From positions 1,142,582-1,206,581 of the forward strand of contig NZ_CP011097.1 in the NCBI RefSeq assembly GCF_000955905.1: DNA of 64,000 bases. The letters run 5' to 3'. The translations under genes and the position numbers were made by a program. The notes beneath the pieces were generated by a model. That model worked only from the letters and a program-made list of their open reading frames with translations. It was not told the origin of the DNA and searched no databases. Positions 1-64,000 of the stretch are shown here, piece by piece. This stretch comes from Candidatus Nitrosotenuis cloacae. GTDB taxonomy: Archaea > Thermoproteota > Nitrososphaeria > Nitrososphaerales > Nitrosopumilaceae. Numbering within the stretch: position 1 is the first letter of the stretch; the number at the start of each line of letters is the position of its first letter.

Positions 1-16
1 TGCAAGCTCGTACATA

Positions 17-649
17 TCACGTATATTTTAGAACAATGTCTTCAATTACATCTGCAACATCAAGACACCTATCTGATGCTGATTCTATTGCCTCATAGAT
101 GTCCTTTAGTTTTATTATGGTGATTGCATCGTTTTTCTCAAACAATTCTCCAACTGCTGTTCTGTACAGATCATCGATGTTGTGCTCAATGTCGCTAATT
201 TTTCTGCAATGATCAATTAGTGATTTATCCACCTTGACTGTTTTGAGTCTAGAGATCAACAGCTCGACTTCCTTAATTGCATTTAGCAGCTCTTTTGCTA
301 TATCTAGCATGTATGGTGGGGTAGATGTCACATGATAGCTCTTGATCCTGCCTGCAATTCCTTCGATATAGTCAATCACATCATCTGTCTTTGATGCGAT
401 TCTTTGAATGTCCTCTCTGTCCAAAGGAGTAATGAATGTCTTGTTTAACTCTGCAAAAATAGAACGGGTAAGCTCGTCTGCTTCGCGCTCTAGTTTTTTT
501 ATCTCTTCTTGGTAATGCGAGGACTTGTCCATGTTTGCCAGCAGATTTACCAGCTGCTCGGCAGTCTCTTTTGCTTTGATTGCTAAATTATCTAGAATTG
601 TGAGAATTTCCTTTTCATTTGATTTTACCCATGATAGCCATTGACCCAT
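17..649 (-). CDS. PhoU-like DUF47 family protein (phosphate transport accessory)
   Basis: A 210-residue, almost entirely helical protein of the DUF47/PhoU-like family, the usual cytoplasmic partner of Pit-type phosphate permeases. Heptad-like helices with conserved acidic patches fit: residues 40-60 carry the E-x3-A-D-E-L-T motif and residues 75-95 a D-D-V-I-D-Y-I-E-G motif, matching the two metal-binding repeats of the family. Length is typical (about 205-220). The ATG at 649 has a TATA-like element (673-680, read on minus) 27 bases upstream. A permease would be expected just beyond the left edge, but this cannot be seen. Function is inferred from family. Confidence 0.85.
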   Translation of the reverse strand: MGQWLSWVKSNEKEILTILDNLAIKAKETAEQLVNLLANMDKSSHYQEEIKKLEREADELTRSIFAELNKTFITPLDREDIQRIASKTDDVIDYIEGIAGRIKSYHVTSTPPYMLDIAKELLNAIKEVELLISRLKTVKVDKSLIDHCRKISDIEHNIDDLYRTAVGELFEKNDAITIIKLKDIYEAIESASDRCLDVADVIEDIVLKYT

Positions 650-775
650 GTTTGGACTCGAGATTATGGTGATTAAAGTGTGTTCTACATGTTCTATAGT
701 CTGCTATATAGATGAAGATCGCACTTACGATCAGCAACAAAATAGTTTTTTTATCATGCAAAAAACCAAAAAGCC

Positions 776-1114
776 ATGAAACGTATCGAGGCGATCATAC
801 CATCAAATCGTCTCAACCTAATAGTTGCGGCAATCGAGGAGATGGGTGTTAGTGGAATCACCACAATAGAATCAAAGGGTAGAGGAAAGGCAGCCCGTCC
901 TTCACTTAGGAGCTCACGCGGGACCAGCACCCAGATTGCAGAATACAACAGTTTGATTACCATAATCACAATAGTTGAGGATTCTCGAGTTGATCAGATC
1001 ATTGGTACAATCTTGAATGTGGCAAGCACTGGCTCTAGTGGGGATGGAAAAATATTCATCTCATCAGTTGATGATATAATAGATATCCAAACCAAGAAAA
1101 AAGACATCGTCTAG
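776..1114 (+). CDS. glnK: P-II family nitrogen regulatory protein (GlnK/GlnB type)
   Basis: A 112-residue P-II signal protein. It has the canonical start (MKRIEAII), a T-loop region at about residues 37-58 and the C-terminal G-D-G-K-I-F motif (about 89-94) that forms the ATP/ADP site. P-II trimers sense ATP/ADP and 2-oxoglutarate and bind ammonium transporters or metabolic enzymes. The T-loop is Ser/Arg-rich and contains AEYNS. Whether that Tyr matches the modified Tyr of bacterial GlnB is uncertain. No amt gene is adjacent. A T-rich TATA-like element at 746-754 lies about 26 bases before the ATG, so the mRNA is probably leaderless. Its stop codon overlaps that of the convergent second P-II gene. 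Confidence 0.9.
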   Translation: MKRIEAIIPSNRLNLIVAAIEEMGVSGITTIESKGRGKAARPSLRSSRGTSTQIAEYNSLITIITIVEDSRVDQIIGTILNVASTGSSGDGKIFISSVDDIIDIQTKKKDIV

Positions 1115-1665
1115 AATTTTATTGGATTTAGATCGTAGACTGATTTTTTTGTTTTCTGCTGTAATGTCGGCAGATATTCTAGAATGCAGAAATTAACAAA
1201 GTCGCTAAATGACTTTATTTTGTAGTTTTCTTGGAGCGATTGTTTGTTTTGCTCATAGAACTCTTCGACCTTTGTGAGTGTGAATTTTTGCAGTGGTACC
1301 AGCCTGCTTCGTCTTGTTTGAGGGATGGTGGGCTCTAGTTCTTTTTGTCCTTCCAGTGTTTGCATGTCTACAATTTCTGTCATCTCGGAGACAAAGATCT
1401 TGCCGCCATCTGATGGCTTGATCCCAGAAGATTGGGAGATTATTCGAATTACCTTGTTTGCATCCACATCTGGGACGACAAGCTCGACTTTAATTAACGG
1501 GATGCTCTTTAGGTTGGTACTTCCAATCTTTGAGCCTTTTTGGCTATCAAATATGTCATTGTTGGAGATTTCGTGCTTTGCTATCAGAAATGTGCCTACC
1601 TTGGAGAGTTTGTCTTTTAGTGTGACAAAGTTTTGCGAGCGGATTATTGCCTCGATTTTCTTCAT
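1111..1665 (-). CDS. P-II-like protein with a C-terminal extension
   Basis: A 184-residue protein. Residues 1-105 are a divergent P-II domain (start MKKIEAII; S-D-G-G-K-I-F-V-S-E-M-T-E-I-V-D-M-Q-T near 85-103). The T-loop is unlike GlnK (NNDIFDSQKGSKIGSTN). Residues 106-184 form an extra, predicted helical domain absent from ordinary P-II proteins (about 112 residues), beginning with an Arg-rich linker. The gene starts 2 bases after the alcohol dehydrogenase stop, so the two are co-transcribed. A role in sensing nucleotide or carbon state for a partner is inference. The extension resembles no domain I can name. Confidence 0.75.
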   Translation of the reverse strand: MKKIEAIIRSQNFVTLKDKLSKVGTFLIAKHEISNNDIFDSQKGSKIGSTNLKSIPLIKVELVVPDVDANKVIRIISQSSGIKPSDGGKIFVSEMTEIVDMQTLEGQKELEPTIPQTRRSRLVPLQKFTLTKVEEFYEQNKQSLQENYKIKSFSDFVNFCILEYLPTLQQKTKKSVYDLNPIKF

Positions 1666-1667
1666 TT

Positions 1668-2717
1668 CTACGGATTGATTATTGCGCGTCCCAGAATTTT
1701 GCGTGACTTGAGGTCCTCTAGTGCAGTGTTTGCATCAGATAGTGAGTATCGTTTTGATACGATGGGATTAATCACGCCTCTTTTTGCCAAATTCAAAAGC
1801 TCAATCATGTCGTTATAGTTGCCAGTGTATGCGCCCTGTATCGTTATTGCCTTTAGTGGAATTGATACCAATGACAAATCAATAGAGCCTCCAAACAGAC
1901 CCACCAGTGTCATTATTCCTCGCTTGCGAATCACTGCAAGGCCCATCTTTACCGTTGGTGGTGCATTTACAAAGTCAATTACACAGTCTGCACCCTTGCC
2001 ATTACATAATGACATGATTTTTTGGACTGCGTCGGGATCTTTGGAATTCACCATGTGGTCTGCGCCAAGCTCCTTTGCAGCCTGAAGTTTTGCATCATCA
2101 ATATCAACAATTATGATGTTTGCGTTTGTGATTGCCCTTGCAATCTGGACGCCCATCAAGCCCAATCCACCTGCGCCAAAAATCACCATGTTGTGCTGAG
2201 AGGTGGCATTTGATTTTTTGACTGCAGTATATGCCGTAAGACCAGAGCATGCCAATGAGGCTGCGCCATCCAGATCAATTCCTGTGACTTTGGCTAAAAA
2301 CTTGAAGTGTGGTACCAGCGCATATTCCGCATAACCACCATTTTGAAAAACACCCATAGAGCGAGGCGCGTCACATAAATTGTCATTTCCCACGCGGCAT
2401 GCAACGCAGTTTCCGCATCCAATCCACGGATAAACCAAGACATTATCGCCAACTGCGATTCCCTGAACGGATGAGCCTATCTCTGATACGGTTCCTACAA
2501 TTTCATGCCCCGGTATGACTGGGAATTTTACGCCCCTATCAGTTACCTTCATGAATCCATCACCAGTGTCATATCCACCTTCCCAGAGGTGCAAATCAGA
2601 ATGGCAAACGCCCACTGCCTTTACCTTTACTAGTACTTCGTTGTCTTTTGGGTGTGGTGTTGGAACATCGGATATTTCCAGTGCCTTTTGTGGTTCCATG
2701 ATTCGGGCTGCTTTCAT
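1668..2717 (-). CDS. zinc-dependent alcohol dehydrogenase (MDR family)
   Basis: A 349-residue medium-chain dehydrogenase. Visible features: catalytic zinc ligand Cys in G-V-C-H-S-D-L-H (about 37-44); G-H-E (about 70-72); the structural-zinc cysteine cluster C-x2-C-x2-C-x7-C (about 101-115); and the dinucleotide motif G-A-G-G-L-G (about 181-186). These indicate NAD(P)-dependent oxidation of an alcohol or reduction of an aldehyde; the substrate cannot be read. It heads an operon with the extended P-II protein. The ATG at 2717 gives the standard N-terminus (MKAARIMEP). Confidence 0.85.
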   Translation of the reverse strand: MKAARIMEPQKALEISDVPTPHPKDNEVLVKVKAVGVCHSDLHLWEGGYDTGDGFMKVTDRGVKFPVIPGHEIVGTVSEIGSSVQGIAVGDNVLVYPWIGCGNCVACRVGNDNLCDAPRSMGVFQNGGYAEYALVPHFKFLAKVTGIDLDGAASLACSGLTAYTAVKKSNATSQHNMVIFGAGGLGLMGVQIARAITNANIIIVDIDDAKLQAAKELGADHMVNSKDPDAVQKIMSLCNGKGADCVIDFVNAPPTVKMGLAVIRKRGIMTLVGLFGGSIDLSLVSIPLKAITIQGAYTGNYNDMIELLNLAKRGVINPIVSKRYSLSDANTALEDLKSRKILGRAIINP

Positions 2718-2812
2718 CAGATCAGAGCAACCACACTTACAATATAAGAGTTGACAGAGCGTGGCAAAAAAGTAGAGCCTTCAAGTATTAGTAGATAGGA
2801 CGAGAACTTTGC

Positions 2813-3490
2813 TTGTTGAGTGAAAGCCAAGTAGACAACATTGCTCAGGCACCAGTAAACATTTTGTTTAATCCCAACACGGTGATAAAAAAAGACGTCT
2901 GGGAGATTAACATCGTCCAGATTCTAGAGATACTAATCAAAATTCTCAAAAAGGCTGGCAAAAAAGACCTGCGAGTAGCAGGAATGGCTGCCCTTTCCTC
3001 CTCACTAATCCACAGAATGAAAGTAGAGCGAATATTTGCACTGCAAAAAGCGGCAATGGAAAAAAAGCCACTAAATCAAAGGTCAGACATCGACATTCAG
3101 TTACTGAACATTCCGTACCGCCACGAATCCACATATCCAGTTACATTAGAAGAGCTAATGGATCTACTGGAGAATCTAATCGGTACAATTGCAAACCCAA
3201 GATCACGCAAGGGCGGTCAGTTAAGATTTGAGCCAGTAGAGGTTCCGGACTTTAAGGAATATTTTGTATCACTTGAGAGCATAATTGGAAAATACGAGGA
3301 GTTGATCTTGCGCAAACTAGATGTGCAAGGATTTGGTTTTTTGCAGGCAATAATTGCAGACTTGGATTCGACTGATTCTATTAGGTGCTTTTTTGCCATC
3401 CTGTTTTTGGCTCGAGACCAAAAAGTCGACTTGGAGCAAGTAGATGAAGACATCAAAATCACCATACTGCGGGAGAACCTTGGGGCATGA
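2813..3490 (+). CDS. scpA: ScpA-like kleisin (segregation and condensation protein A)
   Basis: A 225-residue ScpA/kleisin-type protein. It has the N-terminal helical SMC-neck-binding region, followed by segments of the family such as L-R-V-A-G-M-A-A-L and R-F-E-P-V-E-V, and a C-terminal winged-helix region that would bind the SMC head. TTG at 2813 is the most likely start (TTG TTG AGT). The stop overlaps the ATG of scpB by four bases (ATGA), which supports translational coupling. Together with ScpB and an SMC encoded elsewhere it should organise and segregate the chromosome. Family assignment rests on sequence pattern plus the scpB partner. Confidence 0.8.
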   Translation: MLSESQVDNIAQAPVNILFNPNTVIKKDVWEINIVQILEILIKILKKAGKKDLRVAGMAALSSSLIHRMKVERIFALQKAAMEKKPLNQRSDIDIQLLNIPYRHESTYPVTLEELMDLLENLIGTIANPRSRKGGQLRFEPVEVPDFKEYFVSLESIIGKYEELILRKLDVQGFGFLQAIIADLDSTDSIRCFFAILFLARDQKVDLEQVDEDIKITILRENLGA

Positions 3491-4041
3491 AGGTAGAGGA
3501 CGACAATGAGGCAACCTCAAGACTGGAGGCAGCACTATATTCTGCTGGCAGGCCGCTTAGTGTTGAGGAGCTAATCAAGGCATCAGGCACGGAATCCAGG
3601 ACAAAGACGCTTGCCATCATATCAGCAATAGAAAAAAAGACAAAGTCAGCATTTAGGGCAATAGAGATAGCCACACTCCCAGACGGCTCATACGTGATGC
3701 AGCTAAAACCAGAGATGAACGATACTGTGCGCAAGTTCGCATCCCGCCCAATTCTTGCCAAGGCAACACTCAAGACATTATCATATATTGCATACATGCA
3801 GCCAATCTCCTCAAAACACCTAGTCGAAACAAGGGGAAGCGGTGTATACTCTCATCTCAAAGAACTAGAGCAACTTGACTTTATCTCTCACCAAAATGTC
3901 GGAAGGCTCAAAATATTCACCACCACTTCCAAGTTCCAGAAATATTTTGGAATCAGTGGAGACACGGACATTCTAAAACAAATCCTGTTCAAAAAGCGTA
4001 AAACCACACCATCACCGCAAACAATAACTCAGCAAGCCTGA
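3487..4041 (+). CDS. scpB: ScpB-like segregation and condensation protein B
   Basis: A 184-residue protein with the two winged-helix modules of ScpB. The N-terminal module begins R-L-E-A-A-L-Y-S-A-G-R-P-L-S; the second contains L-K-T-L-S-Y-I-A-Y-M-Q-P-I and the R-G-S-G-V-Y-S-H-L-K-E-L segment typical of the family. The gene overlaps scpA by four bases. ScpB dimers bind the kleisin ScpA. The last 15 residues are Thr/Pro/Gln-rich and look disordered. S8e follows after 54 bases. Confidence 0.85.
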   Translation: MKVEDDNEATSRLEAALYSAGRPLSVEELIKASGTESRTKTLAIISAIEKKTKSAFRAIEIATLPDGSYVMQLKPEMNDTVRKFASRPILAKATLKTLSYIAYMQPISSKHLVETRGSGVYSHLKELEQLDFISHQNVGRLKIFTTTSKFQKYFGISGDTDILKQILFKKRKTTPSPQTITQQA

Positions 4042-4095
4042 TTTTATGCGCCAGACTGGCGTTGTGTATAAATTAGAGTTATTCAAAGCCAACCT

Positions 4096-4476
4096 GTGAA
4101 ACTATCAGTTGAGAATCTTGCAACAAGCAAGATAACAGGCGGAAGACGAGTACCACTAAAGACCAGACGAAAATATGACATGGACCGATTTCCAAACGAG
4201 GCAGTAAGCGGCCCTCAAGTAACTGTAACAAGACAGGTTCGCGCAAACCACACAAAGACAGGCCTCAAAACAATTGATACTGTTAACCTTGCAATTGCTG
4301 GCGGCAAAGTAAAAAAGACAAAAATTCTCAAGGTTTTAGAAAACGCAACAAACAGCGACTATCAAAGACGCGGCGTAATATCAAAGGGCGCAATTTTAGA
4401 AACAGAAGACGGAAAATGCCGAGTTGTGTCAAGACCTGGACAGCAAGGCCAAGTAAATGCGATTTTGATAAAGTGA
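4096..4476 (+). CDS. rps8e: 30S ribosomal protein S8e
   Basis: A 126-residue archaeal/eukaryal small-subunit protein. Recognisable stretches are the basic N-terminal block S-K-I-T-G-G-R-R-V-P (about 12-21), then K-T-R-R-K-Y-D, and the C-terminal Y-Q-R-R-G-V-I-S-K-G-A-I-L-E-T (about 93-107) that closes the S8e beta-barrel. Length matches archaeal S8e. The start is GTG at 4096. It is followed after 4 bases by the SRP19 gene and belongs to an information-processing run with SRP19, Gar1 and TFB. Confidence 0.93.
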   Translation: MKLSVENLATSKITGGRRVPLKTRRKYDMDRFPNEAVSGPQVTVTRQVRANHTKTGLKTIDTVNLAIAGGKVKKTKILKVLENATNSDYQRRGVISKGAILETEDGKCRVVSRPGQQGQVNAILIK

Positions 4477-4480
4477 TTAA

Positions 4481-4780
4481 ATGAAAGATTACGAACATGT
4501 CGTAATCTGGCTGGATTATTTTAACAAAAACCTGACAATACGTGCAGGTAGACGACTGCCAAAGGAAAAGTGTATTTTTGATCCTTCGCTAAAAGAGCTG
4601 CAAGACGCTGCAACCGATGCTGGACTGCAAATAAAGGAATCAAACGACAAGGCAAGATTCCCTAGAAGAGCGTTTGTCAGATCAGGATACATCAGCGTAC
4701 CAAAGACAACCCCCAAGGGAAAGATTCTGGAAAAAATTTCAGCCAAGATGGTTTCAAAAAGAGCAAAACAATCAAAATAA
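4481..4780 (+). CDS. srp19: signal recognition particle 19 kDa protein
   Basis: A 99-residue SRP19. It opens with the family pattern H-V-V-I-W-L-D-Y-F (about 6-14), followed by G-R-R-L-P-K-E-K (about 23-30) and the conserved W/Y-rich strand region. The tail is Lys/Arg-rich and would contact helices 6 and 8 of SRP RNA. SRP19 primes assembly of SRP54 on 7S RNA for membrane targeting. It starts 4 bases after S8e and is probably co-transcribed with it. Confidence 0.9.
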   Translation: MKDYEHVVIWLDYFNKNLTIRAGRRLPKEKCIFDPSLKELQDAATDAGLQIKESNDKARFPRRAFVRSGYISVPKTTPKGKILEKISAKMVSKRAKQSK

Positions 4781-4854
4781 GATCGACCCTAGCTACTAGC
4801 TAAAGTAAAGTTGACAGAAGTCTATGATTAGCAGAGAATCATTTTTGTAAATAA

Positions 4855-5121
4855 TTGCAGGAGGTAGGGGAAATCATACACTTAGCCAATAGTGGCCGAG
4901 TCATTATACGACTCAGAAGACCACTAGAAGAAGGCGACTACATTTGTGACGACTCTGGCAGAAGAATTGGCAGAGTCACAGAACTAATTGGCCCTGTGGC
5001 AGCCCCATTTGCGTCTGCCATATCTCTGACAAACAACATCAAAAAGTATGTCGGGTCTAATGTGTACTTCCTTGAGGAACCTGTGATGAAGCGAAACAAA
5101 TCAAGGAGATATAGAAGATGA
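4855..5121 (+). CDS. gar1: H/ACA RNP component Gar1
   Basis: An 88-residue Gar1 homologue. It has the short beta-barrel pattern seen in archaeal Gar1, including G-R-V-I-I-R-L (about 14-20), D-D-S-G-R-R-I-G-R-V-T-E-L-I-G-P-V (about 30-46), and a basic C-terminal tail (K-R-N-K-S-R-R-Y-R-R). Gar1 binds Cbf5 in pseudouridine-guide complexes. TTG at 4855 is the likely start. The stop overlaps the ATG of the TFB gene (ATGA), a coupling also seen in other archaea. Confidence 0.85.
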   Translation: MQEVGEIIHLANSGRVIIRLRRPLEEGDYICDDSGRRIGRVTELIGPVAAPFASAISLTNNIKKYVGSNVYFLEEPVMKRNKSRRYRR

Positions 5122-6077
5122 ACATAACAGAACTAGAAACATGCTGCCCAGAATGCAAATCATCTTTAGTAGATGACATTCACAGTGGCGAGCGAATCTG
5201 TTCCATGTGCGGAATTGTCGTCATGGAACAGCTGGCAGACTATGGCCCAGAATCAAGAAGCTCAAGCCTTGAAGAAAAAACAAAGCTCACGCGCGCAAGC
5301 GGTCAGACAACTTTTTCACAACACGACCTTGGTATCGCAACAGAGATATCCATTTCCACAAAGGACTTTTCTGGAAAAACAATCAACTACCAAGTTGCAA
5401 ATCAGATGCACAGCCTTCGAAAGTGGCAGCAACGAGTACGGATCTCATCCCCAAGGGAGAGAAGACTTGCAAATGTGCTATCCATGATAGGAAGCACATG
5501 TCAAGGACTGTCACTCTCAAGTAATGTCTTGGAGACTGCATCAATGATTTATCGCAATCTGGATTCCAAGATGGAAGTCAAAGGAAAATCTGTTGCATGT
5601 ATTGCAGCTGCCGTAATTTACATGGCATGTAAGCAATGCGATGTCGTCAGATCTCTGGACGAGATCTGCAGTGGAACTGGCTCAAACAAGGACCTCAAGA
5701 TGAGGACCAAGTTGTCGGCAAAATACTACCGCATGCTAGTCATGGAGCTAGGCTCTATCACAGCACCAGTCATAACCATGGACAAGTACATCTCCAAAAT
5801 CTCGAATCTGACCAGCACGGATGTTCGAGTGGAGAGACTTGCTTTGGAAATAGCTGAAAAGACAAAAGACAAAAACGTAGCAGACGGCAAGGCTCCAAAC
5901 GGAATTGCCGCAGCTTATCTGTATATTGCATCCATACTATTGGGGCAAAATGTCTTGCAGCGAGACGTATCTAGTGTGGCCGGAGTAACCGAGGTCACCA
6001 TTAGAAACAGGTGCAAAGAGATTCTTTCAGGATACAAGCTAAACCTGACACTAAGACCAAGTTTTGCCAAAAACTAA
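5118..6077 (+). CDS. tfb: transcription initiation factor IIB (TFB)
   Basis: A 319-residue TFB. The N-terminal zinc ribbon uses Cys10, Cys13, Cys28 and Cys31. The B-reader/linker region follows (about 40-100), then two cyclin folds (about 110-205 and 210-310). Conserved words include K-S-V-A-C-I-A-A-A-V-I-Y-M-A-C in the first repeat and A-P-N-G-I-A-A-A-Y-L-Y-I-A in the second; the last helix pair ends in V-T-E-V-T-I-R-N-R. It bridges TBP-DNA to RNA polymerase. It overlaps gar1 by 4 bases. Thaumarchaea usually carry several TFBs, so this may be one of a set. Confidence 0.95.
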   Translation: MNITELETCCPECKSSLVDDIHSGERICSMCGIVVMEQLADYGPESRSSSLEEKTKLTRASGQTTFSQHDLGIATEISISTKDFSGKTINYQVANQMHSLRKWQQRVRISSPRERRLANVLSMIGSTCQGLSLSSNVLETASMIYRNLDSKMEVKGKSVACIAAAVIYMACKQCDVVRSLDEICSGTGSNKDLKMRTKLSAKYYRMLVMELGSITAPVITMDKYISKISNLTSTDVRVERLALEIAEKTKDKNVADGKAPNGIAAAYLYIASILLGQNVLQRDVSSVAGVTEVTIRNRCKEILSGYKLNLTLRPSFAKN

Positions 6078-6100
6078 CTCTTTTTCTTTTTTGTTTTTTG
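6078..6100 (+). terminator. T-rich transcription terminator after tfb
   Basis: Immediately after the TFB stop the + strand reads as a series of T-runs broken by single bases (T5, T6, T6). Oligo-T tracts without a hairpin are the standard intrinsic terminator of archaeal RNA polymerase. The next gene, sufC, has its own TATA box at 6131-6136. Confidence 0.6.
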
Positions 6101-6129
6101 TGATTAGGATCAGCTAAAATTCGTCGGGG

Positions 6130-6136
6130 TTATATA
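6130..6136 (+). promoter_or_regulatory. TATA box of sufC (leaderless)
   Basis: The heptamer TTATATA is centred about 26 bases upstream of the sufC ATG at 6160. This is the spacing expected when transcription starts at or next to the start codon. There is no Shine-Dalgarno motif. Confidence 0.6.
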
Positions 6137-6159
6137 CAGAAACAAAACATTGCGACAAT

Positions 6160-6924
6160 ATGGCAGTCCTAGAAATCAAAGACTTGCACGTACAAAGAGA
6201 GGGAAAGCAGATTCTCAAGGGAGTCAACCTCAAGACAGGCCCAGGTGAGGTCCATGCCATCATGGGCCCAAACGGATCAGGCAAGTCCACACTAGCATAC
6301 ACCCTACTAGGACATCCAAAATATGAGGTGACTCAGGGAAAAATTATCTTTGATGGAGAGGATGTTACCGAAGCATCAACTGATGAGCGGGCAAAAAAAG
6401 GACTCTTCCTTGGATTCCAGTACCCAACAGAAGTTTCTGGCGTAGGTTATTCTCATTTTCTTAGAACATCATACAATGCTTTATCCAAATCATTGCAAAG
6501 CAGCAACAGAGAAGTGTTCATCACAGTAAGAGAATTTCAAAATTATCTAAAGAAAAATCTGCAGACAGTCGGGCTGCGAGATGACTTTTTGGGTCGATAC
6601 CTAAATGAGGGATTTTCTGGCGGTGAGAAGAAACGCTCCGAAGTACTACAGATGGCAGTGTTAAAGCCAAAGGTCTCAATACTAGACGAGCCAGACTCGG
6701 GCCTTGACATTGATGCAGTACAGGCAGTGGCAAAGGCAATCAATGATGTTTCCACTCCAGATGCAACTATCATAGTGATTACGCATTATGCAAGAATTCT
6801 GAACTTTCTCAAAAAGCTGGATTATGTGCATGTGTTTGCACATGGCAAGGTGCTCAAGTCAGGCAATGCAAGCCTTGCACAAGAACTAGAACAGAAAGGC
6901 TATGACTGGATCGTCAATGCATAG
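6160..6924 (+). CDS. sufC: Fe-S cluster assembly ATPase SufC
   Basis: A 254-residue ABC-type ATPase of the SUF system. Walker A is G-P-N-G-S-G-K-S (36-43). The signature is S-G-G-E-K-K-R-S-E (SufC-specific E-K-K-R), Walker B is S-I-L-D-E-P-D-S-G-L-D, and the switch His is in V-I-T-H-Y. It powers the SufBCD scaffold. It is separated from sufB and sufD (24.2-27.1 kb) by about 17 kb and lies on the other strand, so the complex is expressed from two loci. A TTG-started DUF167 gene follows directly. Confidence 0.95.
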   Translation: MAVLEIKDLHVQREGKQILKGVNLKTGPGEVHAIMGPNGSGKSTLAYTLLGHPKYEVTQGKIIFDGEDVTEASTDERAKKGLFLGFQYPTEVSGVGYSHFLRTSYNALSKSLQSSNREVFITVREFQNYLKKNLQTVGLRDDFLGRYLNEGFSGGEKKRSEVLQMAVLKPKVSILDEPDSGLDIDAVQAVAKAINDVSTPDATIIVITHYARILNFLKKLDYVHVFAHGKVLKSGNASLAQELEQKGYDWIVNA

Positions 6925-7134
6925 TTGCAGTATCATATTCTAGTAGAATTTCATAGGGATTTTGTTTTTGTGGATGGAAATCAGATCACAGTTGGTGTAA
7001 AATCAAAGCCGGTTGGAGGTGAGGCAAACTATGAAATCATCAAAAAGCTGGCAAAACACTTTGGTGTTTCTTCTGCGAATGTAATTATAAAATCTGGTCA
7101 CAAATCAAGCAAGAAAATCATTGAAATCATCTAA
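6925..7134 (+). CDS. DUF167 (YggU) family protein
   Basis: A 69-residue protein of the small DUF167/YggU family. It shows the conserved G-V-K-S-K-P-V-G-G-E-A-N pattern (matching the usual V-x-A-x-P-x-x-G-x-A-N; about 24-35) and the C-terminal V-I-I-K-S-G-H-K-S-S-K-K (about 53-64) equivalent to the family's G-x-x-S-R-x-K. The TTG start lies directly after the sufC stop, which implies co-transcription. Family function is unknown. Length is on the short side (family about 75-100). Confidence 0.75.
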   Translation: MQYHILVEFHRDFVFVDGNQITVGVKSKPVGGEANYEIIKKLAKHFGVSSANVIIKSGHKSSKKIIEII

Positions 7135-7891
7135 GCCTAGAATTCAGTTTTTGCTGGTGTTCCTTTTCTCGTCGCTCCAAGTCCTCATATTCCACCATGC
7201 AGTAATAATCAAAAATTTTCATCTTTTTTGCTTTGGCCTCTGACACATATCGTATAATGTCCGATACCAGCATTCCTTGGGCTGCTAAAAATGCCTCATC
7301 TTCTTTTCCGAGTCTTTGATATGCTTCGGATTTTGCAGATGCCGCATCACTTAGCTTTTCTTGTTTTTGTACATCATCATAGTATGATATGGATTCATCA
7401 TATTTTCCCAAAAACGAAAGTGTCAGGGCCTTGTTGAGAAGCGATGTGATGTTGTTTGGCTCCACTCTTAGTGCCATGGAGTAATAGTTTAGGGCATCAG
7501 TGTGTTTTCCCACCTCGTTGCAGGCCAGGCCTTTGCTGTTTAGGGCCCAAGTGTGTGTTGGGTTTTTTATCAGCAGTTTATCACAATACGGAATTATCTG
7601 ATCATGCCTTCCAAGTCTTTCCAGTGCCAGAATTTTGTTTTTGAGTGCATACTCGTCAAACTCGTTTAAGTCAAGCACTGCGTCACAGCACGACAATACT
7701 TGATCAAATTTGCCCAGATTCAAAAATGCAGTTGCCATGTTTTGCAAAGCAACCATATCTTTTGGATCAGAGTCAAGCATCTTTTGACAAAACGACACGA
7801 TCTCATCCCATTGCTTATCGGAATGAAGTTTTTTGATTACATCGATCGGATTTCCAATATACGCCAATATGGTACAATCAGCCAAGGACAC
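7127..7891 (-). CDS. tetratricopeptide repeat protein
   Basis: A 254-residue protein built of about five TPR units between residues 20 and 200. Examples are the repeats around A-L-Q-N-M-A-T-A-F-L-N-L-G-K, L-N-S-K-G-L-A-C-N-E-V-G-K and L-L-N-K-A-L-T-L-S-F-L-G-K. The basic C-terminal helix ends in repeated Glu/Lys. No signal peptide is visible, so it is probably a cytoplasmic protein-interaction scaffold with unknown partners. The start is GTG at 7891. It lies 3 bases after a small membrane-protein gene, suggesting an operon, and its 3' end overlaps that of the convergent DUF167 gene by 8 bases. Confidence 0.8.
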   Translation of the reverse strand: MSLADCTILAYIGNPIDVIKKLHSDKQWDEIVSFCQKMLDSDPKDMVALQNMATAFLNLGKFDQVLSCCDAVLDLNEFDEYALKNKILALERLGRHDQIIPYCDKLLIKNPTHTWALNSKGLACNEVGKHTDALNYYSMALRVEPNNITSLLNKALTLSFLGKYDESISYYDDVQKQEKLSDAASAKSEAYQRLGKEDEAFLAAQGMLVSDIIRYVSEAKAKKMKIFDYYCMVEYEDLERREKEHQQKLNSRLR

Positions 7892-7894
7892 ACA

Positions 7895-8107
7895 TTAAGA
7901 TTTCAAAATTAGGCGCTTGCCTTGCTTGAGTTTTTCATGTATTTCTATTACAAAATGAAACACTATCACTTTGGCAAACACCACACCGGAAATCAGTGCA
8001 ATTGTTGTCTGTCCCAAATACAGTAAATATGCCGTAACGCCAGCTGCCGTCATTACTTCTAGTGCTGTACAGGTACAAAACCAGAGTAGTTTTTCCCTTT
8101 TCATCAT
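7895..8107 (-). CDS. small two-helix membrane protein
   Basis: A 70-residue protein with two predicted transmembrane segments, about residues 7-28 and 34-54, separated by a short G-Q-T turn, and a basic C-terminal tail (K-L-K-Q-G-K-R). It resembles no family I can name with confidence. It is the first gene of a probable two-gene unit with the TPR protein (3-base gap), so it may anchor that protein at the membrane; this is inference. Confidence 0.6.
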   Translation of the reverse strand: MMKREKLLWFCTCTALEVMTAAGVTAYLLYLGQTTIALISGVVFAKVIVFHFVIEIHEKLKQGKRLILKS

Positions 8108-8167
8108 ATCATATAGGTCAGGATTTCAATTAAAGATTCATCCAGATTGTGATTTTCTAAATTATCG

Positions 8168-8175
8168 TTAAATAT
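8168..8175 (+). promoter_or_regulatory. TATA box of the HemQ-like gene
   Basis: The element TTAAATAT is centred about 26 bases before the ATG at 8197, consistent with a leaderless transcript. Confidence 0.55.
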
Positions 8176-8196
8176 GGTAAGCCAAAAACAAAAGCA

Positions 8197-8865
8197 ATGT
8201 CAGAGAATAGAATGTTTTTCAACTTTTCATTTTTTAAGATAGACCCAAAGTGGCGCTGGATGGCAGATCTAGCAAAGGAAGAATCAGCCAAGGAAATAGA
8301 GCAGGTAATTAGAAACTCCAAGATAAAGTGTAGAACATATTCTACACTGGGTCTAAGAGACGATGCCGAGTTTTTGCTCTGGTTTGCATCCGAATCAGTA
8401 GAAGAGATTCAGAGTGTCATCTCTAAAATATACAGTACTGTCTTTGGCAAATACATCATACCATCTCATGTGTATCTATCATCCACAAGGCCATCCATTT
8501 ACGCAAAGACTGGCAAAGCACTATCGTTTGTTGCAGGAGAAGAACCAAAGAAATACACCGTTGTATACCCATTCATCAAGACAAGGGACTGGTATCTTTT
8601 GCCACTAGAGCAGAGAAAAAAAATGATGGATGAGCACATTGAGGTAGGTCACAAGTTTCCTCAGGTCTCACTAAACACAACATACTCGTTTGGAATTCAT
8701 GATGAGGACTTTATGCTGGCCTTTGAATCAGATGATCTTCATGCATTTCAGGATTTGATAATGGAGCTTAGAGAGACACAGGTCTCCAAGTATATTGAAA
8801 AAGACACTCCGATGATTGTGTGCGTCAAAAAAGACATCATTCCCCTGATTGCAAGCTTGGGCTAG
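8197..8865 (+). CDS. HemQ / chlorite dismutase family heme protein (probable coproheme decarboxylase)
   Basis: A 222-residue member of the Cld/HemQ superfamily. It contains the family block R-D-W-Y-L-L-P-L-E-Q-R (130-140), the probable proximal heme ligand His147 in M-M-D-E-H (143-147), and the conserved S-F-G-I-H-D-E-D-F (about 164-172). About 13 residues after His147, where true chlorite dismutases have a catalytic Arg, there is Asn or Thr. Chlorite turnover is therefore unlikely. The better guess is oxidative decarboxylation of coproheme to heme b, as in HemQ. AhbA-AhbB and other heme genes lie a few kilobases downstream. Function is inferred. Confidence 0.75.
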   Translation: MSENRMFFNFSFFKIDPKWRWMADLAKEESAKEIEQVIRNSKIKCRTYSTLGLRDDAEFLLWFASESVEEIQSVISKIYSTVFGKYIIPSHVYLSSTRPSIYAKTGKALSFVAGEEPKKYTVVYPFIKTRDWYLLPLEQRKKMMDEHIEVGHKFPQVSLNTTYSFGIHDEDFMLAFESDDLHAFQDLIMELRETQVSKYIEKDTPMIVCVKKDIIPLIASLG

Positions 8866-8936
8866 TGTAGTCTCAGGACTGCAAATCTAGGATAGACATA
8901 AATCCAAATTCATAGCCGAAAAATCCAGATCATACC

Positions 8937-9929
8937 TTGAAATATCGAACACTAGGAAAAAGCGGAATCAAAGTATCTGAGATAGGATTTGGTGCATGGA
9001 CTATAGCCTTGGACTGGTGGGGCAAAAAAATCGAAGACGATGAAGCCAGAAGAATGCTCAAGCGAGCATATGATCTTGGGATTAATCTCTTTGAGACTGG
9101 TGATATGTACGGAAAAGGCAAAAGTGAGAAGCTAATCGGCGAGGTATTTCGAGGAATGCGGGATGATATTGTGATTTCCACAAAGTATGGCTACGAGTTT
9201 GAGGGCGCAGCCCAGATAGGCCACTCGGAGCTGCCACAGAGATTTGACCCATTATTCACAGAGCATGCCTTGAAAAATAGCTTGGCAAGGCTGCAAACAG
9301 ATCATATCGATGTTTACGGATTGCACAATCCAAAAATGTACCACATACAGGACGATGTCATTTTTAATACTTTGGATAAAAAAATCAACGAAGGTGTAAT
9401 TGGCACATACCAAATAGCACTGGGTCCGGCAATAGGCTGGACCAAAGAGGGACTAGCTGCAATGGAGCGCAAAAACGTCTCTGCCGTCCAGACAGTGTAT
9501 AACATTTTGGAGCAGACACCGGGCAATGAGCTAATTGATACCGCAATGCAAAAGGACGTGGGAATTTTAGTGCGAGTCCCAGATGCATCGGGAATTCTAA
9601 CAGGAAAGGTAAAGGCAGACACCAAAATAGACGAAAAGGATCACCGCTCAGTTAGACGTGGGGAGTGGGTAAAGGCAGCCCTAGACAAAGTAGAGCAGCT
9701 ACGACCAATTGCCGATAGGAATAATCTGAATATTACTGAGCTTGCAATCAAGTTCATCTTATCAAAGGAATCAATATCATCGGTGTTTCCAACCGTGATT
9801 AGCATAGAGGAAATAGAGCAGTTTGCCGCAATGTCGGATGGAAACTATCTTCCGCACAATGACATGTCAGAGATTGCAAGAATCTATTCCAGCTGGCCGT
9901 CATACGAGCTAAAGGCAACCGTGGCATAA
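8937..9929 (+). CDS. aldo/keto reductase
   Basis: A 330-residue aldo/keto reductase with the full catalytic tetrad: Asp and Tyr in F-E-T-G-D-M-Y-G-K-G (about 52-61), Lys in V-I-S-T-K-Y (about 80-85) and His in D-V-Y-G-L-H-N-P (about 124-131). The N-terminus (K-Y-R-T-L-G-K-S-G-I-K-V-S-E-I-G-F-G) is classic for the family. It would reduce a carbonyl with NADPH in the cytoplasm; the substrate is unknown. The TTG at 8937 is the start. It has no obvious operon partner. Confidence 0.9.
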   Translation: MKYRTLGKSGIKVSEIGFGAWTIALDWWGKKIEDDEARRMLKRAYDLGINLFETGDMYGKGKSEKLIGEVFRGMRDDIVISTKYGYEFEGAAQIGHSELPQRFDPLFTEHALKNSLARLQTDHIDVYGLHNPKMYHIQDDVIFNTLDKKINEGVIGTYQIALGPAIGWTKEGLAAMERKNVSAVQTVYNILEQTPGNELIDTAMQKDVGILVRVPDASGILTGKVKADTKIDEKDHRSVRRGEWVKAALDKVEQLRPIADRNNLNITELAIKFILSKESISSVFPTVISIEEIEQFAAMSDGNYLPHNDMSEIARIYSSWPSYELKATVA

Positions 9930-10014
9930 TACTGCCATTTTGGAATCACATTCAGAGATCAACTTCCGACTTTCTTATATTATATTATTATACTCAGATT
10001 AATTAGGAGACTAA

Positions 10015-10314
10015 TTGGCAAGCTTTAGTGTGCACCCAGAAGATAACATAGACAAGGCGTTTTTGGCCTTTTGTATAGAAATTGTTCTACTAAGGATGGG
10101 CATGCCACAATATGAGAAGGTAGTCTCCAAGCTGGAAAAAGACTACAAAACACACATACCGGAATGCGACAAAAACCCAGAGGCACTCAAGCGAGTCCTC
10201 CAGGAGATTTTTGGCGATGCATACGGGGATATTCTAAACGAGATAAAAGAGGAGATAGGCGATGTTGGGTCCAAAAAATACTACACAGACTTTATTTTTG
10301 CAATGACAAAATAG
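10015..10314 (+). CDS. small helical protein, possibly a NitrOD5-type output domain
   Basis: A 99-residue all-alpha protein starting at TTG. The pattern I-D-K-A-F, then L-L-R-M-G-M-P-Q-Y-E-K-V, I-P-E-C-D-K-N-P-E-A-L and I-F-G-D-A-Y-G-D-I-L resembles the thaumarchaeal NitrOD5 output domain, which is often found stand-alone or fused to sensory domains. That assignment is from memory of the pattern and is tentative. It lies 6 bases before a multi-pass membrane protein, so the pair may form a membrane signalling unit. Confidence 0.5.
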   Translation: MASFSVHPEDNIDKAFLAFCIEIVLLRMGMPQYEKVVSKLEKDYKTHIPECDKNPEALKRVLQEIFGDAYGDILNEIKEEIGDVGSKKYYTDFIFAMTK

Positions 10315-10320
10315 ATTCTG

Positions 10321-11112
10321 ATGCAGATTTCACAGAAATGGGCATTGGGCTCATCAATGATTCTGATGGGAGTTGTGTTTTTGGCTGCCAATGTTTTGCA
10401 GCAAGAAGACTATCCAATCATACCAGACAGCATCTATCCGACAGACATTTTCTTTGTTGCAGTATCACCGATTGTAATTGTTTTTTCCGCCATACTGGTT
10501 GCAAGGCACGGTATGACAGGTAATCACTCCAAGGCGTGGATTTTGTTCTTGGCAGGCTCGATATCGTGGTACATGGCAGACCTAACATATTACTATAATT
10601 CCGAATACATTACACAAAACAACAACTCGTATCTGGTTGACTATCTGTATTACTTGAGTTATTTTCTGTATTTTGGATTCATGTTATTTTATGTAAAGCC
10701 AAGAAAAAACAAGATCACAAAAAGAATCATCATACTAGGCGTGATAATCTCTGCAAGTTTTATTGCACCAAGCACGTATTTTATTTTGCAAAAACCAACC
10801 ACAGACAATGCAGAAACCGGAATTAACATGGTTTATCCGTTTTTGGATGCAATGGTCTTTGTTCCGGCATTTGTTGCAACAGTTTTGTTTTTCAGAGGCG
10901 AGGTGAATTTTCTGTGGATTACAATAACCCTTGGAGTGATCTGTATGGCAGTGGCAGACACGATATTTTTAGTGGAACGATGCCTTGAGATGTTCTCGCC
11001 TAGCAGCTTTGCGAATCTGTTTTTTGCATGGAAGTGGATTTTGTTTGCGTTTGGTGCGTATTCTCACATCAAAATATTTGGCGCCACAAAAAACGGCCTA
11101 ATCAAGCAGTGA
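10321..11112 (+). CDS. multi-pass membrane protein (about 7 helices)
   Basis: A 263-residue hydrophobic protein with about seven predicted transmembrane segments (roughly 8-25, 41-62, 73-90, 107-125, 136-155, 175-195 and 200-217, with a further hydrophobic stretch near 235-255). The loops are short and the C-terminus basic. There are no channel or transporter motifs I can name; the layout resembles membrane sensor modules found at the N-terminus of signalling proteins. Starting 6 bases after the small helical protein suggests a shared function. Its 3' end overlaps the convergent ahbAB gene by 11 bases. Confidence 0.6.
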   Translation: MQISQKWALGSSMILMGVVFLAANVLQQEDYPIIPDSIYPTDIFFVAVSPIVIVFSAILVARHGMTGNHSKAWILFLAGSISWYMADLTYYYNSEYITQNNNSYLVDYLYYLSYFLYFGFMLFYVKPRKNKITKRIIILGVIISASFIAPSTYFILQKPTTDNAETGINMVYPFLDAMVFVPAFVATVLFFRGEVNFLWITITLGVICMAVADTIFLVERCLEMFSPSSFANLFFAWKWILFAFGAYSHIKIFGATKNGLIKQ

Positions 11113-12115
11113 TTGGATCTTCTATTGTGTATTGTCCTTCGGTGAAATACTCGACGCGTGTCTTTTTGAATTCGCGTGAGCTGAACAATATTTTGTAATC
11201 ATCTACATTGATGTGTCCCTGGATGTCCTTTGCCATAGACTCGGCTTCTGCAATTGACTTGCAGTGCACCATTGAGAACACATTGTATGGCCAATCGGCA
11301 TAGACAGGTCGTTGGTAGCAATGGCTGATTTGCGGAAATGCACCCAGTGTTTCTCCAACGGACTCGATTTTTTCCTCTGGGACGCGCCACACTATCATGC
11401 CGTTTGCGGTAAATCCCACGTCTCTGTGTCGTAGAATAGCGGCATAACGCCTCATCACACCAATGGATTCGTAGTAGTATAGTTTTTCAAAAACCTGCGC
11501 TTCACTCATTTTTAATGCCTGAGCTGCCGGAAGGAATGGCCTATCAATTACCTGCAGGTCTTTTTGCAATTGTCTGATGAATTCTTTATCGTCCTCATTT
11601 GGAGCAAACTTTACCTCGTTGATCTTTTTCTTTTCCTCAGTTGGGGCTATCTCTTTTTTTTTCTCATCAATCATGTCTAGTTTGACGCCGATTTTGAACA
11701 GCTTAATCGTAGGTAATAGTCGGATTTTTAAAATTCCTGGTAGCTTTCCAAACTTGTCCACCTCGGTTTTCAGATCCGTTCCGGGTGGTGTTGCTAGTGT
11801 GAACCACAAGTTGTACTCGTGGTTTCGCTCGTAATTATGCGATACTCCGGGATGTCGGTTGATTTGATTTGCAACATAGTCTAGTTTTTCTGGCGTTACT
11901 GCCATCGCAACAAGTGAGCTCTTGTATCCAAGTCGTCTAGTATCAAAGATTGCGGAGAGTTGTCGGAGAACTCCGCTGGATTTCAGTTGAGTGATTCTGT
12001 TTTTCATTTCATCATTTGATATGTGGAATTTATCTGCAAGAGACTTGTATGGTTCGGCTACCAAAGGAAAGGACCACTGGATTTCATTTAGGATTTCTTT
12101 GTCTAGTGCATCCAT
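11102..12115 (-). CDS. ahbAB: siroheme decarboxylase, AhbA-AhbB fusion
   Basis: A 337-residue protein made of two Lrp/AsnC-like units. The N-terminal unit (about 1-150) has a winged helix and the heme-site words S-H-N-Y-E-R-N-H-E-Y-N-L-W-F. The C-terminal unit (about 175-325) has S-H-C-Y-Q-R-P and W-P-Y-N-V-F-S-M-V-H. These are the conserved His/Tyr motifs of AhbA and AhbB, which jointly decarboxylate siroheme to 12,18-didecarboxysiroheme. A Lys/Glu-rich linker (about 150-175) joins them. In many organisms the two are separate genes. It diverges from the precorrin-2 dehydrogenase-hemA-hemB operon, which supports a role in heme synthesis rather than transcription control. Confidence 0.85.
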   Translation of the reverse strand: MDALDKEILNEIQWSFPLVAEPYKSLADKFHISNDEMKNRITQLKSSGVLRQLSAIFDTRRLGYKSSLVAMAVTPEKLDYVANQINRHPGVSHNYERNHEYNLWFTLATPPGTDLKTEVDKFGKLPGILKIRLLPTIKLFKIGVKLDMIDEKKKEIAPTEEKKKINEVKFAPNEDDKEFIRQLQKDLQVIDRPFLPAAQALKMSEAQVFEKLYYYESIGVMRRYAAILRHRDVGFTANGMIVWRVPEEKIESVGETLGAFPQISHCYQRPVYADWPYNVFSMVHCKSIAEAESMAKDIQGHINVDDYKILFSSREFKKTRVEYFTEGQYTIEDPITA

Positions 12116-12170
12116 TGTATTTTCTAGAATCCCAATTTTGATTAAAAACCTAGCGAGAAACGAACAATCC

Positions 12171-12178
12171 TATAAATA
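12171..12178 (+). promoter_or_regulatory. TATA box of the met8-hemA-hemB operon
   Basis: The element TATAAATA is centred 27 bases before the GTG at 12201. It fixes the start of the precorrin-2 dehydrogenase and argues against the in-frame upstream extension that runs antisense through ahbAB. Confidence 0.65.
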
Positions 12179-12200
12179 CAATTTCACATCTGCCCTGATC

Positions 12201-12854
12201 GTGATTGTTGACCTAAACCTAAAGGACAAACTAGTCATAGTTGTTGGAGCCGGTGGCGAGGGTCTAAAAAAAGTAAACTCGCTACTAACACAAGACTGCC
12301 AGATTTTGGTAATATCTGATAGTACAAATGCACAAATCCAAAAGTTGGTAAAGCAAGGCAAAATAGAATTCAAAAAAATAAAGCTGGAAAATGCAAACTT
12401 CCTAAACGACTATGAACCAATATTGGTAATGGCGGCAACCGATGATAAAGAACTAAACCGAAATATCTCAACATATGCAAAGAAAAAGCGATGTTATGCA
12501 TATGCCGCAGATGACCCGGAGTTCTCTGACTTTGCACACCCATCAGTCATTAACATACAGGATACTGTCCAGATAGCAATCTCAACTGGTGGACGATCAC
12601 CCGCAATGGCTCGCAAGCTCAAACTAAAGGCGGAAAAAATCTTTAATGAAATCATAAACAAAGAGGACATTTACCAAATAAAGCTACAAAAAATTGCGCG
12701 CGATGCCGCAAAGTCCAAAATAGGAACCGTCCTTGAGCGAAAAAAATTCCTATATTCAGTTTTGAATAATTCCAAGATAAAACAGTTATTAAAAGACGAT
12801 AATTTTCCAAGTGCACAAAGAGAAGTAATGAGGATGCTTGGCGAGTGGAAATGA
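12201..12854 (+). CDS. precorrin-2 dehydrogenase / siroheme synthase (Met8-like)
   Basis: A 217-residue NAD-dependent dehydrogenase, starting at GTG 12201. The Rossmann motif is V-V-G-A-G-G-E-G (14-21), followed by the family's A-A-T-D-D-K-E-L-N (about 79-87), A-D-D-P-E-F-S-D-F (about 107-115) and S-T-G-G-R-S-P-A-M-A-R (about 132-142). It oxidises precorrin-2 to sirohydrochlorin; whether it also inserts iron, as yeast Met8p does, cannot be told from sequence alone. The stop overlaps the hemA ATG (ATGA). It supplies the substrate for the divergent siroheme decarboxylase. Confidence 0.88.
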   Translation: MIVDLNLKDKLVIVVGAGGEGLKKVNSLLTQDCQILVISDSTNAQIQKLVKQGKIEFKKIKLENANFLNDYEPILVMAATDDKELNRNISTYAKKKRCYAYAADDPEFSDFAHPSVINIQDTVQIAISTGGRSPAMARKLKLKAEKIFNEIINKEDIYQIKLQKIARDAAKSKIGTVLERKKFLYSVLNNSKIKQLLKDDNFPSAQREVMRMLGEWK

Positions 12855-14104
12855 GCAATATCATCAATGCCCGTGTAACGTTTAGGAACTCCCCAATTCA
12901 TGTTTTGGAAAAATTCACATTCAAAGATCTAGATTCTGCTTACGAGTCATTCAGAAAACACTCTGGCCTAAAGGAGCTAGTCATTTTACAGACTTGCAAT
13001 AGAGTGGAGATCTTTGGCTCTACCGACAAGCCAAGCATGCAAAAAATAAAGAAAACTTGGGCTTCACTTGCTGGACTAGAAGAGATGGCATTCAAGGAAA
13101 ACTTTGAGGTATCAGAAGACACTGAAGTATGCGAGCACTTGCTTAGACTAACATCGGGGCTGGACTCCATGGTAGTGGGAGAAGAACAGATTTTGGGCCA
13201 AGTAAAGGACGCCATCATACAAGCAAAGGAGATGAGAGCCTCAGGTGAATACCTCAACACACTATTTGATAAGGCAGTAAAGATTGGAACGCGTGTTAGA
13301 AACTCGACTGGCATAAACAAGGGAACCATCTCGGTTGGTTCCATGGCAGTAAAACTGGCAGAGGAAAACATTGATGATCTAAAATCAAAAAAGATCCTGC
13401 TAATTGGTACAGGTGAGGCAGCCACACTTGTTGCAAAGTCGCTGGAAAAGCGAGACTATCATTTTTACGTGACGAGTCGCACCATGGAACGCTCAAAGGC
13501 ATTTGCAGAAACAGTTGGCGGCGAGCCGATTGGGTTTGAAGAAATAATGAAGGGGTTCTCAAACTATGATGTCTTGTTTGTGGCAACGGTTGCGCCATAC
13601 TTTTTGGTTACATTTGATAGGATCAAAGATGCAATGAAAAGCAAGAAAGACGGCATGATGATACTGGACTTATCAAATCCCAGAACAGTCGATGAAAAAG
13701 TTGCCACCATTCATGGAATAAAGATGATGAATCTGGACCAAATAGCAGAAATGGTCGACAAGAACATGCGATACCGCACAAACCAGAAAAACAGTGCAGA
13801 AAAAATAATTAGTGAAGAGATACAGGTACTAGAAGCCCACATGAAAAGACTCGAAATAGAACCAGTTGTCAAAGAAATCTTCAAGGATATTGATGTAAGA
13901 CGCTCAAAGGAGCTGGAAAAAGCACTACGCATGTTAGGTGAAACAGACGAGTCCAAGGTAAAGATTATCGATGATCTGACAAAGGCAATAGTGGAGGGAA
14001 TCATCTCGACTCCAATGAACAACCTAAGAAAAGCATCCGAACAATCAAATGACGACCTACTAAAGGCTGCAACCAAACTCTTTGATTACAAGAAAAAAGA
14101 ATAA
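12851..14104 (+). CDS. hemA: glutamyl-tRNA reductase
   Basis: A 417-residue HemA from the ATG at 12851, which overlaps the upstream stop as ATGA; an in-frame GTG six bases earlier is the alternative. The catalytic cysteine is Cys49 in L-Q-T-C-N-R-V-E. The glutamate-site block G-L-D-S-M-V-V-G-E-E-Q-I-L-G-Q-V-K (about 98-114) and the NADPH motif L-I-G-T-G-E-A-A (about 182-189) are intact, and the C-terminal dimerisation helices are present. It makes glutamate-1-semialdehyde from Glu-tRNA, the first committed step. A second HemA-like gene at 60606-61850 lacks the cysteine. Confidence 0.95.
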   Translation: MSNIINARVTFRNSPIHVLEKFTFKDLDSAYESFRKHSGLKELVILQTCNRVEIFGSTDKPSMQKIKKTWASLAGLEEMAFKENFEVSEDTEVCEHLLRLTSGLDSMVVGEEQILGQVKDAIIQAKEMRASGEYLNTLFDKAVKIGTRVRNSTGINKGTISVGSMAVKLAEENIDDLKSKKILLIGTGEAATLVAKSLEKRDYHFYVTSRTMERSKAFAETVGGEPIGFEEIMKGFSNYDVLFVATVAPYFLVTFDRIKDAMKSKKDGMMILDLSNPRTVDEKVATIHGIKMMNLDQIAEMVDKNMRYRTNQKNSAEKIISEEIQVLEAHMKRLEIEPVVKEIFKDIDVRRSKELEKALRMLGETDESKVKIIDDLTKAIVEGIISTPMNNLRKASEQSNDDLLKAATKLFDYKKKE

Positions 14105-14146
14105 CTCTCTGCCTAGAATTATATTGAAATAAACCAGATTTTGCTC

Positions 14147-15130
14147 ATGTCTGCATCATTTCCCGCACGACGACTGCGAAGGCTGCGCAAAAACGAAAAG
14201 ATGCGAAACCTTGTCCAAGAAGTTTTGTTCTCTACAAATGATTTGATCTGCCCTGTCTTTGTGCAAGAGGATCTAAAAGAAAGAAGCTTTGTCAAATCCA
14301 TGCCAGATATTGTAAGATTGCCATTATCAGAGGTAACAAACGAAGTCCAAGAGATCAAAGACCTAAAGATCCCTGCGATTATGCTGTTTGGTATACCCTC
14401 ACGCAAAGACGATGCGGGAACTGGCGCATTTGTGGATGACGGCATTGTACAAAAAGCAATCACACATGTGAGAAAAAACTTTGGAGAAAATATAGTGATA
14501 ATGGCAGACGTTTGTTTGTGTCAATACACATCATCTGGCCATTGTGGAATACTGAAAGGAAACACAATAGACAATGACACCAGCTTGGAAACTCTGGCAA
14601 ATGTTGCACTATCCCAGGCAAAGGCCGGAGTTGACATAGTATCACCGTCTGCAATGATGGACGGTCAGGTAAAGGCAATCAGGCATATTTTAGATGAAAA
14701 CGGATTCACAGATGTTGGCATAATGTCGCATTCTGCAAAGCACAGATCCTCATTTTACAATCCATTCCGTGATGCCGCAGACTGTGCACCACAATTTGGG
14801 GATAGAAAGACATACCAGGTTCCATTTACCAATCCGCGCGAGGCAATGCGAGAAATAGAATCAGACATTGCCGAAGGAGTTGATATTGTGATGGTAAAGC
14901 CCGCCTTGGCATATTTGGACTTGATTGCAGAGACCAAAAAAAGCCACAACATCCCAGTTTCTGCATATTCCGTTTCTGGTGAATATGCCCTGGTTAAGGG
15001 AGCTGCCCAGCTAGGCTGGATAAACGAGACAGACATCATGTCGGAGATTTTGTATTCTATCAAAAGGGCAGGCGCAGACATGATAGTTACCTATTTTGCC
15101 AAAAAGATGGCAGCACACTTGAACAAATGA
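14147..15130 (+). CDS. hemB: delta-aminolevulinic acid dehydratase (porphobilinogen synthase)
   Basis: A 327-residue HemB from the ATG at 14147 (a TTG six bases upstream is also in frame). The zinc-type active site is visible as Cys123, Cys125 and Cys133 (D-V-C-L-C-Q-Y-T-S-S-G-H-C-G). The two Schiff-base lysines lie in the family blocks S-P-S-A-M-M-D-G-Q-V-K and M-V-K-P-A-L-A-Y-L-D. It condenses two ALA to porphobilinogen. It sits 42 bases after hemA, and its stop overlaps the ATG of the next small gene. Confidence 0.95.
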   Translation: MSASFPARRLRRLRKNEKMRNLVQEVLFSTNDLICPVFVQEDLKERSFVKSMPDIVRLPLSEVTNEVQEIKDLKIPAIMLFGIPSRKDDAGTGAFVDDGIVQKAITHVRKNFGENIVIMADVCLCQYTSSGHCGILKGNTIDNDTSLETLANVALSQAKAGVDIVSPSAMMDGQVKAIRHILDENGFTDVGIMSHSAKHRSSFYNPFRDAADCAPQFGDRKTYQVPFTNPREAMREIESDIAEGVDIVMVKPALAYLDLIAETKKSHNIPVSAYSVSGEYALVKGAAQLGWINETDIMSEILYSIKRAGADMIVTYFAKKMAAHLNK

Positions 15131-15438
15131 GAGACGACGAGCGATTTGAGATAGAGCGCGCGTATGATTTGTTGCCTCATGTTATAGGTGCAAGCTTGGC
15201 ATGTGTGTGGTTTAGGACAAACGGTATCAAAAAGCCGAATGAGGACGAGTTCCGCAAAAAGACAGTCGAGTTTTTCGCCATTCTATCAGGTATTGAGTCA
15301 TCATATCCAGATGAGGAAAAATTTTCTGAGATAAGATCATACATGAAAAACCGCTACAACCAAGAAATTGAAAAGATAATTCAGGGCAAAAACCCAGAGA
15401 TTGAAAAAAGATACAAGCGATACGTCGATTACGGTTAG
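15127..15438 (+). CDS. small conserved-looking protein coupled to hemB
   Basis: A 103-residue soluble protein, not recognised. It is mostly helical and charged, with an N-terminal D-D-E-R-F-E-I-E-R-A-Y-D-L-L-P-H-V-I segment and one Cys (C26). The ATG overlaps the hemB stop (ATGA), so it is translated with the heme operon. That placement suggests a tetrapyrrole-related role, but nothing in the sequence names a reaction. Its stop overlaps the stop of the convergent HD-domain gene. Confidence 0.6.
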   Translation: MRDDERFEIERAYDLLPHVIGASLACVWFRTNGIKKPNEDEFRKKTVEFFAILSGIESSYPDEEKFSEIRSYMKNRYNQEIEKIIQGKNPEIEKRYKRYVDYG

Positions 15439-16055
15439 ATCTCGCCTTTTAGCTCAGAGAGAAATTTTGTCATTAGTTTGGTTCTTTTTTTGGCCAAAGA
15501 TTTGGCAAACTTTGTGTTCATCTTTTTCTCAAGTAATAGTAATTTTTTATAAAAATGATCAACTGTCCAGGAATGATCATTTGGTTTTCTGATACGACAG
15601 AAAGGATCCACATCATTGTAGATTGGCCTAGACTCAGAGCCACCTACGGAAAATGTCCTAGCTATTCCTATTGCACCCAACGCATCCAATCTGTCGGCAT
15701 CTTGTAGGATTTTACCTTCTATTGTTTGTGGGGTTTTGCCGCGCGAAAAACTATGATCACGTATTGCATCAGATATGATTTGAATTTCAGACTCTGCAAA
15801 TCCATGTTTTTTTAGGGTTTTTTGTGCCAAAACAGCGCTCTTTATTGATGCGGTCTTGGAGCGAGGATCCGACTTTGGAAACTGGACTAAATCATGTAAT
15901 AGTACGGCGGCAAGGACAAGTCTTGTGTCGGCTTTTTCATGCTTTGCTATTTTTTGCGCATTCTTGTAGACCCTCATTACATGTGAATAGTCATGCGCGG
16001 GATCGGACTGGATCATTTTTGCAACTTCATTGTGTAATGATTTGAGCGAGTTCAC
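15435..16055 (-). CDS. HD-domain phosphohydrolase
   Basis: A 206-residue HD-superfamily protein. Metal ligands are visible in A-H-D-Y-S-H-V (about 18-24), L-L-H-D-L-V (the HD pair, about 55-60), I-R-D-H-S-F and the distal I-L-Q-D-A-D-R-L-D. The spacing resembles the YedJ/YpgQ group of nucleotide pyrophosphohydrolases; the substrate is unknown. I chose the GTG at 16055. The open frame continues to 16382, but that part is antisense to the acetyltransferase gene and has no family similarity. Confidence 0.8.
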   Translation of the reverse strand: MNSLKSLHNEVAKMIQSDPAHDYSHVMRVYKNAQKIAKHEKADTRLVLAAVLLHDLVQFPKSDPRSKTASIKSAVLAQKTLKKHGFAESEIQIISDAIRDHSFSRGKTPQTIEGKILQDADRLDALGAIGIARTFSVGGSESRPIYNDVDPFCRIRKPNDHSWTVDHFYKKLLLLEKKMNTKFAKSLAKKRTKLMTKFLSELKGEI

Positions 16056-16119
16056 ACTGGTGTGCTGGTGTAATGATTCTACAAATAGCTTTTTGTGTCG
16101 TGTATGATTCCCAAAACTA

Positions 16120-16656
16120 GTGATTCTCAAAAAATACAAGATCTTTGACAAGACCATAATTCTGAGATATCCAAGATCATCAGATGCCCAAGATCTGATG
16201 AATCTGATAAACTCCCTAGTAAAAGAAGGTGCAGACATTGCAAAATCCAAGCCAGTCACCATCCAAGAGGAAAAACTCTGGCTCAAAGACACCATCACAT
16301 CCATCAAAAACAAAGAAAAGATCATCATACTAGCCGAAATGGACAGCGTTTGTGTTGGCAGTTGTGAGGTAACCAAAGACACCTATGATGTGTCAAGGCA
16401 CGTTGGAACACTAGGCATTGGCATAATAAAACAAGCCAGAGGAATCGGAATCGGCACCACCCTAATCAAAACAACGTTAGACGAGGCAAAGAAAAAGCTT
16501 GGACTGGAACTAGTAAAATTGTACGTGTTTGATTCCAATAACATAGGAAGGAGTATCTATGTAGAATTGGGATTCAAAGAAATAGGCAGAATCCCAAAAG
16601 GCGTCTACCACAATAAAAAATACAAAGACGACATCATAATGGCAAAAACACTATAG
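16120..16656 (+). CDS. GNAT family N-acetyltransferase
   Basis: A 178-residue GNAT protein starting at GTG 16120. The acetyl-CoA loop is seen as Q-A-R-G-I-G-I-G-T-T-L (about 104-114), and the C-terminal strand as Y-V-E-L-G-F-K-E-I-G-R (about 147-157). The substrate amine is unknown. The closest flavour is RimJ/RimL-like or spermidine-type acetyltransferases, without strong support. It diverges from the HD-domain gene across only 64 bases. Confidence 0.8.
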   Translation: MILKKYKIFDKTIILRYPRSSDAQDLMNLINSLVKEGADIAKSKPVTIQEEKLWLKDTITSIKNKEKIIILAEMDSVCVGSCEVTKDTYDVSRHVGTLGIGIIKQARGIGIGTTLIKTTLDEAKKKLGLELVKLYVFDSNNIGRSIYVELGFKEIGRIPKGVYHNKKYKDDIIMAKTL

Positions 16657-17271
16657 CTTCCAGAATCTGGGTTTGACAAAGCGTATTTTTTTCTCAGATA
16701 TCAGTACATTCCAATTTATGGATGCAAAAAGAATCATCATCCCAATACTTGCCACATCCACTACCAAAACTCCCACATAGCGCTCCTCAAACATGGTCAA
16801 AAACGGTGTCAATACCACATCGCTTACCGATAGCATCACAAGATATGCCACAAAGCGTCCTAGCCAATATCCACAGTAAATCTGGAGGTTCTTTGCTCTC
16901 ATGAGGCCATACGTGATGAATAAGATATTGTCAGGTAATGGAGTAGCGGCAAACACAAATGATGTACCAAAATAGCCTAGCTTTTTTGATTGTAAAAAAT
17001 TCTGGATTTTGTCCAGGCTGGACTTGCGCTCCTCGCTCAGAAACTTGGTAAAATAGCTGCTTGCCTTGAGCAAAACAAACCGTCCAAGAGTGGCAGCGCT
17101 TGCACCAATCAATGCCAATGCAAGTGGATTTAGTGTTGGGTCTAGCGCCCTAAATGAAACCAAGACAATCCAGGTTGGGGGCATCAGAATTGGTGCCAGA
17201 TTCAAAATAAACATCAAAACAAAGATTCCAAAGTACCATAACTGGTAAAAAACGGCAAAGATCTCCTCCAT
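16651..17271 (-). CDS. DedA/VTT-like membrane protein
   Basis: A 206-residue membrane protein with about five hydrophobic segments. It carries the pattern of the SNARE-associated/DedA (VTT) superfamily: an N-terminal helix pair ending in P-P-T-W, an A-L-A-L-I-G-A-S-A-A-T-L-G-R re-entrant-type segment (about 52-65) and F-A-A-T-P-L-P-D-N (about 106-114). Proteins of this type act in lipid or membrane homeostasis. The match is by pattern only. Its 3' end overlaps the convergent acetyltransferase gene by 6 bases. Confidence 0.65.
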   Translation of the reverse strand: MEEIFAVFYQLWYFGIFVLMFILNLAPILMPPTWIVLVSFRALDPTLNPLALALIGASAATLGRFVLLKASSYFTKFLSEERKSSLDKIQNFLQSKKLGYFGTSFVFAATPLPDNILFITYGLMRAKNLQIYCGYWLGRFVAYLVMLSVSDVVLTPFLTMFEERYVGVLVVDVASIGMMILFASINWNVLISEKKIRFVKPRFWKL

Positions 17272-17435
17272 AGAGTAATGGTTTTGCGCCTTGACTAAAT
17301 TGGTTTGTGCCTGTATGATACAGAATTACAGATTTGTCACCAAATATTGGAATAATTTCTGATTTTGATCAGGTTTTGAGAAATTGTGGATCAAACATCC
17401 AATATCTTTAAATTTTACAAAACCACTATTATCCC

Positions 17436-17558
17436 ATGAGTGCCAGGGCTTGGAAGTGTTATAGGTGTAACCTAATTTTCCGAGACGAATCTTCGGCACA
17501 ACTACACAAGGAATTATCAAAGCATACCATCAACTCTGCCGAGATAGTCGAAGCATAA
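17436..17558 (+). CDS. 40-residue C2H2 zinc-finger microprotein
   Basis: A short gene, ATG at 17436 to TAA at 17558, encoding 40 residues with one complete zinc-finger pattern: Cys8, Cys11, His24 and His30 (C-x2-C-x12-H-x5-H), with Phe15 and Leu23 at the usual hydrophobic-core places. A TATA-like element CTTTAAAT (17406-17413) lies 26 bases upstream, the spacing of a leaderless archaeal gene. It could be a small DNA- or RNA-binding protein. The call rests on the motif and promoter; no partner gene is evident. It ends 15 bases before the 3' end of the convergent tRNA-Leu. Confidence 0.7.
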   Translation: MSARAWKCYRCNLIFRDESSAQLHKELSKHTINSAEIVEA

Positions 17559-17572
17559 TTTTATTAAAAAAG

Positions 17573-17673
17573 TGCAGAGGGTGGGATTTGAACCCACGAA
17601 CCCCTAAAGGAAGGGATATCTTATTGTAAAGATCTTGAGTCCCTCTCGGTTGGCCGGGCTTCGATACCTCTGC
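17573..17673 (-). tRNA. tRNA-Leu(CAA) with a 16-base intron
   Basis: Read on minus. The acceptor GCAGAGG (17673-17667) pairs with CCTCTGC (17580-17574), with discriminator A at 17573. The T-arm is GTGGG-TTCAAAT-CCCAC. There is a long variable arm typical of Leu, and an anticodon stem AGGGA/TCCCT. The anticodon CAA is at 17637-17635. An insert of 16 bases (17633-17618) follows G37. It can form a 5-bp helix (ATCTT/AAGAT), giving the bulge-helix-bulge shape cut by the archaeal endonuclease. The mature length is 85. A TATA element (TTATATA on minus, 17702-17696) is 26 bases upstream. Confidence 0.9.
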
Positions 17674-17810
17674 AAGAGCATTTTTCAAATCTGAGTATAT
17701 AACTGCTCTAGCTGCTTTGGTGAGATGATCACACATCACACCAAGGAATCAATCCAAAAAATTATCCAAAATTAAAAAACTTAATTATAGATTGATTTTG
17801 AAACCAATTC

Positions 17811-18107
17811 GTGGTAACAACAGACCAAGCAAAAAACATGCGAAATAAAATCGACATTGAAGGAACCGTAGAAAGGGTGGGGGAGCCACGAACAGTAAAT
17901 CTCAAAGTTGGCGGAACAACCGAGGTGTGCGATGCATTTTTGGTTGATGAAGCAGGCGAAATAAAGCTGGCACTTTGGGGAGAGGACATCAAAAAAGTAA
18001 AGAACGGCTCCAAGATCCTAATCAAAAACGGATACACAAACACCTTCAAGGGAGAAGTCTCGCTTGGAAAAGGCAAGTACGGCGAGATAGTAGTTAAAGA
18101 ATACTAG
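17811..18107 (+). CDS. single-stranded-DNA-binding OB-fold protein (crenarchaeal SSB/RPA-like)
   Basis: A 98-residue OB-fold protein starting at GTG 17811. The pattern I-D-I-E-G-T-V-E-R-V-G-E-P-R-T-V (about 14-29), A-F-L-V-D-E-A-G-E-I-K-L-A-L-W-G (about 42-57) and I-L-I-K-N-G-Y (about 69-75) is that of archaeal single-OB SSB proteins. The aromatic W56 and Y75 would stack on bases. It lacks the long acidic tail of Sulfolobus SSB. A TATA-like element (CTTAATTATA, 17780-17789) supports a leaderless start. Confidence 0.8.
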   Translation: MVTTDQAKNMRNKIDIEGTVERVGEPRTVNLKVGGTTEVCDAFLVDEAGEIKLALWGEDIKKVKNGSKILIKNGYTNTFKGEVSLGKGKYGEIVVKEY

Positions 18108-18709
18108 ATATACTTGGAATCTTGTTTTTTCTTGTAATCAATCACTAGTATTATCACTCCAATTATTATTATTATAATACCAAGAATCAAAAGAATTCCA
18201 GATATTGCCAATGGTAGAATGGTCTTTGCCAGAGGTGAGTTTGGATCAGAGAACTTTTCAGATTCCTCCGGGTTTTTTGTAAACATCATCATAACATTGA
18301 TTGGTCGCTGTCCTGTGTTTTTTACATTGAAATTGTAAATGTCTGCATTTGTTACTTGCATTGTCTCAAAAAATGCAGGCTGTTTTGAATTGAATGCGCC
18401 AAGGTCATCTCCATAAATGTTTGATATGGTAACCAAAACCGAGTCATTGTTCTGGTAATCCATTATCTGCAGGCCCCAGAAGAGTGAACTCACATCAGAT
18501 GTGGCATCAAACGAAAACGGAATGGTCTCGCCAGGCTCGATTTGTGTTCTGTCAGAGACCTGATCAAACATGCCCTCCATTAATTCAGACAGTGAAAACT
18601 CGGAATCTGGAAACCCAGTATCAGATACTAGCGACATGGCAAAGGCAAAGGACGCTATGATCATTGCCAGCCCGCCGACGGATACGTAAATGCCTCGTTT
18701 TTTCATCAT
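18104..18709 (-). CDS. membrane-anchored extracytoplasmic protein
   Basis: A 201-residue protein with an N-terminal hydrophobic segment (about 8-28) and a strong C-terminal transmembrane segment (about 166-192, rich in Ile) followed by K-K-K-Q-D. The roughly 135 residues between should face outside. That domain has a beta-rich look (E-P-G-E-T-I-P-F-S-F and N-V-K-N-T-G-Q-R-P-I-N-V), resembling small Ig-like or emp24-like folds. No enzyme motif is seen. Its stop overlaps the OB-fold gene stop. Unknown function. Confidence 0.6.
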   Translation of the reverse strand: MMKKRGIYVSVGGLAMIIASFAFAMSLVSDTGFPDSEFSLSELMEGMFDQVSDRTQIEPGETIPFSFDATSDVSSLFWGLQIMDYQNNDSVLVTISNIYGDDLGAFNSKQPAFFETMQVTNADIYNFNVKNTGQRPINVMMMFTKNPEESEKFSDPNSPLAKTILPLAISGILLILGIIIIIIGVIILVIDYKKKQDSKYI

Positions 18710-18738
18710 AATGTGATAAAATTTGGATTATAATTTGT

Positions 18739-19506
18739 TTAGCGGTGTGATTTTTTCTTTGAGTTCTTTGCCTTTCTCTTTTTTGAGGAAGCCTTTCTTT
18801 TTGATGCTTTTTTCTTGGCTGCTGTTTTTCTTTTGGCTGCAGCCTTTTTGGCAGCTGCCTTTCTTTTTTTGGCCAACATCACCTCCAGCTTGGCATTGAT
18901 CTTTGCTAGTGCCTTGTTTGCGCTCTCCTCCCGCTTGGAAGATGTTTCCAGTTTTTTCCTAAACATCTCGGAATCAACCTTGCTTTCCTTTAGCTGGGTT
19001 ACAAGAATTGGTTTTGATTTTGCCTGCTTGTGGATTTTCTGAGATGTGGTGGATTGTGATTTTTTGTAATCGATGATTTCCTGGTCTACTTTTTTGACTG
19101 CCTTTTCTCGAATTTGTAGCTCGGACTCTAGTTCTTGAATTTTTTCAGTTGCCCCATCCAATCTGTACTGGGCGCTATCTTTTGCATCATCGGAATCTGC
19201 GTTTGCCAGATCGATTTCTGCCTGGTCCTTTACTTCGTGCTCGCGGACCAGTCTTTCATTGGCAGATTTTGCCAATCTCTCCAGGCTTTCCTTTCTTGCT
19301 AAAATCTGATTAAATTCTGCATTAATATCAGTCAGTTCCTCTTTGTTGTGCTCGATGTGTCGCTCCAAGGATCGTAATCCAGAAGATGAGCGTCTTCCAA
19401 GTGATAGTGCCTCCTTTAGTGCACGCTCGTTTTGCCTCCTAATCTTTGAGGCCTCCATTTTTTGCTGCTTTAGTCTCTCAGCTAGTTTTGCTAGGGTTGC
19501 CAACAT
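18739..19506 (-). CDS. coiled-coil protein with Lys/Ala-rich histone-like tail
   Basis: A 255-residue protein from the ATG at 19506; an in-frame start at 19581 would add 25 residues. Residues 5-190 are a long, highly charged coiled coil. The last 45 or so residues are almost only Lys, Ala, Arg and Ser, with repeated A-A-K-K-motifs like the tails of linker histones and bacterial HU/HctB-type proteins. The tail should bind nucleic acid or another polyanion. A TATA-like AGTTATAAC about 30 bases before 19506 favours the shorter form. Unknown family. Confidence 0.65.
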   Translation of the reverse strand: MLATLAKLAERLKQQKMEASKIRRQNERALKEALSLGRRSSSGLRSLERHIEHNKEELTDINAEFNQILARKESLERLAKSANERLVREHEVKDQAEIDLANADSDDAKDSAQYRLDGATEKIQELESELQIREKAVKKVDQEIIDYKKSQSTTSQKIHKQAKSKPILVTQLKESKVDSEMFRKKLETSSKREESANKALAKINAKLEVMLAKKRKAAAKKAAAKRKTAAKKKASKRKASSKKRKAKNSKKKSHR

Positions 19507-19632
19507 CAAAACGTTGACGCCGACTATCGATAAGTTATAACTATTTTCAGTATTTGACTTGTGAGTTAAGAAATTTAACACTGTTACGAGTTTTTTGGTA
19601 GCGGTTTGGTGAGCGTTTAGTTAAATTGATCC

Positions 19633-19962
19633 ATGAAATATCCAAAAACAATGGAGTTTCATCCATCACAAATTCCAATAATTAGGACATTTTCCATACC
19701 AGACGAAAAGGCAGCATCCGAGTCTGCAGCTGAAATGCTAAAACTAGGATTTGAAAACCAAAAGGGCGGATACAAGGTTCTGATGCCAAAACAGGAAAAA
19801 CTTGCCAAGAGAATAGGCTTTACCATAACTACAGAGATCAATTACGGCCTAAGAAAGCAAAACCAAGATCGTAATCTACGATACTGGACATACCACCACG
19901 ATGAGAAAAACTATGCCATTGTTTTGATCAGTGGTAAGGTCTTTGATGAGCTAGGTCTGTGA
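19633..19962 (+). CDS. hypothetical protein, 109 residues
   Basis: A small soluble protein I do not recognise. It is mixed alpha/beta, with an I-P-D-E-K-A-A-S-E-S-A-A-E-M-L helix (about 22-36) and an aromatic stretch L-R-Y-W-T-Y-H-H-D-E-K-N-Y (about 82-94). No metal motif or signal peptide is seen. It diverges from the coiled-coil protein and its 3' end overlaps that of the convergent PAP2 phosphatase by 12 bases. The frame is supported by codon use like its neighbours. Confidence 0.55.
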   Translation: MKYPKTMEFHPSQIPIIRTFSIPDEKAASESAAEMLKLGFENQKGGYKVLMPKQEKLAKRIGFTITTEINYGLRKQNQDRNLRYWTYHHDEKNYAIVLISGKVFDELGL

Positions 19963-20610
19963 TTTCTTAAAGATTTGACTCAGCTTTAGCTTGTTGCCAA
20001 TTATTGCCGCAAGCGTTGTGCCAAAGATCACACCGCCAAAGACATCCATTGGGTAATGTTGTAATACATAGACTCGACTCAATGATTCTAGTATCGGAAA
20101 TATCCAAATAAGATATCGTCCCCTTGGGAATCTCTCCGATAGAGCATATCCTACAATTAATGCTACGATTGCGGCCCTTGTTGCATGACCGGATGGAAAT
20201 GAGCCGTTTGTACCAAGAACGAATGTGTCCTGAGCTATTTCATATGGTAGCTCTGATCCCAGAAACTCTAGTTCTGGTCGAGGATTATCAATGACATATC
20301 CCTTGAGATAGCCTGCACCTATTGTTCCCGCAACCAGGCTCAATAACATTATCATTCCTATTCGGCGCGTTCTTCGAATTATCAACAGAATGATACTAAA
20401 CAGAACCAGCCATCGCACATCACCGATTTCGGTTATGACCCACATGGTGAGGTCTAGTGCATGGTTTCCGGCAATTGACTGGAAATACAGAACCGTATTC
20501 CTATCAAAATCGGTTGTGATTTTTTCATTTACCAAAACTGACAGTACGATAAATATCGCCACCAAGACAAGAAATGGTCTAGATCGTAGGCCAAACAACC
20601 AATTTTGCAA
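19951..20610 (-). CDS. PAP2-type membrane phosphatase
   Basis: A 219-residue protein with about six transmembrane helices and the three signature motifs of the PAP2 superfamily: K-G-Y-V-I-D-N-P-R-P (K-x6-R-P; about 105-114), P-S-G-H-A (about 138-142), and S-R-V-Y-V-L-Q-H-Y-P-M-D-V (S-R-x5-H-x3-D; about 180-192). Catalysis uses the two His residues to remove phosphate from a lipid or isoprenoid pyrophosphate such as an undecaprenyl-like or dolichyl carrier. The start is TTG at 20610. Confidence 0.88.
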   Translation of the reverse strand: MQNWLFGLRSRPFLVLVAIFIVLSVLVNEKITTDFDRNTVLYFQSIAGNHALDLTMWVITEIGDVRWLVLFSIILLIIRRTRRIGMIMLLSLVAGTIGAGYLKGYVIDNPRPELEFLGSELPYEIAQDTFVLGTNGSFPSGHATRAAIVALIVGYALSERFPRGRYLIWIFPILESLSRVYVLQHYPMDVFGGVIFGTTLAAIIGNKLKLSQIFKKSQT

Positions 20611-20705
20611 TCACACAAACCCCTGAGCTGTCACTTTTAATTTTTCTGCAAGATTTGTTTCTGATCGGCTTAAAGATTTTAAGCTGGCAAAAAAACACAC
20701 CAAGC

Positions 20706-21914
20706 GTGAAGATCCTAACGCTTGGAGACTTTGAGCTAAAGGGCAAGACAGTTCTCCTTCGTGTGGACATGAACTGTCCAATTGATCCTGCCACTGGTGA
20801 AATATCTGGTGTAAAAAGAATCGAGGAAGCTACTGAAACCATTCGGGCACTAAGTGAGGCCAAAGTTGTTGTGGTATCACACCAAGGGAGAGTTGGAAAC
20901 AAGGACTATATTGGAATGGAGCAGCACGCAAAGATTTTGGAAAAAATGCTTGGCAAAAAAATCACATATGTGGAAGACGTGATTGGCTCTTTTGCTCAAT
21001 CAGAGATAATGAAGATGAAAAACGGCGATATCATACTATTGGATAATTTGAGATTTTGCGCAGAAGAAAATTACGAGTTTTCTGCTGAAGATGCTGCAGA
21101 AACAATAATGGTGAAAAGACTGGGAAAACTTTTTGATCTTTGCGTTTTGGACTCGTTCCCATCTGCACACAGGGCGCATCCGTCATTGGTAGGATTCTCT
21201 CACACCATACCTGCATGTGCAGGAAAAATAGTAGAGCGCGAGGTAAGAAAGCTGGAAGAAATACTGACTGTTGCCAAGGCACCGCATGTTATAGTCCTCG
21301 GAGGCTCCAAAGTAACTGACAGACTAGAGGCAATCAAGATGCTAATAAAGCGAGGACGAGCCGACCAAATACTGCTCACGGGTCTCATTGGTAATGTTTT
21401 CATGCGTGCCCAGGCTCGAATCAAGTATCCATTGGGGATAAAGGGCGAGGAGGACGCCGTTGCAAAGGCGCACGCCCTGATGGGTGAGTACCCAGACGTG
21501 TTTTTCACACCAGTCGATGTCGCAATCGATCGGGACGGAAAAAGAGTCGAAATGGATGTGCGGGAGCTGAGCAAGGGCGACCAAATTTATGACCTTGGCC
21601 CAAAGACAATAGATCATTATTCCAAAATAATATCGAGTGCTGGAACTGTATTCATCTCAGGACCTCCAGGATTTTTCGAAAAGGAAAACTTTAGCTATGG
21701 AACCAAGTCAATGTTAGAGTCGGTTGCCAATTCCATGGCAACCACCATAGTAAGTGGAGGCCATCTGACATCTGCTCTCAAAAGATACGGCCTGGCAGAA
21801 AAGATAACCCACATCAGCACAGCTGGTGGTGCACTGGTGTTATACCTGACTGGCGAAACGCTGCCAATGATTCAATCACTAGAATCTGCAGCTACAAGAT
21901 TCAAAGCTAAATAG
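20706..21914 (+). CDS. pgk: phosphoglycerate kinase
   Basis: A 402-residue archaeal-type PGK starting at GTG 20706. The substrate-binding start (L-L-R-V-D-M-N-C-P-I-D, about 18-28) is followed by S-H-Q-G-R (about 59-63), the hinge region, and nucleotide-site words V-L-G-G-S-K-V (about 197-203) and S-G-P-P-G-F-F-E. An in-frame ATG at 20655 lies before the TATA-like element (20677-20683), which sits 26 bases before 20706, so the shorter form is preferred. It works in gluconeogenesis in an autotroph. Confidence 0.92.
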   Translation: MKILTLGDFELKGKTVLLRVDMNCPIDPATGEISGVKRIEEATETIRALSEAKVVVVSHQGRVGNKDYIGMEQHAKILEKMLGKKITYVEDVIGSFAQSEIMKMKNGDIILLDNLRFCAEENYEFSAEDAAETIMVKRLGKLFDLCVLDSFPSAHRAHPSLVGFSHTIPACAGKIVEREVRKLEEILTVAKAPHVIVLGGSKVTDRLEAIKMLIKRGRADQILLTGLIGNVFMRAQARIKYPLGIKGEEDAVAKAHALMGEYPDVFFTPVDVAIDRDGKRVEMDVRELSKGDQIYDLGPKTIDHYSKIISSAGTVFISGPPGFFEKENFSYGTKSMLESVANSMATTIVSGGHLTSALKRYGLAEKITHISTAGGALVLYLTGETLPMIQSLESAATRFKAK

Positions 21915-22245
21915 ACGCATTACAAGAAGAAATTGGGCAGTTTTTCTCCTCAGACTTGTTTATTGGTATTTCGGCATGACATGAATTGCATTTTATCTGC
22001 TCCAGTGGATCAAACAGCTTGAACCACTGTGTGGTAAAGTTTTGCGCAATGTTTCTCATTACTCCCGCATCACACAACTCGGTAAAGTGTTGCTCCATAT
22101 CATCAATGGTTAGTGCAGAATCGATTTTGCCGCTTTTTTGTAATTCCGCAAAGACCTCGTCGTTTGTGAATCGCTCATCGGCATTATTGAATTTCTCAAA
22201 GATCGTCTTTCGTATGGCTAGAGATATTTCTGACACAAAAAACAC
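21907..22245 (-). CDS. winged-helix protein with C-terminal four-Cys site, last gene of the suf operon
   Basis: A 112-residue protein. Residues 1-80 look like a winged helix (A-D-E-R-F-T-N-D-E-V-F-A-E-L, then a recognition-type helix near 48-60). The C-terminus carries Cys86, Cys89, Cys103 and Cys108 (C-x2-C-x13-C-x4-C), able to hold zinc or an Fe-S cluster. The GTG at 22245 follows the sufU stop by one base, so it belongs to the suf transcript. By position it could be a regulator that senses Fe-S status, like bacterial SufR or IscR; this is inference, as I do not recognise it as either family. Confidence 0.7.
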   Translation of the reverse strand: MFFVSEISLAIRKTIFEKFNNADERFTNDEVFAELQKSGKIDSALTIDDMEQHFTELCDAGVMRNIAQNFTTQWFKLFDPLEQIKCNSCHAEIPINKSEEKNCPISSCNASI

Positions 22246-22246
22246 C

Positions 22247-22681
22247 CTAGTATAGCGAGGAGGCTTCCTGCTTTAATGCATCTGCATTTGCGTCCTTGCT
22301 TGCCAAATACGAGTACAGCCCATATTTTAGGACCTTGAGCGATAACAAGGCACATTTGATTCTGACTGCTTGGAGGTTTTCAAGGCCTAATTCTCCCAGG
22401 ACATCATTTTTTTGTATTTTTCTTGCGTCCTCGATGCTTTTGCCCTTGACGATTTCAGTCAAAACCGAGGTGCATGCCATGCAGATTGCGCATCCTCTAC
22501 CATGGAACTTGATATCAGAGACACTATCATTTTCGACATTCATGAAAATATCAATGCTATCACCGCATAACGGATTGCTGTCATGGTATTGTATGGTGGG
22601 GTTTTCTATTTTGCCAAAATTGCTTGGGTGCCTTGAATAGTCCACTATCATTTCATGATAGATATCGGCATTGCTACTCAT
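22247..22681 (-). CDS. sufU: SufU/IscU-like Fe-S scaffold or sulfur-transfer protein
   Basis: A 144-residue IscU/SufU-fold protein with the three conserved cysteines in N-P-L-C-G-D (about 36-41), G-C-A-I-C (about 63-67) and I-K-C-A-L-L (about 108-113). The Asp after the first Cys is present. The insertion between the second and third Cys regions is SufU-like. It takes sulfur from SufS. Its ATG overlaps the sufS stop by four bases. The start MSSNADIYHEMIVDYSRHP is typical. Confidence 0.9.
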   Translation of the reverse strand: MSSNADIYHEMIVDYSRHPSNFGKIENPTIQYHDSNPLCGDSIDIFMNVENDSVSDIKFHGRGCAICMACTSVLTEIVKGKSIEDARKIQKNDVLGELGLENLQAVRIKCALLSLKVLKYGLYSYLASKDANADALKQEASSLY

Positions 22682-23919
22682 AGCTTGAATAACCTCGCTG
22701 CCCTTGCCAAAGAATTAATCAAAACATCGACTTCCTCTTTTGTGTTGTAGATATAGAAACTGGCTCGTGATGTTGCTGCAATGTCTAGCTTTTCCATCAA
22801 TACCTGGGCGCAGTGATGGCCAGACCTTATTGCTATTCCATCTTCATCAATTATGGTTGCCAGATCATGTGGGTGAATGTCTGCAAAATTAAACGATATT
22901 ACACCACCTCGCTTTGACATATCTGGTGTGCCGTATAGTTTTAGTCCGTTTATTTTTGATAATTGTTCCAATGCATATTTTGTAATTTCTACTTCGTGTG
23001 CTCGCACATAGTCCATTCCCAAATTATTCAAATAATCAATTGCCGCGGCAAATCCAATCACATCTGCAATGTTTGGAGTTCCTGCCTCAAACTTGTATGG
23101 AAGATCGTTCCAGGTTGTTTCATACTTGTGGACCTCGCGGATCATGTCCCCTCCTCCGTGGAATGGTGCCATCTGCTCTAGTAGTTCTTTTTTTGCCCAC
23201 AATACTCCAACGCCAGTGGGTCCAAGCATTTTGTGCCCAGAAAATGCAAAAAAGTCACAGCCCATCGCACTCAGGTCAACTTTCATGTGAGGAACAGATT
23301 GTGCCCCATCAATCAAAACTCGAACACCTGCCTTTTTGCATTTGGCTATGATTGTCGCAACATCTGTAATGGTTCCCAACACATTTGACATTTGGCTTAC
23401 TGCAACTAGCTTTACCTTGCCTGTTGCCAAAAACTGGTCCAGATGACTCAGAATTAATTCTCCGTTATCGTCAATTCCAATGTATTCTAGTTTGGCCTTT
23501 TTCTCTTGGGTCAGTAATTGCCATGGAACTATGTTAGAATGATGCTCGTATTCGGTGGTAACTATAATGTCACCTTCCTTGATGTTTTGCCTTCCCCATG
23601 CATATGCTACCAGGTTAATTGCCTCTGTGGTTCCCCGAACGAATACTATCTCTTGTCTATCTTTGATGTTTAGGAAGTTTGCAACTTTATCACGAGTCAT
23701 CTCATATGCTTCTGTTGCCTCCTCTGCCAGTGCATGGACGGCTCGATGAATGTTGGAATTGTGATTTGTGTAAAAGTCAGTGATTACATTTATCACCTGG
23801 ATTGGCTTTTGCGTGGTTGCTGCATTGTCCAGATATACCAATGATTTGTCGTTGCGCACCTTTCGTTGTAATATGGGAAAGTCCTTACGAATTTGCTCAA
23901 CAGAAATTGCAGTCTGCAT
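22678..23919 (-). CDS. sufS: cysteine desulfurase SufS
   Basis: A 413-residue PLP enzyme of the group II cysteine desulfurases. The PLP lysine is in F-S-G-H-K-M-L-G-P-T-G (about 224-234) and the catalytic Cys370 in I-R-S-G-H-H-C-A-Q. It removes sulfur from cysteine and passes it to SufU. It is located 2 bases after the Rieske gene and overlaps sufU by four bases. All landmarks and the length (about 405-415) match. Confidence 0.94.
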   Translation of the reverse strand: MQTAISVEQIRKDFPILQRKVRNDKSLVYLDNAATTQKPIQVINVITDFYTNHNSNIHRAVHALAEEATEAYEMTRDKVANFLNIKDRQEIVFVRGTTEAINLVAYAWGRQNIKEGDIIVTTEYEHHSNIVPWQLLTQEKKAKLEYIGIDDNGELILSHLDQFLATGKVKLVAVSQMSNVLGTITDVATIIAKCKKAGVRVLIDGAQSVPHMKVDLSAMGCDFFAFSGHKMLGPTGVGVLWAKKELLEQMAPFHGGGDMIREVHKYETTWNDLPYKFEAGTPNIADVIGFAAAIDYLNNLGMDYVRAHEVEITKYALEQLSKINGLKLYGTPDMSKRGGVISFNFADIHPHDLATIIDEDGIAIRSGHHCAQVLMEKLDIAATSRASFYIYNTKEEVDVLINSLARAARLFKL

Positions 23920-23921
23920 GA

Positions 23922-24230
23922 TTAAACCTCAACGTAGATCTCGTTGTGATCTATTTTAACATTGTAAGTCTTCAGTGCAGCCTCTGCCGGCGGGTTTTGT
24001 GGTGTGCCATTTTCCAAATTGAAAACAGAAAGATGTAATGGACATCGCACTCCCTGCTCGCTCAAAAAGCCTGTGGACAAGTCAGCTTCCGCATGCGTGC
24101 AGATACGATCCGTTGCGAACAGCTTTCCGCCAAGGTTTGTGATGAGCAGTTTTTTTTCCTCTACATCAAATGAATACATATCATTGAGTGGTAGCTGGTC
24201 TTGCGCACATGCCTTTACCCATTTTCCCAA
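23922..24230 (-). CDS. Rieske [2Fe-2S] ferredoxin
   Basis: A 102-residue Rieske domain protein. Cluster ligands are in C-T-H-A-E-A-D-L (C-x-H; about 43-50) and C-P-L-H (C-x2-H; about 61-64), with the usual G-x-P turn represented by N-G-T-P. It has no signal peptide or membrane anchor, so it is a soluble ferredoxin of the NirD/BphA3 kind. It lies between sufD and sufS in the suf operon. It may donate electrons during cluster assembly, or simply be a client; position alone supports this. Confidence 0.85.
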   Translation of the reverse strand: MGKWVKACAQDQLPLNDMYSFDVEEKKLLITNLGGKLFATDRICTHAEADLSTGFLSEQGVRCPLHLSVFNLENGTPQNPPAEAALKTYNVKIDHNEIYVEV

Positions 24231-24236
24231 AAAATA

Positions 24237-25637
24237 TCACCTGTACTTGTAGTGGGTTCCAAGCTGGTCGGCTTCCTTGTATCTTACCTCTTCAACTTCT
24301 ACGATAGCTCGGAGGTTTTCGTCTGATTTTAGCACCAGGTCTTTTCCTGCCCACTTTGATTCAATCAAATATGCAATCCATGCTCGAACTTGGTACGACA
24401 TTGAACGCGATACCGGCTCCATGAATCCCTCAACTATGATTCGCTCGGCCTCTGCCCTATCGAGGCAACGGCACCCAAGATAGAAGATTTGCTCCTCATC
24501 TACTTGTGCAACGGATGCAGAGTGGGTCGCCTTGACATCATTGGTCAGGATTTCAAGGCCTGGAATAGAATCGGACTTTGCATCCTTGTCCAACAATATA
24601 GAACGACCAGAAAGAAATGACTTTGATTGTGATGCGCCTTCCAGAATTTTGATCATTCCCTTGAATAATGATTTTGATTTGTTTCGCAGAACTGATCTTT
24701 GCACTACCTTTCCCTCTGTGGATTGTTTTCTGTGGATAAGATTTGCCGAGATATCAAAGGATTGCTCGTTATCACCAAATACTATTTCTGCATCTTCTGC
24801 GTTTGCGCCAACTCCATCCAGATAATAGTTGGTTCTGTATCTGGATAGCAGGGAGCCAAACAATCCCAAATACCAGGTTATCTTTGCATCCTGAGATATT
24901 GTGCAGTTCCTAGTGGAAAAGCTGACAGCGGACTGGTCCATTGCCTGAAATGTTGTAATAGATAGATTCGAGTTTGCCTGCGCATCTATTGTGAGTAGTT
25001 CCAGATAGGCTTGCTGGTGTGCGCCCTTTGGTGCGTATAGTTCTTGTACAACGCTTGCCTTGCTGCTTTGTTCAGATATTATGATGTTTTTGGATATAGT
25101 AGATGTTCCGTCTGGCGATACGGATGATACAATATGGATTGGCTTGTCTAGTATGAGGTTTTTTGGTATTTTGATAAATATTCCCGAGTTGAATGCCGCG
25201 TTGTTTAGTGCGGTATACTTGTCTTCTTTGGGATCAGAGCCTTCCAGAATTTTTTTCACTAGATCTCCGTGTGTCTGTATTGCATCATAAATAGAGCAGA
25301 TGACTAGGCCCTTTGATTTTAGGTCCTCTGGGATATGCACTCGAAAAATGTTAGTTCCTGCCTGGATGATGTGAATTTCTTTTTCCAGCTCGGCAAGTCT
25401 TGGAGATAGTGCATCAAAGATTGCGTTTTGTGAATCCGAGACCAGAGATACCTCGGCCGGATTCATTCTCTTTGCGTCGGTGTACTTGTTGTATAGTGGT
25501 GAGACTTCAGCAGGTAAAGACTCGTAGATTGCAAACGAGTTTTTGCGGAACTGCTTTAGCCACTCTGGTTCTTTTTTTAGAGCAGAGATTTCATCTACTG
25601 CAGATGTTGTTATTGTGGATAAGGCAAGTGATTGCAT
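24237..25637 (-). CDS. sufD: Fe-S cluster assembly protein SufD
   Basis: A 466-residue SufB/SufD-family protein with the right-handed beta-helix core (about 150-380). The conserved C-terminal G-C-R-C-L-D-R-A-E-A-E-R-I-I-V-E-G-F (about 395-412) replaces the [10 protein letters not shown] pattern of SufB, and a conserved His is seen in A-T-H-S-A-S. It forms the SufBC2D scaffold. It follows sufB after 19 bases. The length and paralogy to the next gene agree with SufD. Confidence 0.9.
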   Translation of the reverse strand: MQSLALSTITTSAVDEISALKKEPEWLKQFRKNSFAIYESLPAEVSPLYNKYTDAKRMNPAEVSLVSDSQNAIFDALSPRLAELEKEIHIIQAGTNIFRVHIPEDLKSKGLVICSIYDAIQTHGDLVKKILEGSDPKEDKYTALNNAAFNSGIFIKIPKNLILDKPIHIVSSVSPDGTSTISKNIIISEQSSKASVVQELYAPKGAHQQAYLELLTIDAQANSNLSITTFQAMDQSAVSFSTRNCTISQDAKITWYLGLFGSLLSRYRTNYYLDGVGANAEDAEIVFGDNEQSFDISANLIHRKQSTEGKVVQRSVLRNKSKSLFKGMIKILEGASQSKSFLSGRSILLDKDAKSDSIPGLEILTNDVKATHSASVAQVDEEQIFYLGCRCLDRAEAERIIVEGFMEPVSRSMSYQVRAWIAYLIESKWAGKDLVLKSDENLRAIVEVEEVRYKEADQLGTHYKYR

Positions 25638-25656
25638 TTTGCAAAACCGATAGGAG

Positions 25657-27057
25657 TTATCCTACCGAGTCGTCCATTTCCAGCTTTATGAGTCGATTAA
25701 GCTCGACTGCATATTCCATTGGAAGCTCTTTTGTGAATGGCTCCATGAATCCGTTTACAATTAGTGTTAGTGCTTCTTCCTCTGAGAATCCCCTAGTCAT
25801 CAAATAGAAGATTTGCTCGTCTCCGATTTTTCCTACAGTTGCCTCGTGAGTGACTGTGGCATCTTCTTGGTTAATTTCCATGTATGGGTAAGTGTCTGTC
25901 TTTGATGTGTCATCTAGTAACAAGGCGTCGCATCGAACTGAGGACTTTACGTTTGTTGCGCCTTTTGCTACATGGAGTAATCCACGATATGTGGTTCTGC
26001 CATTTAGTCTGCTAACTGATTTTGATGTTATGCGTGATGTGGTGTCTGGTGCTAGGTGTACCATCTTTGCTCCAGTGTCTTGGTGCTGTCCTTTTCCTGC
26101 AAATGCAATTGAAAGGGTTTCACCGTGTGCCTTTGGTTCTAGTAGATAAATTCCAGGATACTTCATTGTGATTTTGCTGCCAATGTTGCCATCAATCCAT
26201 TCCACCTTTGCGCCTTGGTATGCATATGCTCGCTTTGTAACTAGATTGTACACATCGGAGCTCCAGTTTTGGATTGTTGTGTATCGTAGTTTGGCGTCCT
26301 TGTGTGCAACCAACTCTACTACTGCAGAGTGCAATGATTCTGATGAGTAGACGGGTGCTGTGCATCCTTCGATGTAATGTATTTCTGAGCCTTCATCTGC
26401 AATGATTAGTGTTCTCTCAAATTGTCCAATGTTTTCTGCGTTGATTCTAAAGTATGCTTGCAATGGCATGTCCACTTTGACTCCTGGTGGAATGTAGATG
26501 AACGAGCCACCGCTCCACACTGCAGAGTTTAGTGCTGCAAACTTGTTGTCTTCTGGTGGAATGATTTTACCAAAATATTTCTTGAATATTTCTGGGTGCT
26601 CTTTTAGTGCAGTATCAGTGTCCAAGAATAGTACGCCTTGCTTTGCTAGATCTTCTCTTAGGTTGTGATATACGACTTCGGACTCGTATTGTGCGCCTAC
26701 ACCTGCAAGGAATTTCTTTTCTGCCTCTGGAATTCCCAGCTTGTCAAAGGTACGCTTTACCTCTGCTGGAACATCGTCCCAGTTCTTCTCGGTTTTCTCA
26801 GATGCTTTTGCATAATAGTAGATGTTTTGAAAATCAATAGAGCTCAAGTCTGCACCCCAGTTTGGCATTGGCTTTTTCATAAAGACCTCAAAGGATCTCA
26901 GTCTGAAATCAAGCATCCATTGCGGTTCGTTTTTTAATCGTGAAATTTCTACAATTACTTCTTTTGATAATCCTTTTTTTGATAAGTGCACATACATCTC
27001 GGTGGATTCTTTGAAATCATATTTTGAATAATCCATGTTGAGATTTTCTTGCGCCAT
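25657..27057 (-). CDS. sufB: Fe-S cluster assembly protein SufB
   Basis: A 466-residue SufB. Diagnostic words are [13 protein letters not shown] (about 195-207), [10 protein letters not shown] (about 236-245, with the conserved Cys), and the C-terminal [20 protein letters not shown] (about 416-435). It is the cluster-building subunit of SufBC2D. It heads the operon and has a TATA box 26 bases upstream of its ATG. SufC is encoded elsewhere (6160-6924). Confidence 0.95.
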
Positions 27058-27079
27058 GCAAAACAGAACATTGTTTTGT

Positions 27080-27086
27080 TATAAAT
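27080..27086 (-). promoter_or_regulatory. TATA box of the suf operon
   Basis: Minus-strand ATTTATA is centred 26 bases before the sufB ATG at 27057. It implies a leaderless transcript covering sufB to the winged-helix gene. Confidence 0.65.
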
Positions 27087-27139
27087 AGATTCTACACTAT
27101 TTACTAGTTGGGTCTAGGAGTAGGGAAAGCTAATGTAGC

Positions 27140-27949
27140 TTAAGCTAATGAAAAAATATTTTTCATTGCTTCAAATGCACCAGGGACAGTGTGCACATCG
27201 GCCACCTTGGGTTCTGCGTTGAATTTTTTTAATTCGTCTGCAGTGAACGGTCCAATTGCAACAATTTGTGTTTGATTTAATTTTTTTAACAAGTCTGATT
27301 CTGTGAAATCATCTGACATTATCTCAAAGAATCCACGCACTGATGATGCAGATGTGAAAACGATTCCATCTATTTTGTTTTGTGAAAACGATTCCTTGAA
27401 GGCATCCCATTGTGTGTGATCTGAAAATGCCTGCACATCATACAAGTGATTCTCTTTTACTACCAGTCCAATTTTTTGCAACAGTTTTGCCAAAAACTCT
27501 GTAGAGGCGCCACTTCGTGGAACAATTACCTTTTTGCCCTCTGCGTTTAGCTTGGTGAACTGCTCACCCACGCCTACCGATGAAAATTTGGATGGCATAA
27601 AAGATACCTTGATGCCTTCGTTTTCTAGTGCCTGCTTTGTCTTTGGGCCTACCGCCATTACCACGGTGTTTGCTATTGCAAGCTGGAGTGATTGGTATTT
27701 TGGGCCATTTCTTGCCACATCAAATAACAGTTTGACTGCCTTTGAGCTCATAAAGACGGAATAGTCTGGCCGGAATTCCTGTACATCACTGAGGAACTCG
27801 TCAACTATTTTTTCACCCTTTGATACCAGTTCTATGGTTGGAATCGGCATCGGAATTGCATTTTCCTTTGATGCCAGATCGATGAATTCTTGGGCATCAT
27901 CCTTTGATCGTGTGATTGCTATTGTTTTGCCTGAGATCATTTTCTCCAC
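27140..27949 (-). CDS. hemD: uroporphyrinogen-III synthase
   Basis: A 269-residue HemD with the loose family pattern. It has an N-terminal G-K-T-I-A-I-T-R-S-K-D-D-A-Q (about 7-20), the first domain's P-I-P-T-I-E-L, then V-F-M-S-S-K-A-V-K, V-G-P-K-T-K-Q-A-L, and the second domain's I-V-F-T-S-A-S-S-V-R-G-F (about 200-211) and I-G-P-F-T-A. It closes and inverts ring D of hydroxymethylbilane. The start overlaps the cobA stop by 13 bases. It is the last gene of hemL-hemC-cobA-hemD. Confidence 0.88.
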   Translation of the reverse strand: MEKMISGKTIAITRSKDDAQEFIDLASKENAIPMPIPTIELVSKGEKIVDEFLSDVQEFRPDYSVFMSSKAVKLLFDVARNGPKYQSLQLAIANTVVMAVGPKTKQALENEGIKVSFMPSKFSSVGVGEQFTKLNAEGKKVIVPRSGASTEFLAKLLQKIGLVVKENHLYDVQAFSDHTQWDAFKESFSQNKIDGIVFTSASSVRGFFEIMSDDFTESDLLKKLNQTQIVAIGPFTADELKKFNAEPKVADVHTVPGAFEAMKNIFSLA

Positions 27950-28680
27950 ATTATGGTTTTGTGTAGTTTTACGACATTTCCTATTATTATAATTGAGGGT
28001 GGTGTGATGTGATGGTCCTTGATTTTTTGTGATATGTTGGAGAGATTGCCAATTAGGATCTTTTGATCATCGTTTGTGCCCTTTTGTATGACAGCAACCG
28101 GCGTTGTCTTGGACATACCACCAGAAATCAACTGCTTTGATATTATTCCTATTCTGGATAATCCCATCATGATTACTATTGTCTCGACTGACTTTGCAAG
28201 CTTTTTCCATTGTACTGGGTTTTTTGTCTTGTCAGGATCTTCATGGCCTGTCACAAACACCACAGATGATGAATATTTTCTATGAGTCAGCGGTATACCA
28301 GAATAAACTGCAGAACCGATTCCGGATGTTATGCCAGGAATGATCTCAAACCGTATCTTGAATTTTTTTAGATATTCTGCTTCCTCACCGCCTCTTCCAA
28401 AGATGAATGGGTCCCCACCCTTTAGTCGCACGACATTTTTGTTTGATTTTGCAAACTTGACCATCTGTAGATTAGTGTCATCTTGATGTTTGTAGTCATC
28501 ACCCACTTCACGCCCAACGTAAAGCTTTTGTGTTTTCTTTGGAATCATGGCAAGAATTTTCTTGCTTACCAGTCTATCATACAATACCACGTCAGCAGAT
28601 TTGATTAGTTCCACTGCGCGTATCGTCAATAACTTGTGGTCTCCAGGACCTGCCCCAACCAAATATACAATTCCAGTCAT
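27937..28680 (-). CDS. cobA: uroporphyrinogen-III C-methyltransferase
   Basis: A 247-residue SUMT starting at ATG 28680, which overlaps the hemC stop as ATGA (a GAA-preceded ATG-like start 12 bases upstream would add four residues). The SAM-site motif V-Y-L-V-G-A-G-P-G-D (about 4-13), the R-L-K-G-G-D-P-F-I-F-G-R-G-G-E-E (about 82-97) and the G-I-P-L-T-H-R block (about 124-130) are all present. It makes precorrin-2 for siroheme, and hence for the Ahb heme route. Confidence 0.93.
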   Translation of the reverse strand: MTGIVYLVGAGPGDHKLLTIRAVELIKSADVVLYDRLVSKKILAMIPKKTQKLYVGREVGDDYKHQDDTNLQMVKFAKSNKNVVRLKGGDPFIFGRGGEEAEYLKKFKIRFEIIPGITSGIGSAVYSGIPLTHRKYSSSVVFVTGHEDPDKTKNPVQWKKLAKSVETIVIMMGLSRIGIISKQLISGGMSKTTPVAVIQKGTNDDQKILIGNLSNISQKIKDHHITPPSIIIIGNVVKLHKTIMWRK

Positions 28681-29612
28681 GTTTTGTTCCACTCGTCCAG
28701 CTTTGCTCTCCAGTCTTTGGCAAGATCATTTACACCTTTTCGTTGTAATTCGTCTGCTGCCTCCTTTCCTATTTGGTACGAGTTGGATTTTGGGCCTGAC
28801 TTGTTTACTATTAACGCCTGTTTGCCATCAATTGAGTAGGCAACGACTGTGAGGTCTAGATTCTCGCCATTTACTTGGGCAAATGCCCCAACTGGGAATC
28901 TGCACCCAGAATCTACAAACTCGGATAATGCACGCTCTGACTCTACTGCAAGTCTGGTGTTTTGGTCCTCGATTTTTTTTAGCATTGATATGGTGATCTG
29001 ATCGTTTTTTCTGCACACTATTCCCAATGCGCCCTGACCTGGAGATGGCGGAAAATCAATTGTAGACAGTGAGGTGTGCTTTACATTTACGCCGAGTCGA
29101 TTTATTCCGGCTTGTGCTAATACAATACCATCAAATGTTCCATCCTGGACTTTTTTTATTCTGGTTTCAACATTTCCTCGGATGTTCTTTACTGTAAGGT
29201 CTGGCCTTTTCCTCGATACCTGAACTACGCGCCTCAGACTGCTTGTTCCAATTGTAGAGCCCTCCGGAATCGTTTCAAGTGTGTCTCCGTTTTTTGAAAT
29301 AAAGATGTCATTGTATGGCTCGCGCGATGGTACACATCCAAGTATGAGATCATCAGGTAGGATGGATGGTACATCCTTGAGGCTGTGCACTGCAAAGTCT
29401 ACTTGTTTTTCTGCAACTGCTTTGTCGATTTCCTTCTCAAATATTCCCTTTTGGTTTATTGTGAATAAGGGTCGCGCATCGGTGTCGCCCTTTGTTGTGA
29501 TGGTTTTGATTTCATAATCAGAGTCTGGATTTTCGCTTTTTAGCTCAGAAACTACCCAATTTGTTTGTGCTACAGATAGCTGACTCCCCCTAGTGCCTAT
29601 CAGGTATTTCAT
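28677..29612 (-). CDS. hemC: hydroxymethylbilane synthase (porphobilinogen deaminase)
   Basis: A 311-residue HemC. The dipyrromethane-cofactor Cys is Cys237 in V-D-S-G-C-R-F-P-V-G. The substrate-site arginines are in G-T-S-S-L-R-R (122-128) and N-I-R-G-N-V-E-T-R (143-151). The N-terminus is the classic I-G-T-R-G-S-Q-L-S. It polymerises four porphobilinogens. It overlaps hemL and cobA by four bases each, so the whole cluster is translationally coupled. Confidence 0.95.
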   Translation of the reverse strand: MKYLIGTRGSQLSVAQTNWVVSELKSENPDSDYEIKTITTKGDTDARPLFTINQKGIFEKEIDKAVAEKQVDFAVHSLKDVPSILPDDLILGCVPSREPYNDIFISKNGDTLETIPEGSTIGTSSLRRVVQVSRKRPDLTVKNIRGNVETRIKKVQDGTFDGIVLAQAGINRLGVNVKHTSLSTIDFPPSPGQGALGIVCRKNDQITISMLKKIEDQNTRLAVESERALSEFVDSGCRFPVGAFAQVNGENLDLTVVAYSIDGKQALIVNKSGPKSNSYQIGKEAADELQRKGVNDLAKDWRAKLDEWNKT

Positions 29613-30880
29613 TGTCTGACCTGCCTTAAGGAATTATCATACGCATGCATGGTTGCCTCAAGGTCTGATTGCGTGTGTGCGTAAGAGAAAAACCCGGTCT
29701 CAAACTGGGATGGCGCAACAAAGACTCCTTGCTTTAGCAAATGATGGAATAGTTTTTGGAATTTTTTTCCATCCGCTCGCTTGGATGAAGCATAATCTGT
29801 TACTGGCTTGTCGGTAAAGAAAATCTGAAACATGGATTCTATTGCGTTTACCTGGTGGGATATGCCATATTTTGTGGCGGATTCATGGATTGATTTTGCC
29901 AAAGTAAGGCACTGCTTTGCTATTTTTGGATAGATTTTGTTTTTTAGAGTAGACATTGTTCTAATGGATGCAATTCCAGCTGCTACTGAAATCGGATTTC
30001 CGGCAAATGTGCTTGCCTCGTATACTTTACCCCCAGGTGCAAGCTGGTCCATGATCTCTTTTCTGCCACCTATTGCAGATATTACAAATCCATTTGATAG
30101 TGATTTGCCAAGAGTTGTAAGGTCTGGTTTGATTCCAAAGTATTCTTGTGCACCACCCAGGCTCATCCTAAATCCAGTTATGATTTCATCAAAGATCAGC
30201 GGAATGTCTGCTTGTTTTGTCATCTTTCTCATGTCTTTGAGAAAATTCTTTTGCGGTAGGATCAAGCCCATGTTGCCAAGAACCGGTTCTACTATCACGC
30301 CTGCAATGTCCTTGTTTTTTGAAATCACACGATCTAATTGTTCTGAATTGTTATACTGCACTACGATTGTGTTTTTGGTAAAATCATTTGGTATGCCATC
30401 AGAGACTGCAATTCCTGCCGAGCCAGAGCCTGCTCGGACCAGCATTGATTCATGTGCTCCGTGGTAGCATCCTTCAAATTTTATTATCTTTTTTTTCTTG
30501 GTAAATCCTCTTGCCAGTCGGATCGCAGTCATGGTAGCTTCGGATCCGGTGTTGACTAGGCGAATCTTTTGCATTGATGGGTATGATTTCTGGATTAGTT
30601 CTGCAAGTTCGATTTCAAGTGCGGTTGGTGCACCATATAATGTGCCAATGCTTAGCTGTTCTTGCACTGCAGATATGACTTCAGGATGCTTGTGGCCTAG
30701 AATCATTGCGCCATAGCCTGTACAGTAATCGATGTACTTGTGTCCGTCTTCGTCCCAGATTTGGCTTCCTTGGGCTTTTTTTACAAAAAACGGATATGGC
30801 TCAAAGAATCTGACTGGACTGTTAACACCGGACGGGATTACTTTTTTGGCAGAATTAAATAATGACTTGGATTTTGGCAA
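29609..30880 (-). CDS. hemL: glutamate-1-semialdehyde 2,1-aminomutase
   Basis: A 423-residue PLP enzyme. The Schiff-base lysine is Lys259 in T-T-L-G-K-S-L-S-N-G-F, and the PLP-binding T-G-S-E-A-T (111-116) and E-I-I-T-G-F-R (232-238) are canonical. It converts GSA, the product of HemA, to ALA. TTG at 30880 is the start, giving M-P-K-S-K-S-L-F, with a TATA-like TTATTAAT (read on +, 30901-30910) 26 bases upstream. It heads the hemL-hemC-cobA-hemD operon. Confidence 0.95.
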   Translation of the reverse strand: MPKSKSLFNSAKKVIPSGVNSPVRFFEPYPFFVKKAQGSQIWDEDGHKYIDYCTGYGAMILGHKHPEVISAVQEQLSIGTLYGAPTALEIELAELIQKSYPSMQKIRLVNTGSEATMTAIRLARGFTKKKKIIKFEGCYHGAHESMLVRAGSGSAGIAVSDGIPNDFTKNTIVVQYNNSEQLDRVISKNKDIAGVIVEPVLGNMGLILPQKNFLKDMRKMTKQADIPLIFDEIITGFRMSLGGAQEYFGIKPDLTTLGKSLSNGFVISAIGGRKEIMDQLAPGGKVYEASTFAGNPISVAAGIASIRTMSTLKNKIYPKIAKQCLTLAKSIHESATKYGISHQVNAIESMFQIFFTDKPVTDYASSKRADGKKFQKLFHHLLKQGVFVAPSQFETGFFSYAHTQSDLEATMHAYDNSLRQVRQ

Positions 30881-31131
30881 CGAATTTGAGTGAATTTTTG
30901 TTATTATTAATCGTAAATGCCGAGATTCAAGTTAATCTGACCAATCTTACCAGAGAAAATTAAATCGTATTAACTAGGCAGAACTAGGCAGTTTGAAATC
31001 ATATCAAATAGGAAAAATAGGAAAATTTTGGAAAATTATTCTAATGTGGTAAAAGCAACCCCAATGTTACTGAGATTAAACTGGAGCCGATCATATGTGA
31101 TGAACCGGTTTCAAATTATATCTGAATTTTA
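30881..31131. other. 251-base intergenic region with tandem 10-base repeat
   Basis: This AT-rich spacer lies between the hemL start and the giant protein's stop. It holds the hemL TATA region (about 30900-30913). At 30972-30991 there are two head-to-tail perfect copies of AACTAGGCAG, about 60 bases upstream of the TATA element. A repeated site at that distance could be an activator site, but two short copies may also be chance. No convincing gene is present. Confidence 0.45.
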
Positions 31132-34100
31132 CTATTCACATTTTATCAGAATGTCATCGTCATGTTCTGACACTATGCAGGAATCAGAGTCATCGCCACC
31201 ATCAATTATATCAATTCCAGTCAAACCGATTAGAATGTCCTCGCCAGACTGTCCCTTTATGATGTCTGCTCCATCTCCACCATTAATGTAGTCATTTCCT
31301 TCGTTTCCATAGATAATGTCATCACCGTCGCCAGATAGTACACAATCGTTTCCTTTCTCTGCTGTGATGATGTCATCGCCTCCAAGGCTGATTATCAGAT
31401 CAGCCAGGTTCGTTCCAACTAGGATATCGTCATCCTCTTTGCCCAATATTACATTGTATGATGATTCGGACTTGCCGCATGCCTCAACGGTTACGGTTTG
31501 GGTCTTGGCGAGTGCATTGCCAAATCTGTCCTCAACACTCCATGTTACGATAGTTTCACCTAGTGGGAAGACGGATGGCGCATCGTTTGTTATTTGTGGA
31601 GTATCATCTGTGAGATCAGTTGTACTTGCTACACCAATTGATACAGGCGTCTTGAGCGATAGTGCATCAGCTACTACATTTTCTGGAATTACAAGTGATG
31701 GTGCAGTGGTGTCCACTATTGTAATGGTCTGTGTGATGTGAGATGAGTTTTCTGCCTCGTCTGTCGCAGTCCAGGTTACTATTGTTTCACCTAGTGGGAA
31801 GACGGATGGTGCATCGTTTGTGATAAAGACCTCGCTTACTGCATCTATTGCAGTGGGCAACGATAATGAGATGTGGTTCTCAGATGCAGAAGTTGCCTCT
31901 ACACTTAGAGACTCTGGTGGTGTGATCTTTGGTGCAGTGGTATCGGTGATGGTGACCTTTTGAGTGGTAGTCGCTACGTTTCCTGAAGAATCAGTTGCGG
32001 TCCAGGTTATGATGGTCTCGCCTAGCTTGAATGCTTCTGGGGCGTCGTTTGTGATTGTGTTAACTTCCACTAGATCGTTTGCATCTGCTTTTCCAAGTGA
32101 TACGGCATTGCTCTCAAAGGAATCTGCCTCTTGTGTGATATCAGCTGGTGCAGTTATGGTTGGAATTGTGGTGTCCTCTACTATGATTCTCTGTGATGCA
32201 GTAGCCGAATTGCCTGCCTCGTCTGTTGCAGTCCAAGTAACGGTGGTCTCGCCTAGTGCGAACTGCTTTGGTGCATCATTATCCAGTGATGTGATATCTA
32301 AAATATCAAAGACAGTCGGGGTTGTAAGCGATACTTCGTTGTTGTCCTTGCTGGTTGCCTCTACTGTAATGTCTGCCAGTCTGGTAAACTTTGGCGGAAC
32401 GGTATCAACTAGTGTTACCTTTTGAGATACAGATTCTGTGTTGCCTGAGCTGTCCTTTGCAGTCCAGGTGACTACGGTTTCGCCTACTGGGAATAATTCT
32501 GGAGCATCGTTTGTGATGGTCTCAATTCCTACATTATCTGAAACAGATGGTGTCTCTAGTGTGACGGTATTTTCTAGCTTGGACGTTGCTTCTTGAGTGA
32601 TATCAGATGGTGCAGTTATGGTTGGTGAAGTGGTATCGGTGATGGTGACCTTTTGGGTTGCCGAGTTTGTGTTGCCAGACGAATCAGTTACTATCCAAGT
32701 TATGACAGTCTCACCTAGTGGGAATGATTCGGGAGCATCGTTTTCAACTGATGCTACCGCTACTGCATCGCTTGTCTGTGCATCACCCAAGGACACTACA
32801 TTATCATCTAGTGAGATTGCCTCGGATGTAATGTCTGCTGGTGCTGTAATGCTTGGTGCGACTGTATCAGTTACTATGACTTTTTGAGTGGTAGTTACGG
32901 AATTGCCAGACGAGTCGACTCCAATCCAAGTTACTATTGTCTCACCTAGTGGGAATGATTCTGGTGCATCGTTTGTGATGGTAACATCGCTAACGGAGTC
33001 TGTTGTGGTTGGTTCTCCAAGTGAGATTTTATTTTCACTAGTAGATGTAGCCTCAAATGCAATATCAGATGGTGCAGTTATGGTTGGTGCCGTAGTATCC
33101 TGTATGGTTATGGTTTGGGTTGCAGTAGCTGAATTGCCTGCCTCGTCTGTTGCAGTCCAAGTAACGGTTGTGACTCCTAATTTGAAATTCTCTGGTGCAT
33201 CGTTTGTGACAGAGACCACCTCGACTAGATCGTTTGATTTGATGGTTCCAAAGTCAACCGAGTTTTTGTCCTCACTTGTTGCCTCTATCGTAACATCAAA
33301 GACTCGGATCTCTGGCTTGGTTGTATCAACAATGTTTATTTTTTGTTCCACACTTGCGCTCAAGCCTGAAGAATCAGTCGCAGTCCAGGTTATGATAGTC
33401 TCCCCTACTAGGAATAATTCTGGAGCATCGTTTGTGATGGTCTCAATTCCTACATTATCTGAAACAGATGGTGTCTCTAGTGTGACGGTATTTTCTAGCT
33501 TGGACGTTGCTTCTTGAGTGATATCAGATGGTGCAGTTATGGTTGGTGAAGTGGTATCGGTGATGGTGACCTTTTGGGTTATAGTTGCAGAATTGCTTGC
33601 TTCGTCTGTTGCAGTCCAGGTTACTATTGTCTCACCTAGTGGGAATGATTCTGGTGCATCGTTTGTGATGGTAACATCGCTAACGGAATCGGTTGCAATG
33701 GGCAATGATAGTATGACGGCATTCTCAGACGATGAGGTTGCCTCGGATGTAATGTCAGACGGTGTGGTTATAGTTGGTGAAGTAGTATCGGTAATTGTAA
33801 TGCTCTGAGTTGCAGTTGATGTGTTTCCTACCGTATCTGTTACGGTCCAAGTTACTATTGTCTCACCTAGTGGGAATGATTCTGGTGCATCGTTTGTGAT
33901 GGTCTCAACTCCTATTGCGTCGGTTGCTTCTGCTTTTCCAATTGATATTATAGTGCCATCTCGTCCTGTTGCCTCTGATGTGATATTTGCAGGAACGGAA
34001 ATTACTGGCGCGGTACCATCTGATACTGTGATCAATTGAGTTGCCGAGTTTGTGTTGCCAGACGAATCAGTTACTGTCCATGTTATGACAGTCTGTCCTA

Positions 34101-36378
34101 GCTTGAATGCTTCTGGAGCATCGTTTGTTATGGATTGGACCTCGACTAGATCAGATGTCTTTGGTTCACCCAGTGTGATGATATTTTGATCAAGACTCGT
34201 TGCTTCAAAGGTTACATCTGATGGTGCCGATATATTCGGCTTTGTGGTGTCAATTATGGTAACGTTTTGGTTCTTTGATATTGAATTGCCAAAGCTGTCA
34301 GTTGCAGTCCAGGTTATGATGGTACTTCCAAATGGATAATCAGACGGCCCATTGTGGCTAATTGAGGAAACACCAGTTGCATCCGTTGCTGTTGGCTCAC
34401 CTAGCGATATGACGTTTCCTGTTTTTCCGGTTGCCTCTTGTATGATATCTGCAGGTATGCTCAAGTCAGGTGCACTAGTATCAATTACGGATATGATTTG
34501 GGACGTTGTGGAATTGTTCCCAGAGGAATCTTTTGCAGTCCAGGTTATGGTAGTTTGGCCTAGTGAGAAAAATGTCGATGCATCGTTTGTGATGGTTATG
34601 GCTTGGATATCAGTTGCATTTGGCGCAACTAGTGTTACTGGGTTTTGTTTTTCAGATACTGCCTCCACACTTAGCTCGGCAATTTTTGAGATTATTGGTG
34701 CCGTGGTGTCTATAATGGTTATCTTTTGGGTTGCGGAACCAACATTTCCTGCAACATCGATTGCAGTCCAAGTTATGGTAGTTTCACCCAGTGGGAAAAA
34801 CTCTGGTGCATCGTTTGTTATTGATGATAATTCGCTGTTATCAGTAATTGATGGCTCACCCAGTGCCACAACATTTTGATCAAGGCTTGTTGCTTCTGAT
34901 GTGATTGCTGCAGGTGCTCTAACCTTTGGCGGTTTAGTGTCAATTACGGTTACTGTCTGGGTATAAGTTGCCTCGTTTTTTGCAACATCGACTGCAGTCC
35001 AGGTTATGGTAGTTTGGCCTAGTGAGAATGTCTCTGGTGCATCGTTTGTTATGGATAATACTCCGACCTGATCATTTACTGTCGGATTTCCAAGGTTTGC
35101 TGTGTTTTGAGCACCGTTTGCTTCTAGTGTGATGTCGGTTAATCCTGAAATTACTGGCGGTGTTGAATCCCCAACGGTAATGGTCTGAGTTGCAATTCCC
35201 ATGTTTCCGGCATTATCTATTGCAGTCCAAATTACTGTAGTAATTCCTAGGGGGAATTCTTCTGGGGCATTACTTGTTATGGACTTGATTCCACTCTCGT
35301 CGTTTGCTATTGCCTGTCCAATTGATACTCGTGTCAAGCCGCCTGATGCCTCTACATAAAGATCCTTTGGTGGGTTCACTGTTGGTTTTTTGAGGTCATT
35401 GGCTATTGGTTTTTGTGGCGTTTTGGTCTGTGTTGTTTGTGTAGATGTGGCTTGTGTGTCCTTAGAGCCAAACTTTTGGATTCGGTGATTGCTGGAATCA
35501 ACTACAAATAAATCACCATCAGAATCTAGTGCCACATCCTTTGGCAGCTTGAATTGTGAATTGCCAGAGCCGGCTTTACCAAAGCTTGTAATGGTATTGC
35601 CATCTTTATCCAAAACAACGATTCTGCTGCCACCAGCATCAGCCACAATGATATTTCCTGAGGAATCAACGTCGATCCCGTCTGGCGATATTTTGATTCC
35701 GCCAGATGCCGCATTATATGAAACTACAAAGACTCCGTTTGAGTTGAATTTCTGTATCCGATTATTTCCAGAATCTGCAACAAAAATATTTCCATCAGAA
35801 TCCACCGCGATTCCAAGCGGGGTTAGAAATTTTCCATCACCTGTACCACTGGAGCCAATTATTGAGACAAATTTTCCGCTGGAATCAAATTTTTGTACAC
35901 GTGCATTTGCCGTGTCCACTACATAGACAAAGTCATCCTTTGATACTGCTATTCCGTTTGGTAGCTTTAGTTTTCCTGCTTCGGTTCCCGTACTTCCCCA
36001 AGACGAGATAAAGTTTCCATTTAGATCAAACTTTTTGATTACGTTTAGCTCATGGTCTGTAACATACACATAGCTTCCACCAACTGCAATTCCCGCTGGT
36101 GCATGAAATTCTGACTTGCCGGTTCCCTTTGATCCCCAGGAATGTAAAAACTCGCCGTCGTTGTCGAATTTTTGGACTCGGGCGTTTCCAAGATCAGTTA
36201 CATAGATGTTTCCTGATTCATCAACTGCGGCATACTGTGGATAGGTAAATGCCCCGGTCTTGACCAAGCCCTGACTGCCAAAGCTGTCAACGTATGGATA
36301 ACTGGCTGCCATTGCAGACTGGGAAAATATCAAGGTAAAAACAAAAAACGCTGCTAGGGTAGCTATTTTGAGCTGCAT
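31132..36378 (-). CDS. giant secreted NHL / HYR / RTX-repeat protein
   Basis: 1748 residues. A Sec signal peptide (about 1-24, ending S-A-M-A-A-S) is followed by six NHL blades forming a beta-propeller (about 25-310), a Thr/Gln linker (about 311-332) and 17 tandem HYR modules of about 77 residues (about 333-1645). Each HYR module has an I-T-N-D-A-P-E-x-F-P-L-G-E-T core and ends W-T-A-x-D-x-x-G-N. The C-terminus has Asp/Gly-rich RTX-type calcium-binding nonapeptides (about 1650-1748). No membrane anchor is visible at the end. It is probably an extracellular adhesin, matrix or S-layer-associated protein stiffened by calcium. It lies 75 bases after an ABC-2 exporter. Modules 9 and 13 share 170 identical bases. 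Confidence 0.9.
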   Translation of the reverse strand: MQLKIATLAAFFVFTLIFSQSAMAASYPYVDSFGSQGLVKTGAFTYPQYAAVDESGNIYVTDLGNARVQKFDNDGEFLHSWGSKGTGKSEFHAPAGIAVGGSYVYVTDHELNVIKKFDLNGNFISSWGSTGTEAGKLKLPNGIAVSKDDFVYVVDTANARVQKFDSSGKFVSIIGSSGTGDGKFLTPLGIAVDSDGNIFVADSGNNRIQKFNSNGVFVVSYNAASGGIKISPDGIDVDSSGNIIVADAGGSRIVVLDKDGNTITSFGKAGSGNSQFKLPKDVALDSDGDLFVVDSSNHRIQKFGSKDTQATSTQTTQTKTPQKPIANDLKKPTVNPPKDLYVEASGGLTRVSIGQAIANDESGIKSITSNAPEEFPLGITTVIWTAIDNAGNMGIATQTITVGDSTPPVISGLTDITLEANGAQNTANLGNPTVNDQVGVLSITNDAPETFSLGQTTITWTAVDVAKNEATYTQTVTVIDTKPPKVRAPAAITSEATSLDQNVVALGEPSITDNSELSSITNDAPEFFPLGETTITWTAIDVAGNVGSATQKITIIDTTAPIISKIAELSVEAVSEKQNPVTLVAPNATDIQAITITNDASTFFSLGQTTITWTAKDSSGNNSTTSQIISVIDTSAPDLSIPADIIQEATGKTGNVISLGEPTATDATGVSSISHNGPSDYPFGSTIITWTATDSFGNSISKNQNVTIIDTTKPNISAPSDVTFEATSLDQNIITLGEPKTSDLVEVQSITNDAPEAFKLGQTVITWTVTDSSGNTNSATQLITVSDGTAPVISVPANITSEATGRDGTIISIGKAEATDAIGVETITNDAPESFPLGETIVTWTVTDTVGNTSTATQSITITDTTSPTITTPSDITSEATSSSENAVILSLPIATDSVSDVTITNDAPESFPLGETIVTWTATDEASNSATITQKVTITDTTSPTITAPSDITQEATSKLENTVTLETPSVSDNVGIETITNDAPELFLVGETIITWTATDSSGLSASVEQKINIVDTTKPEIRVFDVTIEATSEDKNSVDFGTIKSNDLVEVVSVTNDAPENFKLGVTTVTWTATDEAGNSATATQTITIQDTTAPTITAPSDIAFEATSTSENKISLGEPTTTDSVSDVTITNDAPESFPLGETIVTWIGVDSSGNSVTTTQKVIVTDTVAPSITAPADITSEAISLDDNVVSLGDAQTSDAVAVASVENDAPESFPLGETVITWIVTDSSGNTNSATQKVTITDTTSPTITAPSDITQEATSKLENTVTLETPSVSDNVGIETITNDAPELFPVGETVVTWTAKDSSGNTESVSQKVTLVDTVPPKFTRLADITVEATSKDNNEVSLTTPTVFDILDITSLDNDAPKQFALGETTVTWTATDEAGNSATASQRIIVEDTTIPTITAPADITQEADSFESNAVSLGKADANDLVEVNTITNDAPEAFKLGETIITWTATDSSGNVATTTQKVTITDTTAPKITPPESLSVEATSASENHISLSLPTAIDAVSEVFITNDAPSVFPLGETIVTWTATDEAENSSHITQTITIVDTTAPSLVIPENVVADALSLKTPVSIGVASTTDLTDDTPQITNDAPSVFPLGETIVTWSVEDRFGNALAKTQTVTVEACGKSESSYNVILGKEDDDILVGTNLADLIISLGGDDIITAEKGNDCVLSGDGDDIIYGNEGNDYINGGDGADIIKGQSGEDILIGLTGIDIIDGGDDSDSCIVSEHDDDILIKCE
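32490..32659. repeat. 170-base perfect direct repeat, copy 1
   Basis: Identical base for base to 33411-33580 (offset 921 bases, four HYR modules). It covers much of HYR module 13 and the start of its upstream neighbour. The flanking modules are much more divergent, so the identity is recent or kept by gene conversion. Confidence 0.9.
33411..33580. repeat. 170-base perfect direct repeat, copy 2
   Basis: Second copy of the repeat at 32490-32659, covering much of HYR module 9 and the end of module 8. The reading frame is preserved because the offset (921) is divisible by three. Confidence 0.9.
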
Positions 36379-36453
36379 TTACGCATTGTTGGTTTTGTTT
36401 GCAAAAGATCTGCCAAGTTAGGAATTGTTGAAGTTTAGGTCAATTTTTCAGAC

Positions 36454-37230
36454 TTAGAAGGGCTTGTTGACCTCACGCGTAAAGACATAGCTTGCAAGTG
36501 CAATCATTGCTATGACAAACGCGCCAATCACTCCCAGGCTCAATGCAGTCGATACACCTTCTGTTACGCCAGTCATCAGCCCACGCACTAATAGTACGGT
36601 GTACGTCACAGGGTTTAGTCTGGCAATTGTTGCAAGCCAATCTGGTAATAATTCCAGAGGGAATAGAGCTGGGCTGAGCATGAAAAGCGGCATGCCAAGA
36701 AAGTTTATGATTCCCCAAAAGGTCTCTTGTGACTTTGCAGTAGCTGCCACCACCACAGATATTCCGGAAAACCCAAGTGAAAACAAGATAACAATTGCCA
36801 TTATCGGAATGATTACCAAGTAATTGGAAAAGCTGACCCCAATCAGTATTGCAATTCCAATTATCAGAGCAGACTGCATTGCAGAAATCAAAGAGATGGC
36901 AAGCATCTTCCCCAATGCAATTGATGAGCGCGATGCCGGCGAGACTAGTGCCTTGTTCATAAAGCCATATCGTCTATCCCATAGTGTGTTGACGCCGCCA
37001 AAAATGCTGGTAAAGATTGCCGTCAATATTATAACACCTGGTGCCATGAACTCCAAATAGCTGCCATCAAAGCCAACAGATTGGATAAGCGGTTTTGTTC
37101 CAGCAAATGTATGACCTATTACAATAATCCAGATTGCCGGCTGGATTAGTCTGATCAAAATTCCGCTTCGAGACTTTCTGTATCGTTTTAGCTCGCGCCA
37201 AAACACGGTATAGGTATCATACAGCATCAT
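36454..37230 (-). CDS. ABC-2 type transporter permease
   Basis: A 258-residue permease with six predicted transmembrane helices and the ABC-2 family signature in the C-terminal half (N-F-L-G-M-P-L-F-M-L-S-P-A-L-F-P, about 163-178, then L-P-D-W-L-A-T-I-A-R-L-N-P-V-T-Y). It resembles DrrB/NodJ-type exporters of drugs, lipids or polysaccharides. It overlaps the ATPase gene by four bases. The substrate is unknown. The giant secreted protein follows after 75 bases. Confidence 0.88.
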   Translation of the reverse strand: MMLYDTYTVFWRELKRYRKSRSGILIRLIQPAIWIIVIGHTFAGTKPLIQSVGFDGSYLEFMAPGVIILTAIFTSIFGGVNTLWDRRYGFMNKALVSPASRSSIALGKMLAISLISAMQSALIIGIAILIGVSFSNYLVIIPIMAIVILFSLGFSGISVVVAATAKSQETFWGIINFLGMPLFMLSPALFPLELLPDWLATIARLNPVTYTVLLVRGLMTGVTEGVSTALSLGVIGAFVIAMIALASYVFTREVNKPF

Positions 37231-38234
37231 GCCTTCATCCTCTGCATTTTGCGATATTCCTTTCTTCTGTCGTATGATTTTTGAGTGCTATCATCCCTTA
37301 GGTCATGCCCAGTATATGACAAAAACACATCATCAAGTGTTGGCGGTGTTATGGATACTGACTTTATCACCACACCAAGACTGGCAGACAGTGAAAAGAT
37401 CATTGGTGCAACCTCGGTTCCTTTCGATGAAAACACTGTAATGGTGTCATTGGATGTGGTAGCATCCTTTACGAATTCTATTTGTTTTATCTTTGAGACA
37501 AGCTCGGATTTTGCCAGACTCTCATCCAAGGTGATAGATATTATTCCACCACCCAAGGCGTTTTTGAGGCTGGATGGTGCATCAATTGTCTGGATTTTGC
37601 CGTGATCAATGATCCCAATTCGGTCGCACAGCTTGTCTGCTTCCTCCATGTAATGAGTGGTCAGAAATATCGTCATGTGGTATTCGTTGTGGATTTTTTT
37701 GATATACTCCCAGATTTTTTGCCTAGTCTGGATATCAAGGCCTACCGTTGGCTCATCCAAGAAGAGTACCTTTGGTCGGTGTAATAACCCGCCAGCTATC
37801 TCCAGTCTCTTTCGCATTCCACCGGAATACGTGATTGCCGCATCATTGGATTTATCATCCAATTCTACCAGATTCAGCAGATCATCTATTCTGGAATTTA
37901 TCTTGTCCTTTGGGATGTGGTTTAGTCTTGCTTGTAATAGTAGGTTTTCTCGTCCTGTAAGGTATTCATCAATTGTAATGTCTTGTTGTACATATCCGAT
38001 GCTCTCTCGCACTTTTTTTTGCTGGGACGACACATCAAAGCCCGCAACAAATGCCTGCCCACCAGATGGCTTGAGTAATGTGGTTAGAATCATCATCGTG
38101 GTGCTTTTGCCAGCGCCATTTGGGCCCAAAAACCCAAAGATCTCGCCCTCATTGACATCAAAAGAGATCCCATCTACTGCTATTGTTCCAGAGTTGTAGA
38201 TTTTTCTGAGATCCTTTGTCTGTATTGAATGCAC
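37227..38234 (-). CDS. ABC transporter ATP-binding protein (DrrA-like)
   Basis: A 335-residue ABC ATPase. Walker A is G-P-N-G-A-G-K-S-T (about 37-45), Q-loop Q-Q-D, signature Y-S-G-G-M-R-K-R-L-E (about 139-148), Walker B L-F-L-D-E-P-T-V-G-L-D (about 159-169) and the H-loop T-T-H-Y. The extra 100-residue C-terminal domain is the one found in daunorubicin-exporter-type ATPases. It pairs with the permease downstream (ATGA overlap). It starts at ATG 38234. Confidence 0.92.
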   Translation of the reverse strand: MHSIQTKDLRKIYNSGTIAVDGISFDVNEGEIFGFLGPNGAGKSTTMMILTTLLKPSGGQAFVAGFDVSSQQKKVRESIGYVQQDITIDEYLTGRENLLLQARLNHIPKDKINSRIDDLLNLVELDDKSNDAAITYSGGMRKRLEIAGGLLHRPKVLFLDEPTVGLDIQTRQKIWEYIKKIHNEYHMTIFLTTHYMEEADKLCDRIGIIDHGKIQTIDAPSSLKNALGGGIISITLDESLAKSELVSKIKQIEFVKDATTSNDTITVFSSKGTEVAPMIFSLSASLGVVIKSVSITPPTLDDVFLSYTGHDLRDDSTQKSYDRRKEYRKMQRMKA

Positions 38235-38332
38235 TAGTCAAACCAAAGAGAATCAGTATAAAATACTAGGTTTTTGCGATCACAGAAAATGCGCACAAAA
38301 AAAAATAAAAGTGGAAAAAACTTTTTGCAATC

Positions 38333-38431
38333 ATGAAAGGTTTGTGTCATGTCTGCAGTACATCAAACATAGAGATAACGCTGGAAAGTGGCAAACCAGT
38401 GTGTGCTGCCTGCAGATTAAAAACAAAATAA
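38333..38431 (+). CDS. 32-residue zinc-ribbon microprotein
   Basis: A very short gene, ATG 38333 to TAA 38431, encoding 32 residues with Cys5, Cys8, Cys24 and Cys27 (C-x2-C-x15-C-x2-C), the layout of a single zinc ribbon. The rest is short and basic at the C-terminus (R-L-K-T-K). An A/T-rich element AAATAAAAG around 38303-38311 is about 26 bases upstream, which fits a leaderless gene. It sits between the ABC transporter promoter and the PRC-barrel gene. It could bind nucleic acid or a protein partner. Confidence 0.6.
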   Translation: MKGLCHVCSTSNIEITLESGKPVCAACRLKTK

Positions 38432-38437
38432 AAAAGA

Positions 38438-38890
38438 TTAGTGTAGGTTTTTGAACTGATCTTTTGTCAGTTTTAGAATTACATTTTCCCCTACTCCCCA
38501 AATGTCGGATTTTGTGACTATTCTGGTATGGAGCAATCCGTCAGATACCTCGATTGAGTGGAGCTCGCTGGTCTGTGGATCCTTGACTAGTCGCTTGATC
38601 TTGCCAAGCTTGTGTCCATCAATGTCAACCACGGTAACATTTGTTCGCACCGGTGACCTTGAGAGTAGCAAAGTCTCTTCTGTGAATTGGTCGATGTATT
38701 CTGTCGGTAGATAGTAATCCTTGTGGAATCCTTGGTGTATGGTAACTCCCGAGACAGCGAGTGTCTTGGAATTGATGTGAATGTGCTTTACCTCACCGTA
38801 CTTGATTCCTTCTCTGTCAACTACCCTTTTGCCTGTGAATGTGTCTGCTGTGCACAGGTTGTCTGGTATTTCTTCTAGGCGTGTTGCCAT
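38438..38890 (-). CDS. PRC-barrel domain protein
   Basis: A 150-residue protein, from the ATG at 38890, made of two PRC-barrel units. The first (about 10-70) contains F-T-G-K-R-V-V-D-R-E-G-I-K-Y-G-E-V, the second (about 80-145) V-V-D-I-D-G-H-K-L-G-K-I-K-R. PRC barrels bind RNA (as in RimM) or protein partners. The frame continues upstream to 38974, but the extra 28 residues have no family similarity and overlap the divergent promoter. Function unknown. Confidence 0.75.
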   Translation of the reverse strand: MATRLEEIPDNLCTADTFTGKRVVDREGIKYGEVKHIHINSKTLAVSGVTIHQGFHKDYYLPTEYIDQFTEETLLLSRSPVRTNVTVVDIDGHKLGKIKRLVKDPQTSELHSIEVSDGLLHTRIVTKSDIWGVGENVILKLTKDQFKNLH

Positions 38891-38977
38891 GGTGTGGAGT
38901 ATCAAAATTGCTTTTTCAAACCAAAAATTACAATTTTCAATCAATCGGATTAAATTACTTGACTTTGCCCGCACTTT

Positions 38978-39304
38978 GTGCAGCCAGGCGCATTCAGGGC
39001 CATTCTAGTCACTAAAGGCAGAAAGACGGGAAAAGAACATGCAGTTTGGCTTCGAGCAGTATCATATGATAATATGGTGTATTTTTCTCGCAGAAACGAA
39101 CATTCAGACTGGCTAAAAAATGCCCTTGTAAATCACACCGTACGAGTAGAGTGGGACAACAGATCACACTCTGGTGTGGCATCTCTGGTAACGGACCGAG
39201 TCCTCGCACAGAAAATATCCGAGCTGAAATATCCTGGAGAGGAGCGCGCCCAAGAAGTAAGAATTGTGTTACAGATAAGACTAGACGATATGAATAATGG
39301 CTGA
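38978..39304 (+). CDS. nitroreductase/DUF385-type deazaflavin-dependent oxidoreductase-like protein
   Basis: A 108-residue protein starting at GTG 38978. The pattern A-I-L-V-T-K-G-R-K-T-G-K-E-H (about 8-21), a split-barrel strand pair and S-D-W-L-K-N-A-L-V-N (about 43-52) resemble the small split-barrel family of F420-dependent nitroreductases (DUF385). Thaumarchaea make F420, so this cofactor is plausible. It is shorter than many members (120-150). Its 3' end overlaps that of the convergent neighbour by 24 bases. The assignment is moderate. Confidence 0.6.
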   Translation: MQPGAFRAILVTKGRKTGKEHAVWLRAVSYDNMVYFSRRNEHSDWLKNALVNHTVRVEWDNRSHSGVASLVTDRVLAQKISELKYPGEERAQEVRIVLQIRLDDMNNG

Positions 39305-39949
39305 GACTCCGCGCTTTTCTGATTCATATCCGTTTTCCATCTCTGCCACCGTAACAGTGAATGATATCAGATCACGTTGTTGTGTCTGCGTTGCATCCAA
39401 ATACAGATTTACATCCATCAGATCAAACTCTTCCTGCGGCACTTTGGTCTCATCGATGAACGCCTTGGCTGTCGATTCCACTCGGAATTGTTGTCCCTTG
39501 TAGTGCTCGATGATCTTGACCTTTCTGCCATTTCTGCCGACTGCCTTGATGTTGATTGATATGATTCCAGGCTTTGAGCTGGTATAGCCAGACTGTTTGT
39601 TCACAAATGCGCCAAGCTGAAAGGGCTGTCCCGCAGTGGATTCTGCCATTTTCTGTATGCCGTCATTCATTGCAACATCAACTCCTTTGATGGTTTGGGC
39701 TACCTTGGCAATCCACTCGTTGCTCTTTGTAATTACTGCCGCGATTCGATCTCGCCTTTTTTTGTCCTCTTCTGGGTCTAGCTGGTATCTATCCACCCAC
39801 GCCAGGTAATCCTTTGATATGTCCTCAATGAATGTCATGCAGGTTACCTTATAGTCATCTACGCTATTTGCCCGCTCTGATCCTTCATCAGTCCTCATCC
39901 CATCATAGTCGGCAGGCATTGCCATTGCTCTCAGATCACACCAGTCCAT
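39281..39949 (-). CDS. hypothetical protein, 222 residues
   Basis: Not recognised. A soluble acidic protein with a helical N-terminal half (residues about 30-110, D-D-Y-K-V-T-C-M-T-F-I-E-D and R-D-R-I-A-A-V) and a beta-rich C-terminal half (about 125-222, G-I-I-S-I-N-I-K-A-V-G-R-N-G-R-K-V-K). There is no signal peptide or metal motif. It may start at one of the later Met residues (M9, M11 or M18). It diverges from the gene at 40006. Confidence 0.5.
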   Translation of the reverse strand: MDWCDLRAMAMPADYDGMRTDEGSERANSVDDYKVTCMTFIEDISKDYLAWVDRYQLDPEEDKKRRDRIAAVITKSNEWIAKVAQTIKGVDVAMNDGIQKMAESTAGQPFQLGAFVNKQSGYTSSKPGIISINIKAVGRNGRKVKIIEHYKGQQFRVESTAKAFIDETKVPQEEFDLMDVNLYLDATQTQQRDLISFTVTVAEMENGYESEKRGVSAIIHIV

Positions 39950-40005
39950 AAAAAACCAATCACATTTTGAAAAAATATAACTAAATCCAAACCATCAAAC
40001 CATGA

Positions 40006-40497
40006 ATGAGCTTTTCCGCCGTCACAAAGGAGCTGCAAGGTCAGCTGAAATCAAATCTGCCACAAATAATGATCCTATTGAAAAAAAATCCTGCAATGGC
40101 ATACACCAGAATAACTGAGATTGGGATTGGGGTTGGGAAAAAATACAACATCCAGTTGTTGGTGAACTTTCCACATGAAAACAAGATAGACGAATTTGAT
40201 TATTACGGAAAAAGGGATCTCTCCATCATAATAGATAGGCAAAAAAAGAACTTTCCAATAGAACGCCAAACCATCAAGGAAAAGGCAAGAGAGATTTTTG
40301 GTAATGCGCAAATAGATGACGCTTACATGTATGAGGGAAAGGAAGGAGTCAGGGTTACATTTGATGGCGGAAGAATAGACATCTTGCCTCACTCACTTCA
40401 CATTTGGTGTATGTTTGATGATAAAGTGAGCGGTTATTGTGACTGGTTACTATCCAAGGTGTACGACCGGGATCATTCCAGTGCGACCAGCTCATAG
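40006..40497 (+). CDS. hypothetical protein, 163 residues
   Basis: Not recognised. A small soluble alpha/beta protein with a basic N-terminus, R-I-T-E-I-G-I-G-V-G-K-K-Y-N-I-Q-L-L-V-N-F (about 36-56) and aromatic-rich C-terminus (H-S-L-H-I-W-C-M-F-D-D). It starts at ATG 40006; an out-of-frame ATG lies four bases upstream. Its 3' end overlaps that of the convergent secreted protein by 25 bases. Confidence 0.5.
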   Translation: MSFSAVTKELQGQLKSNLPQIMILLKKNPAMAYTRITEIGIGVGKKYNIQLLVNFPHENKIDEFDYYGKRDLSIIIDRQKKNFPIERQTIKEKAREIFGNAQIDDAYMYEGKEGVRVTFDGGRIDILPHSLHIWCMFDDKVSGYCDWLLSKVYDRDHSSATSS

Positions 40498-41132
40498 GAA
40501 TAGTCCAGATTTCCATCTATGGTGTAGTATTGCGCCTTTACCGGCAACGGAGTGTTTTCTGCAACCCAAAGTTTGTTCTCTATATCATTTATCTTGTATG
40601 ATACCAAAAACGTCTTGAGTGTGCCAAACTCAAACTGTGTATCGGAATATTCCATAAGCTTTAGCTTTGGGGTGAACTTGCCAACAAATGTCACTCCCCA
40701 TTCTGCACCAACCACCAGATATTTAGAGCCGGTAATCGTGTCCCTCACTGAAAAGACGGTCTTGTCCAAAACATGGACGTATGGTTTGATCTCCTCATTT
40801 GCTCCGATAAAGACATAGGCTTGGCCCAGTTCTAGCTGCTGCTCGACGTGCTGTCCTGTCTTTTTATCATCTATGATAAGGCGCACTTGTTGTGTGTCGC
40901 CAGTTTGTTCCAAGAATTGTAGTTTTGCCAAAAGATCATAATCCTGATAGTTCACCAAATATTGCAGTGTTGGCTTTTCTTCTGCTCCCTTTCCCAGATG
41001 CCACTGGTGTGCAAATCTCGGAAGAACGTTCTGCTCAGATCCTGGAACGCCGTTCAAAAATGGGAATGCCAAGCCAATTGCAGCTGCGCCCAGCATAATC
41101 CCTAGTGGTATGAATAGAATTTTTCGGGCCAA
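40473..41132 (-). CDS. secreted or anchored protein sharing a domain with its neighbour
   Basis: A 219-residue protein with an N-terminal hydrophobic segment (about 5-26), which is a signal peptide or anchor, and an extracellular beta-rich domain. The C-terminal words K-L-W-V-A-E-N-T-P-L-P-V-K-A-Q-Y-Y and Y-S-Y-E-L-V match W-V-V-D-N-F-P-F-P-V-K-A in the upstream 492-residue protein, so the two share a homologous domain. The gene is 14 bases after that neighbour and is co-transcribed with it. Ligand unknown. Confidence 0.65.
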   Translation of the reverse strand: MARKILFIPLGIMLGAAAIGLAFPFLNGVPGSEQNVLPRFAHQWHLGKGAEEKPTLQYLVNYQDYDLLAKLQFLEQTGDTQQVRLIIDDKKTGQHVEQQLELGQAYVFIGANEEIKPYVHVLDKTVFSVRDTITGSKYLVVGAEWGVTFVGKFTPKLKLMEYSDTQFEFGTLKTFLVSYKINDIENKLWVAENTPLPVKAQYYTIDGNLDYSYELVALE

Positions 41133-41146
41133 CTACAGAACCGAAT

Positions 41147-42625
41147 TTAGGACTTTAATTTGATGATTCCGTTTGTTATCAGATACTGGATTCCATTGAC
41201 AAAGTCCTTATCAGTGGTTTGTCCCTGTGCCCAGAATTTGGCAGCATCCTTTACCCAAGCTGGTATGGTGTCGCTTTTTGCGCTAGCTGTGGTGCTTGAT
41301 GGAATTTTGATTATTTTTTGATTGATCAAATATTGGAGTCCAGACACAAAGTCCTTATCAGTAATTTTGCCGTCTGCCCAGAATTGTGCATTGCTCTTAA
41401 TCCAGGATGGAATTACAATGTCGCCCTTTGGCGGTATGTCTTTTGGTGGTGTGGTAGAGGTTCCAGCCTGAACGTCAACATCAAATGTTACAAATCCTGC
41501 CTTTGCAGAGTCAGGAGCAGTTTCAGGACCGGTGCCAGAGACATAAATCGCATAAGTCGTCTTGCCGGATTCTTTGATGTCAATAGTGGTACGGACCTGT
41601 CCTCCAGTGGTAAAGAGTGTGTCTCGATTGTCCTCATTTGCAACTGAACGAATTGGCTTTGCACCGTCTGCAGTCATCTCCACTACCAGTATATCATAGT
41701 GGACTTGGCTTACGAATTCTTCCTGATTTGCGCTACGCTTAAAGTCAATTATCATGTCCATTGGGCATCCTTGCATTGGTTTTTGTGGTGAGTATTTTAC
41801 ATTGATTATCATGGTGTTTGTGTTTGTGTTCTTTGTGACAAATGCAAATTGGTCAGTGATTGCAGGGCAGTTCTTGTCTCGTATCACCTCACCGCTGTCT
41901 TTTTCTTTCTCAAACGGATCTTTCTTTACGTCTTTTTGATAGTCCAATAATTCGAATCTATATTCTTGTGGCGGAACGCCTGATGAAACATGGGCATAAG
42001 TGTCGGCCTTTACTGGGAATGGAAAATTATCTACAACCCAGACATTGTTTATTTTGCCTCCTGTCTTCCAGGATATACGCACAGTGTCAAAGATCCCATC
42101 AGGAACTGCTATTTTTTCCTCAGATGATGGAAGGATTTGTTCGCCTCCAATGTTGCCGATCTTTCCCCAAGATGGCATTGCGAATTTTTTTGGTCCCTTA
42201 CCAGTACTATCTTTAATGTCTCCAGTTGCATATGCTGAGAGCCATGACAAAGATGACTTGAATGCAGCTGCATATGGAACCATGTTCTTGCTGCTACCAA
42301 TTGGTTCTGCAGCAATTTTACCTAGATTGATTGTTCCCTTGTGGGTCTTGCCACCATCTTTTACTAGAGTCTTTAGATGCCATTGGTTTTCGCTTCCGAC
42401 TTGTTGATCGCCTTCCACCCAAAAGTCAATCTGGAATTTGGTGCAATCCTTATAGTAAACATGACATAGTGAATAGCTAAAGTAATCTCCTTTTTTGAGT
42501 CCCTCCCCAACAAACCAAGAACCCTCCTTACTTACGCCACCGGCTTGGACCTGAGCGCTTGCGCCATGAACTAATCCGGATGAGATTAGAGAAATAGCAA
42601 GTAATGCAACTAAAACTGTCTTCAA
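41147..42625 (-). CDS. secreted protein with tandem C-terminal repeats
   Basis: A 492-residue exported protein. The signal peptide is residues 1-24 (cut after A-S-A). Residues 25-230 form a beta-rich domain similar to that of the following gene. A Cys pair (C257, C287 region) is near the middle, and residues 270-385 resemble an Ig-like domain. The C-terminus has two copies, about residues 405-440 and 455-490, of the I-P-x-W-I/V-K-x-x-A-x-F-W-A repeat (ending D-K-D-F-V-x-G-I/L-Q-Y-L-I) that is common in thaumarchaeal surface proteins. Likely cell-envelope function. Confidence 0.75.
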   Translation of the reverse strand: MKTVLVALLAISLISSGLVHGASAQVQAGGVSKEGSWFVGEGLKKGDYFSYSLCHVYYKDCTKFQIDFWVEGDQQVGSENQWHLKTLVKDGGKTHKGTINLGKIAAEPIGSSKNMVPYAAAFKSSLSWLSAYATGDIKDSTGKGPKKFAMPSWGKIGNIGGEQILPSSEEKIAVPDGIFDTVRISWKTGGKINNVWVVDNFPFPVKADTYAHVSSGVPPQEYRFELLDYQKDVKKDPFEKEKDSGEVIRDKNCPAITDQFAFVTKNTNTNTMIINVKYSPQKPMQGCPMDMIIDFKRSANQEEFVSQVHYDILVVEMTADGAKPIRSVANEDNRDTLFTTGGQVRTTIDIKESGKTTYAIYVSGTGPETAPDSAKAGFVTFDVDVQAGTSTTPPKDIPPKGDIVIPSWIKSNAQFWADGKITDKDFVSGLQYLINQKIIKIPSSTTASAKSDTIPAWVKDAAKFWAQGQTTDKDFVNGIQYLITNGIIKLKS

Positions 42626-42711
42626 GTGATTACTATAGTTGATTTTGGATAGTTAAACGTTATTCAGCTGAGCTAAGCAAATATAGAGGCAGTTGGGTTT
42701 GCCAAATAGAA

Positions 42712-42888
42712 ATGTGCGAATGCGCCAAAATTCACATGTTTGAAATAGAATTCAAGCTTGCCGGAATGACAGTTGTTCCAACGCACAAAAACTGCGGCAA
42801 TCCGCTAAACGGGCCACAGCTGGAAAAATTCCAAAAAGAACTAGTAAAGTCATGGGGCTTAGATCCTGAAGACGAAAAACTCATCTAG
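42712..42888 (+). CDS. 58-residue protein with N-terminal C-x-C motif
   Basis: A small gene, ATG 42712 to TAG 42888, encoding 58 residues that begin M-C-E-C-A-K-I-H and have a further Cys at 28, near H25 (T-H-K-N-C-G-N). Two Cys close to the start plus a C/H pair could bind metal. The rest is amphipathic and ends acidic. A TATA-like CAAATATA at 42678-42685 lies about 30 bases upstream. It is not a family I recognise. It lies 38 bases from the 3' end of the convergent metallothionein-like gene. Confidence 0.55.
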   Translation: MCECAKIHMFEIEFKLAGMTVVPTHKNCGNPLNGPQLEKFQKELVKSWGLDPEDEKLI

Positions 42889-42925
42889 TAATAATTAAAA
42901 AATAAAAACAAAAAGTAGGTTAAGT

Positions 42926-43072
42926 TTAACTTAACTCTGCTACTGCTTCTTTACAAACAGAAGCCTTGCATTTACAATCGGCGCTGCATAGACAGTGACC
43001 TTGCATTTCGCAATCACAAGTAAAGTCTGGATCGCCGCTGTCTGCTTCGCAACCGCAAGCTTGATCTACCAT
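42926..43072 (-). CDS. metallothionein-like Cys-rich protein, 48 residues
   Basis: A 48-residue gene (ATG 43072, TAA at 42928-42926) with nine cysteines: C6, C8, C19, C21, C27, C29, C33, C35 and C40, plus His26. Four C-x-C pairs plus one single Cys, with many acidic residues and no aromatics except one Phe, is the hallmark of metallothioneins. It should bind Cu(I) or Zn(II) in thiolate clusters. A TATA-like CTTTAAAAC (43102-43094 on minus) is 26 bases upstream. It does not match a named metallothionein family that I can recall. Ammonia oxidisers depend on copper, so copper storage or buffering is a reasonable inference. Confidence 0.75.
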   Translation of the reverse strand: MVDQACGCEADSGDPDFTCDCEMQGHCLCSADCKCKASVCKEAVAELS

Positions 43073-43093
43073 AAACTAATGACCGCTCGGAGG

Positions 43094-43102
43094 GTTTTAA
43101 AG
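43094..43102 (-). promoter_or_regulatory. TATA box of the metallothionein-like gene
   Basis: Minus-strand CTTTAAAAC is centred 26 bases before the ATG at 43072, which supports transcription of the small gene without a leader. Confidence 0.55.
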
Positions 43103-43131
43103 GTTATCAAGATTGTATTGAAAAAAACACC

Positions 43132-44010
43132 TCACGCATAATTTTGCAAGTGTATCAGATTGTTTGCTGTTTTGTGCAATAACATGGCTTGCTGTTCCAG
43201 TTTAGTTGGGTCATGCTCCAAGTCCAGTGCAGTCTTTAGAACGTGAATGAGCTCTGGTTTTTTGTGGATTGAATCTCGTATGGATATGATGTTGTTTTTG
43301 TTCAGATATCCCAGATAAAAGTAGCAATCAGAGAGCAATGAATTTGCTACCAGATATTCGTACTTTTTTTGAATTATCACACCATGATTGTTGTTTTCAG
43401 TCATGTCTGAAAATCCAATCGTGGACTTCATCATTCTTTCCAATAATGATGGTGTGGCTCGCTCAAGGCCTAGAATTTCCTCTATGCCAGAAAAGGTTAC
43501 ATTTTTGGTGTTTTTTACAAACTTGCGGATAAACCCAAGCATGTGAGTAGGGCTGCGAGGTTTTGCATTCAGCAATACCAGTCCATCACAGACAAGATAT
43601 GATGCACATTTGATCCATATTGCAGAGAAAGGATCATCTAGGTTTTGTTTTGCCTTTGTGGCAAAAAAAGCCGCATCCACAAGACAGCTTTTTGCACAGG
43701 CGTTTCGTATTTTGTCTTGTTTTTCCTTTATGTTAGTCAGTAAGGTTCGTAGTTTCCATTGCGGATCAGAGAGAATTTGCATTGATTCGTATTTTTGTAG
43801 TACATCAGAGCTTGACTCGTCTATTTTTCCATGATGGATTCGTATGATTTGATCATCCAGTGTAGCGATGGCATCCTTTTGTATTAAATCATCAAATACT
43901 GTGAGATTGTATTCGCAGCAATCAAGTGTGGTTTGGTGCACCTTGCAACCCCCAAAGCCTACCGTACTGTTTGATAATCCAAGTTTTGGTATCATGTCTT
44001 TTATTTGCAC
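43132..44010 (-). CDS. hypothetical protein, 292 residues
   Basis: Not recognised. A soluble, mainly helical protein with clustered cysteines near the N-terminus (C22, C31, C32) and others at about C104 and C108 (N-A-C-A-K-S-C), which could bind metal. Central helices carry A-F-F-A-T-K-A-K-Q-N-L-D-D-P (about 114-127). No signal peptide is seen. It stands alone between the metallothionein-like gene and tRNA-Glu. Confidence 0.5.
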   Translation of the reverse strand: MQIKDMIPKLGLSNSTVGFGGCKVHQTTLDCCEYNLTVFDDLIQKDAIATLDDQIIRIHHGKIDESSSDVLQKYESMQILSDPQWKLRTLLTNIKEKQDKIRNACAKSCLVDAAFFATKAKQNLDDPFSAIWIKCASYLVCDGLVLLNAKPRSPTHMLGFIRKFVKNTKNVTFSGIEEILGLERATPSLLERMMKSTIGFSDMTENNNHGVIIQKKYEYLVANSLLSDCYFYLGYLNKNNIISIRDSIHKKPELIHVLKTALDLEHDPTKLEQQAMLLHKTANNLIHLQNYA

Positions 44011-44089
44011 AGAAAAAATTTCTTTACTAATTTTCTTAAAGATTCCAATGATTATTTTTTAACCAATCAATCTAATCGACAGCCATTCC

Positions 44090-44097
44090 TTTAAATT
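44090..44097 (+). promoter_or_regulatory. TATA box of tRNA-Glu
   Basis: TTTAAATT lies 26-33 bases upstream of the mature tRNA 5' end, matching archaeal tRNA promoters. Confidence 0.6.
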
Positions 44098-44122
44098 GCT
44101 AGAATCCACCGCTTTTTTTGAA

Positions 44123-44198
44123 GCTCCTGTGGTGTAGTCCGGTTAAGCATACTGCCCTCTCAAGGCAGTGATCCCGGGTTCAAATCCCGGCGGGAGCA
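44123..44198 (+). tRNA. tRNA-Glu(CTC)
   Basis: The acceptor GCTCCTG pairs with CGGGAGC (one T-G), with discriminator A at 44198. The anticodon stem is CTGCC/GGCAG around the loop CTCTCAA, giving anticodon CTC. The T-arm is CCGGG-TTCAAAT-CCCGG. There is no intron. CCA is not encoded. Confidence 0.92.
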
Positions 44199-44208
44199 TT
44201 ATTTTTGA

Positions 44209-44643
44209 TTATAATTCCAGCCGATATGTTTTCGCATACTGCTCAAAGCCCAGTGAATCATAGAATTTGTGCGCAGCGATTCTCTTGTTTCCAGACTCTA
44301 GGCGTATTCTAAAGCATTTTTTCTTTTTTGCCATCATTATACAGTGATGGATTAATGCTTTGCCAATTCCTGCTCTTCTGTAATATGACGACACCACCAA
44401 GTCAGGAATGTACAGTTCTGATTTGGTGTGGTTTAGCTTTGGGACAAGCATTACACTTACCAATCCAACTAGATTGGAGTCATGAATGGCTACGAATAGT
44501 TGTTTTTGCTTGATGTATTGTGTGATTTTTCCCTCAAAGATTGTCTGCTCGGTTTTTGTTTTTGGTTTTGGCCTATCCAGATCATACAACAAGCCCAGTA
44601 TTGGTGTGATGTCGTTTTTTGTTGCAGGCCTAATTCGCACCAT
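44209..44643 (-). CDS. GNAT family N-acetyltransferase
   Basis: A 144-residue GNAT protein from the ATG at 44643, giving the typical start M-V-R-I-R-P-A-T-K-N-D. The acetyl-CoA loop is Y-Y-R-R-A-G-I-G-K-A-L (about 87-97), and the last strand is F-Y-D-S-L-G-F-E-Q (about 127-135). The frame extends upstream to 44724, but that would overlap the divergent gene and adds no family similarity. The substrate is unknown. Confidence 0.8.
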   Translation of the reverse strand: MVRIRPATKNDITPILGLLYDLDRPKPKTKTEQTIFEGKITQYIKQKQLFVAIHDSNLVGLVSVMLVPKLNHTKSELYIPDLVVSSYYRRAGIGKALIHHCIMMAKKKKCFRIRLESGNKRIAAHKFYDSLGFEQYAKTYRLEL

Positions 44644-44717
44644 ACCATCACATAGACAAACTCGGATAAATCTTGCAAGAATTTTGCACTTAAATAACAT
44701 CAAACCAATATCATACC

Positions 44718-45377
44718 ATGTCACTCAAAAACATCCCACTAAAATTACAATATAGAACAGACAGAGACAATCTGGTGACCGAGTTTTTTATCCCATGTTT
44801 ATCAAATTCTATTGAATATGACAGGGCAGTTCAGTTTGTCACGCTAAAGAGTATCTCCACATTATCTCTAGGATTACAAAACTTTGCAGACCATGATGGT
44901 AAAATTAGAATCATCACAGGTCACAGATACGCCACAAACGATCTGGACGTTTTGGGTAAGATATTCAACAAAAAGAACGGAACGTTTTCTGTCAGTGCAA
45001 TTCGTGGCCATAAATTAGAAGTCCTCCAAAGAATGGTTCAAAAAAACAAGATTCAAATCAAAATAGCAATTCCTCGATCAGAGCATGTGGATGGGTCATT
45101 CTCTGAGAGAATAGGCATATTTCGAGACGAGGAAGGTGAAATGGTCGCATACACAGGCACCTCAAATGAAACATTCAACACGGAAAACCGCAATTTTGAA
45201 TCAATTGACGTCTACACGTCATGGAGTGACAGGCCACGAGTAGACATCAAGATAAGTGACTTTGAGAGACTATGGAACAACGAGACAAAATATGTCCAGG
45301 TGTACGACTTTACCTATGCATATCAGAATAATCTTCTAAAGTATGATTCAAACTGGGCAATAGAGACGCTTAGCTAA
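44718..45377 (+). CDS. stand-alone PLD-like (HKD-type) domain protein
   Basis: A 219-residue protein that resembles the phospholipase-D-like domain usually found at the N-terminus of superfamily 2 helicases and some restriction proteins. Key stretches: I-R-I-I-T-G-H-R-Y-A-T-N-D-L (about 55-68), the His-containing segment S-A-I-R-G-H-K-L-E-V-L (about 92-102) and A-Y-T-G-T-S-N-E-T-F-N (about 144-154), where a G-S-x-N motif is expected. The helicase part is absent, and no helicase gene is adjacent. Only one HKD-type site is visible, so it would need to dimerise or is not catalytic. Role unknown. Confidence 0.6.
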   Translation: MSLKNIPLKLQYRTDRDNLVTEFFIPCLSNSIEYDRAVQFVTLKSISTLSLGLQNFADHDGKIRIITGHRYATNDLDVLGKIFNKKNGTFSVSAIRGHKLEVLQRMVQKNKIQIKIAIPRSEHVDGSFSERIGIFRDEEGEMVAYTGTSNETFNTENRNFESIDVYTSWSDRPRVDIKISDFERLWNNETKYVQVYDFTYAYQNNLLKYDSNWAIETLS

Positions 45378-45945
45378 ACACAAAGCTGGACGCTTCAATG
45401 TTTTTTGTATTCTCTACAAATCGTACGTGTGATATTTTGTAATAGATTACCTCACCTCTTCTCTCTATTACCGCCAGTATTGGTTCTTTTCCCATCTTTG
45501 TTATCTCTTCAATGTTTTTTTGTAGTGTTCCAACCTTTTCCTGTTTTCCCTCAGATAATCCAAAGACCAGATATTTTGCACCCTTTTCCCCAAACTGTCC
45601 ACGCTCATAGACCCTAAAGTCGGATCCAAACCCAAATCCATCTTTTACAGTATATCCGCGGACCCGCAAATCGCGATAAATGAGAAACTTTGTCAGCGTA
45701 TTCTCATCTAGCTTGGAGCAGACAGATAACATCTGCTCAAAACCAATCTTTTTCTTTGCTTTGGACAGATCAAGCTTTTTGTAAAACAAAAAGTACAGCG
45801 CTTCAAATGGTTTTAGCAGAAATTTTCCCTGTCTTGTCTCTCCATAACCCTTGGACTCGAGTTGGTTTTGCATTTCCTTGTTTGATATTATTACATGATC
45901 ATCAAACAATGTGCCTTCTATGTTGGGTTCTGCATCGGAGCTCAT
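45370..45945 (-). CDS. endA: tRNA-intron endonuclease EndA-like subunit without the catalytic His
   Basis: A 191-residue EndA-family protein from the ATG at 45945 (TTG at 45951 also possible). The catalytic-domain words I-Y-R-D-L-R-V-R-G-Y-x-V-K (about 89-101) and G-S-D-F-R-V-Y-E-R-G are clear. Tyr113 and Lys170 (Y-Y-K) match two of the three catalytic residues. The His expected about nine residues after the Tyr, just before the K/E-Y-L-V strand, is Gly122. The domain is otherwise well kept. It could be the structural subunit of a heterotetramer, or an enzyme with altered chemistry. It should act on the tRNA-Leu intron in this window. Confidence 0.8.
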   Translation of the reverse strand: MSSDAEPNIEGTLFDDHVIISNKEMQNQLESKGYGETRQGKFLLKPFEALYFLFYKKLDLSKAKKKIGFEQMLSVCSKLDENTLTKFLIYRDLRVRGYTVKDGFGFGSDFRVYERGQFGEKGAKYLVFGLSEGKQEKVGTLQKNIEEITKMGKEPILAVIERRGEVIYYKISHVRFVENTKNIEASSFVFS

Positions 45946-46038
45946 TTGCAAAAAATCATCTCAAATTCCATATAAGCGTGATTAGAGTCCGCTAACCGTT
46001 AAAATATGGGCATTTTGAGGTTTTATTCAGGTGTTATA

Positions 46039-46539
46039 ATGCACGGCGGATGTTATAGAATAGGAAACGGGCAACCTTATGCACGCAAAGAATTCATCAA
46101 GGGCAAGCCCCAAACAAAAATCGCCAAGTTCCAAGGCGGAAAGAGAGGCGAATACGACTATGTCGTCCAGCTTTGCTCAAATGAAAAGATGCAGATTCGC
46201 CACATGGCAATCGAATCAGCCAGACTTGCAGCAAACAAGACACTAGAGCAAACAACTGGCGAGACAGGATACTATTCAGTTCTTAGAATTTACCCACACA
46301 TCTTACTTAGAGAAAACAAAATGATTGCAACTGCCGGAGCAGACAGACTCCAAGAAGGAATGAGGCGTGCATTTGGCAAAGCGGTAAGCTTGGCAGCACG
46401 AGTCCAAAACGGCCAGTGCATCATGGAGATGCATGTCAAAAAGGATCACCTAGAGGCAGCAAAAAAGGCACTGGTTGGCGCATGTGTGAAACTACCAATC
46501 ACACCAAGCATTGTGGTTACCCCAACAAAAAAGAACTAG
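46039..46539 (+). CDS. rpl10e: 50S ribosomal protein L10e (uL16)
   Basis: A 166-residue archaeal L10e/uL16. Words such as C-Y-R at the start, G-x-P-x-x-K-I-x-x-F (about 23-32), R-H-M-A-I-E-S-A-R (about 66-74), Y-P-H-I-L-L-R-E-N-K (about 95-104) and D-R-L-Q-E-G-M-R-R-A-F-G are diagnostic. I chose the ATG at 46039, which has an AGGTG ribosome-binding site five bases upstream and gives the family N-terminus. An in-frame ATG at 46006 would add 11 residues. It sits near the tRNA binding sites of the 50S subunit. It diverges from endA. Confidence 0.92.
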   Translation: MHGGCYRIGNGQPYARKEFIKGKPQTKIAKFQGGKRGEYDYVVQLCSNEKMQIRHMAIESARLAANKTLEQTTGETGYYSVLRIYPHILLRENKMIATAGADRLQEGMRRAFGKAVSLAARVQNGQCIMEMHVKKDHLEAAKKALVGACVKLPITPSIVVTPTKKN

Positions 46540-46796
46540 AGCTTTTCTAAAATTTCAGATCTTCTCTTTGATAGTATTTCTAAAAATTCCGCGAACTCGT
46601 CTTGTGTTGGGTCTCGCTTGAGAACTCTTCTGCACTGATAATGAAATGAGTTGTACAGCCTGCCAAGTATTATTCCATACTTGAAATCATTTGATGATAT
46701 ATGATCTAGTGATTTTGCTATTTGGTGAATCTCCGATATGTTGTGCAGAGCATCGGTAATTTTTTCATTAATTTTTTGCTCCAGTCTTTTGTCCAC
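46536..46796 (-). CDS. hypothetical helical protein, 86 residues
   Basis: Not recognised. An all-helical, charged protein starting at GTG 46796, with C-R-R-V-L-K-R-D-P-T-Q-D-E-F-A-E-F-L (about 54-71) that could be a helix-turn-helix-like pair. There is no metal motif. Its stop overlaps that of the convergent L10e gene by four bases. Confidence 0.5.
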   Translation of the reverse strand: MDKRLEQKINEKITDALHNISEIHQIAKSLDHISSNDFKYGIILGRLYNSFHYQCRRVLKRDPTQDEFAEFLEILSKRRSEILEKL

Positions 46797-46837
46797 ATTC
46801 TAAAATGTACAATCTAAGATTAAAAGCAAACAATTGA

Positions 46838-46844
46838 TTTTAAT
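46838..46844 (+). promoter_or_regulatory. TATA box of tRNA-Gly
   Basis: TTTAATA lies 27-33 bases upstream of the tRNA 5' end at 46871. Confidence 0.55.
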
Positions 46845-46870
46845 AGACTCGCTTTAGTCTATTCGATCAT

Positions 46871-46944
46871 GCGGCTGTAGTATAGCCTGGCCAGTACGCG
46901 GGATTGCCAATTCTGTGACCCGGGTTCAAATCCCGGCAGCCGCA
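46871..46944 (+). tRNA. tRNA-Gly(GCC)
   Basis: The acceptor GCGGCTG pairs with CAGCCGC, with discriminator A at 46944. The anticodon stem is CGGGA/TTCTG (with two G-T pairs) around the loop TTGCCAA, so the anticodon is GCC. The T-arm is CCGGG-TTCAAAT-CCCGG. There is no intron. Confidence 0.9.
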
Positions 46945-47036
46945 TTTGAAATTCCTAAAGAAAAATTCACTAGTTCAAAAGATTTACGATGAAATTTGGA
47001 CATTGGTTTATTATTCATATTAACAAAAGATCAATC

Positions 47037-47735
47037 ATGAATAACACTCACCTAGGATTGTTTGGAATTATAGTACTAGTGTTTGGCGTAATGATATCTC
47101 CAATGTCTACTAGCGCACAAACATATCAGCAAACCATATCGACTGATGCAGACACGCTAAAGGTCGGCATCTCAACGGATCCTGCATCACCAAAGCCAGG
47201 TGAACAATCAAAACTCAAAATCGACTTTCTAAACCCGCAGACAAACCAAATCCAAGAACACATTGACTATACCGTACTGGTAACAAACAATGGCAAATCT
47301 GTGTTTGGCCCAATCCCACTGACTCACACATCACTTGGCACTGCAACAATACCAATGGAATTCAAGGACGGAGAAAACAAGGTCGTAATTGACATACAAG
47401 GAATTCTCTTCAGGCCAATCCCATCAGAAAAGGCTGCATTCTCAATTACAATCGGAGGCAAGCCAGCTGCAGTTCAACCAAAGGTGGCAGAAAAACCAAA
47501 GTCAGAAGTTCCAGCAGTCAAGGATAAAGATGCAACAGTAGGTGCGTCATTGGAGAAGAAAGAAGACAGTAGAGAAACAAAAAAACTTGGCAAACCAAAA
47601 TACGAAGATAACAAAAAATCAAGTGATTCCAAAGACAAGAAAAAAGACGTAAAGAAGGACTCTAAAAAAGACACCAAAAAGAAATCAGACAAAAAGACAG
47701 TCAAGAAACCAGTAAAGCCTACAAAATCATACTAA
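47037..47735 (+). CDS. secreted protein with Ig-like domain and long Lys-rich tail
   Basis: A 232-residue exported protein, from the ATG at 47037, which gives a normal signal peptide (about 1-28, cut near S-A-Q). An in-frame ATG at 46989 would add 16 residues ahead of it. Residues 35-140 are a beta-sandwich-like domain (D-P-A-S-P-K-P-G-E-Q-S-K-L-K-I-D-F). Residues 150-232 are dominated by Lys, Asp, Ser and Pro (K-K-D-V-K-K-D-S-K-K-D-T), with no anchor. The polybasic tail could bind acidic cell-surface polymer. Unknown family. Confidence 0.65.
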   Translation: MNNTHLGLFGIIVLVFGVMISPMSTSAQTYQQTISTDADTLKVGISTDPASPKPGEQSKLKIDFLNPQTNQIQEHIDYTVLVTNNGKSVFGPIPLTHTSLGTATIPMEFKDGENKVVIDIQGILFRPIPSEKAAFSITIGGKPAAVQPKVAEKPKSEVPAVKDKDATVGASLEKKEDSRETKKLGKPKYEDNKKSSDSKDKKKDVKKDSKKDTKKKSDKKTVKKPVKPTKSY

Positions 47736-48157
47736 TGCTTTTCTTGCAGGCCCTTTTTGATAATATCCAGAGCATTTGTAATTTTTTCAGGCCTCGGTAA
47801 CTGGATCATAAACACGTTGTCCTTTCCCACTTGAGAGTGAGGAGATGACAGTGCAAGCATTGATGTGTTTGCCAGAGATTCAAAAAACTCAAGCGACTCG
47901 TTTGCATACAAGAGCAGTTTTTCCTCAATGTCGCCTTCAGAGAAGGTCAAAGACACCTCAACAAAGACATTGCCCAGACCATTCTGTAAAATATTTAGAT
48001 TGGTGTCAACGGATAGCGGCTTGCCTGCCACTTTGGCCATTATCTCATCAAATCTTTTTTCCGCCAAAATAACACAGGGCACCTTGGTACCATTATAGTT
48101 AAACGAGGTAATCCCAACATGAACTCGGTCCATTAGTTTTTTTAGCTCATCATCCAT
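47732..48157 (-). CDS. hypothetical protein coupled to the antiporter gene
   Basis: A 141-residue soluble protein, from the ATG at 48157, one base after the antiporter stop. It contains V-H-V-G-I-T-S-F-N-Y-N-G-T-K-V-P (about 12-27) and a central beta segment with N-V-F-V-E-V-S-L-T-F (about 64-73). It is not recognised. Co-transcription with the cation/proton antiporter hints at a regulatory or accessory role. Confidence 0.55.
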   Translation of the reverse strand: MDDELKKLMDRVHVGITSFNYNGTKVPCVILAEKRFDEIMAKVAGKPLSVDTNLNILQNGLGNVFVEVSLTFSEGDIEEKLLLYANESLEFFESLANTSMLALSSPHSQVGKDNVFMIQLPRPEKITNALDIIKKGLQEKH

Positions 48158-48158
48158 T

Positions 48159-49454
48159 CTATTCTTCTCCAGTCTTTGCAACAATTTTGTCGCTTGCCCT
48201 AATTAAAAATGGTGAGATAAATGCCGAAATAATAGAAATGATTCCAACCAACGGGAACAAAAAGCTGCTAACCGCTCCAATGTCTACTCCTGTTTTTACT
48301 ATTACAATAGAAAATTCACCTCTTGGCCCTGCAAGCGCAAATGCAGAGCGCAGTGATTTTGCTCTTCCCTGCCTGAATAGATATGTACCAAGCATCGCAC
48401 CACCAAACTTTACTCCTATGGCAAGTGCAATGATTCCAAATGCCAGTACAATATGAGATTCCAGCTCGGATACGTTCATGAGTGCGCCAACTGAGACGAA
48501 AAATATTGCAACGAACATGTCCTTGATTGGACTGGACAAGATCTTTGATACTTCAGCAGATTTTGATTCTGCTACCAGGACTCCTGCCAGAAATGCACCA
48601 ATTGCAACGGACAATCCAATTACATTTGCAAACAAGGCATATCCAAAACACAATCCAAGTACTGATAGCAACAAGATCTCTTTGTGCTCGGTTGCTGCCA
48701 CACGATCAATTAGTTTTGGTATGACTCGGGTTCCAACGGTCAGGGTTCCACCAATCAACCCTCCAGCAACCACCACAACTAGAATGATACTCTCATAGGA
48801 TACTGTACCTACCAGTGCAACAGATTCTAGTGTTGCAATCAAAATTACCGCAATGATATCCTCCACAATCAGAACACCCAAGACCAAAATTGAGGATTCT
48901 TTTTTGATTTTTCCAGTATCTTCTAAAATTTTGACAATTACTGCAGTACTGGTAATTGATAGAGCTGCACCCAAAAACAGTGAATCCAAAAAGCTGAGGC
49001 CTACCATGTTTGCAACAAAAAACACCACTACCAACGTAAGGAACAATCCGATAGTTCCAGCACCCACTGCGACTTTGCCAATTGAGCGAATCTTGGAATA
49101 TGGAAATTCTATTCCAATTACAAACAAAAGCAAAATGACGCCAAGCTCGGCAAATATGTTGAGCAGTCCAAGGTCGGATAACAAACCTGCCTGCCCAAAT
49201 CCCATGAATTCCTGGCCTTCAGGTAAAAGTGAGGTCCAAATTGGAGAGAGCGGTCCAATTAGCATTCCTGCAAACAGATATCCAATTATGAGCGGCTGTC
49301 GCATCTTGAAAAAAGCCAGTGTGACAACAGATGCCAAAATCATGATTATTGCCAAGTCGGTGATAAACGACGAATGGGGCAGCTCAGGCGTGACTTTTTC
49401 TATCATGGATTGGACGCCAGAACCCGATGCCACCTCTAGAAAATAATTTTGCAC
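48159..49454 (-). CDS. CPA2 family cation/proton antiporter (Kef/NapA type)
   Basis: A 431-residue membrane protein with about 12-13 transmembrane helices. Family features are the G-Y-L-F-A-G-M-L-I-G-P (about 51-61) near the N-terminus, L-G-A-A-L-S-I-T-S-T-A-V-I-V-K (about 158-172) and F-F-V-S-V-G-A-L-M-N-V (about 309-319). It exchanges Na+ or K+ for protons. It has no C-terminal TrkA-N/RCK regulatory domain, unlike many KefB-type proteins. The start is GTG at 49454. Confidence 0.88.
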   Translation of the reverse strand: MQNYFLEVASGSGVQSMIEKVTPELPHSSFITDLAIIMILASVVTLAFFKMRQPLIIGYLFAGMLIGPLSPIWTSLLPEGQEFMGFGQAGLLSDLGLLNIFAELGVILLLFVIGIEFPYSKIRSIGKVAVGAGTIGLFLTLVVVFFVANMVGLSFLDSLFLGAALSITSTAVIVKILEDTGKIKKESSILVLGVLIVEDIIAVILIATLESVALVGTVSYESIILVVVVAGGLIGGTLTVGTRVIPKLIDRVAATEHKEILLLSVLGLCFGYALFANVIGLSVAIGAFLAGVLVAESKSAEVSKILSSPIKDMFVAIFFVSVGALMNVSELESHIVLAFGIIALAIGVKFGGAMLGTYLFRQGRAKSLRSAFALAGPRGEFSIVIVKTGVDIGAVSSFLFPLVGIISIISAFISPFLIRASDKIVAKTGEE

Positions 49455-49494
49455 TAATTAGTGTGAAATAAAATGATTAAAATGATTTTGGGTT

Positions 49495-51099
49495 TTAGAT
49501 TACGCTGATTGTTTTTGCAAGTATTTTGATTTTTTCCGATTCTGGCTCGTTGATTTTGTGCTCGGTGTACTGGTTGCTAAAATAAAGCAGATCAATTACC
49601 TTTGATTTGTCCACGTTCACTATTGTTGCCATGCTTGATGTCGGAATGCTGGTGTTTGTTATGATGATTAGCTTGTCCACAAATGCCGAGGATTTTACTA
49701 CATTTGAGATGGTCTCAAAGTTCTTTGTGTGATTATCATCCATTACTACGGCTATTCCTATTTTTGTTCCGTATGGATCAGAATACACCACATCAAAGGA
49801 CGGGTTTTGCTTGGCTGATTTTGAGACATTACCGATTTCATGTGCATAGTTTACCAAGTTTGCTATTGCCTGCTTTACTTGGCTTTGGGTAGCCCCTGCT
49901 GTTCTTTTGATTTTGATAAACTCGGATATTGGAACCTCCATAATGCTGCCCTTTATCTTCAGTCCCGGATAGGTGTGCTTGATGGTCTCATCAATTACTG
50001 CTTCAGTTATTTCTGATGCGTCAAGGCTTGAGGCCTGCTCTATTGCATGGTTTAGTATATTGATTATAGAGCGAACGTTTCTAAATTCTGGGAACTCGTC
50101 ACACAATACTCGAATCTTTGCTGCTAGGTCTTGCTGCTCTTTTTTGTTGAATCTCTCTGTCTTGTCTGCTTCCTTGATGTATTCTATTGCGATTTCGATT
50201 AGCTCATCTACCGAGTTTGCGCCAGCAAGATCGATTTTGTAGTTTGCCTTCTCCAACCTATCAAAGACAGACGGGTTTGCCCTCTGAATGTCCAGATATA
50301 GGGATGGTGTGGTAATTAGCAAAAGAATCGATGCAGGAATGTGTGCATTTATCAATGATTTTACAAATTCCAGTGTTCCCTCTTGGGCATCAAGCTCATC
50401 AAACTCAAAGAGAATTACTTTACCCAACAGGTTGTGGCTAAACTTGCAGATAGCACCTAGTCTTCCATGCAAATCATCCAGATTTGTTATCTTGTCAAAC
50501 GAATTGGTAATCACACCATAAACGACAGCAGACTCGTGCTGGGAATAATGAGCTCCAAGGTAGCTAGTTAGTGCATCCTTCGATACCATGTTTTTATCAT
50601 AAAGAATTTCTTCTGCCTTTTGCTTTATGGTGACTCCCTTTAGTCTGTCCACAAAGCCATAGCCAAGTGTCTTTTTTGCCAGATTGTCGCCCTTTTGCGC
50701 CTTATCGCATATTTGCATCAGAAATTTCTCTTTTAGTTCGGCAAACATTTCACGATTAAATCCCCGCATTATGCTGGAGTAGATGCTTTCGTGCGTCTTT
50801 GGCGATATAGTGGATAGATCCACATACGCAGTTACAATATCTTGTCGCGTCTTCATACCTTTGATGTGCAAGGCAAGATGAGTCTTGCCAGATCCGACAT
50901 CCTGTACTATTGTGATTAGTCTAAAGTCGTTTTCATTAGAGTTTCGTCTGGTGGTTTGTTTGTATAATTCTGAAATGCACTCTACGATAGAGTTCTTTGC
51001 CTCTTGGTGTTTTGTTCCGCCAAATATCTTTGCGTCATGTTCAGTTGGCGTAGGGCTGCTAGGATACGGGTTTGATTTTAGTCCGTATGGATAGGTCAT
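49495..51099 (-). CDS. AAA/ORC-like P-loop ATPase with extra C-terminal domain
   Basis: A 534-residue ATPase. Walker A is G-S-G-K-T (69-73), and Walker B is I-L-F-E-F-D-E-L-D (about 229-237). The N-terminal G-L-K-S-N-P-Y-P-S-S-P with F-G-G-T-K-H-Q-E-A resembles ORC1/Cdc6 and ExeA-type ATPases. Residues about 260-380 look like the AAA lid, and about 395-534 form an extra alpha/beta domain (F-D-V-V-Y-S-D-P-Y-G-T-K-I-G-I-A-V-V) that recalls a restriction-endonuclease-like fold with lost catalytic residues; this last point is a weak inference. It overlaps the winged-helix gene upstream by four bases. Probably DNA-related; exact role unknown. Confidence 0.6.
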   Translation of the reverse strand: MTYPYGLKSNPYPSSPTPTEHDAKIFGGTKHQEAKNSIVECISELYKQTTRRNSNENDFRLITIVQDVGSGKTHLALHIKGMKTRQDIVTAYVDLSTISPKTHESIYSSIMRGFNREMFAELKEKFLMQICDKAQKGDNLAKKTLGYGFVDRLKGVTIKQKAEEILYDKNMVSKDALTSYLGAHYSQHESAVVYGVITNSFDKITNLDDLHGRLGAICKFSHNLLGKVILFEFDELDAQEGTLEFVKSLINAHIPASILLLITTPSLYLDIQRANPSVFDRLEKANYKIDLAGANSVDELIEIAIEYIKEADKTERFNKKEQQDLAAKIRVLCDEFPEFRNVRSIINILNHAIEQASSLDASEITEAVIDETIKHTYPGLKIKGSIMEVPISEFIKIKRTAGATQSQVKQAIANLVNYAHEIGNVSKSAKQNPSFDVVYSDPYGTKIGIAVVMDDNHTKNFETISNVVKSSAFVDKLIIITNTSIPTSSMATIVNVDKSKVIDLLYFSNQYTEHKINEPESEKIKILAKTISVI

Positions 51100-51626
51100 A
51101 GTTTTCGTATGTATCCATGAAGCATTCCGCGCACATGGATTCCCTCCTGACCACCAGTGGATATCTCGTATTTTGATTGGTTTTGCTCAATTAACGTGGA
51201 AACTAGTGAGTAGAATTTCTCTGGTGTGATGTCCAATGATGCACATACTTTGGCCCTAATCTCAGACAATGGAGTCCAGCCAAGTGATGCAGAGTGCTCG
51301 GAAATGCATTTATCAAAATGAATCTGAAAGTCAACAGTATTTTGTGGTATCTGGGCAGACTGCATTTGTGATATTTTGTTTTCCAGGTTTGTTACTAATC
51401 TTGATAGAATCTTGAATTTTGGGTCGTTTTGCGATACGTGTGATAGATAGTTGTCTTTGCTCCACACATAGTGAGCTACGCCCTTGTTATCCACTATTAC
51501 CTTGTCTTCTTTGGCAAGCTCATCCAGTGAGGTTTCGCAGTCTGTGCCAAAAAGCTTCTTTAGTTCTGCCTTTTTTATTCCGCAGACTCCTGATTTTTCT
51601 ACTTTTTCAAGAATCTGGGAATTCAT
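51096..51626 (-). CDS. winged-helix protein coupled to the ATPase
   Basis: A 176-residue protein. The N-terminal 55 residues fit a winged helix (K-V-E-K-S-G-V-C-G-I-K-K-A-E-L-K-K-L-F, a turn, and a wing near A-H-Y-V-W). A short coiled coil follows (about 72-95), and the C-terminal 75 residues form a second helical domain (W-T-P-L-S-E-I-R-A-K-V). It ends in a basic stretch. Four-base overlap with the ATPase indicates a stable partnership, perhaps as its DNA-binding subunit. No family name recognised. Confidence 0.6.
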   Translation of the reverse strand: MNSQILEKVEKSGVCGIKKAELKKLFGTDCETSLDELAKEDKVIVDNKGVAHYVWSKDNYLSHVSQNDPKFKILSRLVTNLENKISQMQSAQIPQNTVDFQIHFDKCISEHSASLGWTPLSEIRAKVCASLDITPEKFYSLVSTLIEQNQSKYEISTGGQEGIHVRGMLHGYIRKL

Positions 51627-52015
51627 GTGCTAAAATCCCTAAAATTTTTTTTAATGGGAAAGGTCGACTTGTATTACCAATTTGTGAATAATTACTACCT
51701 AGCATACAGCATCATGAAGAATTATTAGGAATGACTCTACAATTTCGCTTGCAGAGTGATGATTAGGTCAATCTGAATTTTGTGTAGAATGAGACCTGGG
51801 GTATCTGACTGCTCTAAAATCACGATTTTTGGTTCAAATTTAGATGGTGGTGGGTCCACATATGATTAGGCGGATATAACAGTCCATCCCCAATTGACAA
51901 CGGAGATTATAATGAAAATTGAGATTTTGAGATGAAAATGTGATCGCTAATCAGTCTAAACATTACTCTGTGTTTTTAAGAAACTAATACCATCCTATTC
52001 TAAGGAAAATTAGTT
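51627..52015. other. 389-base AT-rich intergenic region
   Basis: No convincing gene, tRNA or repeat is present. It contains the promoters of two divergent genes. On the right a TTTTTAAG element (51973-51980) lies about 40 bases before the TTG at 52016. On the left T-rich sequence precedes the winged-helix ATG at 51626. It marks the left edge of a base-composition shift. Confidence 0.5.
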
Positions 52016-53203
52016 TTGAAGTCAATACATCTTTCTCGTGAACTAAGTATTGTAATTATAACTGCAATTGGTGTTGTGTTTGAAAGTATTTTCTTCTATC
52101 ATTACCTCGATGTAGTTTTTCCAAATTTAAAACAAATTGGTAATCTTGAAACATTATTTGTAGAAATTGGAATGACAATTTTTCTCACCGTGACTGTGTA
52201 TGAGTATTCTAGCAAATCTGAAAGATTTCGTAAAAACCGTCTACGAATGCAAATTATATCTTCGTTTGAGATGCTATCGGCGGATTTTGCTTGGCTTTCA
52301 ACACAGAAGGTCTCACAATCAATTAATGAGGAATTTATCACGAAGAAAAATTTACGGATATTTCATATCCAAAACCTTATTGGCGTATTACCAGATAAAC
52401 TAGGAACGGATCTAGCACTTCAAATTCCTGAATTTTGTGAAAAGGCATTACAGATACCGCGTATAGTAAGACCCCTAGATTCTACAAAACCAATTGTTGT
52501 TGATTATACGAATTGTGATACTATGATGAAAGAGATAAGCAATCTATTACAAAATTTACAAGGAAAATGGAAGATACCAAAAAATTTAGTCGTTACAGAG
52601 ACACCATTCTTCAAGGAAACAGACAAACCATCGGATGATAAAAAACTAACATTTTTTTGGAAAAAAACTGAGAACAAATTACTGATATTATCGATTATTG
52701 TTGCTCTTGTAATAGGCGGTCCAACAATATACTTGGGATGGGAAACAGGGTTGGTATTGGAACAAATAAAAGAAATTAACAAAAACCAATTTACAATTCA
52801 GAATTTTCGATGGGAATTAATTGGAAATGTTGAACCTTTGGTGCTTGAAAATAGACTCTACAATAACGAATCTCTTAACCAAAAACTTTCTCTCAGCATA
52901 ACTAGTCCTCATTATCTCAAAATTGTCGTAACTAGTGTTGAAATTCAAAACGACGATCAAAGTAAAAAATTACCTCAGGTTTACTTAGAAGCGTCGATAA
53001 CCAGAGTTTTACCAAGTGGAGTTTCCAATATTGATATCAACGCTCCAATACGACTGAATTTTGACCCTAAATTGAATGGTTATGATGTTGACAATAGTAC
53101 TTCATCTCTAGGTGAAATACGATATAATTTCGAAATTACGAACATACAAACTAAAGAACCAATTACTAACGGCTTCGTACACTCTAGTGTCACTCTTGAA
53201 TAA
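52016..53203 (+). CDS. AT-rich membrane protein of unknown family
   Basis: A 395-residue protein starting at TTG 52016. Predicted membrane segments are at about 9-30 and 41-60 (with a short loop), then a roughly 165-residue cytoplasmic-type region, and a third segment at about 222-244 followed by a roughly 150-residue domain with beta-strand character. Codon and base use is more AT-rich than the neighbours (for example many AAT, ATA and TTA codons), suggesting later acquisition. It separates the ATPase pair from the coiled-coil gene. No family recognised. Confidence 0.55.
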   Translation: MKSIHLSRELSIVIITAIGVVFESIFFYHYLDVVFPNLKQIGNLETLFVEIGMTIFLTVTVYEYSSKSERFRKNRLRMQIISSFEMLSADFAWLSTQKVSQSINEEFITKKNLRIFHIQNLIGVLPDKLGTDLALQIPEFCEKALQIPRIVRPLDSTKPIVVDYTNCDTMMKEISNLLQNLQGKWKIPKNLVVTETPFFKETDKPSDDKKLTFFWKKTENKLLILSIIVALVIGGPTIYLGWETGLVLEQIKEINKNQFTIQNFRWELIGNVEPLVLENRLYNNESLNQKLSLSITSPHYLKIVVTSVEIQNDDQSKKLPQVYLEASITRVLPSGVSNIDINAPIRLNFDPKLNGYDVDNSTSSLGEIRYNFEITNIQTKEPITNGFVHSSVTLE

Positions 53204-53282
53204 CAATAGAATTTGATGGTTTTTTACTCTTGATGGATGAATTTTACATTAACATTCTTAATTTCAAGTATTTCCACTCAGA

Positions 53283-54653
53283 TTAGCTCGATGCAGGCAA
53301 TCCAAGCTCTTTTCTTATTTCATCAACACCACGAATTCCAAATATGTCTCGCACCTGCTGGATTCGGATGTTTTCTTTGACTAGTTCTTTGCCAAGCTTG
53401 TGAATCAACACATTGAACAAATCAGAAAAGCGGATCTCCCACTTGTCTGCACAATCAAGCATCTTGCTTATTGCCCACTGCCTGATTTCAGACGGCAATG
53501 AGACATTTTCCTGTGATTCTATTGCGATTTTATCAAACAGATTGACAATTTCTGAGGTCTGATCCGCCATTTTCTCAATGTTTTTCAGATCCCCATACTT
53601 TGATTCTGCCAAAATTCTAATTGTTGATTGGAACTCGGATAGTTTCAGCAATCCAACCACCTCCTTTGAGACATTGGATGAGGACTTGTTTGTTACAGTT
53701 TTGATTTGCTGCATATCATGGAACAAGGTGTCTGCCTTTTTGTGAAATTCCGATGATGCCGCATCTGCCCTTTTTAATAATTCTGATATGGATGATATTT
53801 TTTGATCAATTGTATTTGTCTTGTTAAGAACGTGGTCCTTGAATGTACCAAAGTCGTCTTGGACGGACTTTAGTCCCTCGCCAACAAACGCAGTAGCATC
53901 CGCTCGGTGTATTAATGAACCAATCTCGGATTCTATTTTTGCAATCTCTCCGCGCAAATGGGTAATGGAGTCAGTCTTTGCCATGTTTGTTACAAGCTCG
54001 TTTTGTAGGTTTTCTAGGCTAGATTTTAGTGCAGGTAGCTCAGACTCTAGGCTAGATTTTTCCGATTTTTCAAATATTGCGTGGAGTTTTTCCTTTATCT
54101 TGTCCAGCTCGGATTCAATAGTAGAGGTCTTGTCTGCCTTTGATGAAATGCTGCCAAGATCTTCTTTGATGTTATCGATTCTTTGTGCAATTTTGATTAT
54201 CATGTGAGTATTATTTTGAATAGAGTTTTGGTTTTCTCCAACTGCCTTCATTATTGATTGTGGGTCAGGTGATTCCTTTTGGATTTGCGATATCTTGTTT
54301 ACCTGTTCTTGTAATCTAGATGCTTGCTCATTGACATTTGTGATAAGACTTGCCTGTGCTCTGACTTGGTTTAGTCCGGCGTATAATCTCTGGTTGTCTT
54401 CCTCGATAATGCTTATCTGCTTTGATTGTTTTTGGATTTGCTCTAGTGTGTTGATCAAAGTATCAATCATTCCCTTCATGGAAAGAAGCACCTTTTGATT
54501 ATCAGAGAAAACCTTACTCATGGACTTGATTTCTTTTGATAGTGTTTTAGTGGAATCAGAGACTGCAGCTACTTTTTTTGCAAGGTTTACAGTGTCTTTT
54601 TTGTTCATACCTGTAGGTTTTTCCGATGATTTGCTAGTTTTCTTTGCAGACAC
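53283..54653 (-). CDS. long coiled-coil protein, 456 residues
   Basis: A 456-residue protein with continuous heptads from about 20 to 330. Repeated Q-x3-I-x-Q and S-x2-L-x3-I patterns are seen, and a Lys/Ser-rich start without a signal peptide. The C-terminal 125 residues (about 335-456) form a small globular helical domain, perhaps a DNA- or protein-binding module. It resembles the arms of SMC-like, MukF-like or structural proteins, but no ATPase head is present. By position it may be part of the ATPase/winged-helix group, interrupted by the AT-rich gene. Role unknown. Confidence 0.6.
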   Translation of the reverse strand: MSAKKTSKSSEKPTGMNKKDTVNLAKKVAAVSDSTKTLSKEIKSMSKVFSDNQKVLLSMKGMIDTLINTLEQIQKQSKQISIIEEDNQRLYAGLNQVRAQASLITNVNEQASRLQEQVNKISQIQKESPDPQSIMKAVGENQNSIQNNTHMIIKIAQRIDNIKEDLGSISSKADKTSTIESELDKIKEKLHAIFEKSEKSSLESELPALKSSLENLQNELVTNMAKTDSITHLRGEIAKIESEIGSLIHRADATAFVGEGLKSVQDDFGTFKDHVLNKTNTIDQKISSISELLKRADAASSEFHKKADTLFHDMQQIKTVTNKSSSNVSKEVVGLLKLSEFQSTIRILAESKYGDLKNIEKMADQTSEIVNLFDKIAIESQENVSLPSEIRQWAISKMLDCADKWEIRFSDLFNVLIHKLGKELVKENIRIQQVRDIFGIRGVDEIRKELGLPASS

Positions 54654-54716
54654 TAGTCTTAGGAGGGGCTGTTCATACTAAAGGGTGCAGCTAAAATAAG
54701 ATGAAAAATGAAGTCG

Positions 54717-54824
54717 CTACTCATTGACCAGTTCTGGCCCATGGAGGATTTCATGTAGCGTTTTTTCCGTCAAACCATTCATGGATTCGACGAACTGTTT
54801 TGTGCAATATTCGCATGTAATCAT
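54717..54824 (-). CDS. 35-residue C2H2-like zinc-finger microprotein
   Basis: A short gene (ATG 54824, TAG at 54719-54717) encoding 35 residues with Cys4, Cys7, His24 and His28 (C-x2-C-x16-H-x3-H), close to a classic C2H2 finger but with a longer loop. Phe11 and Leu23 would fill the core. The start codon is two bases from a perfect 21-base palindrome (54827-54847), which in turn adjoins a TATA-like CTTATTA (54852-54846). This is the arrangement of a tightly regulated leaderless gene. The call rests on the motif and the promoter. Confidence 0.6.
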   Translation of the reverse strand: MITCEYCTKQFVESMNGLTEKTLHEILHGPELVNE

Positions 54825-54826
54825 AA

Positions 54827-54847
54827 AGTACGGTACCATACCGTACT
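54827..54847. promoter_or_regulatory. perfect palindrome, likely operator
   Basis: The arms AGTACGGTA and TACCGTACT are exact inverted copies around a central CCA. On the minus strand the site occupies the space between a TATA-like CTTATTA and the ATG of the zinc-finger microprotein, the usual place for a repressor operator in archaea. Confidence 0.65.
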
Positions 54848-54970
54848 AATAAGACCATGGTTATGTCATAATTACTAACCTAGGCATGAAATTGCCGAAC
54901 AAACCTAAGCAAATCATATGTTCATAGCAAACATACTGATTCCTATAATGTCAATTACCAAAAGCCCAAC

Positions 54971-56317
54971 ATGCTCAAGGGCAAAAGTATCTCGCTTAAT
55001 TGGAAATTACAGTTATTGTTCAATGCAATTGCCATAGTGTCGGTTTTGGTCATATCGATGGGCAATTTCAATATCACAAGTCAGATGGTGGAAAAATCAG
55101 GAGATGCAAGTATGAAGACACATCTATCTGAGATGTTCACTCAGGCCATAATTCTTGGAATAACAGTAAATGCTGGTGTTGGAGTATTTGCATATTTCAT
55201 CTCACGAAGAATAACCAAGCCAATTATCAAGGCAACCGAGATTGCAACAAAGATAAGCCAAGGCGATCTTAGTATTACAGTACAGGAATCAAAATCAAAT
55301 GACGAAATTGGAAAGCTGCTCAATGCAGAAAAGCAGATGGTCTCTAATCTAAGAAACATAATATCTGAGGTGAATAATTCATCCCAGTCTGTTTTTGCAA
55401 GCGCACAACAAATTGCAGCATCAGGAACAGAAATGAATTCTTCAATTCAGCAAATCTCAGCTACAGTAGACCAAATAGCAAGGGGCTCAGAATCGCAGGC
55501 GCAAGGCCTAAACAAATCAAAACAAATCGTAGATGATCTATCAAAGACAATCAACGAGTTATCCAGAGATGCTGTAGAATCAGTAGAAGAGACAAATCGA
55601 GTAGGCATTCTCTCTGAGAAAGGCTCAGAATCTGCAAAAGAGGCAGGGCAAAGGATGAACAACATAATTCGTGTCACAAACAACTCTGCAGAAAAGGTGC
55701 GAGGATTGGCGCAGAAAACAAGTGAGATCACCGCGGTATTAGATGTGATAAGGCAAATTGCAGATCAGACAAATCTTTTAGCACTAAATGCCGCAATAGA
55801 GGCAGCACGAGCAGGTGAGGCAGGCCGTGGATTTGCGGTAGTGGCAGATGAGGTAAGGCGCCTTGCAGAAAGCTCATCAAAATCATCAGAGGAAATCGAT
55901 TCCAAGCTAAAGCAGATTCAGGAAGACGCCCAAATTGTAGTAGAGGACATTGAAATCAGCTCAAACGAGGTAAACCAGGGAAAGATGGTAATAGAATCAT
56001 CACTTAAAACCCTAGACGAGATTGCATTGCACATTAGAAGCGTCTCAGAGAAGGCAAAACACCTCTCAAACACTGCACAGCAAGAAGTAATCAAAGTCAA
56101 GGAAGTATCGACACATGCAATAGAAATATCTGCGGTTGCAGAGCAAAACGCATCAGCCACAGAAGAAACATCTGCTGCAGTAGAACAACAAACATCTCAC
56201 ACCCACGAAATTGCAAGTGCAGCAAACCAAATGTCAACTCTGGCAGAGCAGCTTCAAAATGTTATCTCAAAATTCAAGCTAAGCTCTGATGAGCCAGAAA
56301 TCCTAGTTCAGAACTAG
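54971..56317 (+). CDS. methyl-accepting chemotaxis-like transducer
   Basis: A 448-residue protein with two transmembrane segments (about 15-32 and 57-77) separated by only about 24 residues, a HAMP domain (about 78-130) and a long signalling coiled coil. The hairpin tip is conserved ([22 protein letters not shown], about 257-278). It has no extracellular sensing domain and no che or archaellum genes nearby. It may sense the membrane or cytoplasm, or signal outside classical chemotaxis. A TATA-like element at about 54944 gives leaderless spacing. Confidence 0.85.
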
Positions 56318-58329
56318 ACGTCTTCAGATCTGTCGTATGCTTTTAGCTGATCCTTCTTTCTTTTCAGTACAGCAAAGATTCCAAGAATTGCTGCGATCCA
56401 AGCTGAGCTGAATACAATATTTGAAAAGCTTGCATACATGTATGGCGTGGCATCCATTAGGTTTTGTCGTATCTGAATTGCCCTAAGGTGGGTATCAGTC
56501 ATTGCAGTGCTGTATTCAACCGAGTTCTTTGGCTCATTTTGTATTGCATCCATTGATTCTATCAGCGAATCAATGTCTTGCTGGATTCTTGTGAAATCCG
56601 TAGTGTCGGTTGGGAATATCCATACTGGATTTCCTTCTTTTGGCAGTTGTTCTTTGATTGCGTTGAGGTCTTGCAGCATTGATTGTGGGTTGCCTCCGGT
56701 TGCTATTCTATCCAGATAGCCACGCGACAGATCCAGTGGATACACATCGGTTTGGTATCCCTGGTATGCCATGTATGCACCAAATACTATGATTGCAAAC
56801 ATGCCAATTAGCGCCATTTGGTAATAGTTGTCTGCCATCTTTTCCGTCTTTGTTTTTGGTCGCTCTGATTTAATTCTTTTAAATCTAGAATGAGACAGGC
56901 TCTGGTATGCCACATAGAAAAAGCCAATTGTTGGAATCGCAATGATTGGCGCAAAGATTGGATTTTTTGAAAATATCGAAATCAAAATTCCAAGCAAGCC
57001 ATAGACACCAAAGAATATCTCAAGCAGTGTTGTCTTTGTAAATGGCAGATTGTATGCCTTGTCACGCCAATCATCGGTATTTTTTATGATGCCATATTTT
57101 GGAGTGCGCAAAAATTCGTTCTTTTTGCCAAATATTCCATCAAACACTGCCACAGTGTTGTTCACGGCCATTCCCGCAGAATAAATCAGCAAAAACGGCA
57201 TGACCTTTGCCTTTTGTTTCCAGTTCTGACCCCACAGATTGTAAATTACTACCAGATACGCAAATGGTCCCATTGCAAGATATGTCATGATGGTAAGGGC
57301 GGGCACAAACTTTAGAACATGAAGATTAAAGTTTGCAGCCAAAAGAATCGGCAGCGCCAAAAACTGCACCAACAATAACGGATATCCGATGTGTCGCGTA
57401 AGCTGGACAAACGCCTGAATCTTTGTCTCAATTGGAATATGTCTTTTGATTAGAATATCACCAAGTAGTTTGACTGCGCACTGGATTGCACCCTTTGCCC
57501 ACCTGAACTGTTGTCTTTTTGCAGCATTCATCTGGACTGGCAATTCCGCATCAACCACAATATCCTCAATAAAGACACACTTCCAACCCTTCATCTGGGC
57601 GCGATAGCTCAAATCCAGATCCTCTACCAGTGTGGCAGTGTGCCACCCACCAGCATCCTCGATGCAGTCTCGCTTCCAGATTCCAGCAGTTCCATTAAAG
57701 TTCATGTAAAGATGTGAGTTGCTCTTTGCTCTTTGCTCAACCAAAAAATGAAAGTCAAGACTCAGTGCCTGGGCCTGGGTCATTGCAGAATAGTTCTCAT
57801 TTACGTGTCCCCACCTGCACTGTACCAGGCCTATGTTTGGCTTGGCAAAGTATGGGATTGCTTTTTTGAGGAACCATTCTGGAGGGATAAAGTCGGCATC
57901 AAAAATTGCCACGTATTCTGTGTTGGTGATAGTCATTGCATATTTGAGAGCACCCGCCTTGTACCCCTTTCGGGTACCTCTGCGTATGTGCACGATGTCG
58001 AATCCAGCCTTTTTGTGATCAGCCACTACATTGTGTAAAAGATCAGTAGTGTCATCATCGGAATCATCAAGAACCATTATCTTCATTTTGTCTTTTGGAT
58101 AGTCCATCGCACATACCGCATCGACTAGTCTTGCTGCAACGTATTTTTCATTATACAGTGGAAGCTGTATTGTGATGGAAGGTGTTCCGACTTGCAGTAC
58201 AGGATGCTTGTCTTTTCTTCGGATTGCCAAAAACGCAAGATAGTAGAAATTAAAGGTATAAGCAGTCAGCAAAATGGCTGAGAAAATGAATATATCAAAA
58301 ACAAACACCGTAAATGGATTTACCGCCAT
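56314..58329 (-). CDS. processive family 2 glycosyltransferase (cellulose-synthase-like)
   Basis: A 671-residue membrane glycosyltransferase. An N-terminal transmembrane segment (about 10-33) is followed by a GT-A domain with D-D-S-D-D-D (88-93), D-A-D (144-146), E-D-L-D (about 235) and Q-F-R-W (the Q-x-x-R-W motif, about 277). About six C-terminal helices follow, and two extracytoplasmic loops. It polymerises sugar across the membrane, as in exopolysaccharide or glycolipid synthesis. The product is unknown. A ferredoxin gene lies upstream after about 32 bases. Confidence 0.88.
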
Positions 58330-58361
58330 GGTAGATCAGCCCACATTAGGCCATTTATGAC

Positions 58362-59321
58362 TTAGGATTTTCTCTGGAAGATTTTGATTGCCTGTGGTGG
58401 ACATACGCCTTCACATGCCAAACAAAAGATACAATCTGGCTCGCGCGCCATTAGTGGCTTTTTGTCAGATGCTGGATTTCCAGGCGTATCAAACCATTCA
58501 TAGACCTGAACAGGACATGCATCAATGCAAGCTCCGTCTGCAACACAGATATCATAATCAACTGATACAAACTCGCCCCAGACACCCATTATTCCATTGT
58601 CTTCTCCCTTTCTGCCCCAAGTCTTGACGACATTTTTGTTGGAAGCCACAGTATATGGTATACTTGATGGCATGTGGGATTTGTATTCAACATCAATTGG
58701 TCCCGGTTTTGCACCATCTGGAACTTCAATTACCTCTGATACTAGTTCTTGCGTTCCGGCAGGAATCTCTGGTTTTGGTTTTGGTTTTGCGTTTGGAACT
58801 ATTTTTGCAAGTGGGGTTAGATCCTCTAGTCTTTTGAGTGCGGCGTCGGGTTCGATTTTTTCTAGCCTTGCAAGACTCTCCACCATCTTGTCTGCTAGAA
58901 TAGTATTTCGTAGAATGGTGTCAATTATCATCTTTGCATAATAGTCGGCTTTTTTGCGATAGTCCTTTACCCACTGTGGGTCGCCAAATTTCTCAATTGG
59001 AAATATTTGGTAAATGATATCCACTACCTCGCCAGATACTATTTCCACAGTAATGGAGAGGTTTGTTTTTTGGTATCCCCTGGAGCTTGGGTCCGGCATG
59101 TTTTCCTCAGTCCAGGTATGGGTCGCAAAGACTCTGTCAGCAAAGGTATCCATCGTAAAGGTCTTTTTGAGGCCCTCAACTATGGATTTCATCTCCAATG
59201 GATCTTCCAGCTTGATTGGTAAGCGGTACAGCCCTAGCTTGAAGCCATGTAATGGGTAGACGCCCCTTTTTGTGGTGGGTGATTCCATTGTGTAAACTCG
59301 ATCTTTTAATAAAAGCGACAT
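58362..59321 (-). CDS. long dicluster (zinc-ferredoxin-like) ferredoxin, copy 1
   Basis: A 319-residue protein. The last about 75 residues match the dicluster zinc-containing ferredoxins of Sulfolobus: C-V-A-D-G-A-C-I-D-A-C-P (first cluster, with Asp as in 3Fe-4S types), W-F-D-T-P-G-N-P-A-S, and C-I-F-C-L-A-C-E-G-V-C-P (4Fe-4S). Residues 1-200 form an unrelated extension of mixed alpha/beta type, with a proline-rich linker (K-P-K-P-K-P-E). A near-identical paralogue is at 62610-63566. It should be a soluble electron carrier, perhaps for the adjacent FAD reductase. The role of the extension is unknown. Confidence 0.85.
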   Translation of the reverse strand: MSLLLKDRVYTMESPTTKRGVYPLHGFKLGLYRLPIKLEDPLEMKSIVEGLKKTFTMDTFADRVFATHTWTEENMPDPSSRGYQKTNLSITVEIVSGEVVDIIYQIFPIEKFGDPQWVKDYRKKADYYAKMIIDTILRNTILADKMVESLARLEKIEPDAALKRLEDLTPLAKIVPNAKPKPKPEIPAGTQELVSEVIEVPDGAKPGPIDVEYKSHMPSSIPYTVASNKNVVKTWGRKGEDNGIMGVWGEFVSVDYDICVADGACIDACPVQVYEWFDTPGNPASDKKPLMAREPDCIFCLACEGVCPPQAIKIFQRKS

Positions 59322-59495
59322 GTGCTATTTTTTGAGCCAATTTTCTTTCTTTAAAAATCTTACACAGTATAGTACCTTGATCATCATATTGTTTGATTGA
59401 TCGTTACTTTCTTGGATAATTCACTCACCAAATATCTTTGGAGTCACACTTGCATATCATAAAATATTTAACATATGTTAGCTGATTAAACAAAG

Positions 59496-60341
59496 TTGGT
59501 CGCAGCAAATAAAGCAAGAATAACTTATGTTCAGCTTTTAAAAGAGGATCTCGCAGTTTTTCGTATCGTACCAGAAGATGGGGTAATTCCAGACTACAAG
59601 GCAGGCCAGTTCCTTACACTTGGAATTTCAGTGGCAAATGAAAACTACAAAACCGTTAGAAGGGCTTATTCCATTGCATCTCATCCTGAAAATAAAAAAT
59701 ATTATGAATTTGTAATCAGGTGGGTAAGAAAGCCACTTCCAGGTCGTGTCACAACCCAGTTGTTTTACGCAAGCGATGGCGATGAGGTCACAATAGGAAA
59801 CCCAACAGGAAACGCCCTTATCATAAACGACAAGCTTCCAGACGGCAGAAAAGACGAAAGACGAATTGTCTGCATCGGCGGCGGAACCGGGATTGCACCG
59901 TTTGTGAGTTTTGCAAAGCATCTGAACGCAGTTGGTGATAAAAGAGAGGTCGTTGTATTGCACGGTGCAAGTTATGTTGATGAGCTAAGTTACAGAGGAT
60001 TGTTCACAGAACTTGAAACCGAAAGCATAGATCGAGGAGCAGACAAGTGGAACTTCAAGTATCGTGCAGCGGTTAGTCGTCCACAAGAATGGTTTAATCG
60101 AGCATGGAATGGTCCAACAGGAAGAGTTGAGAATTTCCTGCGCGCAAAGGACGGTGGAAAATCACCACTAGAGGAACTAGTCGGTGAAAAGATCACAAGA
60201 GACAATACCAGCTTTTACATTTGTGGCTGGCAAGGAACAATTGATGGCGTTATGGAATTTCTAACACCACAAGGCTTTGTGACATATCACGACAAACGTG
60301 ATGATGACAGCTTTGAAGTAAAGTACGAATCATACGGATAA
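59496..60341 (+). CDS. ferredoxin-NAD(P)+ reductase-like flavoprotein
   Basis: A 281-residue FNR-superfamily flavoprotein starting at TTG 59496. The FAD site R-R-A-Y-S-I-A-S (about 55-62) is canonical, followed by G-N-P-T-G-N and the NAD(P)-binding G-G-G-T-G-I-A-P-F (about 127-135) and C-G-W-Q-G-T-I-D (about 243-250). It transfers electrons between a ferredoxin and NAD(P)H. It diverges from ferredoxin copy 1, and copy 2 lies 2.3 kb downstream, so it likely uses one or both. Confidence 0.9.
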   Translation: MVAANKARITYVQLLKEDLAVFRIVPEDGVIPDYKAGQFLTLGISVANENYKTVRRAYSIASHPENKKYYEFVIRWVRKPLPGRVTTQLFYASDGDEVTIGNPTGNALIINDKLPDGRKDERRIVCIGGGTGIAPFVSFAKHLNAVGDKREVVVLHGASYVDELSYRGLFTELETESIDRGADKWNFKYRAAVSRPQEWFNRAWNGPTGRVENFLRAKDGGKSPLEELVGEKITRDNTSFYICGWQGTIDGVMEFLTPQGFVTYHDKRDDDSFEVKYESYG

Positions 60342-60368
60342 ACAGAGCTCAAAATTATTTTTGTAAGA

Positions 60369-60533
60369 TTATCCTTTTCGTATTATAAATTGCATCAATG
60401 CTTCTTTGGAATATTCAATTCCGTGCTCTTCAGTTGAGTGAGAGTTGTATTCTTCAATTACTTTACCGACATCGTTTCCACTAGAAACAAAATCACAATC
60501 AAAACCATAATCCCGACATACTAGCTTGATCAC
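60369..60533 (-). CDS. DUF1059 family protein, 54 residues
   Basis: A 54-residue gene starting at GTG 60533. The pattern is that of DUF1059: I-K-L-V-C-R-D-Y-G-F-D-C-D-F (2-15), then V-I-E-E-Y-N-S-H-S-T-E-E-H-G (25-38), with conserved Cys6, Cys13, His32 and His37. These Cys and His residues may bind metal. A TATA-like CTTATTTA read on + at 60554-60561 lies 25 bases upstream. Family function is unknown. It sits between the flavoprotein and the HemA-like gene, which are convergent. Confidence 0.75.
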   Translation of the reverse strand: MIKLVCRDYGFDCDFVSSGNDVGKVIEEYNSHSTEEHGIEYSKEALMQFIIRKG

Positions 60534-60605
60534 TTTTGTGATGTTTGGATTATCTTATTTATCTATTTCTAGATTTTTAGAATAAGAATTAGTTATGGTA
60601 TAGAA

Positions 60606-61850
60606 TTATTTTTTTGCCACAGTTGGTTTTGGAAGAATTCCATCCACGATTGCAGTTGTCAGATCAGTGATAATTTTGATCTTTTTCTCATCTGTTTCGC
60701 CAAGCAATTCTAGTGTCTTTTCCAGTTCCTTTTTTCGTAGCGCATCTACGCTTGCAAACACGTCGGTTACCTGCGGGCCCTGCTCTATTAGCTTCATTGT
60801 TGCCTCAATTACCGCGATTTCTTTTGCGATGATTTTCTCTACTGCAATAATGGTCTCTTCCTGTGCCTTGAGATCCCGCTCCTCCATTTCGGTTAGCTGG
60901 TCTCGGAACATTAGCTTGATTCCAGGTAAAGTCATCACAGTATCATCTACTGTCCTTGGATCAGAAATGTCCAAAATCATGGTTCCCTTGGTGTTATTTT
61001 CCATTGTTAGTTTCAGGTTATCAAAGGTGAGAGCAAAATAGTCAGAGGTTGTTGCAACAAAGACAAAATCAAATTTGTTAAATTCCTTTAGTGCTTCTTT
61101 GAATCCAATTGGCTTGCCGCCCAGTATTTTTGAAAAGCCAGTTGCACGCTCTATTGTCATGCTACAAACATCAAATGGGTATGCCTTTTTGTTGAGTGAT
61201 TTGGCAACCATTGCGGCAGTCTCTCCAGTACCCATCAAAAGCACACGTTTTTTCGCATCAAGGCCAGCATTTTGTTCTGCTATTTTGACTGCCATCTCTC
61301 CAAGGGATTTTGCACCCTTGTTGATTTGAGTCGAGTTTCTAATGCGGGTAGCAGTAAGAATTACAGTGTCAAACAGTTTGTTGAGTATCTTATCAGATGT
61401 CTTGGCAAGCTTTGCTCCAAGTATGGTTGCCTTTAGCTCGCCAAGTATTGTCTCGTTTCCTACCACGACGGATTCTAGGCCGCACGCCAACTTTAGCAGA
61501 TGCAAGTAGACATCTGTATTGACATATACTTCCAAGATTTGATCAAAATGATCAATGTCGTATTGTTCCAGTTCGGTTAGTGATTGCCAAGTTTCTCGGA
61601 TTTTGCTTATGATCAAGGTTTTGCCCTCAGATGATCTAAGGTCTGGTGAGTCAGTCTCCATTGCATTTACGGTAAATATCTCAACTCTGCTTTGCGTTTG
61701 AAGTATCACACATTCTGAGACGCCCGGAATCTTTTTGAATGCCTCAGATGCGGCCGCAAGATCCTTAAATGAGAATCTGGCTAGACTGTGAATCGGTATA
61801 TTCCTAAATGTAACGCGGACATTAATGACATTGAATGTTCCATCATTCAT
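60606..61850 (-). CDS. HemA-like paralogue lacking the catalytic cysteine
   Basis: A 414-residue protein clearly homologous, end to end, to the HemA at 12851-14104. It keeps the NADPH site (L-M-G-T-G-E-T-A-A), the glutamate-site region (G-L-E-S-V-V-V-G-N-E-T-I-L-G-E-L-K) and the dimerisation helices. The active-site word L-Q-T-C-N-R-V-E is L-Q-T-Q-S-R-V-E, so the catalytic Cys is Gln53 and the next Asn is Ser; Arg55 is kept. It also has an insertion near residues 62-75. It cannot make the thioester of normal HemA. It is co-transcribed with the upstream 221-residue gene (6-base gap) and lies in a ferredoxin cluster. A regulatory or new dehydrogenase role is inferred. Confidence 0.88.
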   Translation of the reverse strand: MNDGTFNVINVRVTFRNIPIHSLARFSFKDLAAASEAFKKIPGVSECVILQTQSRVEIFTVNAMETDSPDLRSSEGKTLIISKIRETWQSLTELEQYDIDHFDQILEVYVNTDVYLHLLKLACGLESVVVGNETILGELKATILGAKLAKTSDKILNKLFDTVILTATRIRNSTQINKGAKSLGEMAVKIAEQNAGLDAKKRVLLMGTGETAAMVAKSLNKKAYPFDVCSMTIERATGFSKILGGKPIGFKEALKEFNKFDFVFVATTSDYFALTFDNLKLTMENNTKGTMILDISDPRTVDDTVMTLPGIKLMFRDQLTEMEERDLKAQEETIIAVEKIIAKEIAVIEATMKLIEQGPQVTDVFASVDALRKKELEKTLELLGETDEKKIKIITDLTTAIVDGILPKPTVAKK

Positions 61851-61856
61851 CTACGA

Positions 61857-62522
61857 TCACTTGTGCTCCAGTTTGGCTCGGCCATTTTGTGCAGTGCGAA
61901 ATACATTCATGCTATAGTAAAAGCTCTCATAGAGTGAATCTAGATATTCTAGTTCTTGTTCTGTACGGGTGATATCTTCTGGGATTGCATCCGGATCATT
62001 TTTCAGATTAGCCAGTTTTTGTTTTGCTGCAGCCACGAGTTCTGCAATACCGGACTCATAGTTTGATGTGCCCCCATATTCTACGCTGAGAACATGTTTT
62101 GGCGCATATTGAGGAGTCGCATCGACTGGAATCTCGACTTTTTTCGATATTTCTTCTTGTTCTTCCTCACTTAGCATGATTCTTTTTGGAATGAGATCTT
62201 TTTTGTAGCGGAAAAATTCCGGCTCACCCATTTCTCTTCTGAAAATTCTTTCTTGATTTCGTTTATTTGTAAGTGGTTTTCCTGCGGCTGATGCTTGTGC
62301 AGATTTTGCTATTGCGGCATATTCTTTTTCTGCCTCTGCTGCTGCTTTTGCCATGACCGCCATTGCTGATTCGTATTCTTTTTCTGCTGCCTCTAAAATC
62401 GCTTTTGCGGTTGCAAGCTTGGTAGCTGCAAGCTCGGCCTGTGTTGTTGCAGCTTGAACTTGTGCGCCTGCACTAGATGGTTTTTGTTCTTTTGGAGCAT
62501 CTTGGGTGCTTTCAGACAACAA
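61857..62522 (-). CDS. Ala-rich coiled-coil protein upstream of the HemA paralogue
   Basis: A 221-residue protein, not recognised. Residues 20-80 are an Ala/Glu-rich coiled coil (A-A-T-T-Q-A-E-L-A-A-T-K-L-A-T-A-K). A basic linker follows (K-R-N-Q-E-R-I-F-R-R-E-M), then a C-terminal helical part that contains E-Y-L-D-S-L-Y-E-S-F-Y-Y-S-M-N-V-F-R-T-A (about 190-209). The start is TTG at 62522, with CTTAAAATC about 26 bases upstream. Its stop is 6 bases before the HemA-like start, so the two probably form a complex or share regulation. Confidence 0.6.
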   Translation of the reverse strand: MLSESTQDAPKEQKPSSAGAQVQAATTQAELAATKLATAKAILEAAEKEYESAMAVMAKAAAEAEKEYAAIAKSAQASAAGKPLTNKRNQERIFRREMGEPEFFRYKKDLIPKRIMLSEEEQEEISKKVEIPVDATPQYAPKHVLSVEYGGTSNYESGIAELVAAAKQKLANLKNDPDAIPEDITRTEQELEYLDSLYESFYYSMNVFRTAQNGRAKLEHK

Positions 62523-62609
62523 AATTATTCCATTTATGCTTAGATTTTAAGTTTTTACAAATACGGGTTAGTCAAACCGATCTATTTTTTCAAAAATATA
62601 TGTAAAGAT

Positions 62610-63566
62610 TTAGGATTTTCTCTGGAAGATTTTGATTGCCTGTGGTGGACATACGCCTTCACATGCCAAGCAAAAGATACAGTCCGGCTCGCGCGCCATA
62701 AGTGGCTTTTTTGCCGATGCCACGTTTCCTGGTGTATCAAACCATTCATACACCGAAACAGGGCATGCATCAATGCACGCACCATCTGCAACACAGATAT
62801 CATAATCAACTGATACAAACTCGCCCCAGACACCCATGTTCGTGTTGTCTGTTCCCACGCGTCCCCAAGTCTTGATGACATTTTTGTTGGAAGCCACAGT
62901 GTATGGTATGGTGACGGGCATGTGAGCCTTGTATTCTACATCTATTGGTCCTGTCTTTGGACCATCTAGTAATGCACCCATCACAGGTGCAGCTCCCTGA
63001 GACACCTCGACTTCTGGTTTTGGTTTTGGTTTTGCGTCAGGAACTATTTTTGCAAATGGAGTTAGTTTTTCAAGTTCTGCTATTGCATCGTCTTGCTCGA
63101 ATTTCTTGCTCTTGACAAAATATTCAATCATCTTGTCTGCCAGAATAGTATTTCGTAGAATGGTATCAATTATCATCTTTGCATAATAGTCGGCTTTTTT
63201 ACGATAGTCCTTGATCCATTCCTGGTCGCCAAATTTCTCAATTGGGAATATTTGGTAAATGATATCCACTACCTCGCCAGATACTATTTCTACAGTAATT
63301 GAGAGGTTGGCTTTTTGGTATCCCTTTGCGTCTGGGTCTGGCATGTTCTCTTCAATCCAATTGTATGTGGCAAAGATTCGATCAGCATACATGTCCATTG
63401 AAAATGTCTTTTTGAGTCCATCAAAAACAGACTTCATTTCCAGTGGATCTTCTAGTTTTATTGGTAAACGATACAGACCAAGCTTGTAGCCATGTAATGG
63501 GTAGACGCCCCTTTTTGCGGTGGGTGATTCCATTGTGTAAACTCGATCTTTTAGTAAAAGCGACAT
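62610..63566 (-). CDS. long dicluster (zinc-ferredoxin-like) ferredoxin, copy 2
   Basis: A 318-residue paralogue of the protein at 58362-59321, estimated by eye at about 80% identical. It has the same C-terminal clusters (C-V-A-D-G-A-C-I-D-A-C-P and C-I-F-C-L-A-C-E-G-V-C-P) and the same N-terminal extension. Differences concentrate at about residues 150-165 and in the proline-rich linker (about 185-210). The last 20 codons are almost identical in DNA to copy 1, suggesting recent duplication or conversion. Two copies may serve different partners or conditions. Confidence 0.87.
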   Translation of the reverse strand: MSLLLKDRVYTMESPTAKRGVYPLHGYKLGLYRLPIKLEDPLEMKSVFDGLKKTFSMDMYADRIFATYNWIEENMPDPDAKGYQKANLSITVEIVSGEVVDIIYQIFPIEKFGDQEWIKDYRKKADYYAKMIIDTILRNTILADKMIEYFVKSKKFEQDDAIAELEKLTPFAKIVPDAKPKPKPEVEVSQGAAPVMGALLDGPKTGPIDVEYKAHMPVTIPYTVASNKNVIKTWGRVGTDNTNMGVWGEFVSVDYDICVADGACIDACPVSVYEWFDTPGNVASAKKPLMAREPDCIFCLACEGVCPPQAIKIFQRKS

Positions 63567-63602
63567 GTCATGGTTTGGTTGTATTTCTTATTAAAATCTT
63601 GT

Positions 63603-63914
63603 TCATTCCAAGTCGTCAGGACAGGTTAATTCCCGTAATTCGGTGTATTTTTTTTCCATTCTTTCTGCGTTTTCAAGTACTGCCTCAAAGGAGTGATCTT
63701 TTTTTGGAAAGTACCATCTAATTGGCACCCAATGCCCAATACCATCCATGTCGTGGATCATGCCTTTATCTGCCAGAACCTTATGGTTTTCATCAAGGGT
63801 CTGCTCACGCACGGTAAGGCCTCGCTTTGTTCTGTCCTCCAGTATGAGATCAGCAGATCCATCCTTTATGAGATAAAACGAGCCCTTTTTGAGAATTGGT
63901 AGTTCCTGGCTCAA
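63603..63914 (-). CDS. hypothetical protein, 103 residues, next to rhodanese
   Basis: Not recognised. A small soluble protein starting at TTG 63914, one base after the rhodanese stop. It contains I-K-D-G-S-A-D-L-I-L-E-D-R (about 16-28), a histidine-rich D-M-D-G-I-G-H-W-V-P-I-R-W-Y (about 55-68) and a helical, acidic C-terminus with one Cys (C98). Co-transcription with the sulfurtransferase hints at a sulfur-related role, but nothing more can be said. Confidence 0.55.
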   Translation of the reverse strand: MSQELPILKKGSFYLIKDGSADLILEDRTKRGLTVREQTLDENHKVLADKGMIHDMDGIGHWVPIRWYFPKKDHSFEAVLENAERMEKKYTELRELTCPDDLE

Positions 63915-63915
63915 C

Positions 63916-64000
63916 TTATTTTTCTACTGGGTTGCCTATCATGTTGCCCCATTCGGTCCAAGAGCCATCATAGTTTCGAACCTGTGGGTAACCAAGCAAA
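63916..64000 (-). CDS. rhodanese-type sulfurtransferase, C-terminal fragment (cut by window edge)
   Basis: The final 27 or so residues, in frame to a TAA at 63918-63916, read L-G-Y-P-Q-V-R-N-Y-D-G-S-W-T-E-W-G-N and then I-G-N-P-V-E-K. This is the highly conserved end of two-domain thiosulfate or 3-mercaptopyruvate sulfurtransferases. The rest, including the catalytic Cys, lies beyond the window. Confidence 0.8.
   Translation of the reverse strand, partial: LLGYPQVRNYDGSWTEWGNMIGNPVEK

Follow-up and report, generated by a model that had tools for sequence, protein, structure and literature searches.

The window, the whole stretch of 64,000 nucleotides of Candidatus Nitrosotenuis cloacae DNA analysed here, contains a short gene whose product an earlier note had described as metallothionein-like. 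The open reading frame is real and encodes 48 residues on the minus strand, which the note had left unsaid, and the plus-strand frame across the same positions is interrupted by stops (Table 1). Its composition is as then noted: nine cysteines, making up 19% of the protein and arranged as four C-x-C pairs (C6/8, C19/21, C27/29 and C33/35) plus C40, a single histidine (H26) and few aromatics, F17 being the only one. The protein is acidic, with 10 D/E residues versus 3 K, and consists of a single domain almost without hydrophobic core. Small size, richness in cysteine, C-x-C pairs and scarcity of aromatics, by which the metallothionein class is recognized, are thus all found in it. The C-x-C count of four is the highest in the window, the runner-up among stop-to-stop frames of at least 40 codons having three, and the gene is present as a single copy in the 1.62 Mb host genome.

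Table 1. Position of the metallothionein-like gene and of the features around it in the window.
Feature	Position	Strand	Remarks
Metallothionein-like gene	42926..43072	-	48 aa; ATG at 43072, stop at 42926; nine Cys: C6 C8 C19 C21 C27 C29 C33 C35 C40
Core promoter of metallothionein-like gene	43095..43107	-	TATA box TTTAAAA, BRE-like ATAACC just 5' of TATA box
T-rich stretch between convergent stops	42889..42925	-	T-rich in minus-strand reading, by inspection only; likely terminator region
Convergent 58-aa gene	42712..42888	+	Cys 2, 4, 28; His 8, 26
Upstream neighbour F1	43132..44010	-	292 aa, same strand as metallothionein-like gene
Downstream neighbour F0	41147..42625	-	492 aa, predicted secreted

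A TATA box had been placed ahead of the ATG by the earlier note, and it is indeed present there, spanning -29 to -23 relative to the start codon. A TATA-like box starting between -31 and -29 was found in all 72 upstream regions of the soluble form that were long enough to judge (L046, being too short, was left out), while a TATA-like word occurred in 1.5% of shuffles. This spacing of 29-31 bases before the ATG fits, and suggests, a leaderless mRNA. In the conservation profile, the most conserved upstream stretch is the block around TGTACTAACCTTTTAAAACAAGT. Upstream of Nitrosopumilus-type loci the TATA box is flanked in near symmetry by TGTACT and CAAGT, and TACTAACnTTTTAAAAnAAGT occurs in 33 of the 72 regions; these flanks, which are not present at the promoter of the window gene, may represent an operator placed over the promoter.

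The surroundings of the gene are largely maintained between genomes. In 28 neighbourhoods picked from about 80, F1 was present in 27 and F0 in all, F0 being a loose cluster that takes in a related neighbour as well. A diverged metallothionein copy occupies the same place in five of the 28 (L122-L125 and L127), and these copies are therefore taken as orthologues. The convergent gene for a 58-residue protein, whose stop lies 37 bases from that of the metallothionein-like gene, accompanies 66 of 72 soluble loci; it seems to be lacking at L052, L055, L056 and L079, while at L044 and L064 the sequence stops 292 and 19 bases, respectively, past the metallothionein gene. With its MCEC..H start and PTHKNCG motif, the 58-residue protein is a possible metal-binding partner. 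It matched no Pfam or NCBIfam family, F1 and F0 matched no Pfam family over cut-off, and none of the genes next to the metallothionein-like gene in the window is a copper gene.

The earlier note had proposed searching archaeal genomes with the 48 residues, and this search returned homologues in relatives. A scan of genome contigs gave 100 related stretches, of which 80 were kept, from Nitrosopumilales or related thaumarchaea. All nine cysteines are invariant in the 81 sequences formed by these relatives and the window protein, and cysteine number and spacing are thus kept across homologues, as is characteristic of the class. The conservation extends to residues other than cysteine, in particular DQACGCE, GDP and CDCxMQG. 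In contrast to the cysteines, H26 is replaced by alanine in 18 of the 81 sequences, which argues for thiolates as the sole ligands. The protein is under purifying selection, with a median dN/dS of 0.107 across the 1695 of 2628 pairs having dS between 0.1 and 1.5 (the 933 pairs outside this range were left out) and a mean pN/pS of 0.16 over 73 coding sequences; the window gene and L002 differ by nine synonymous changes and one non-synonymous change. The open reading frame is a real and strongly conserved gene, far past what chance would give.

In a sample of 398 genomes from the phylum, 64 matched the family profile: all 63 of the Nitrosopumilaceae and one weak match elsewhere. The latter (G385, E 0.006 over 24 residues, L133) has no fitting cysteine array and is probably due to chance. 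In a larger sample of the family, 228 of 250 genomes matched, as did 127 of the 131 more complete ones. The 63 Nitrosopumilaceae genomes all carry amoA, as detected by an archaeal AmoA profile. The soluble gene was found in none of the 10 genomes of the families (f2 and f3) that we take to be Nitrosocaldus-like and Nitrososphaera-like, though all 10 bear amoA. Archaea can therefore oxidize ammonia without the gene, and the reference to thaumarchaea in the earlier note was too wide in regard to these other families. Motif matches in Nitrososphaera-like and Nitrosocaldus-like genomes were mostly simple repeats, and the subset of listed loci that was fetched consisted of low-complexity frames, none of which was counted as a homologue. 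Among viral contigs, 46 stretches fitted the cysteine pattern and none was a relative of the protein. A minor observation concerns G299, in which two diverged metallothionein copies lie within 5 kb on one contig (L132) and an amoA-family match (G299:C12:7996-8544) lies between or beside them.

All 93 distinct domains follow the spacing CxC-x9/x10-CxC-x5-CxC-x3-CxC-x4-C, the first gap being x9 in 32 and x10 in 61, and a search that admitted neighbouring lengths found no other variant; the gaps among the last seven cysteines were 5-3-4 in all 93. This geometry is shared to a considerable extent with the beta domain of vertebrate metallothionein (PDB 2mhu), which also has nine cysteines, is small and is almost without aromatics, and whose Cys 5, 7, 13, 15, 19, 21 and 26 are in register with C19, C21, C27, C29, C33, C35 and C40 of the window protein. 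However, nothing in the archaeal protein corresponds to Cys 24 and 29 of the beta domain; it instead carries a CGC 9-10 residues upstream in its N-terminal part, and it has no alpha domain. Sub-threshold matches to the corresponding Pfam family (PF00131) were obtained for 11 of 31 members, the best with an E of 0.0078; the alignment places residues 18-43 without gaps on positions 5-30. Two relatives scored 15.5 and 16.2 bits, below the gathering cut-off of 23 bits, and the window protein itself matched no Pfam family, PF00131 included. We read the shared register as convergence on one cluster geometry and not as homology. Taken from its sequence, then, the protein would be a metallothionein in its manner of working, yet it is not a member of PF00131.

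A fungal copper metallothionein (PDB 1t2y) likewise shares the spacing CxCx5CxCx3CxC between its first six cysteines and C19-C35 of the window protein. It has 25 residues and seven cysteines, with x2 before the last cysteine where the archaeal protein has x4, and it has neither the extra CGC nor the conserved residues other than cysteine; the likeness is one of spacing, with no sequence homology shown. The mycobacterial MymT, to which the archaeal protein may be likened by description and not by sequence, is also small, cysteine-rich and encoded by an open reading frame of the unannotated type. Unlike the archaeal family, it is a bacterial copper-resistance protein, said to bind up to six Cu(I) (PMC7558416). 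No match was found in NCBIfam for the 48-residue protein. SmtA of cyanobacteria and pseudomonads is likewise a prokaryotic, soluble metallothionein, but none of 31 members matched PF02069, which we take to be its Pfam accession, at E values up to 10. SmtA is described as a zinc protein with a zinc-finger fold (PMC7558416), and the copper storage protein Csp (PF03860/DUF326), the suggested job of which is similar in that Cu(I) is held in an ammonia oxidizer, differs from the metallothionein-like protein in being a folded four-helix bundle (PMC7558416). None of the 31 members matched PF03860 at E values up to 10.

In 38 of the 63 Nitrosopumilaceae genomes, as counted from the table of profile matches, the domain occurs a second time, closing a frame of about 455-526 codons. 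Four of these 38 copies are near the soluble form in sequence and 34 are diverged, one of the latter with a TAG inside the frame. The fusion consists, in order, of a signal-like N-terminus, an ectodomain of about 285 residues, one hydrophobic segment, SRSLK, the conserved tail GIDPSRLVGYQTSASSGGYQTNRGEAQL, a proline-rich linker and the metallothionein domain. From this topology, read by eye from the frames, the fusion is predicted to be a single-pass membrane protein and, by a positive-inside reading, the metallothionein domain is predicted to lie on the cytoplasmic side. An AlphaFold model of the fusion from seven sequences had a mean pLDDT of 33.8. Gene conversion was considered as a recent link between tail and soluble copy and was set aside, as DNA identity between the two averaged 87.5% within genomes versus 86.7% between genomes for the eight genomes compared; two of the eight, with tail/soluble identities of 94.8% and 97.8%, do hint at it. 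The finding is accordingly wider than first described, comprising a putative metallothionein present throughout an archaeal family and a predicted membrane-tethered variant of it.

The protein to which the domain is fused has a distribution of its own. Its ectodomain profile matched 72 of the 398 genomes and the archaeal AmoA profile 73, with 72 genomes common to both lists, so that the ectodomain is present in 72 of 73 amoA-bearing genomes and in none of the 325 others. This coincidence makes the partner protein specific to ammonia oxidizers in the sample; the sole exception, G096, bears amoA together with the soluble metallothionein and gave no ectodomain match. The metallothionein domain forms the tail of this protein in most Nitrosopumilus-like genomes. 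In the genus of the window organism the tail is without cysteine (L137), and the genome of the window has the soluble form only. An unrelated domain of about 75 residues takes the same position in L162, L192 and L193, and the Nitrosocaldus-like and Nitrososphaera-like proteins inspected have no tail. Judged from these frames, the tails of the membrane protein are exchangeable modules, and the cysteine-free and unrelated tails argue that the metallothionein tail is not essential to the partner protein. The ectodomain matched no Pfam or NCBIfam family over cut-off, and its adhesin matches in the PDB (E 0.34 and 0.97) were weak and regarded as noise.

Cysteine modules of a similar kind occur in other proteins as well. 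The genome G366 is the one member of the family in which only a tail copy was found, and it harbours, at L209:117-853, a 36-residue CxC-rich open reading frame located 120 bp upstream of a gene for a secreted Cupredoxin_1 protein (E 1.5e-8). This frame may represent a second metallothionein-like type. A further secreted protein of this genome (L210) is rich in Met and His and has CxC repeats at its C-terminus; it shares the module CxCx5CxCx3CxC with the 36-residue frame. Relatives of the Met/His-rich protein in G144 (L213) and G489 (L214) also carry cysteine-rich repeat tails, that of G144 being a long CNCGDGQHG array resembling an extracellular poly-metallothionein. As these are different proteins, they support a role in copper by association only. 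The copper-store family PF03860 was found in none of the 63 Nitrosopumilaceae genomes and was present in two of six Nitrososphaera-like genomes and in three others of the 398; this pattern is compatible with a replacement of one copper store by another, although the two distributions do not form a clean complement. The copper-storage protein NVIE_028200 of N. viennensis, with 18 cysteines, is up-regulated under copper limitation, and N. maritimus has been suggested to use a chaperone other than CopC (both PMC7785015).

The Nitrosopumilaceae, which count among the most abundant marine archaea, run their energy metabolism on copper. The earlier description of the protein as metallothionein-like agrees with its composition, the invariance of its cysteines, the lack of a hydrophobic core and a cysteine register like that of known metallothioneins. 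We favour, with moderate confidence, the interpretation that it belongs to a new archaeal family of metallothioneins, acts in the cytoplasm mainly as a buffer of Cu(I) and has a membrane-tethered paralogue. Cu(I) is the likely main metal, to which the restriction of the gene to amoA-bearing archaea, the fusion to a membrane protein specific to ammonia oxidizers and the CxC modules beside or inside copper-type proteins of one relative point indirectly. The nine thiolates would wrap a single metal-thiolate cluster of the size of the vertebrate beta domain, approximately Cu(I)6-S9 or Zn3-S9. In holding mainly Cu(I), the protein would keep free copper low in copper-dependent cells and could supply the metal for the assembly of cuproproteins, while the tethered form may hold this buffering capacity at the membrane, close to the machinery of copper transport or ammonia monooxygenase.

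The main rival reading, to which we give a minor though appreciable chance, places the protein among the zinc or zinc/cadmium metallothioneins; instead of handling copper, it would then buffer zinc in the cytoplasm and defend the cell against toxic divalent metals. Nine cysteines in register with the vertebrate beta domain would suit a Zn3-S9 cluster as found there, and SmtA, the best-known prokaryotic metallothionein, is a zinc protein (PMC7558416). The acidic character of the archaeal protein (10 D/E versus 3 K) also accords with zinc. SmtA-type zinc sites use histidine, however, and the only histidine here is alanine in 18 of 81 sequences; the amoA-bearing hosts and the copper-type setting of the related modules point, if indirectly, to copper. 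The fixed geometry bears also on a role of the protein in thiol redox chemistry or as a scavenger of nitric oxide, with metal binding secondary. Ammonia oxidizers produce nitric oxide and reactive nitrogen species, and an extreme cysteine content in a single-domain protein could serve to quench them, but an exact cysteine spacing, kept in 93 of 93 domains, is needed by a metal cluster and not by a simple scavenger, and the Nitrosocaldus-like and Nitrososphaera-like ammonia oxidizers do without the gene. We hold this to be the least probable of the readings.

A structural adaptor of the zinc-finger type, binding a protein partner and recruited to the membrane by way of the fusion, is also quite improbable. 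In its favour, residues other than cysteine, as in DQACGCE, GDP and CDCxMQG, are conserved too, and the sole PDB profile match was to a zinc domain, the UBR-box of UBR1 (E 0.022, 0.033 and 0.19); yet this match is weak and amounts to a coincidence of cysteines over residues 4-34. One aromatic residue and hardly any hydrophobic core argue against an adaptor fold, and four CxC pairs exceed the needs of a structural finger.

Within the preferred reading of a copper buffer, the tethered form invites comparison with NVIE_013530 of N. viennensis. This protein is exclusive to ammonia-oxidizing archaea without being conserved in all of them, has a single transmembrane segment, is very highly expressed and co-migrates with AmoA/B/C (Hodgskiss et al., PMC10030591). 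Going only by these matching properties, we conjecture that the ectodomain protein is its counterpart. A copper relay spanning two compartments and serving ammonia monooxygenase, in which the soluble Cu(I) metallothionein is combined with a tethered domain on a protein accompanying the enzyme, appears rather unlikely; if true, a metallothionein would form part of an accessory to a copper monooxygenase. A tethered metallothionein on a protein found only in ammonia oxidizers would also give a handle on the delivery of copper to the first enzyme of nitrification, and the overlooked 48-residue thiolate protein, present family-wide, offers a direct candidate, and one easy to express, for the intracellular holding of copper.

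Our literature search, which covered few subscription journals, returned no report of an archaeal metallothionein or of this family, and expression data for the gene were not found in the literature searched. Metallothionein orthologues are not encoded by Thermococcus gammatolerans according to PMC3407056, and the family is not described in the parts accessible to us of PMC12193353, PMC11132505, PMC3407056, PMC7558416, PMC7785015 and PMC10030591. A search with the tags Nmar_045, Nmar_046 and Nmar_047 gave matches in the literature for Nmar_045 only, and PMC12448741 and PMC5847659, in their accessible parts, concern other genes; the gene of N. maritimus is estimated to lie near Nmar_0467.

Follow-up and report, generated by a model that had tools for sequence, protein, structure and literature searches.

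A conserved glutamyl-tRNA reductase paralogue without the catalytic cysteine in the Nitrosopumilaceae, its coiled-coil partner and a possible link to a carboxylase

Glutamyl-tRNA reductase (GluTR) is the first enzyme on the route to heme and vitamin B12. It has a three-domain layout and a cysteine-thioester mechanism, with the thioester reduced by NADPH (PMC6399207). In plants the same entry enzyme is the target of the regulators GBP and FLU, which are binding proteins (PMC4726326); they are unrelated to GluTR, not paralogues of it like the protein considered here, and bear on this locus solely under a regulatory hypothesis. For Nitrosopumilus maritimus a 2010 survey gave NMAR_0510 as the sole hemA, with copies outside the cluster omitted by the survey's own rule (PMC3004389).

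We examined a 64,000-nt stretch of Candidatus Nitrosotenuis cloacae DNA (the window). It encodes two HemA homologues (Table 1), the canonical HemA1 with the motif LQTCNRVE and a second copy, HemA2, with LQTQSRVE, both at the positions and with the motifs given in an earlier note on this DNA. A PF05201 search of the 1.62-Mb genome matched these two and no others. No description of the HemA2 paralogue was found in open-access papers, and a search with N. maritimus locus tags near the expected position, which were guessed, returned no paper.

Table 1. Features of the window, in coordinates of the whole stretch
Feature	Position	Strand	Basis or remark
HemA2, glutamyl-tRNA-reductase paralogue without catalytic Cys, 414 aa	60606..61850	-	ORF, domains, clade, residues, selection
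Gln53 codon, at the site of the catalytic Cys (Cys49 in HemA1; site of Cys48 in M. kandleri GluTR)	61692..61694	-	alignments
HemA2-specific insertion, residues 69-77, conserved P69-D70-x-R72	61620..61646	-	at least 95% conserved in 107 HemA2; absent from HemA1
HemA2-specific DHFDQ motif, residues 100-104, conserved H101, D103, Q104	61539..61553	-	alignment
fam2, alanine-rich coiled-coil protein, 221 aa, start TTG, 6-nt gap to HemA2	61857..62522	-	upstream partner
FNR2, FAD/NAD(P)H flavoprotein reductase, convergent with HemA2	59496..60341	+	PF00970/PF00175
DUF1059 small protein between HemA2 and FNR2, occasional neighbour	60369..60533	-	PF06348
Ferredoxin-like protein copy 1, local neighbour, outside conserved unit	62610..63566	-	domain matches
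Ferredoxin-like protein copy 2, 80% identical to copy 1, local neighbour, outside conserved unit	58362..59321	-	domain matches
HemA1, canonical GluTR (comparison), between cysG-N-like and hemB genes	12845..14104 (alternative start 12851)	+	ORF, domains

Domains, origin and active site of HemA2

HemA2 is homologous to GluTR over its full length and is 49% identical to HemA1 of the same genome. PF05201, PF01488 and PF00745 were all above the Pfam cut-off, with scores over the three GluTR domains of 97.7, 62.8 and 33.8 bits against 144.4, 101.9 and 70.3 bits for HemA1, and the protein also passed the NCBIfam hemA model (TIGR01035; 217.7 bits, cut-off 209.55). The dimer-domain match was present but shortened, ending at profile position 76 of 99. 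In many orthologues of about 358 aa, among them those of Nitrosopumilus and Nitrosarchaeum, the dimerisation domain has been lost altogether, and the long members are without the conserved NNLRKASE tail of HemA1. The predicted structure of HemA2 was of moderate quality (pLDDT 78.6, pTM 0.60). A fold search with this model returned GluTR structures as the best matches (1GPJ at the top, with 4N7R, 5CHE and 5YJL), at low global TM-scores, as can occur with a hinged protein of three domains.

The HemA search covered 400 genomes of the class. Two copies were observed in most Nitrosopumilaceae (family f1) and one in genomes of family f3, taken to be the Nitrososphaeraceae, with a few exceptions; named genomes among the matches included Nitrosotenuis, Nitrosarchaeum, Nitrosopumilus and Nitrosopelagicus. 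A tree of 68 proteins (32 HemA2 and 36 HemA1) placed HemA2 in a single clade with support of 100/100, nested among the HemA1 sequences of the Nitrosopumilaceae, and a second, quick tree took in outgroups. HemA2 therefore arose by one hemA duplication inside this family. As the nesting lies within one family, transfer from elsewhere is unlikely, and transfer between genera could still have occurred. Two Cys-containing HemA1 proteins of g9 genomes (L099:8300-9556, G159; L102:8370-9623, G266) were unusually HemA2-like, and that of L099 was placed as sister of the HemA2 clade (100/99); this may mark the parental copy, reflect gene conversion or be an artefact of the tree. At four loci of family f2 (L141, L142, L144, L145) the HemA matches fell in two pieces within one frame of 445-487 aa, which suggests an insertion near residue 268.

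For the active site we relied on residue roles that we take from work on the M. kandleri enzyme. The catalytic Cys was found in none of the 103 readable HemA2 sequences (107 distinct sequences aligned, four with gaps) and in all 77 HemA1 rows, outgroups included. In HemA2 the position was occupied by A (69), S (15), Q (9), T (4), G (2) and by K, H, N or P (one each). The fixed Cys-to-Gln change anticipated earlier was therefore rejected, as the position varies across the clade and Gln occupies it in only nine members; nor is the change a peculiarity of this genome, the loss of the Cys being common to the whole clade. The catalytic His (H84 of M. kandleri GluTR by alignment), kept in the window copy, was H in 62 and N in 37 of the 107 sequences, and the GE-x-Q substrate loop (HemA1 numbering) was largely lost, with E111 and Q113 in 0/107 and Q117 in 7/107. 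These C, H, E, Q and Q residues are invariant or nearly so in HemA1.

Other parts of the GluTR site were retained. The Arg beside the catalytic Cys (R51) was observed in 103/103 HemA2, the GTG of the nucleotide motif and the Arg214-equivalent each in 107/107, and the GL[DE]S motif was also kept. The Arg of the SRT motif, which we presume to contact the NADPH phosphate, was present in 49/107. The suggestion that the NADPH-binding and dimer regions are intact is thus borne out for the GTGE motif; it does not hold for SRT, which reads SMT here and varies in the clade, or for the dimer region. Because the GTGE motif and the active-site Arg are kept, HemA2 has probably retained NAD(P)H binding and may also take up a carboxylate ligand.

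Of the 55 columns of the catalytic part that are at least 95% conserved in Nitrosopumilaceae HemA1, 28 were unchanged in HemA2; of the 51 such columns of the NADPH part, 25 were. Near-invariant residues peculiar to HemA2 were P69, D70, R72, H101, D103, Q104, Y109, K259 and K343, together with D270 (Pro in HemA1) and F315 (Asn in HemA1). Pairwise dN/dS was 0.039-0.111 for HemA2 in unsaturated comparisons, about twice that of HemA1 (0.023-0.048) and far below 1, which agrees with the earlier view that the gene is undecayed. The new invariant residues and the low dN/dS indicate that HemA2 is repurposed rather than decayed; it is no standard GluTR.

Gene neighbours of HemA2

We observed fam2 immediately upstream of HemA2, on the same strand, in 99 of 100 distinct loci with enough upstream sequence, mostly with gaps of -4 to 15 nt. 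The sole locus of the 100 where fam2 was not called directly upstream was L100:2562-3647 (G176). An FNR-type gene lay within three genes downstream of HemA2 in 57 of 60 testable loci. A coiled-coil protein and a flavoprotein reductase had both been named as neighbours in the earlier note, and both proved constant across HemA2 loci. The ferredoxins, which that note had made the defining context, flanked HemA2 in 4 of 39 loci, all of close relatives, and we abandoned the framing as a ferredoxin cluster. DUF1059 was scored at the +1 position to HemA2 in 8 of 39 loci (60-aa ORF cut-off). The two ferredoxin-like copies of the window, a local duplication that brackets the HemA2/FNR2 block, each consist of about 240 N-terminal residues of no known family and a dicluster ferredoxin end resembling zinc-containing ferredoxin.

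HemA2 and long fam2 were observed together in the same 42 of 71 Nitrosopumilaceae genomes and neither was observed in the other 29, as read by hand from the search tables and counting as long any fam2 match that covers the N-terminal part. The N-terminal extension of fam2 is confined to genomes that have HemA2. At least two FNR copies were present in 39 of the 42 genomes with HemA2 and in none of the 29 without. Mapped on the HemA1 tree, the co-occurrence gave four independent contrasts on supported branches (seven on all branches), all agreeing for fam2 and too few for a significance test. From the co-occurrence of the two genes we infer a physical complex of their products.

Searches with fam2 gave no significant match in Pfam, NCBIfam or the fold search, and its model shows a long helix joined by a poorly ordered linker to a helical hairpin at the C-terminus. 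Weak matches to Rpb5/RpoH (E 0.016-0.035) came from a short P-x-x-x-x-LSxEE stretch, looked like chance when compared with RpoH by eye and were discarded. We also rejected a separate FNR2 clade, as the FNR tree separated the copies weakly and some rows labelled FNR1 lay beside HemA2.

The surroundings of the two paralogues differ. HemA1 sits between siroheme-synthase-like/heme genes and hemB, whereas no tetrapyrrole cluster was seen in 39 HemA2 neighbourhoods. Near HemA1, at 11102-12115 of the window and on the strand opposite its cluster, the siroheme decarboxylase subunits AhbA and AhbB are fused in one reading frame.

Short fam2 and the carboxylase operon

A short form of fam2 (75-139 aa) matched the C-terminal part of the window's fam2 only, and in every short-fam2 locus inspected it adjoined an acetyl/propionyl-CoA carboxylase operon. 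The carboxylase genes were identified by their domains, and we presume that the enzyme is the acetyl-CoA/propionyl-CoA carboxylase that serves carbon fixation in thaumarchaea (PMC3732383; PMC7845616). In the two f3 loci inspected (L256, L257), short fam2 was directly upstream of the operon, which encodes a carboxyltransferase, a biotin carboxylase and a biotin carrier, and it was likewise directly upstream of the carboxyltransferase in this genome (L254) and in genomes without HemA2 (L260, L261, L266, L267). Its adjacency to the carboxyltransferase was kept where the genes upstream of fam2 differ (L256, L261, L267). A short helical protein of no known family recurs directly upstream of the carboxylase operon across the ammonia-oxidizing archaea (L254:7740-8048, L256:8141-8368, L257:7978-8208, L260:7238-7510) and is a candidate small carboxylase subunit. 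Given the match of its C-terminal part to this small protein, fam2 itself is most likely an accessory subunit of the carboxylase.

In the thaumarchaeal carboxylase operon (PMC3732383), fam2 is thus a conserved neighbour of the carboxyltransferase gene, and three genera have HemA2 inside the operon. In these genera (g10, g11 and g12; L071, L072-L074, L259) the order was zinc-ribbon gene, long fam2, HemA2, in some cases DUF1059, FNR and carboxyltransferase. Nitrosopumilus and Nitrosarchaeum loci had the fam2-HemA2 unit a few genes upstream of the carboxylase operon. No further fam2 was matched in these genomes, so that the short form may have given way to the long one. The genus of the window (g1) has both forms, with the HemA2 unit elsewhere and short fam2 at the operon, and in Nitrosopelagicus-like g9 genomes the unit also lies away from the carboxylase. 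No paper placing fam2 or HemA2 in the thaumarchaeal carboxylase operon was found in the open-access literature.

Possible roles of HemA2

HemA2 has lost the catalytic Cys and most of the substrate-binding loop while keeping GTGE and the active-site Arg. The explanation we prefer, tentatively and at somewhat less than even confidence, is that it is a repurposed GluTR that makes no GSA, a dinucleotide-binding pseudo-GluTR that works with fam2 and probably on the carboxylase. HemA2 would be made together with fam2, an elongated coiled-coil protein, which would dock it on the carboxylase; there, as an NAD(P)H-sensing pseudoenzyme, it could tune CO2 fixation to the supply of reductant. FNR2 would act in the same redox step. 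This mechanism is the weakest part of the explanation, and action of the complex on the carboxylase is its least certain step.

The HemA2-fam2 pair may instead serve a process unrelated to the carboxylase, with the gene order at the operon a relic of where fam2 was located. We consider this rather unlikely, though it deserves serious weight. The link may be only historical because the unit of g1 lies elsewhere and a separate short fam2 is still at its carboxylase operon, and the position of the unit in g9 points the same way. However, fam2 stays beside the carboxyltransferase despite the broken upstream order, and HemA2 lies within the operon in three genera.

The earlier note proposed a pseudoenzyme regulating tetrapyrrole entry or a dehydrogenase with a new substrate, and took a separate clade with conserved neighbours as the sign of a new function. 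Such a clade was found, with the Cys lost throughout and its neighbours conserved, and a pseudoenzyme or dehydrogenase with a new role fits these observations better; the tetrapyrrole part has no genomic support. A regulator of that kind, acting by binding HemA1, HemL or Glu-tRNA, would be in keeping with the derivation of HemA2 from HemA, with a HemL-docking shape that could persist in full-length members and with the control of plant GluTR by binding proteins (PMC4726326). However, none of the inspected HemA2 loci lies in a tetrapyrrole cluster, the C-terminal domain needed for HemA1-HemA2 dimers is missing from many members, and the clade shares new fixed residues absent from HemA1; we regard this role as improbable.

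An active reductase of a ready-made thioester, such as a CoA ester of the 3-hydroxypropionate/4-hydroxybutyrate cycle, would need no cysteine, because its substrate is already a thioester, and the retained Arg could hold the distal carboxylate. The idea is chemically attractive because the malonyl-CoA, acryloyl-CoA and succinyl-CoA reductases of N. maritimus were reported as unidentified as of 2018 (PMC6038301; see also PMC6964070). GluTR itself reduces a thioester with NADPH, the Arg and GTGE are kept where the amino-acid loop is lost, and HemA2 lies beside the carboxylase in g10-g12. However, HemA2 is absent from 29 of 71 Nitrosopumilaceae genomes and was not found in Nitrososphaeraceae-like genomes, which also need those steps, and therefore it cannot be their general enzyme. 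We judge a CoA-ester reductase to be quite improbable, and the chance is slimmer still that HemA2 joins fam2 and the carboxylase in a complex and there, as an acyl-thioester reductase without a cysteine, performs or bypasses an unassigned reductive step of this cycle in the species that carry HemA2.

Reduction of Glu-tRNA through another residue is very hard to credit. HemA2 passes the hemA cut-off, and Cys47, six positions upstream of the catalytic site, is at least 95% conserved in it; but this Cys also accompanies the catalytic one in 78% of HemA1 and is therefore not a replacement, and GluTR activity is unlikely because the substrate loop and the His are lost or relaxed and the tail is missing. 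Finally, a decaying duplicate or an assembly artefact, for which the faster evolution relative to HemA1 and the C-terminal domain lost in many members might speak, is already contradicted by the open reading frames of 107 distinct sequences, which come from many species, by dN/dS of 0.04-0.11, by new invariant residues and by a constant partner, leaving it next to no credence.

Because HemA2 passes the cut-off of the hemA model, annotation would call it hemA, and in marine and freshwater ammonia oxidisers alike it has probably been labelled as a heme gene in error. As a repurposed GluTR, it would give a clear-cut example of an essential enzyme put to another use, with a constant, unnamed partner. 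Should the carboxylase link prove true, it would point to a new subunit or form of control in the carbon fixation of archaea that abound in the ocean, and fam2 would count as a new protein associated with the carboxylase, in a pathway where some of the reductases still lack an assignment (PMC6038301).
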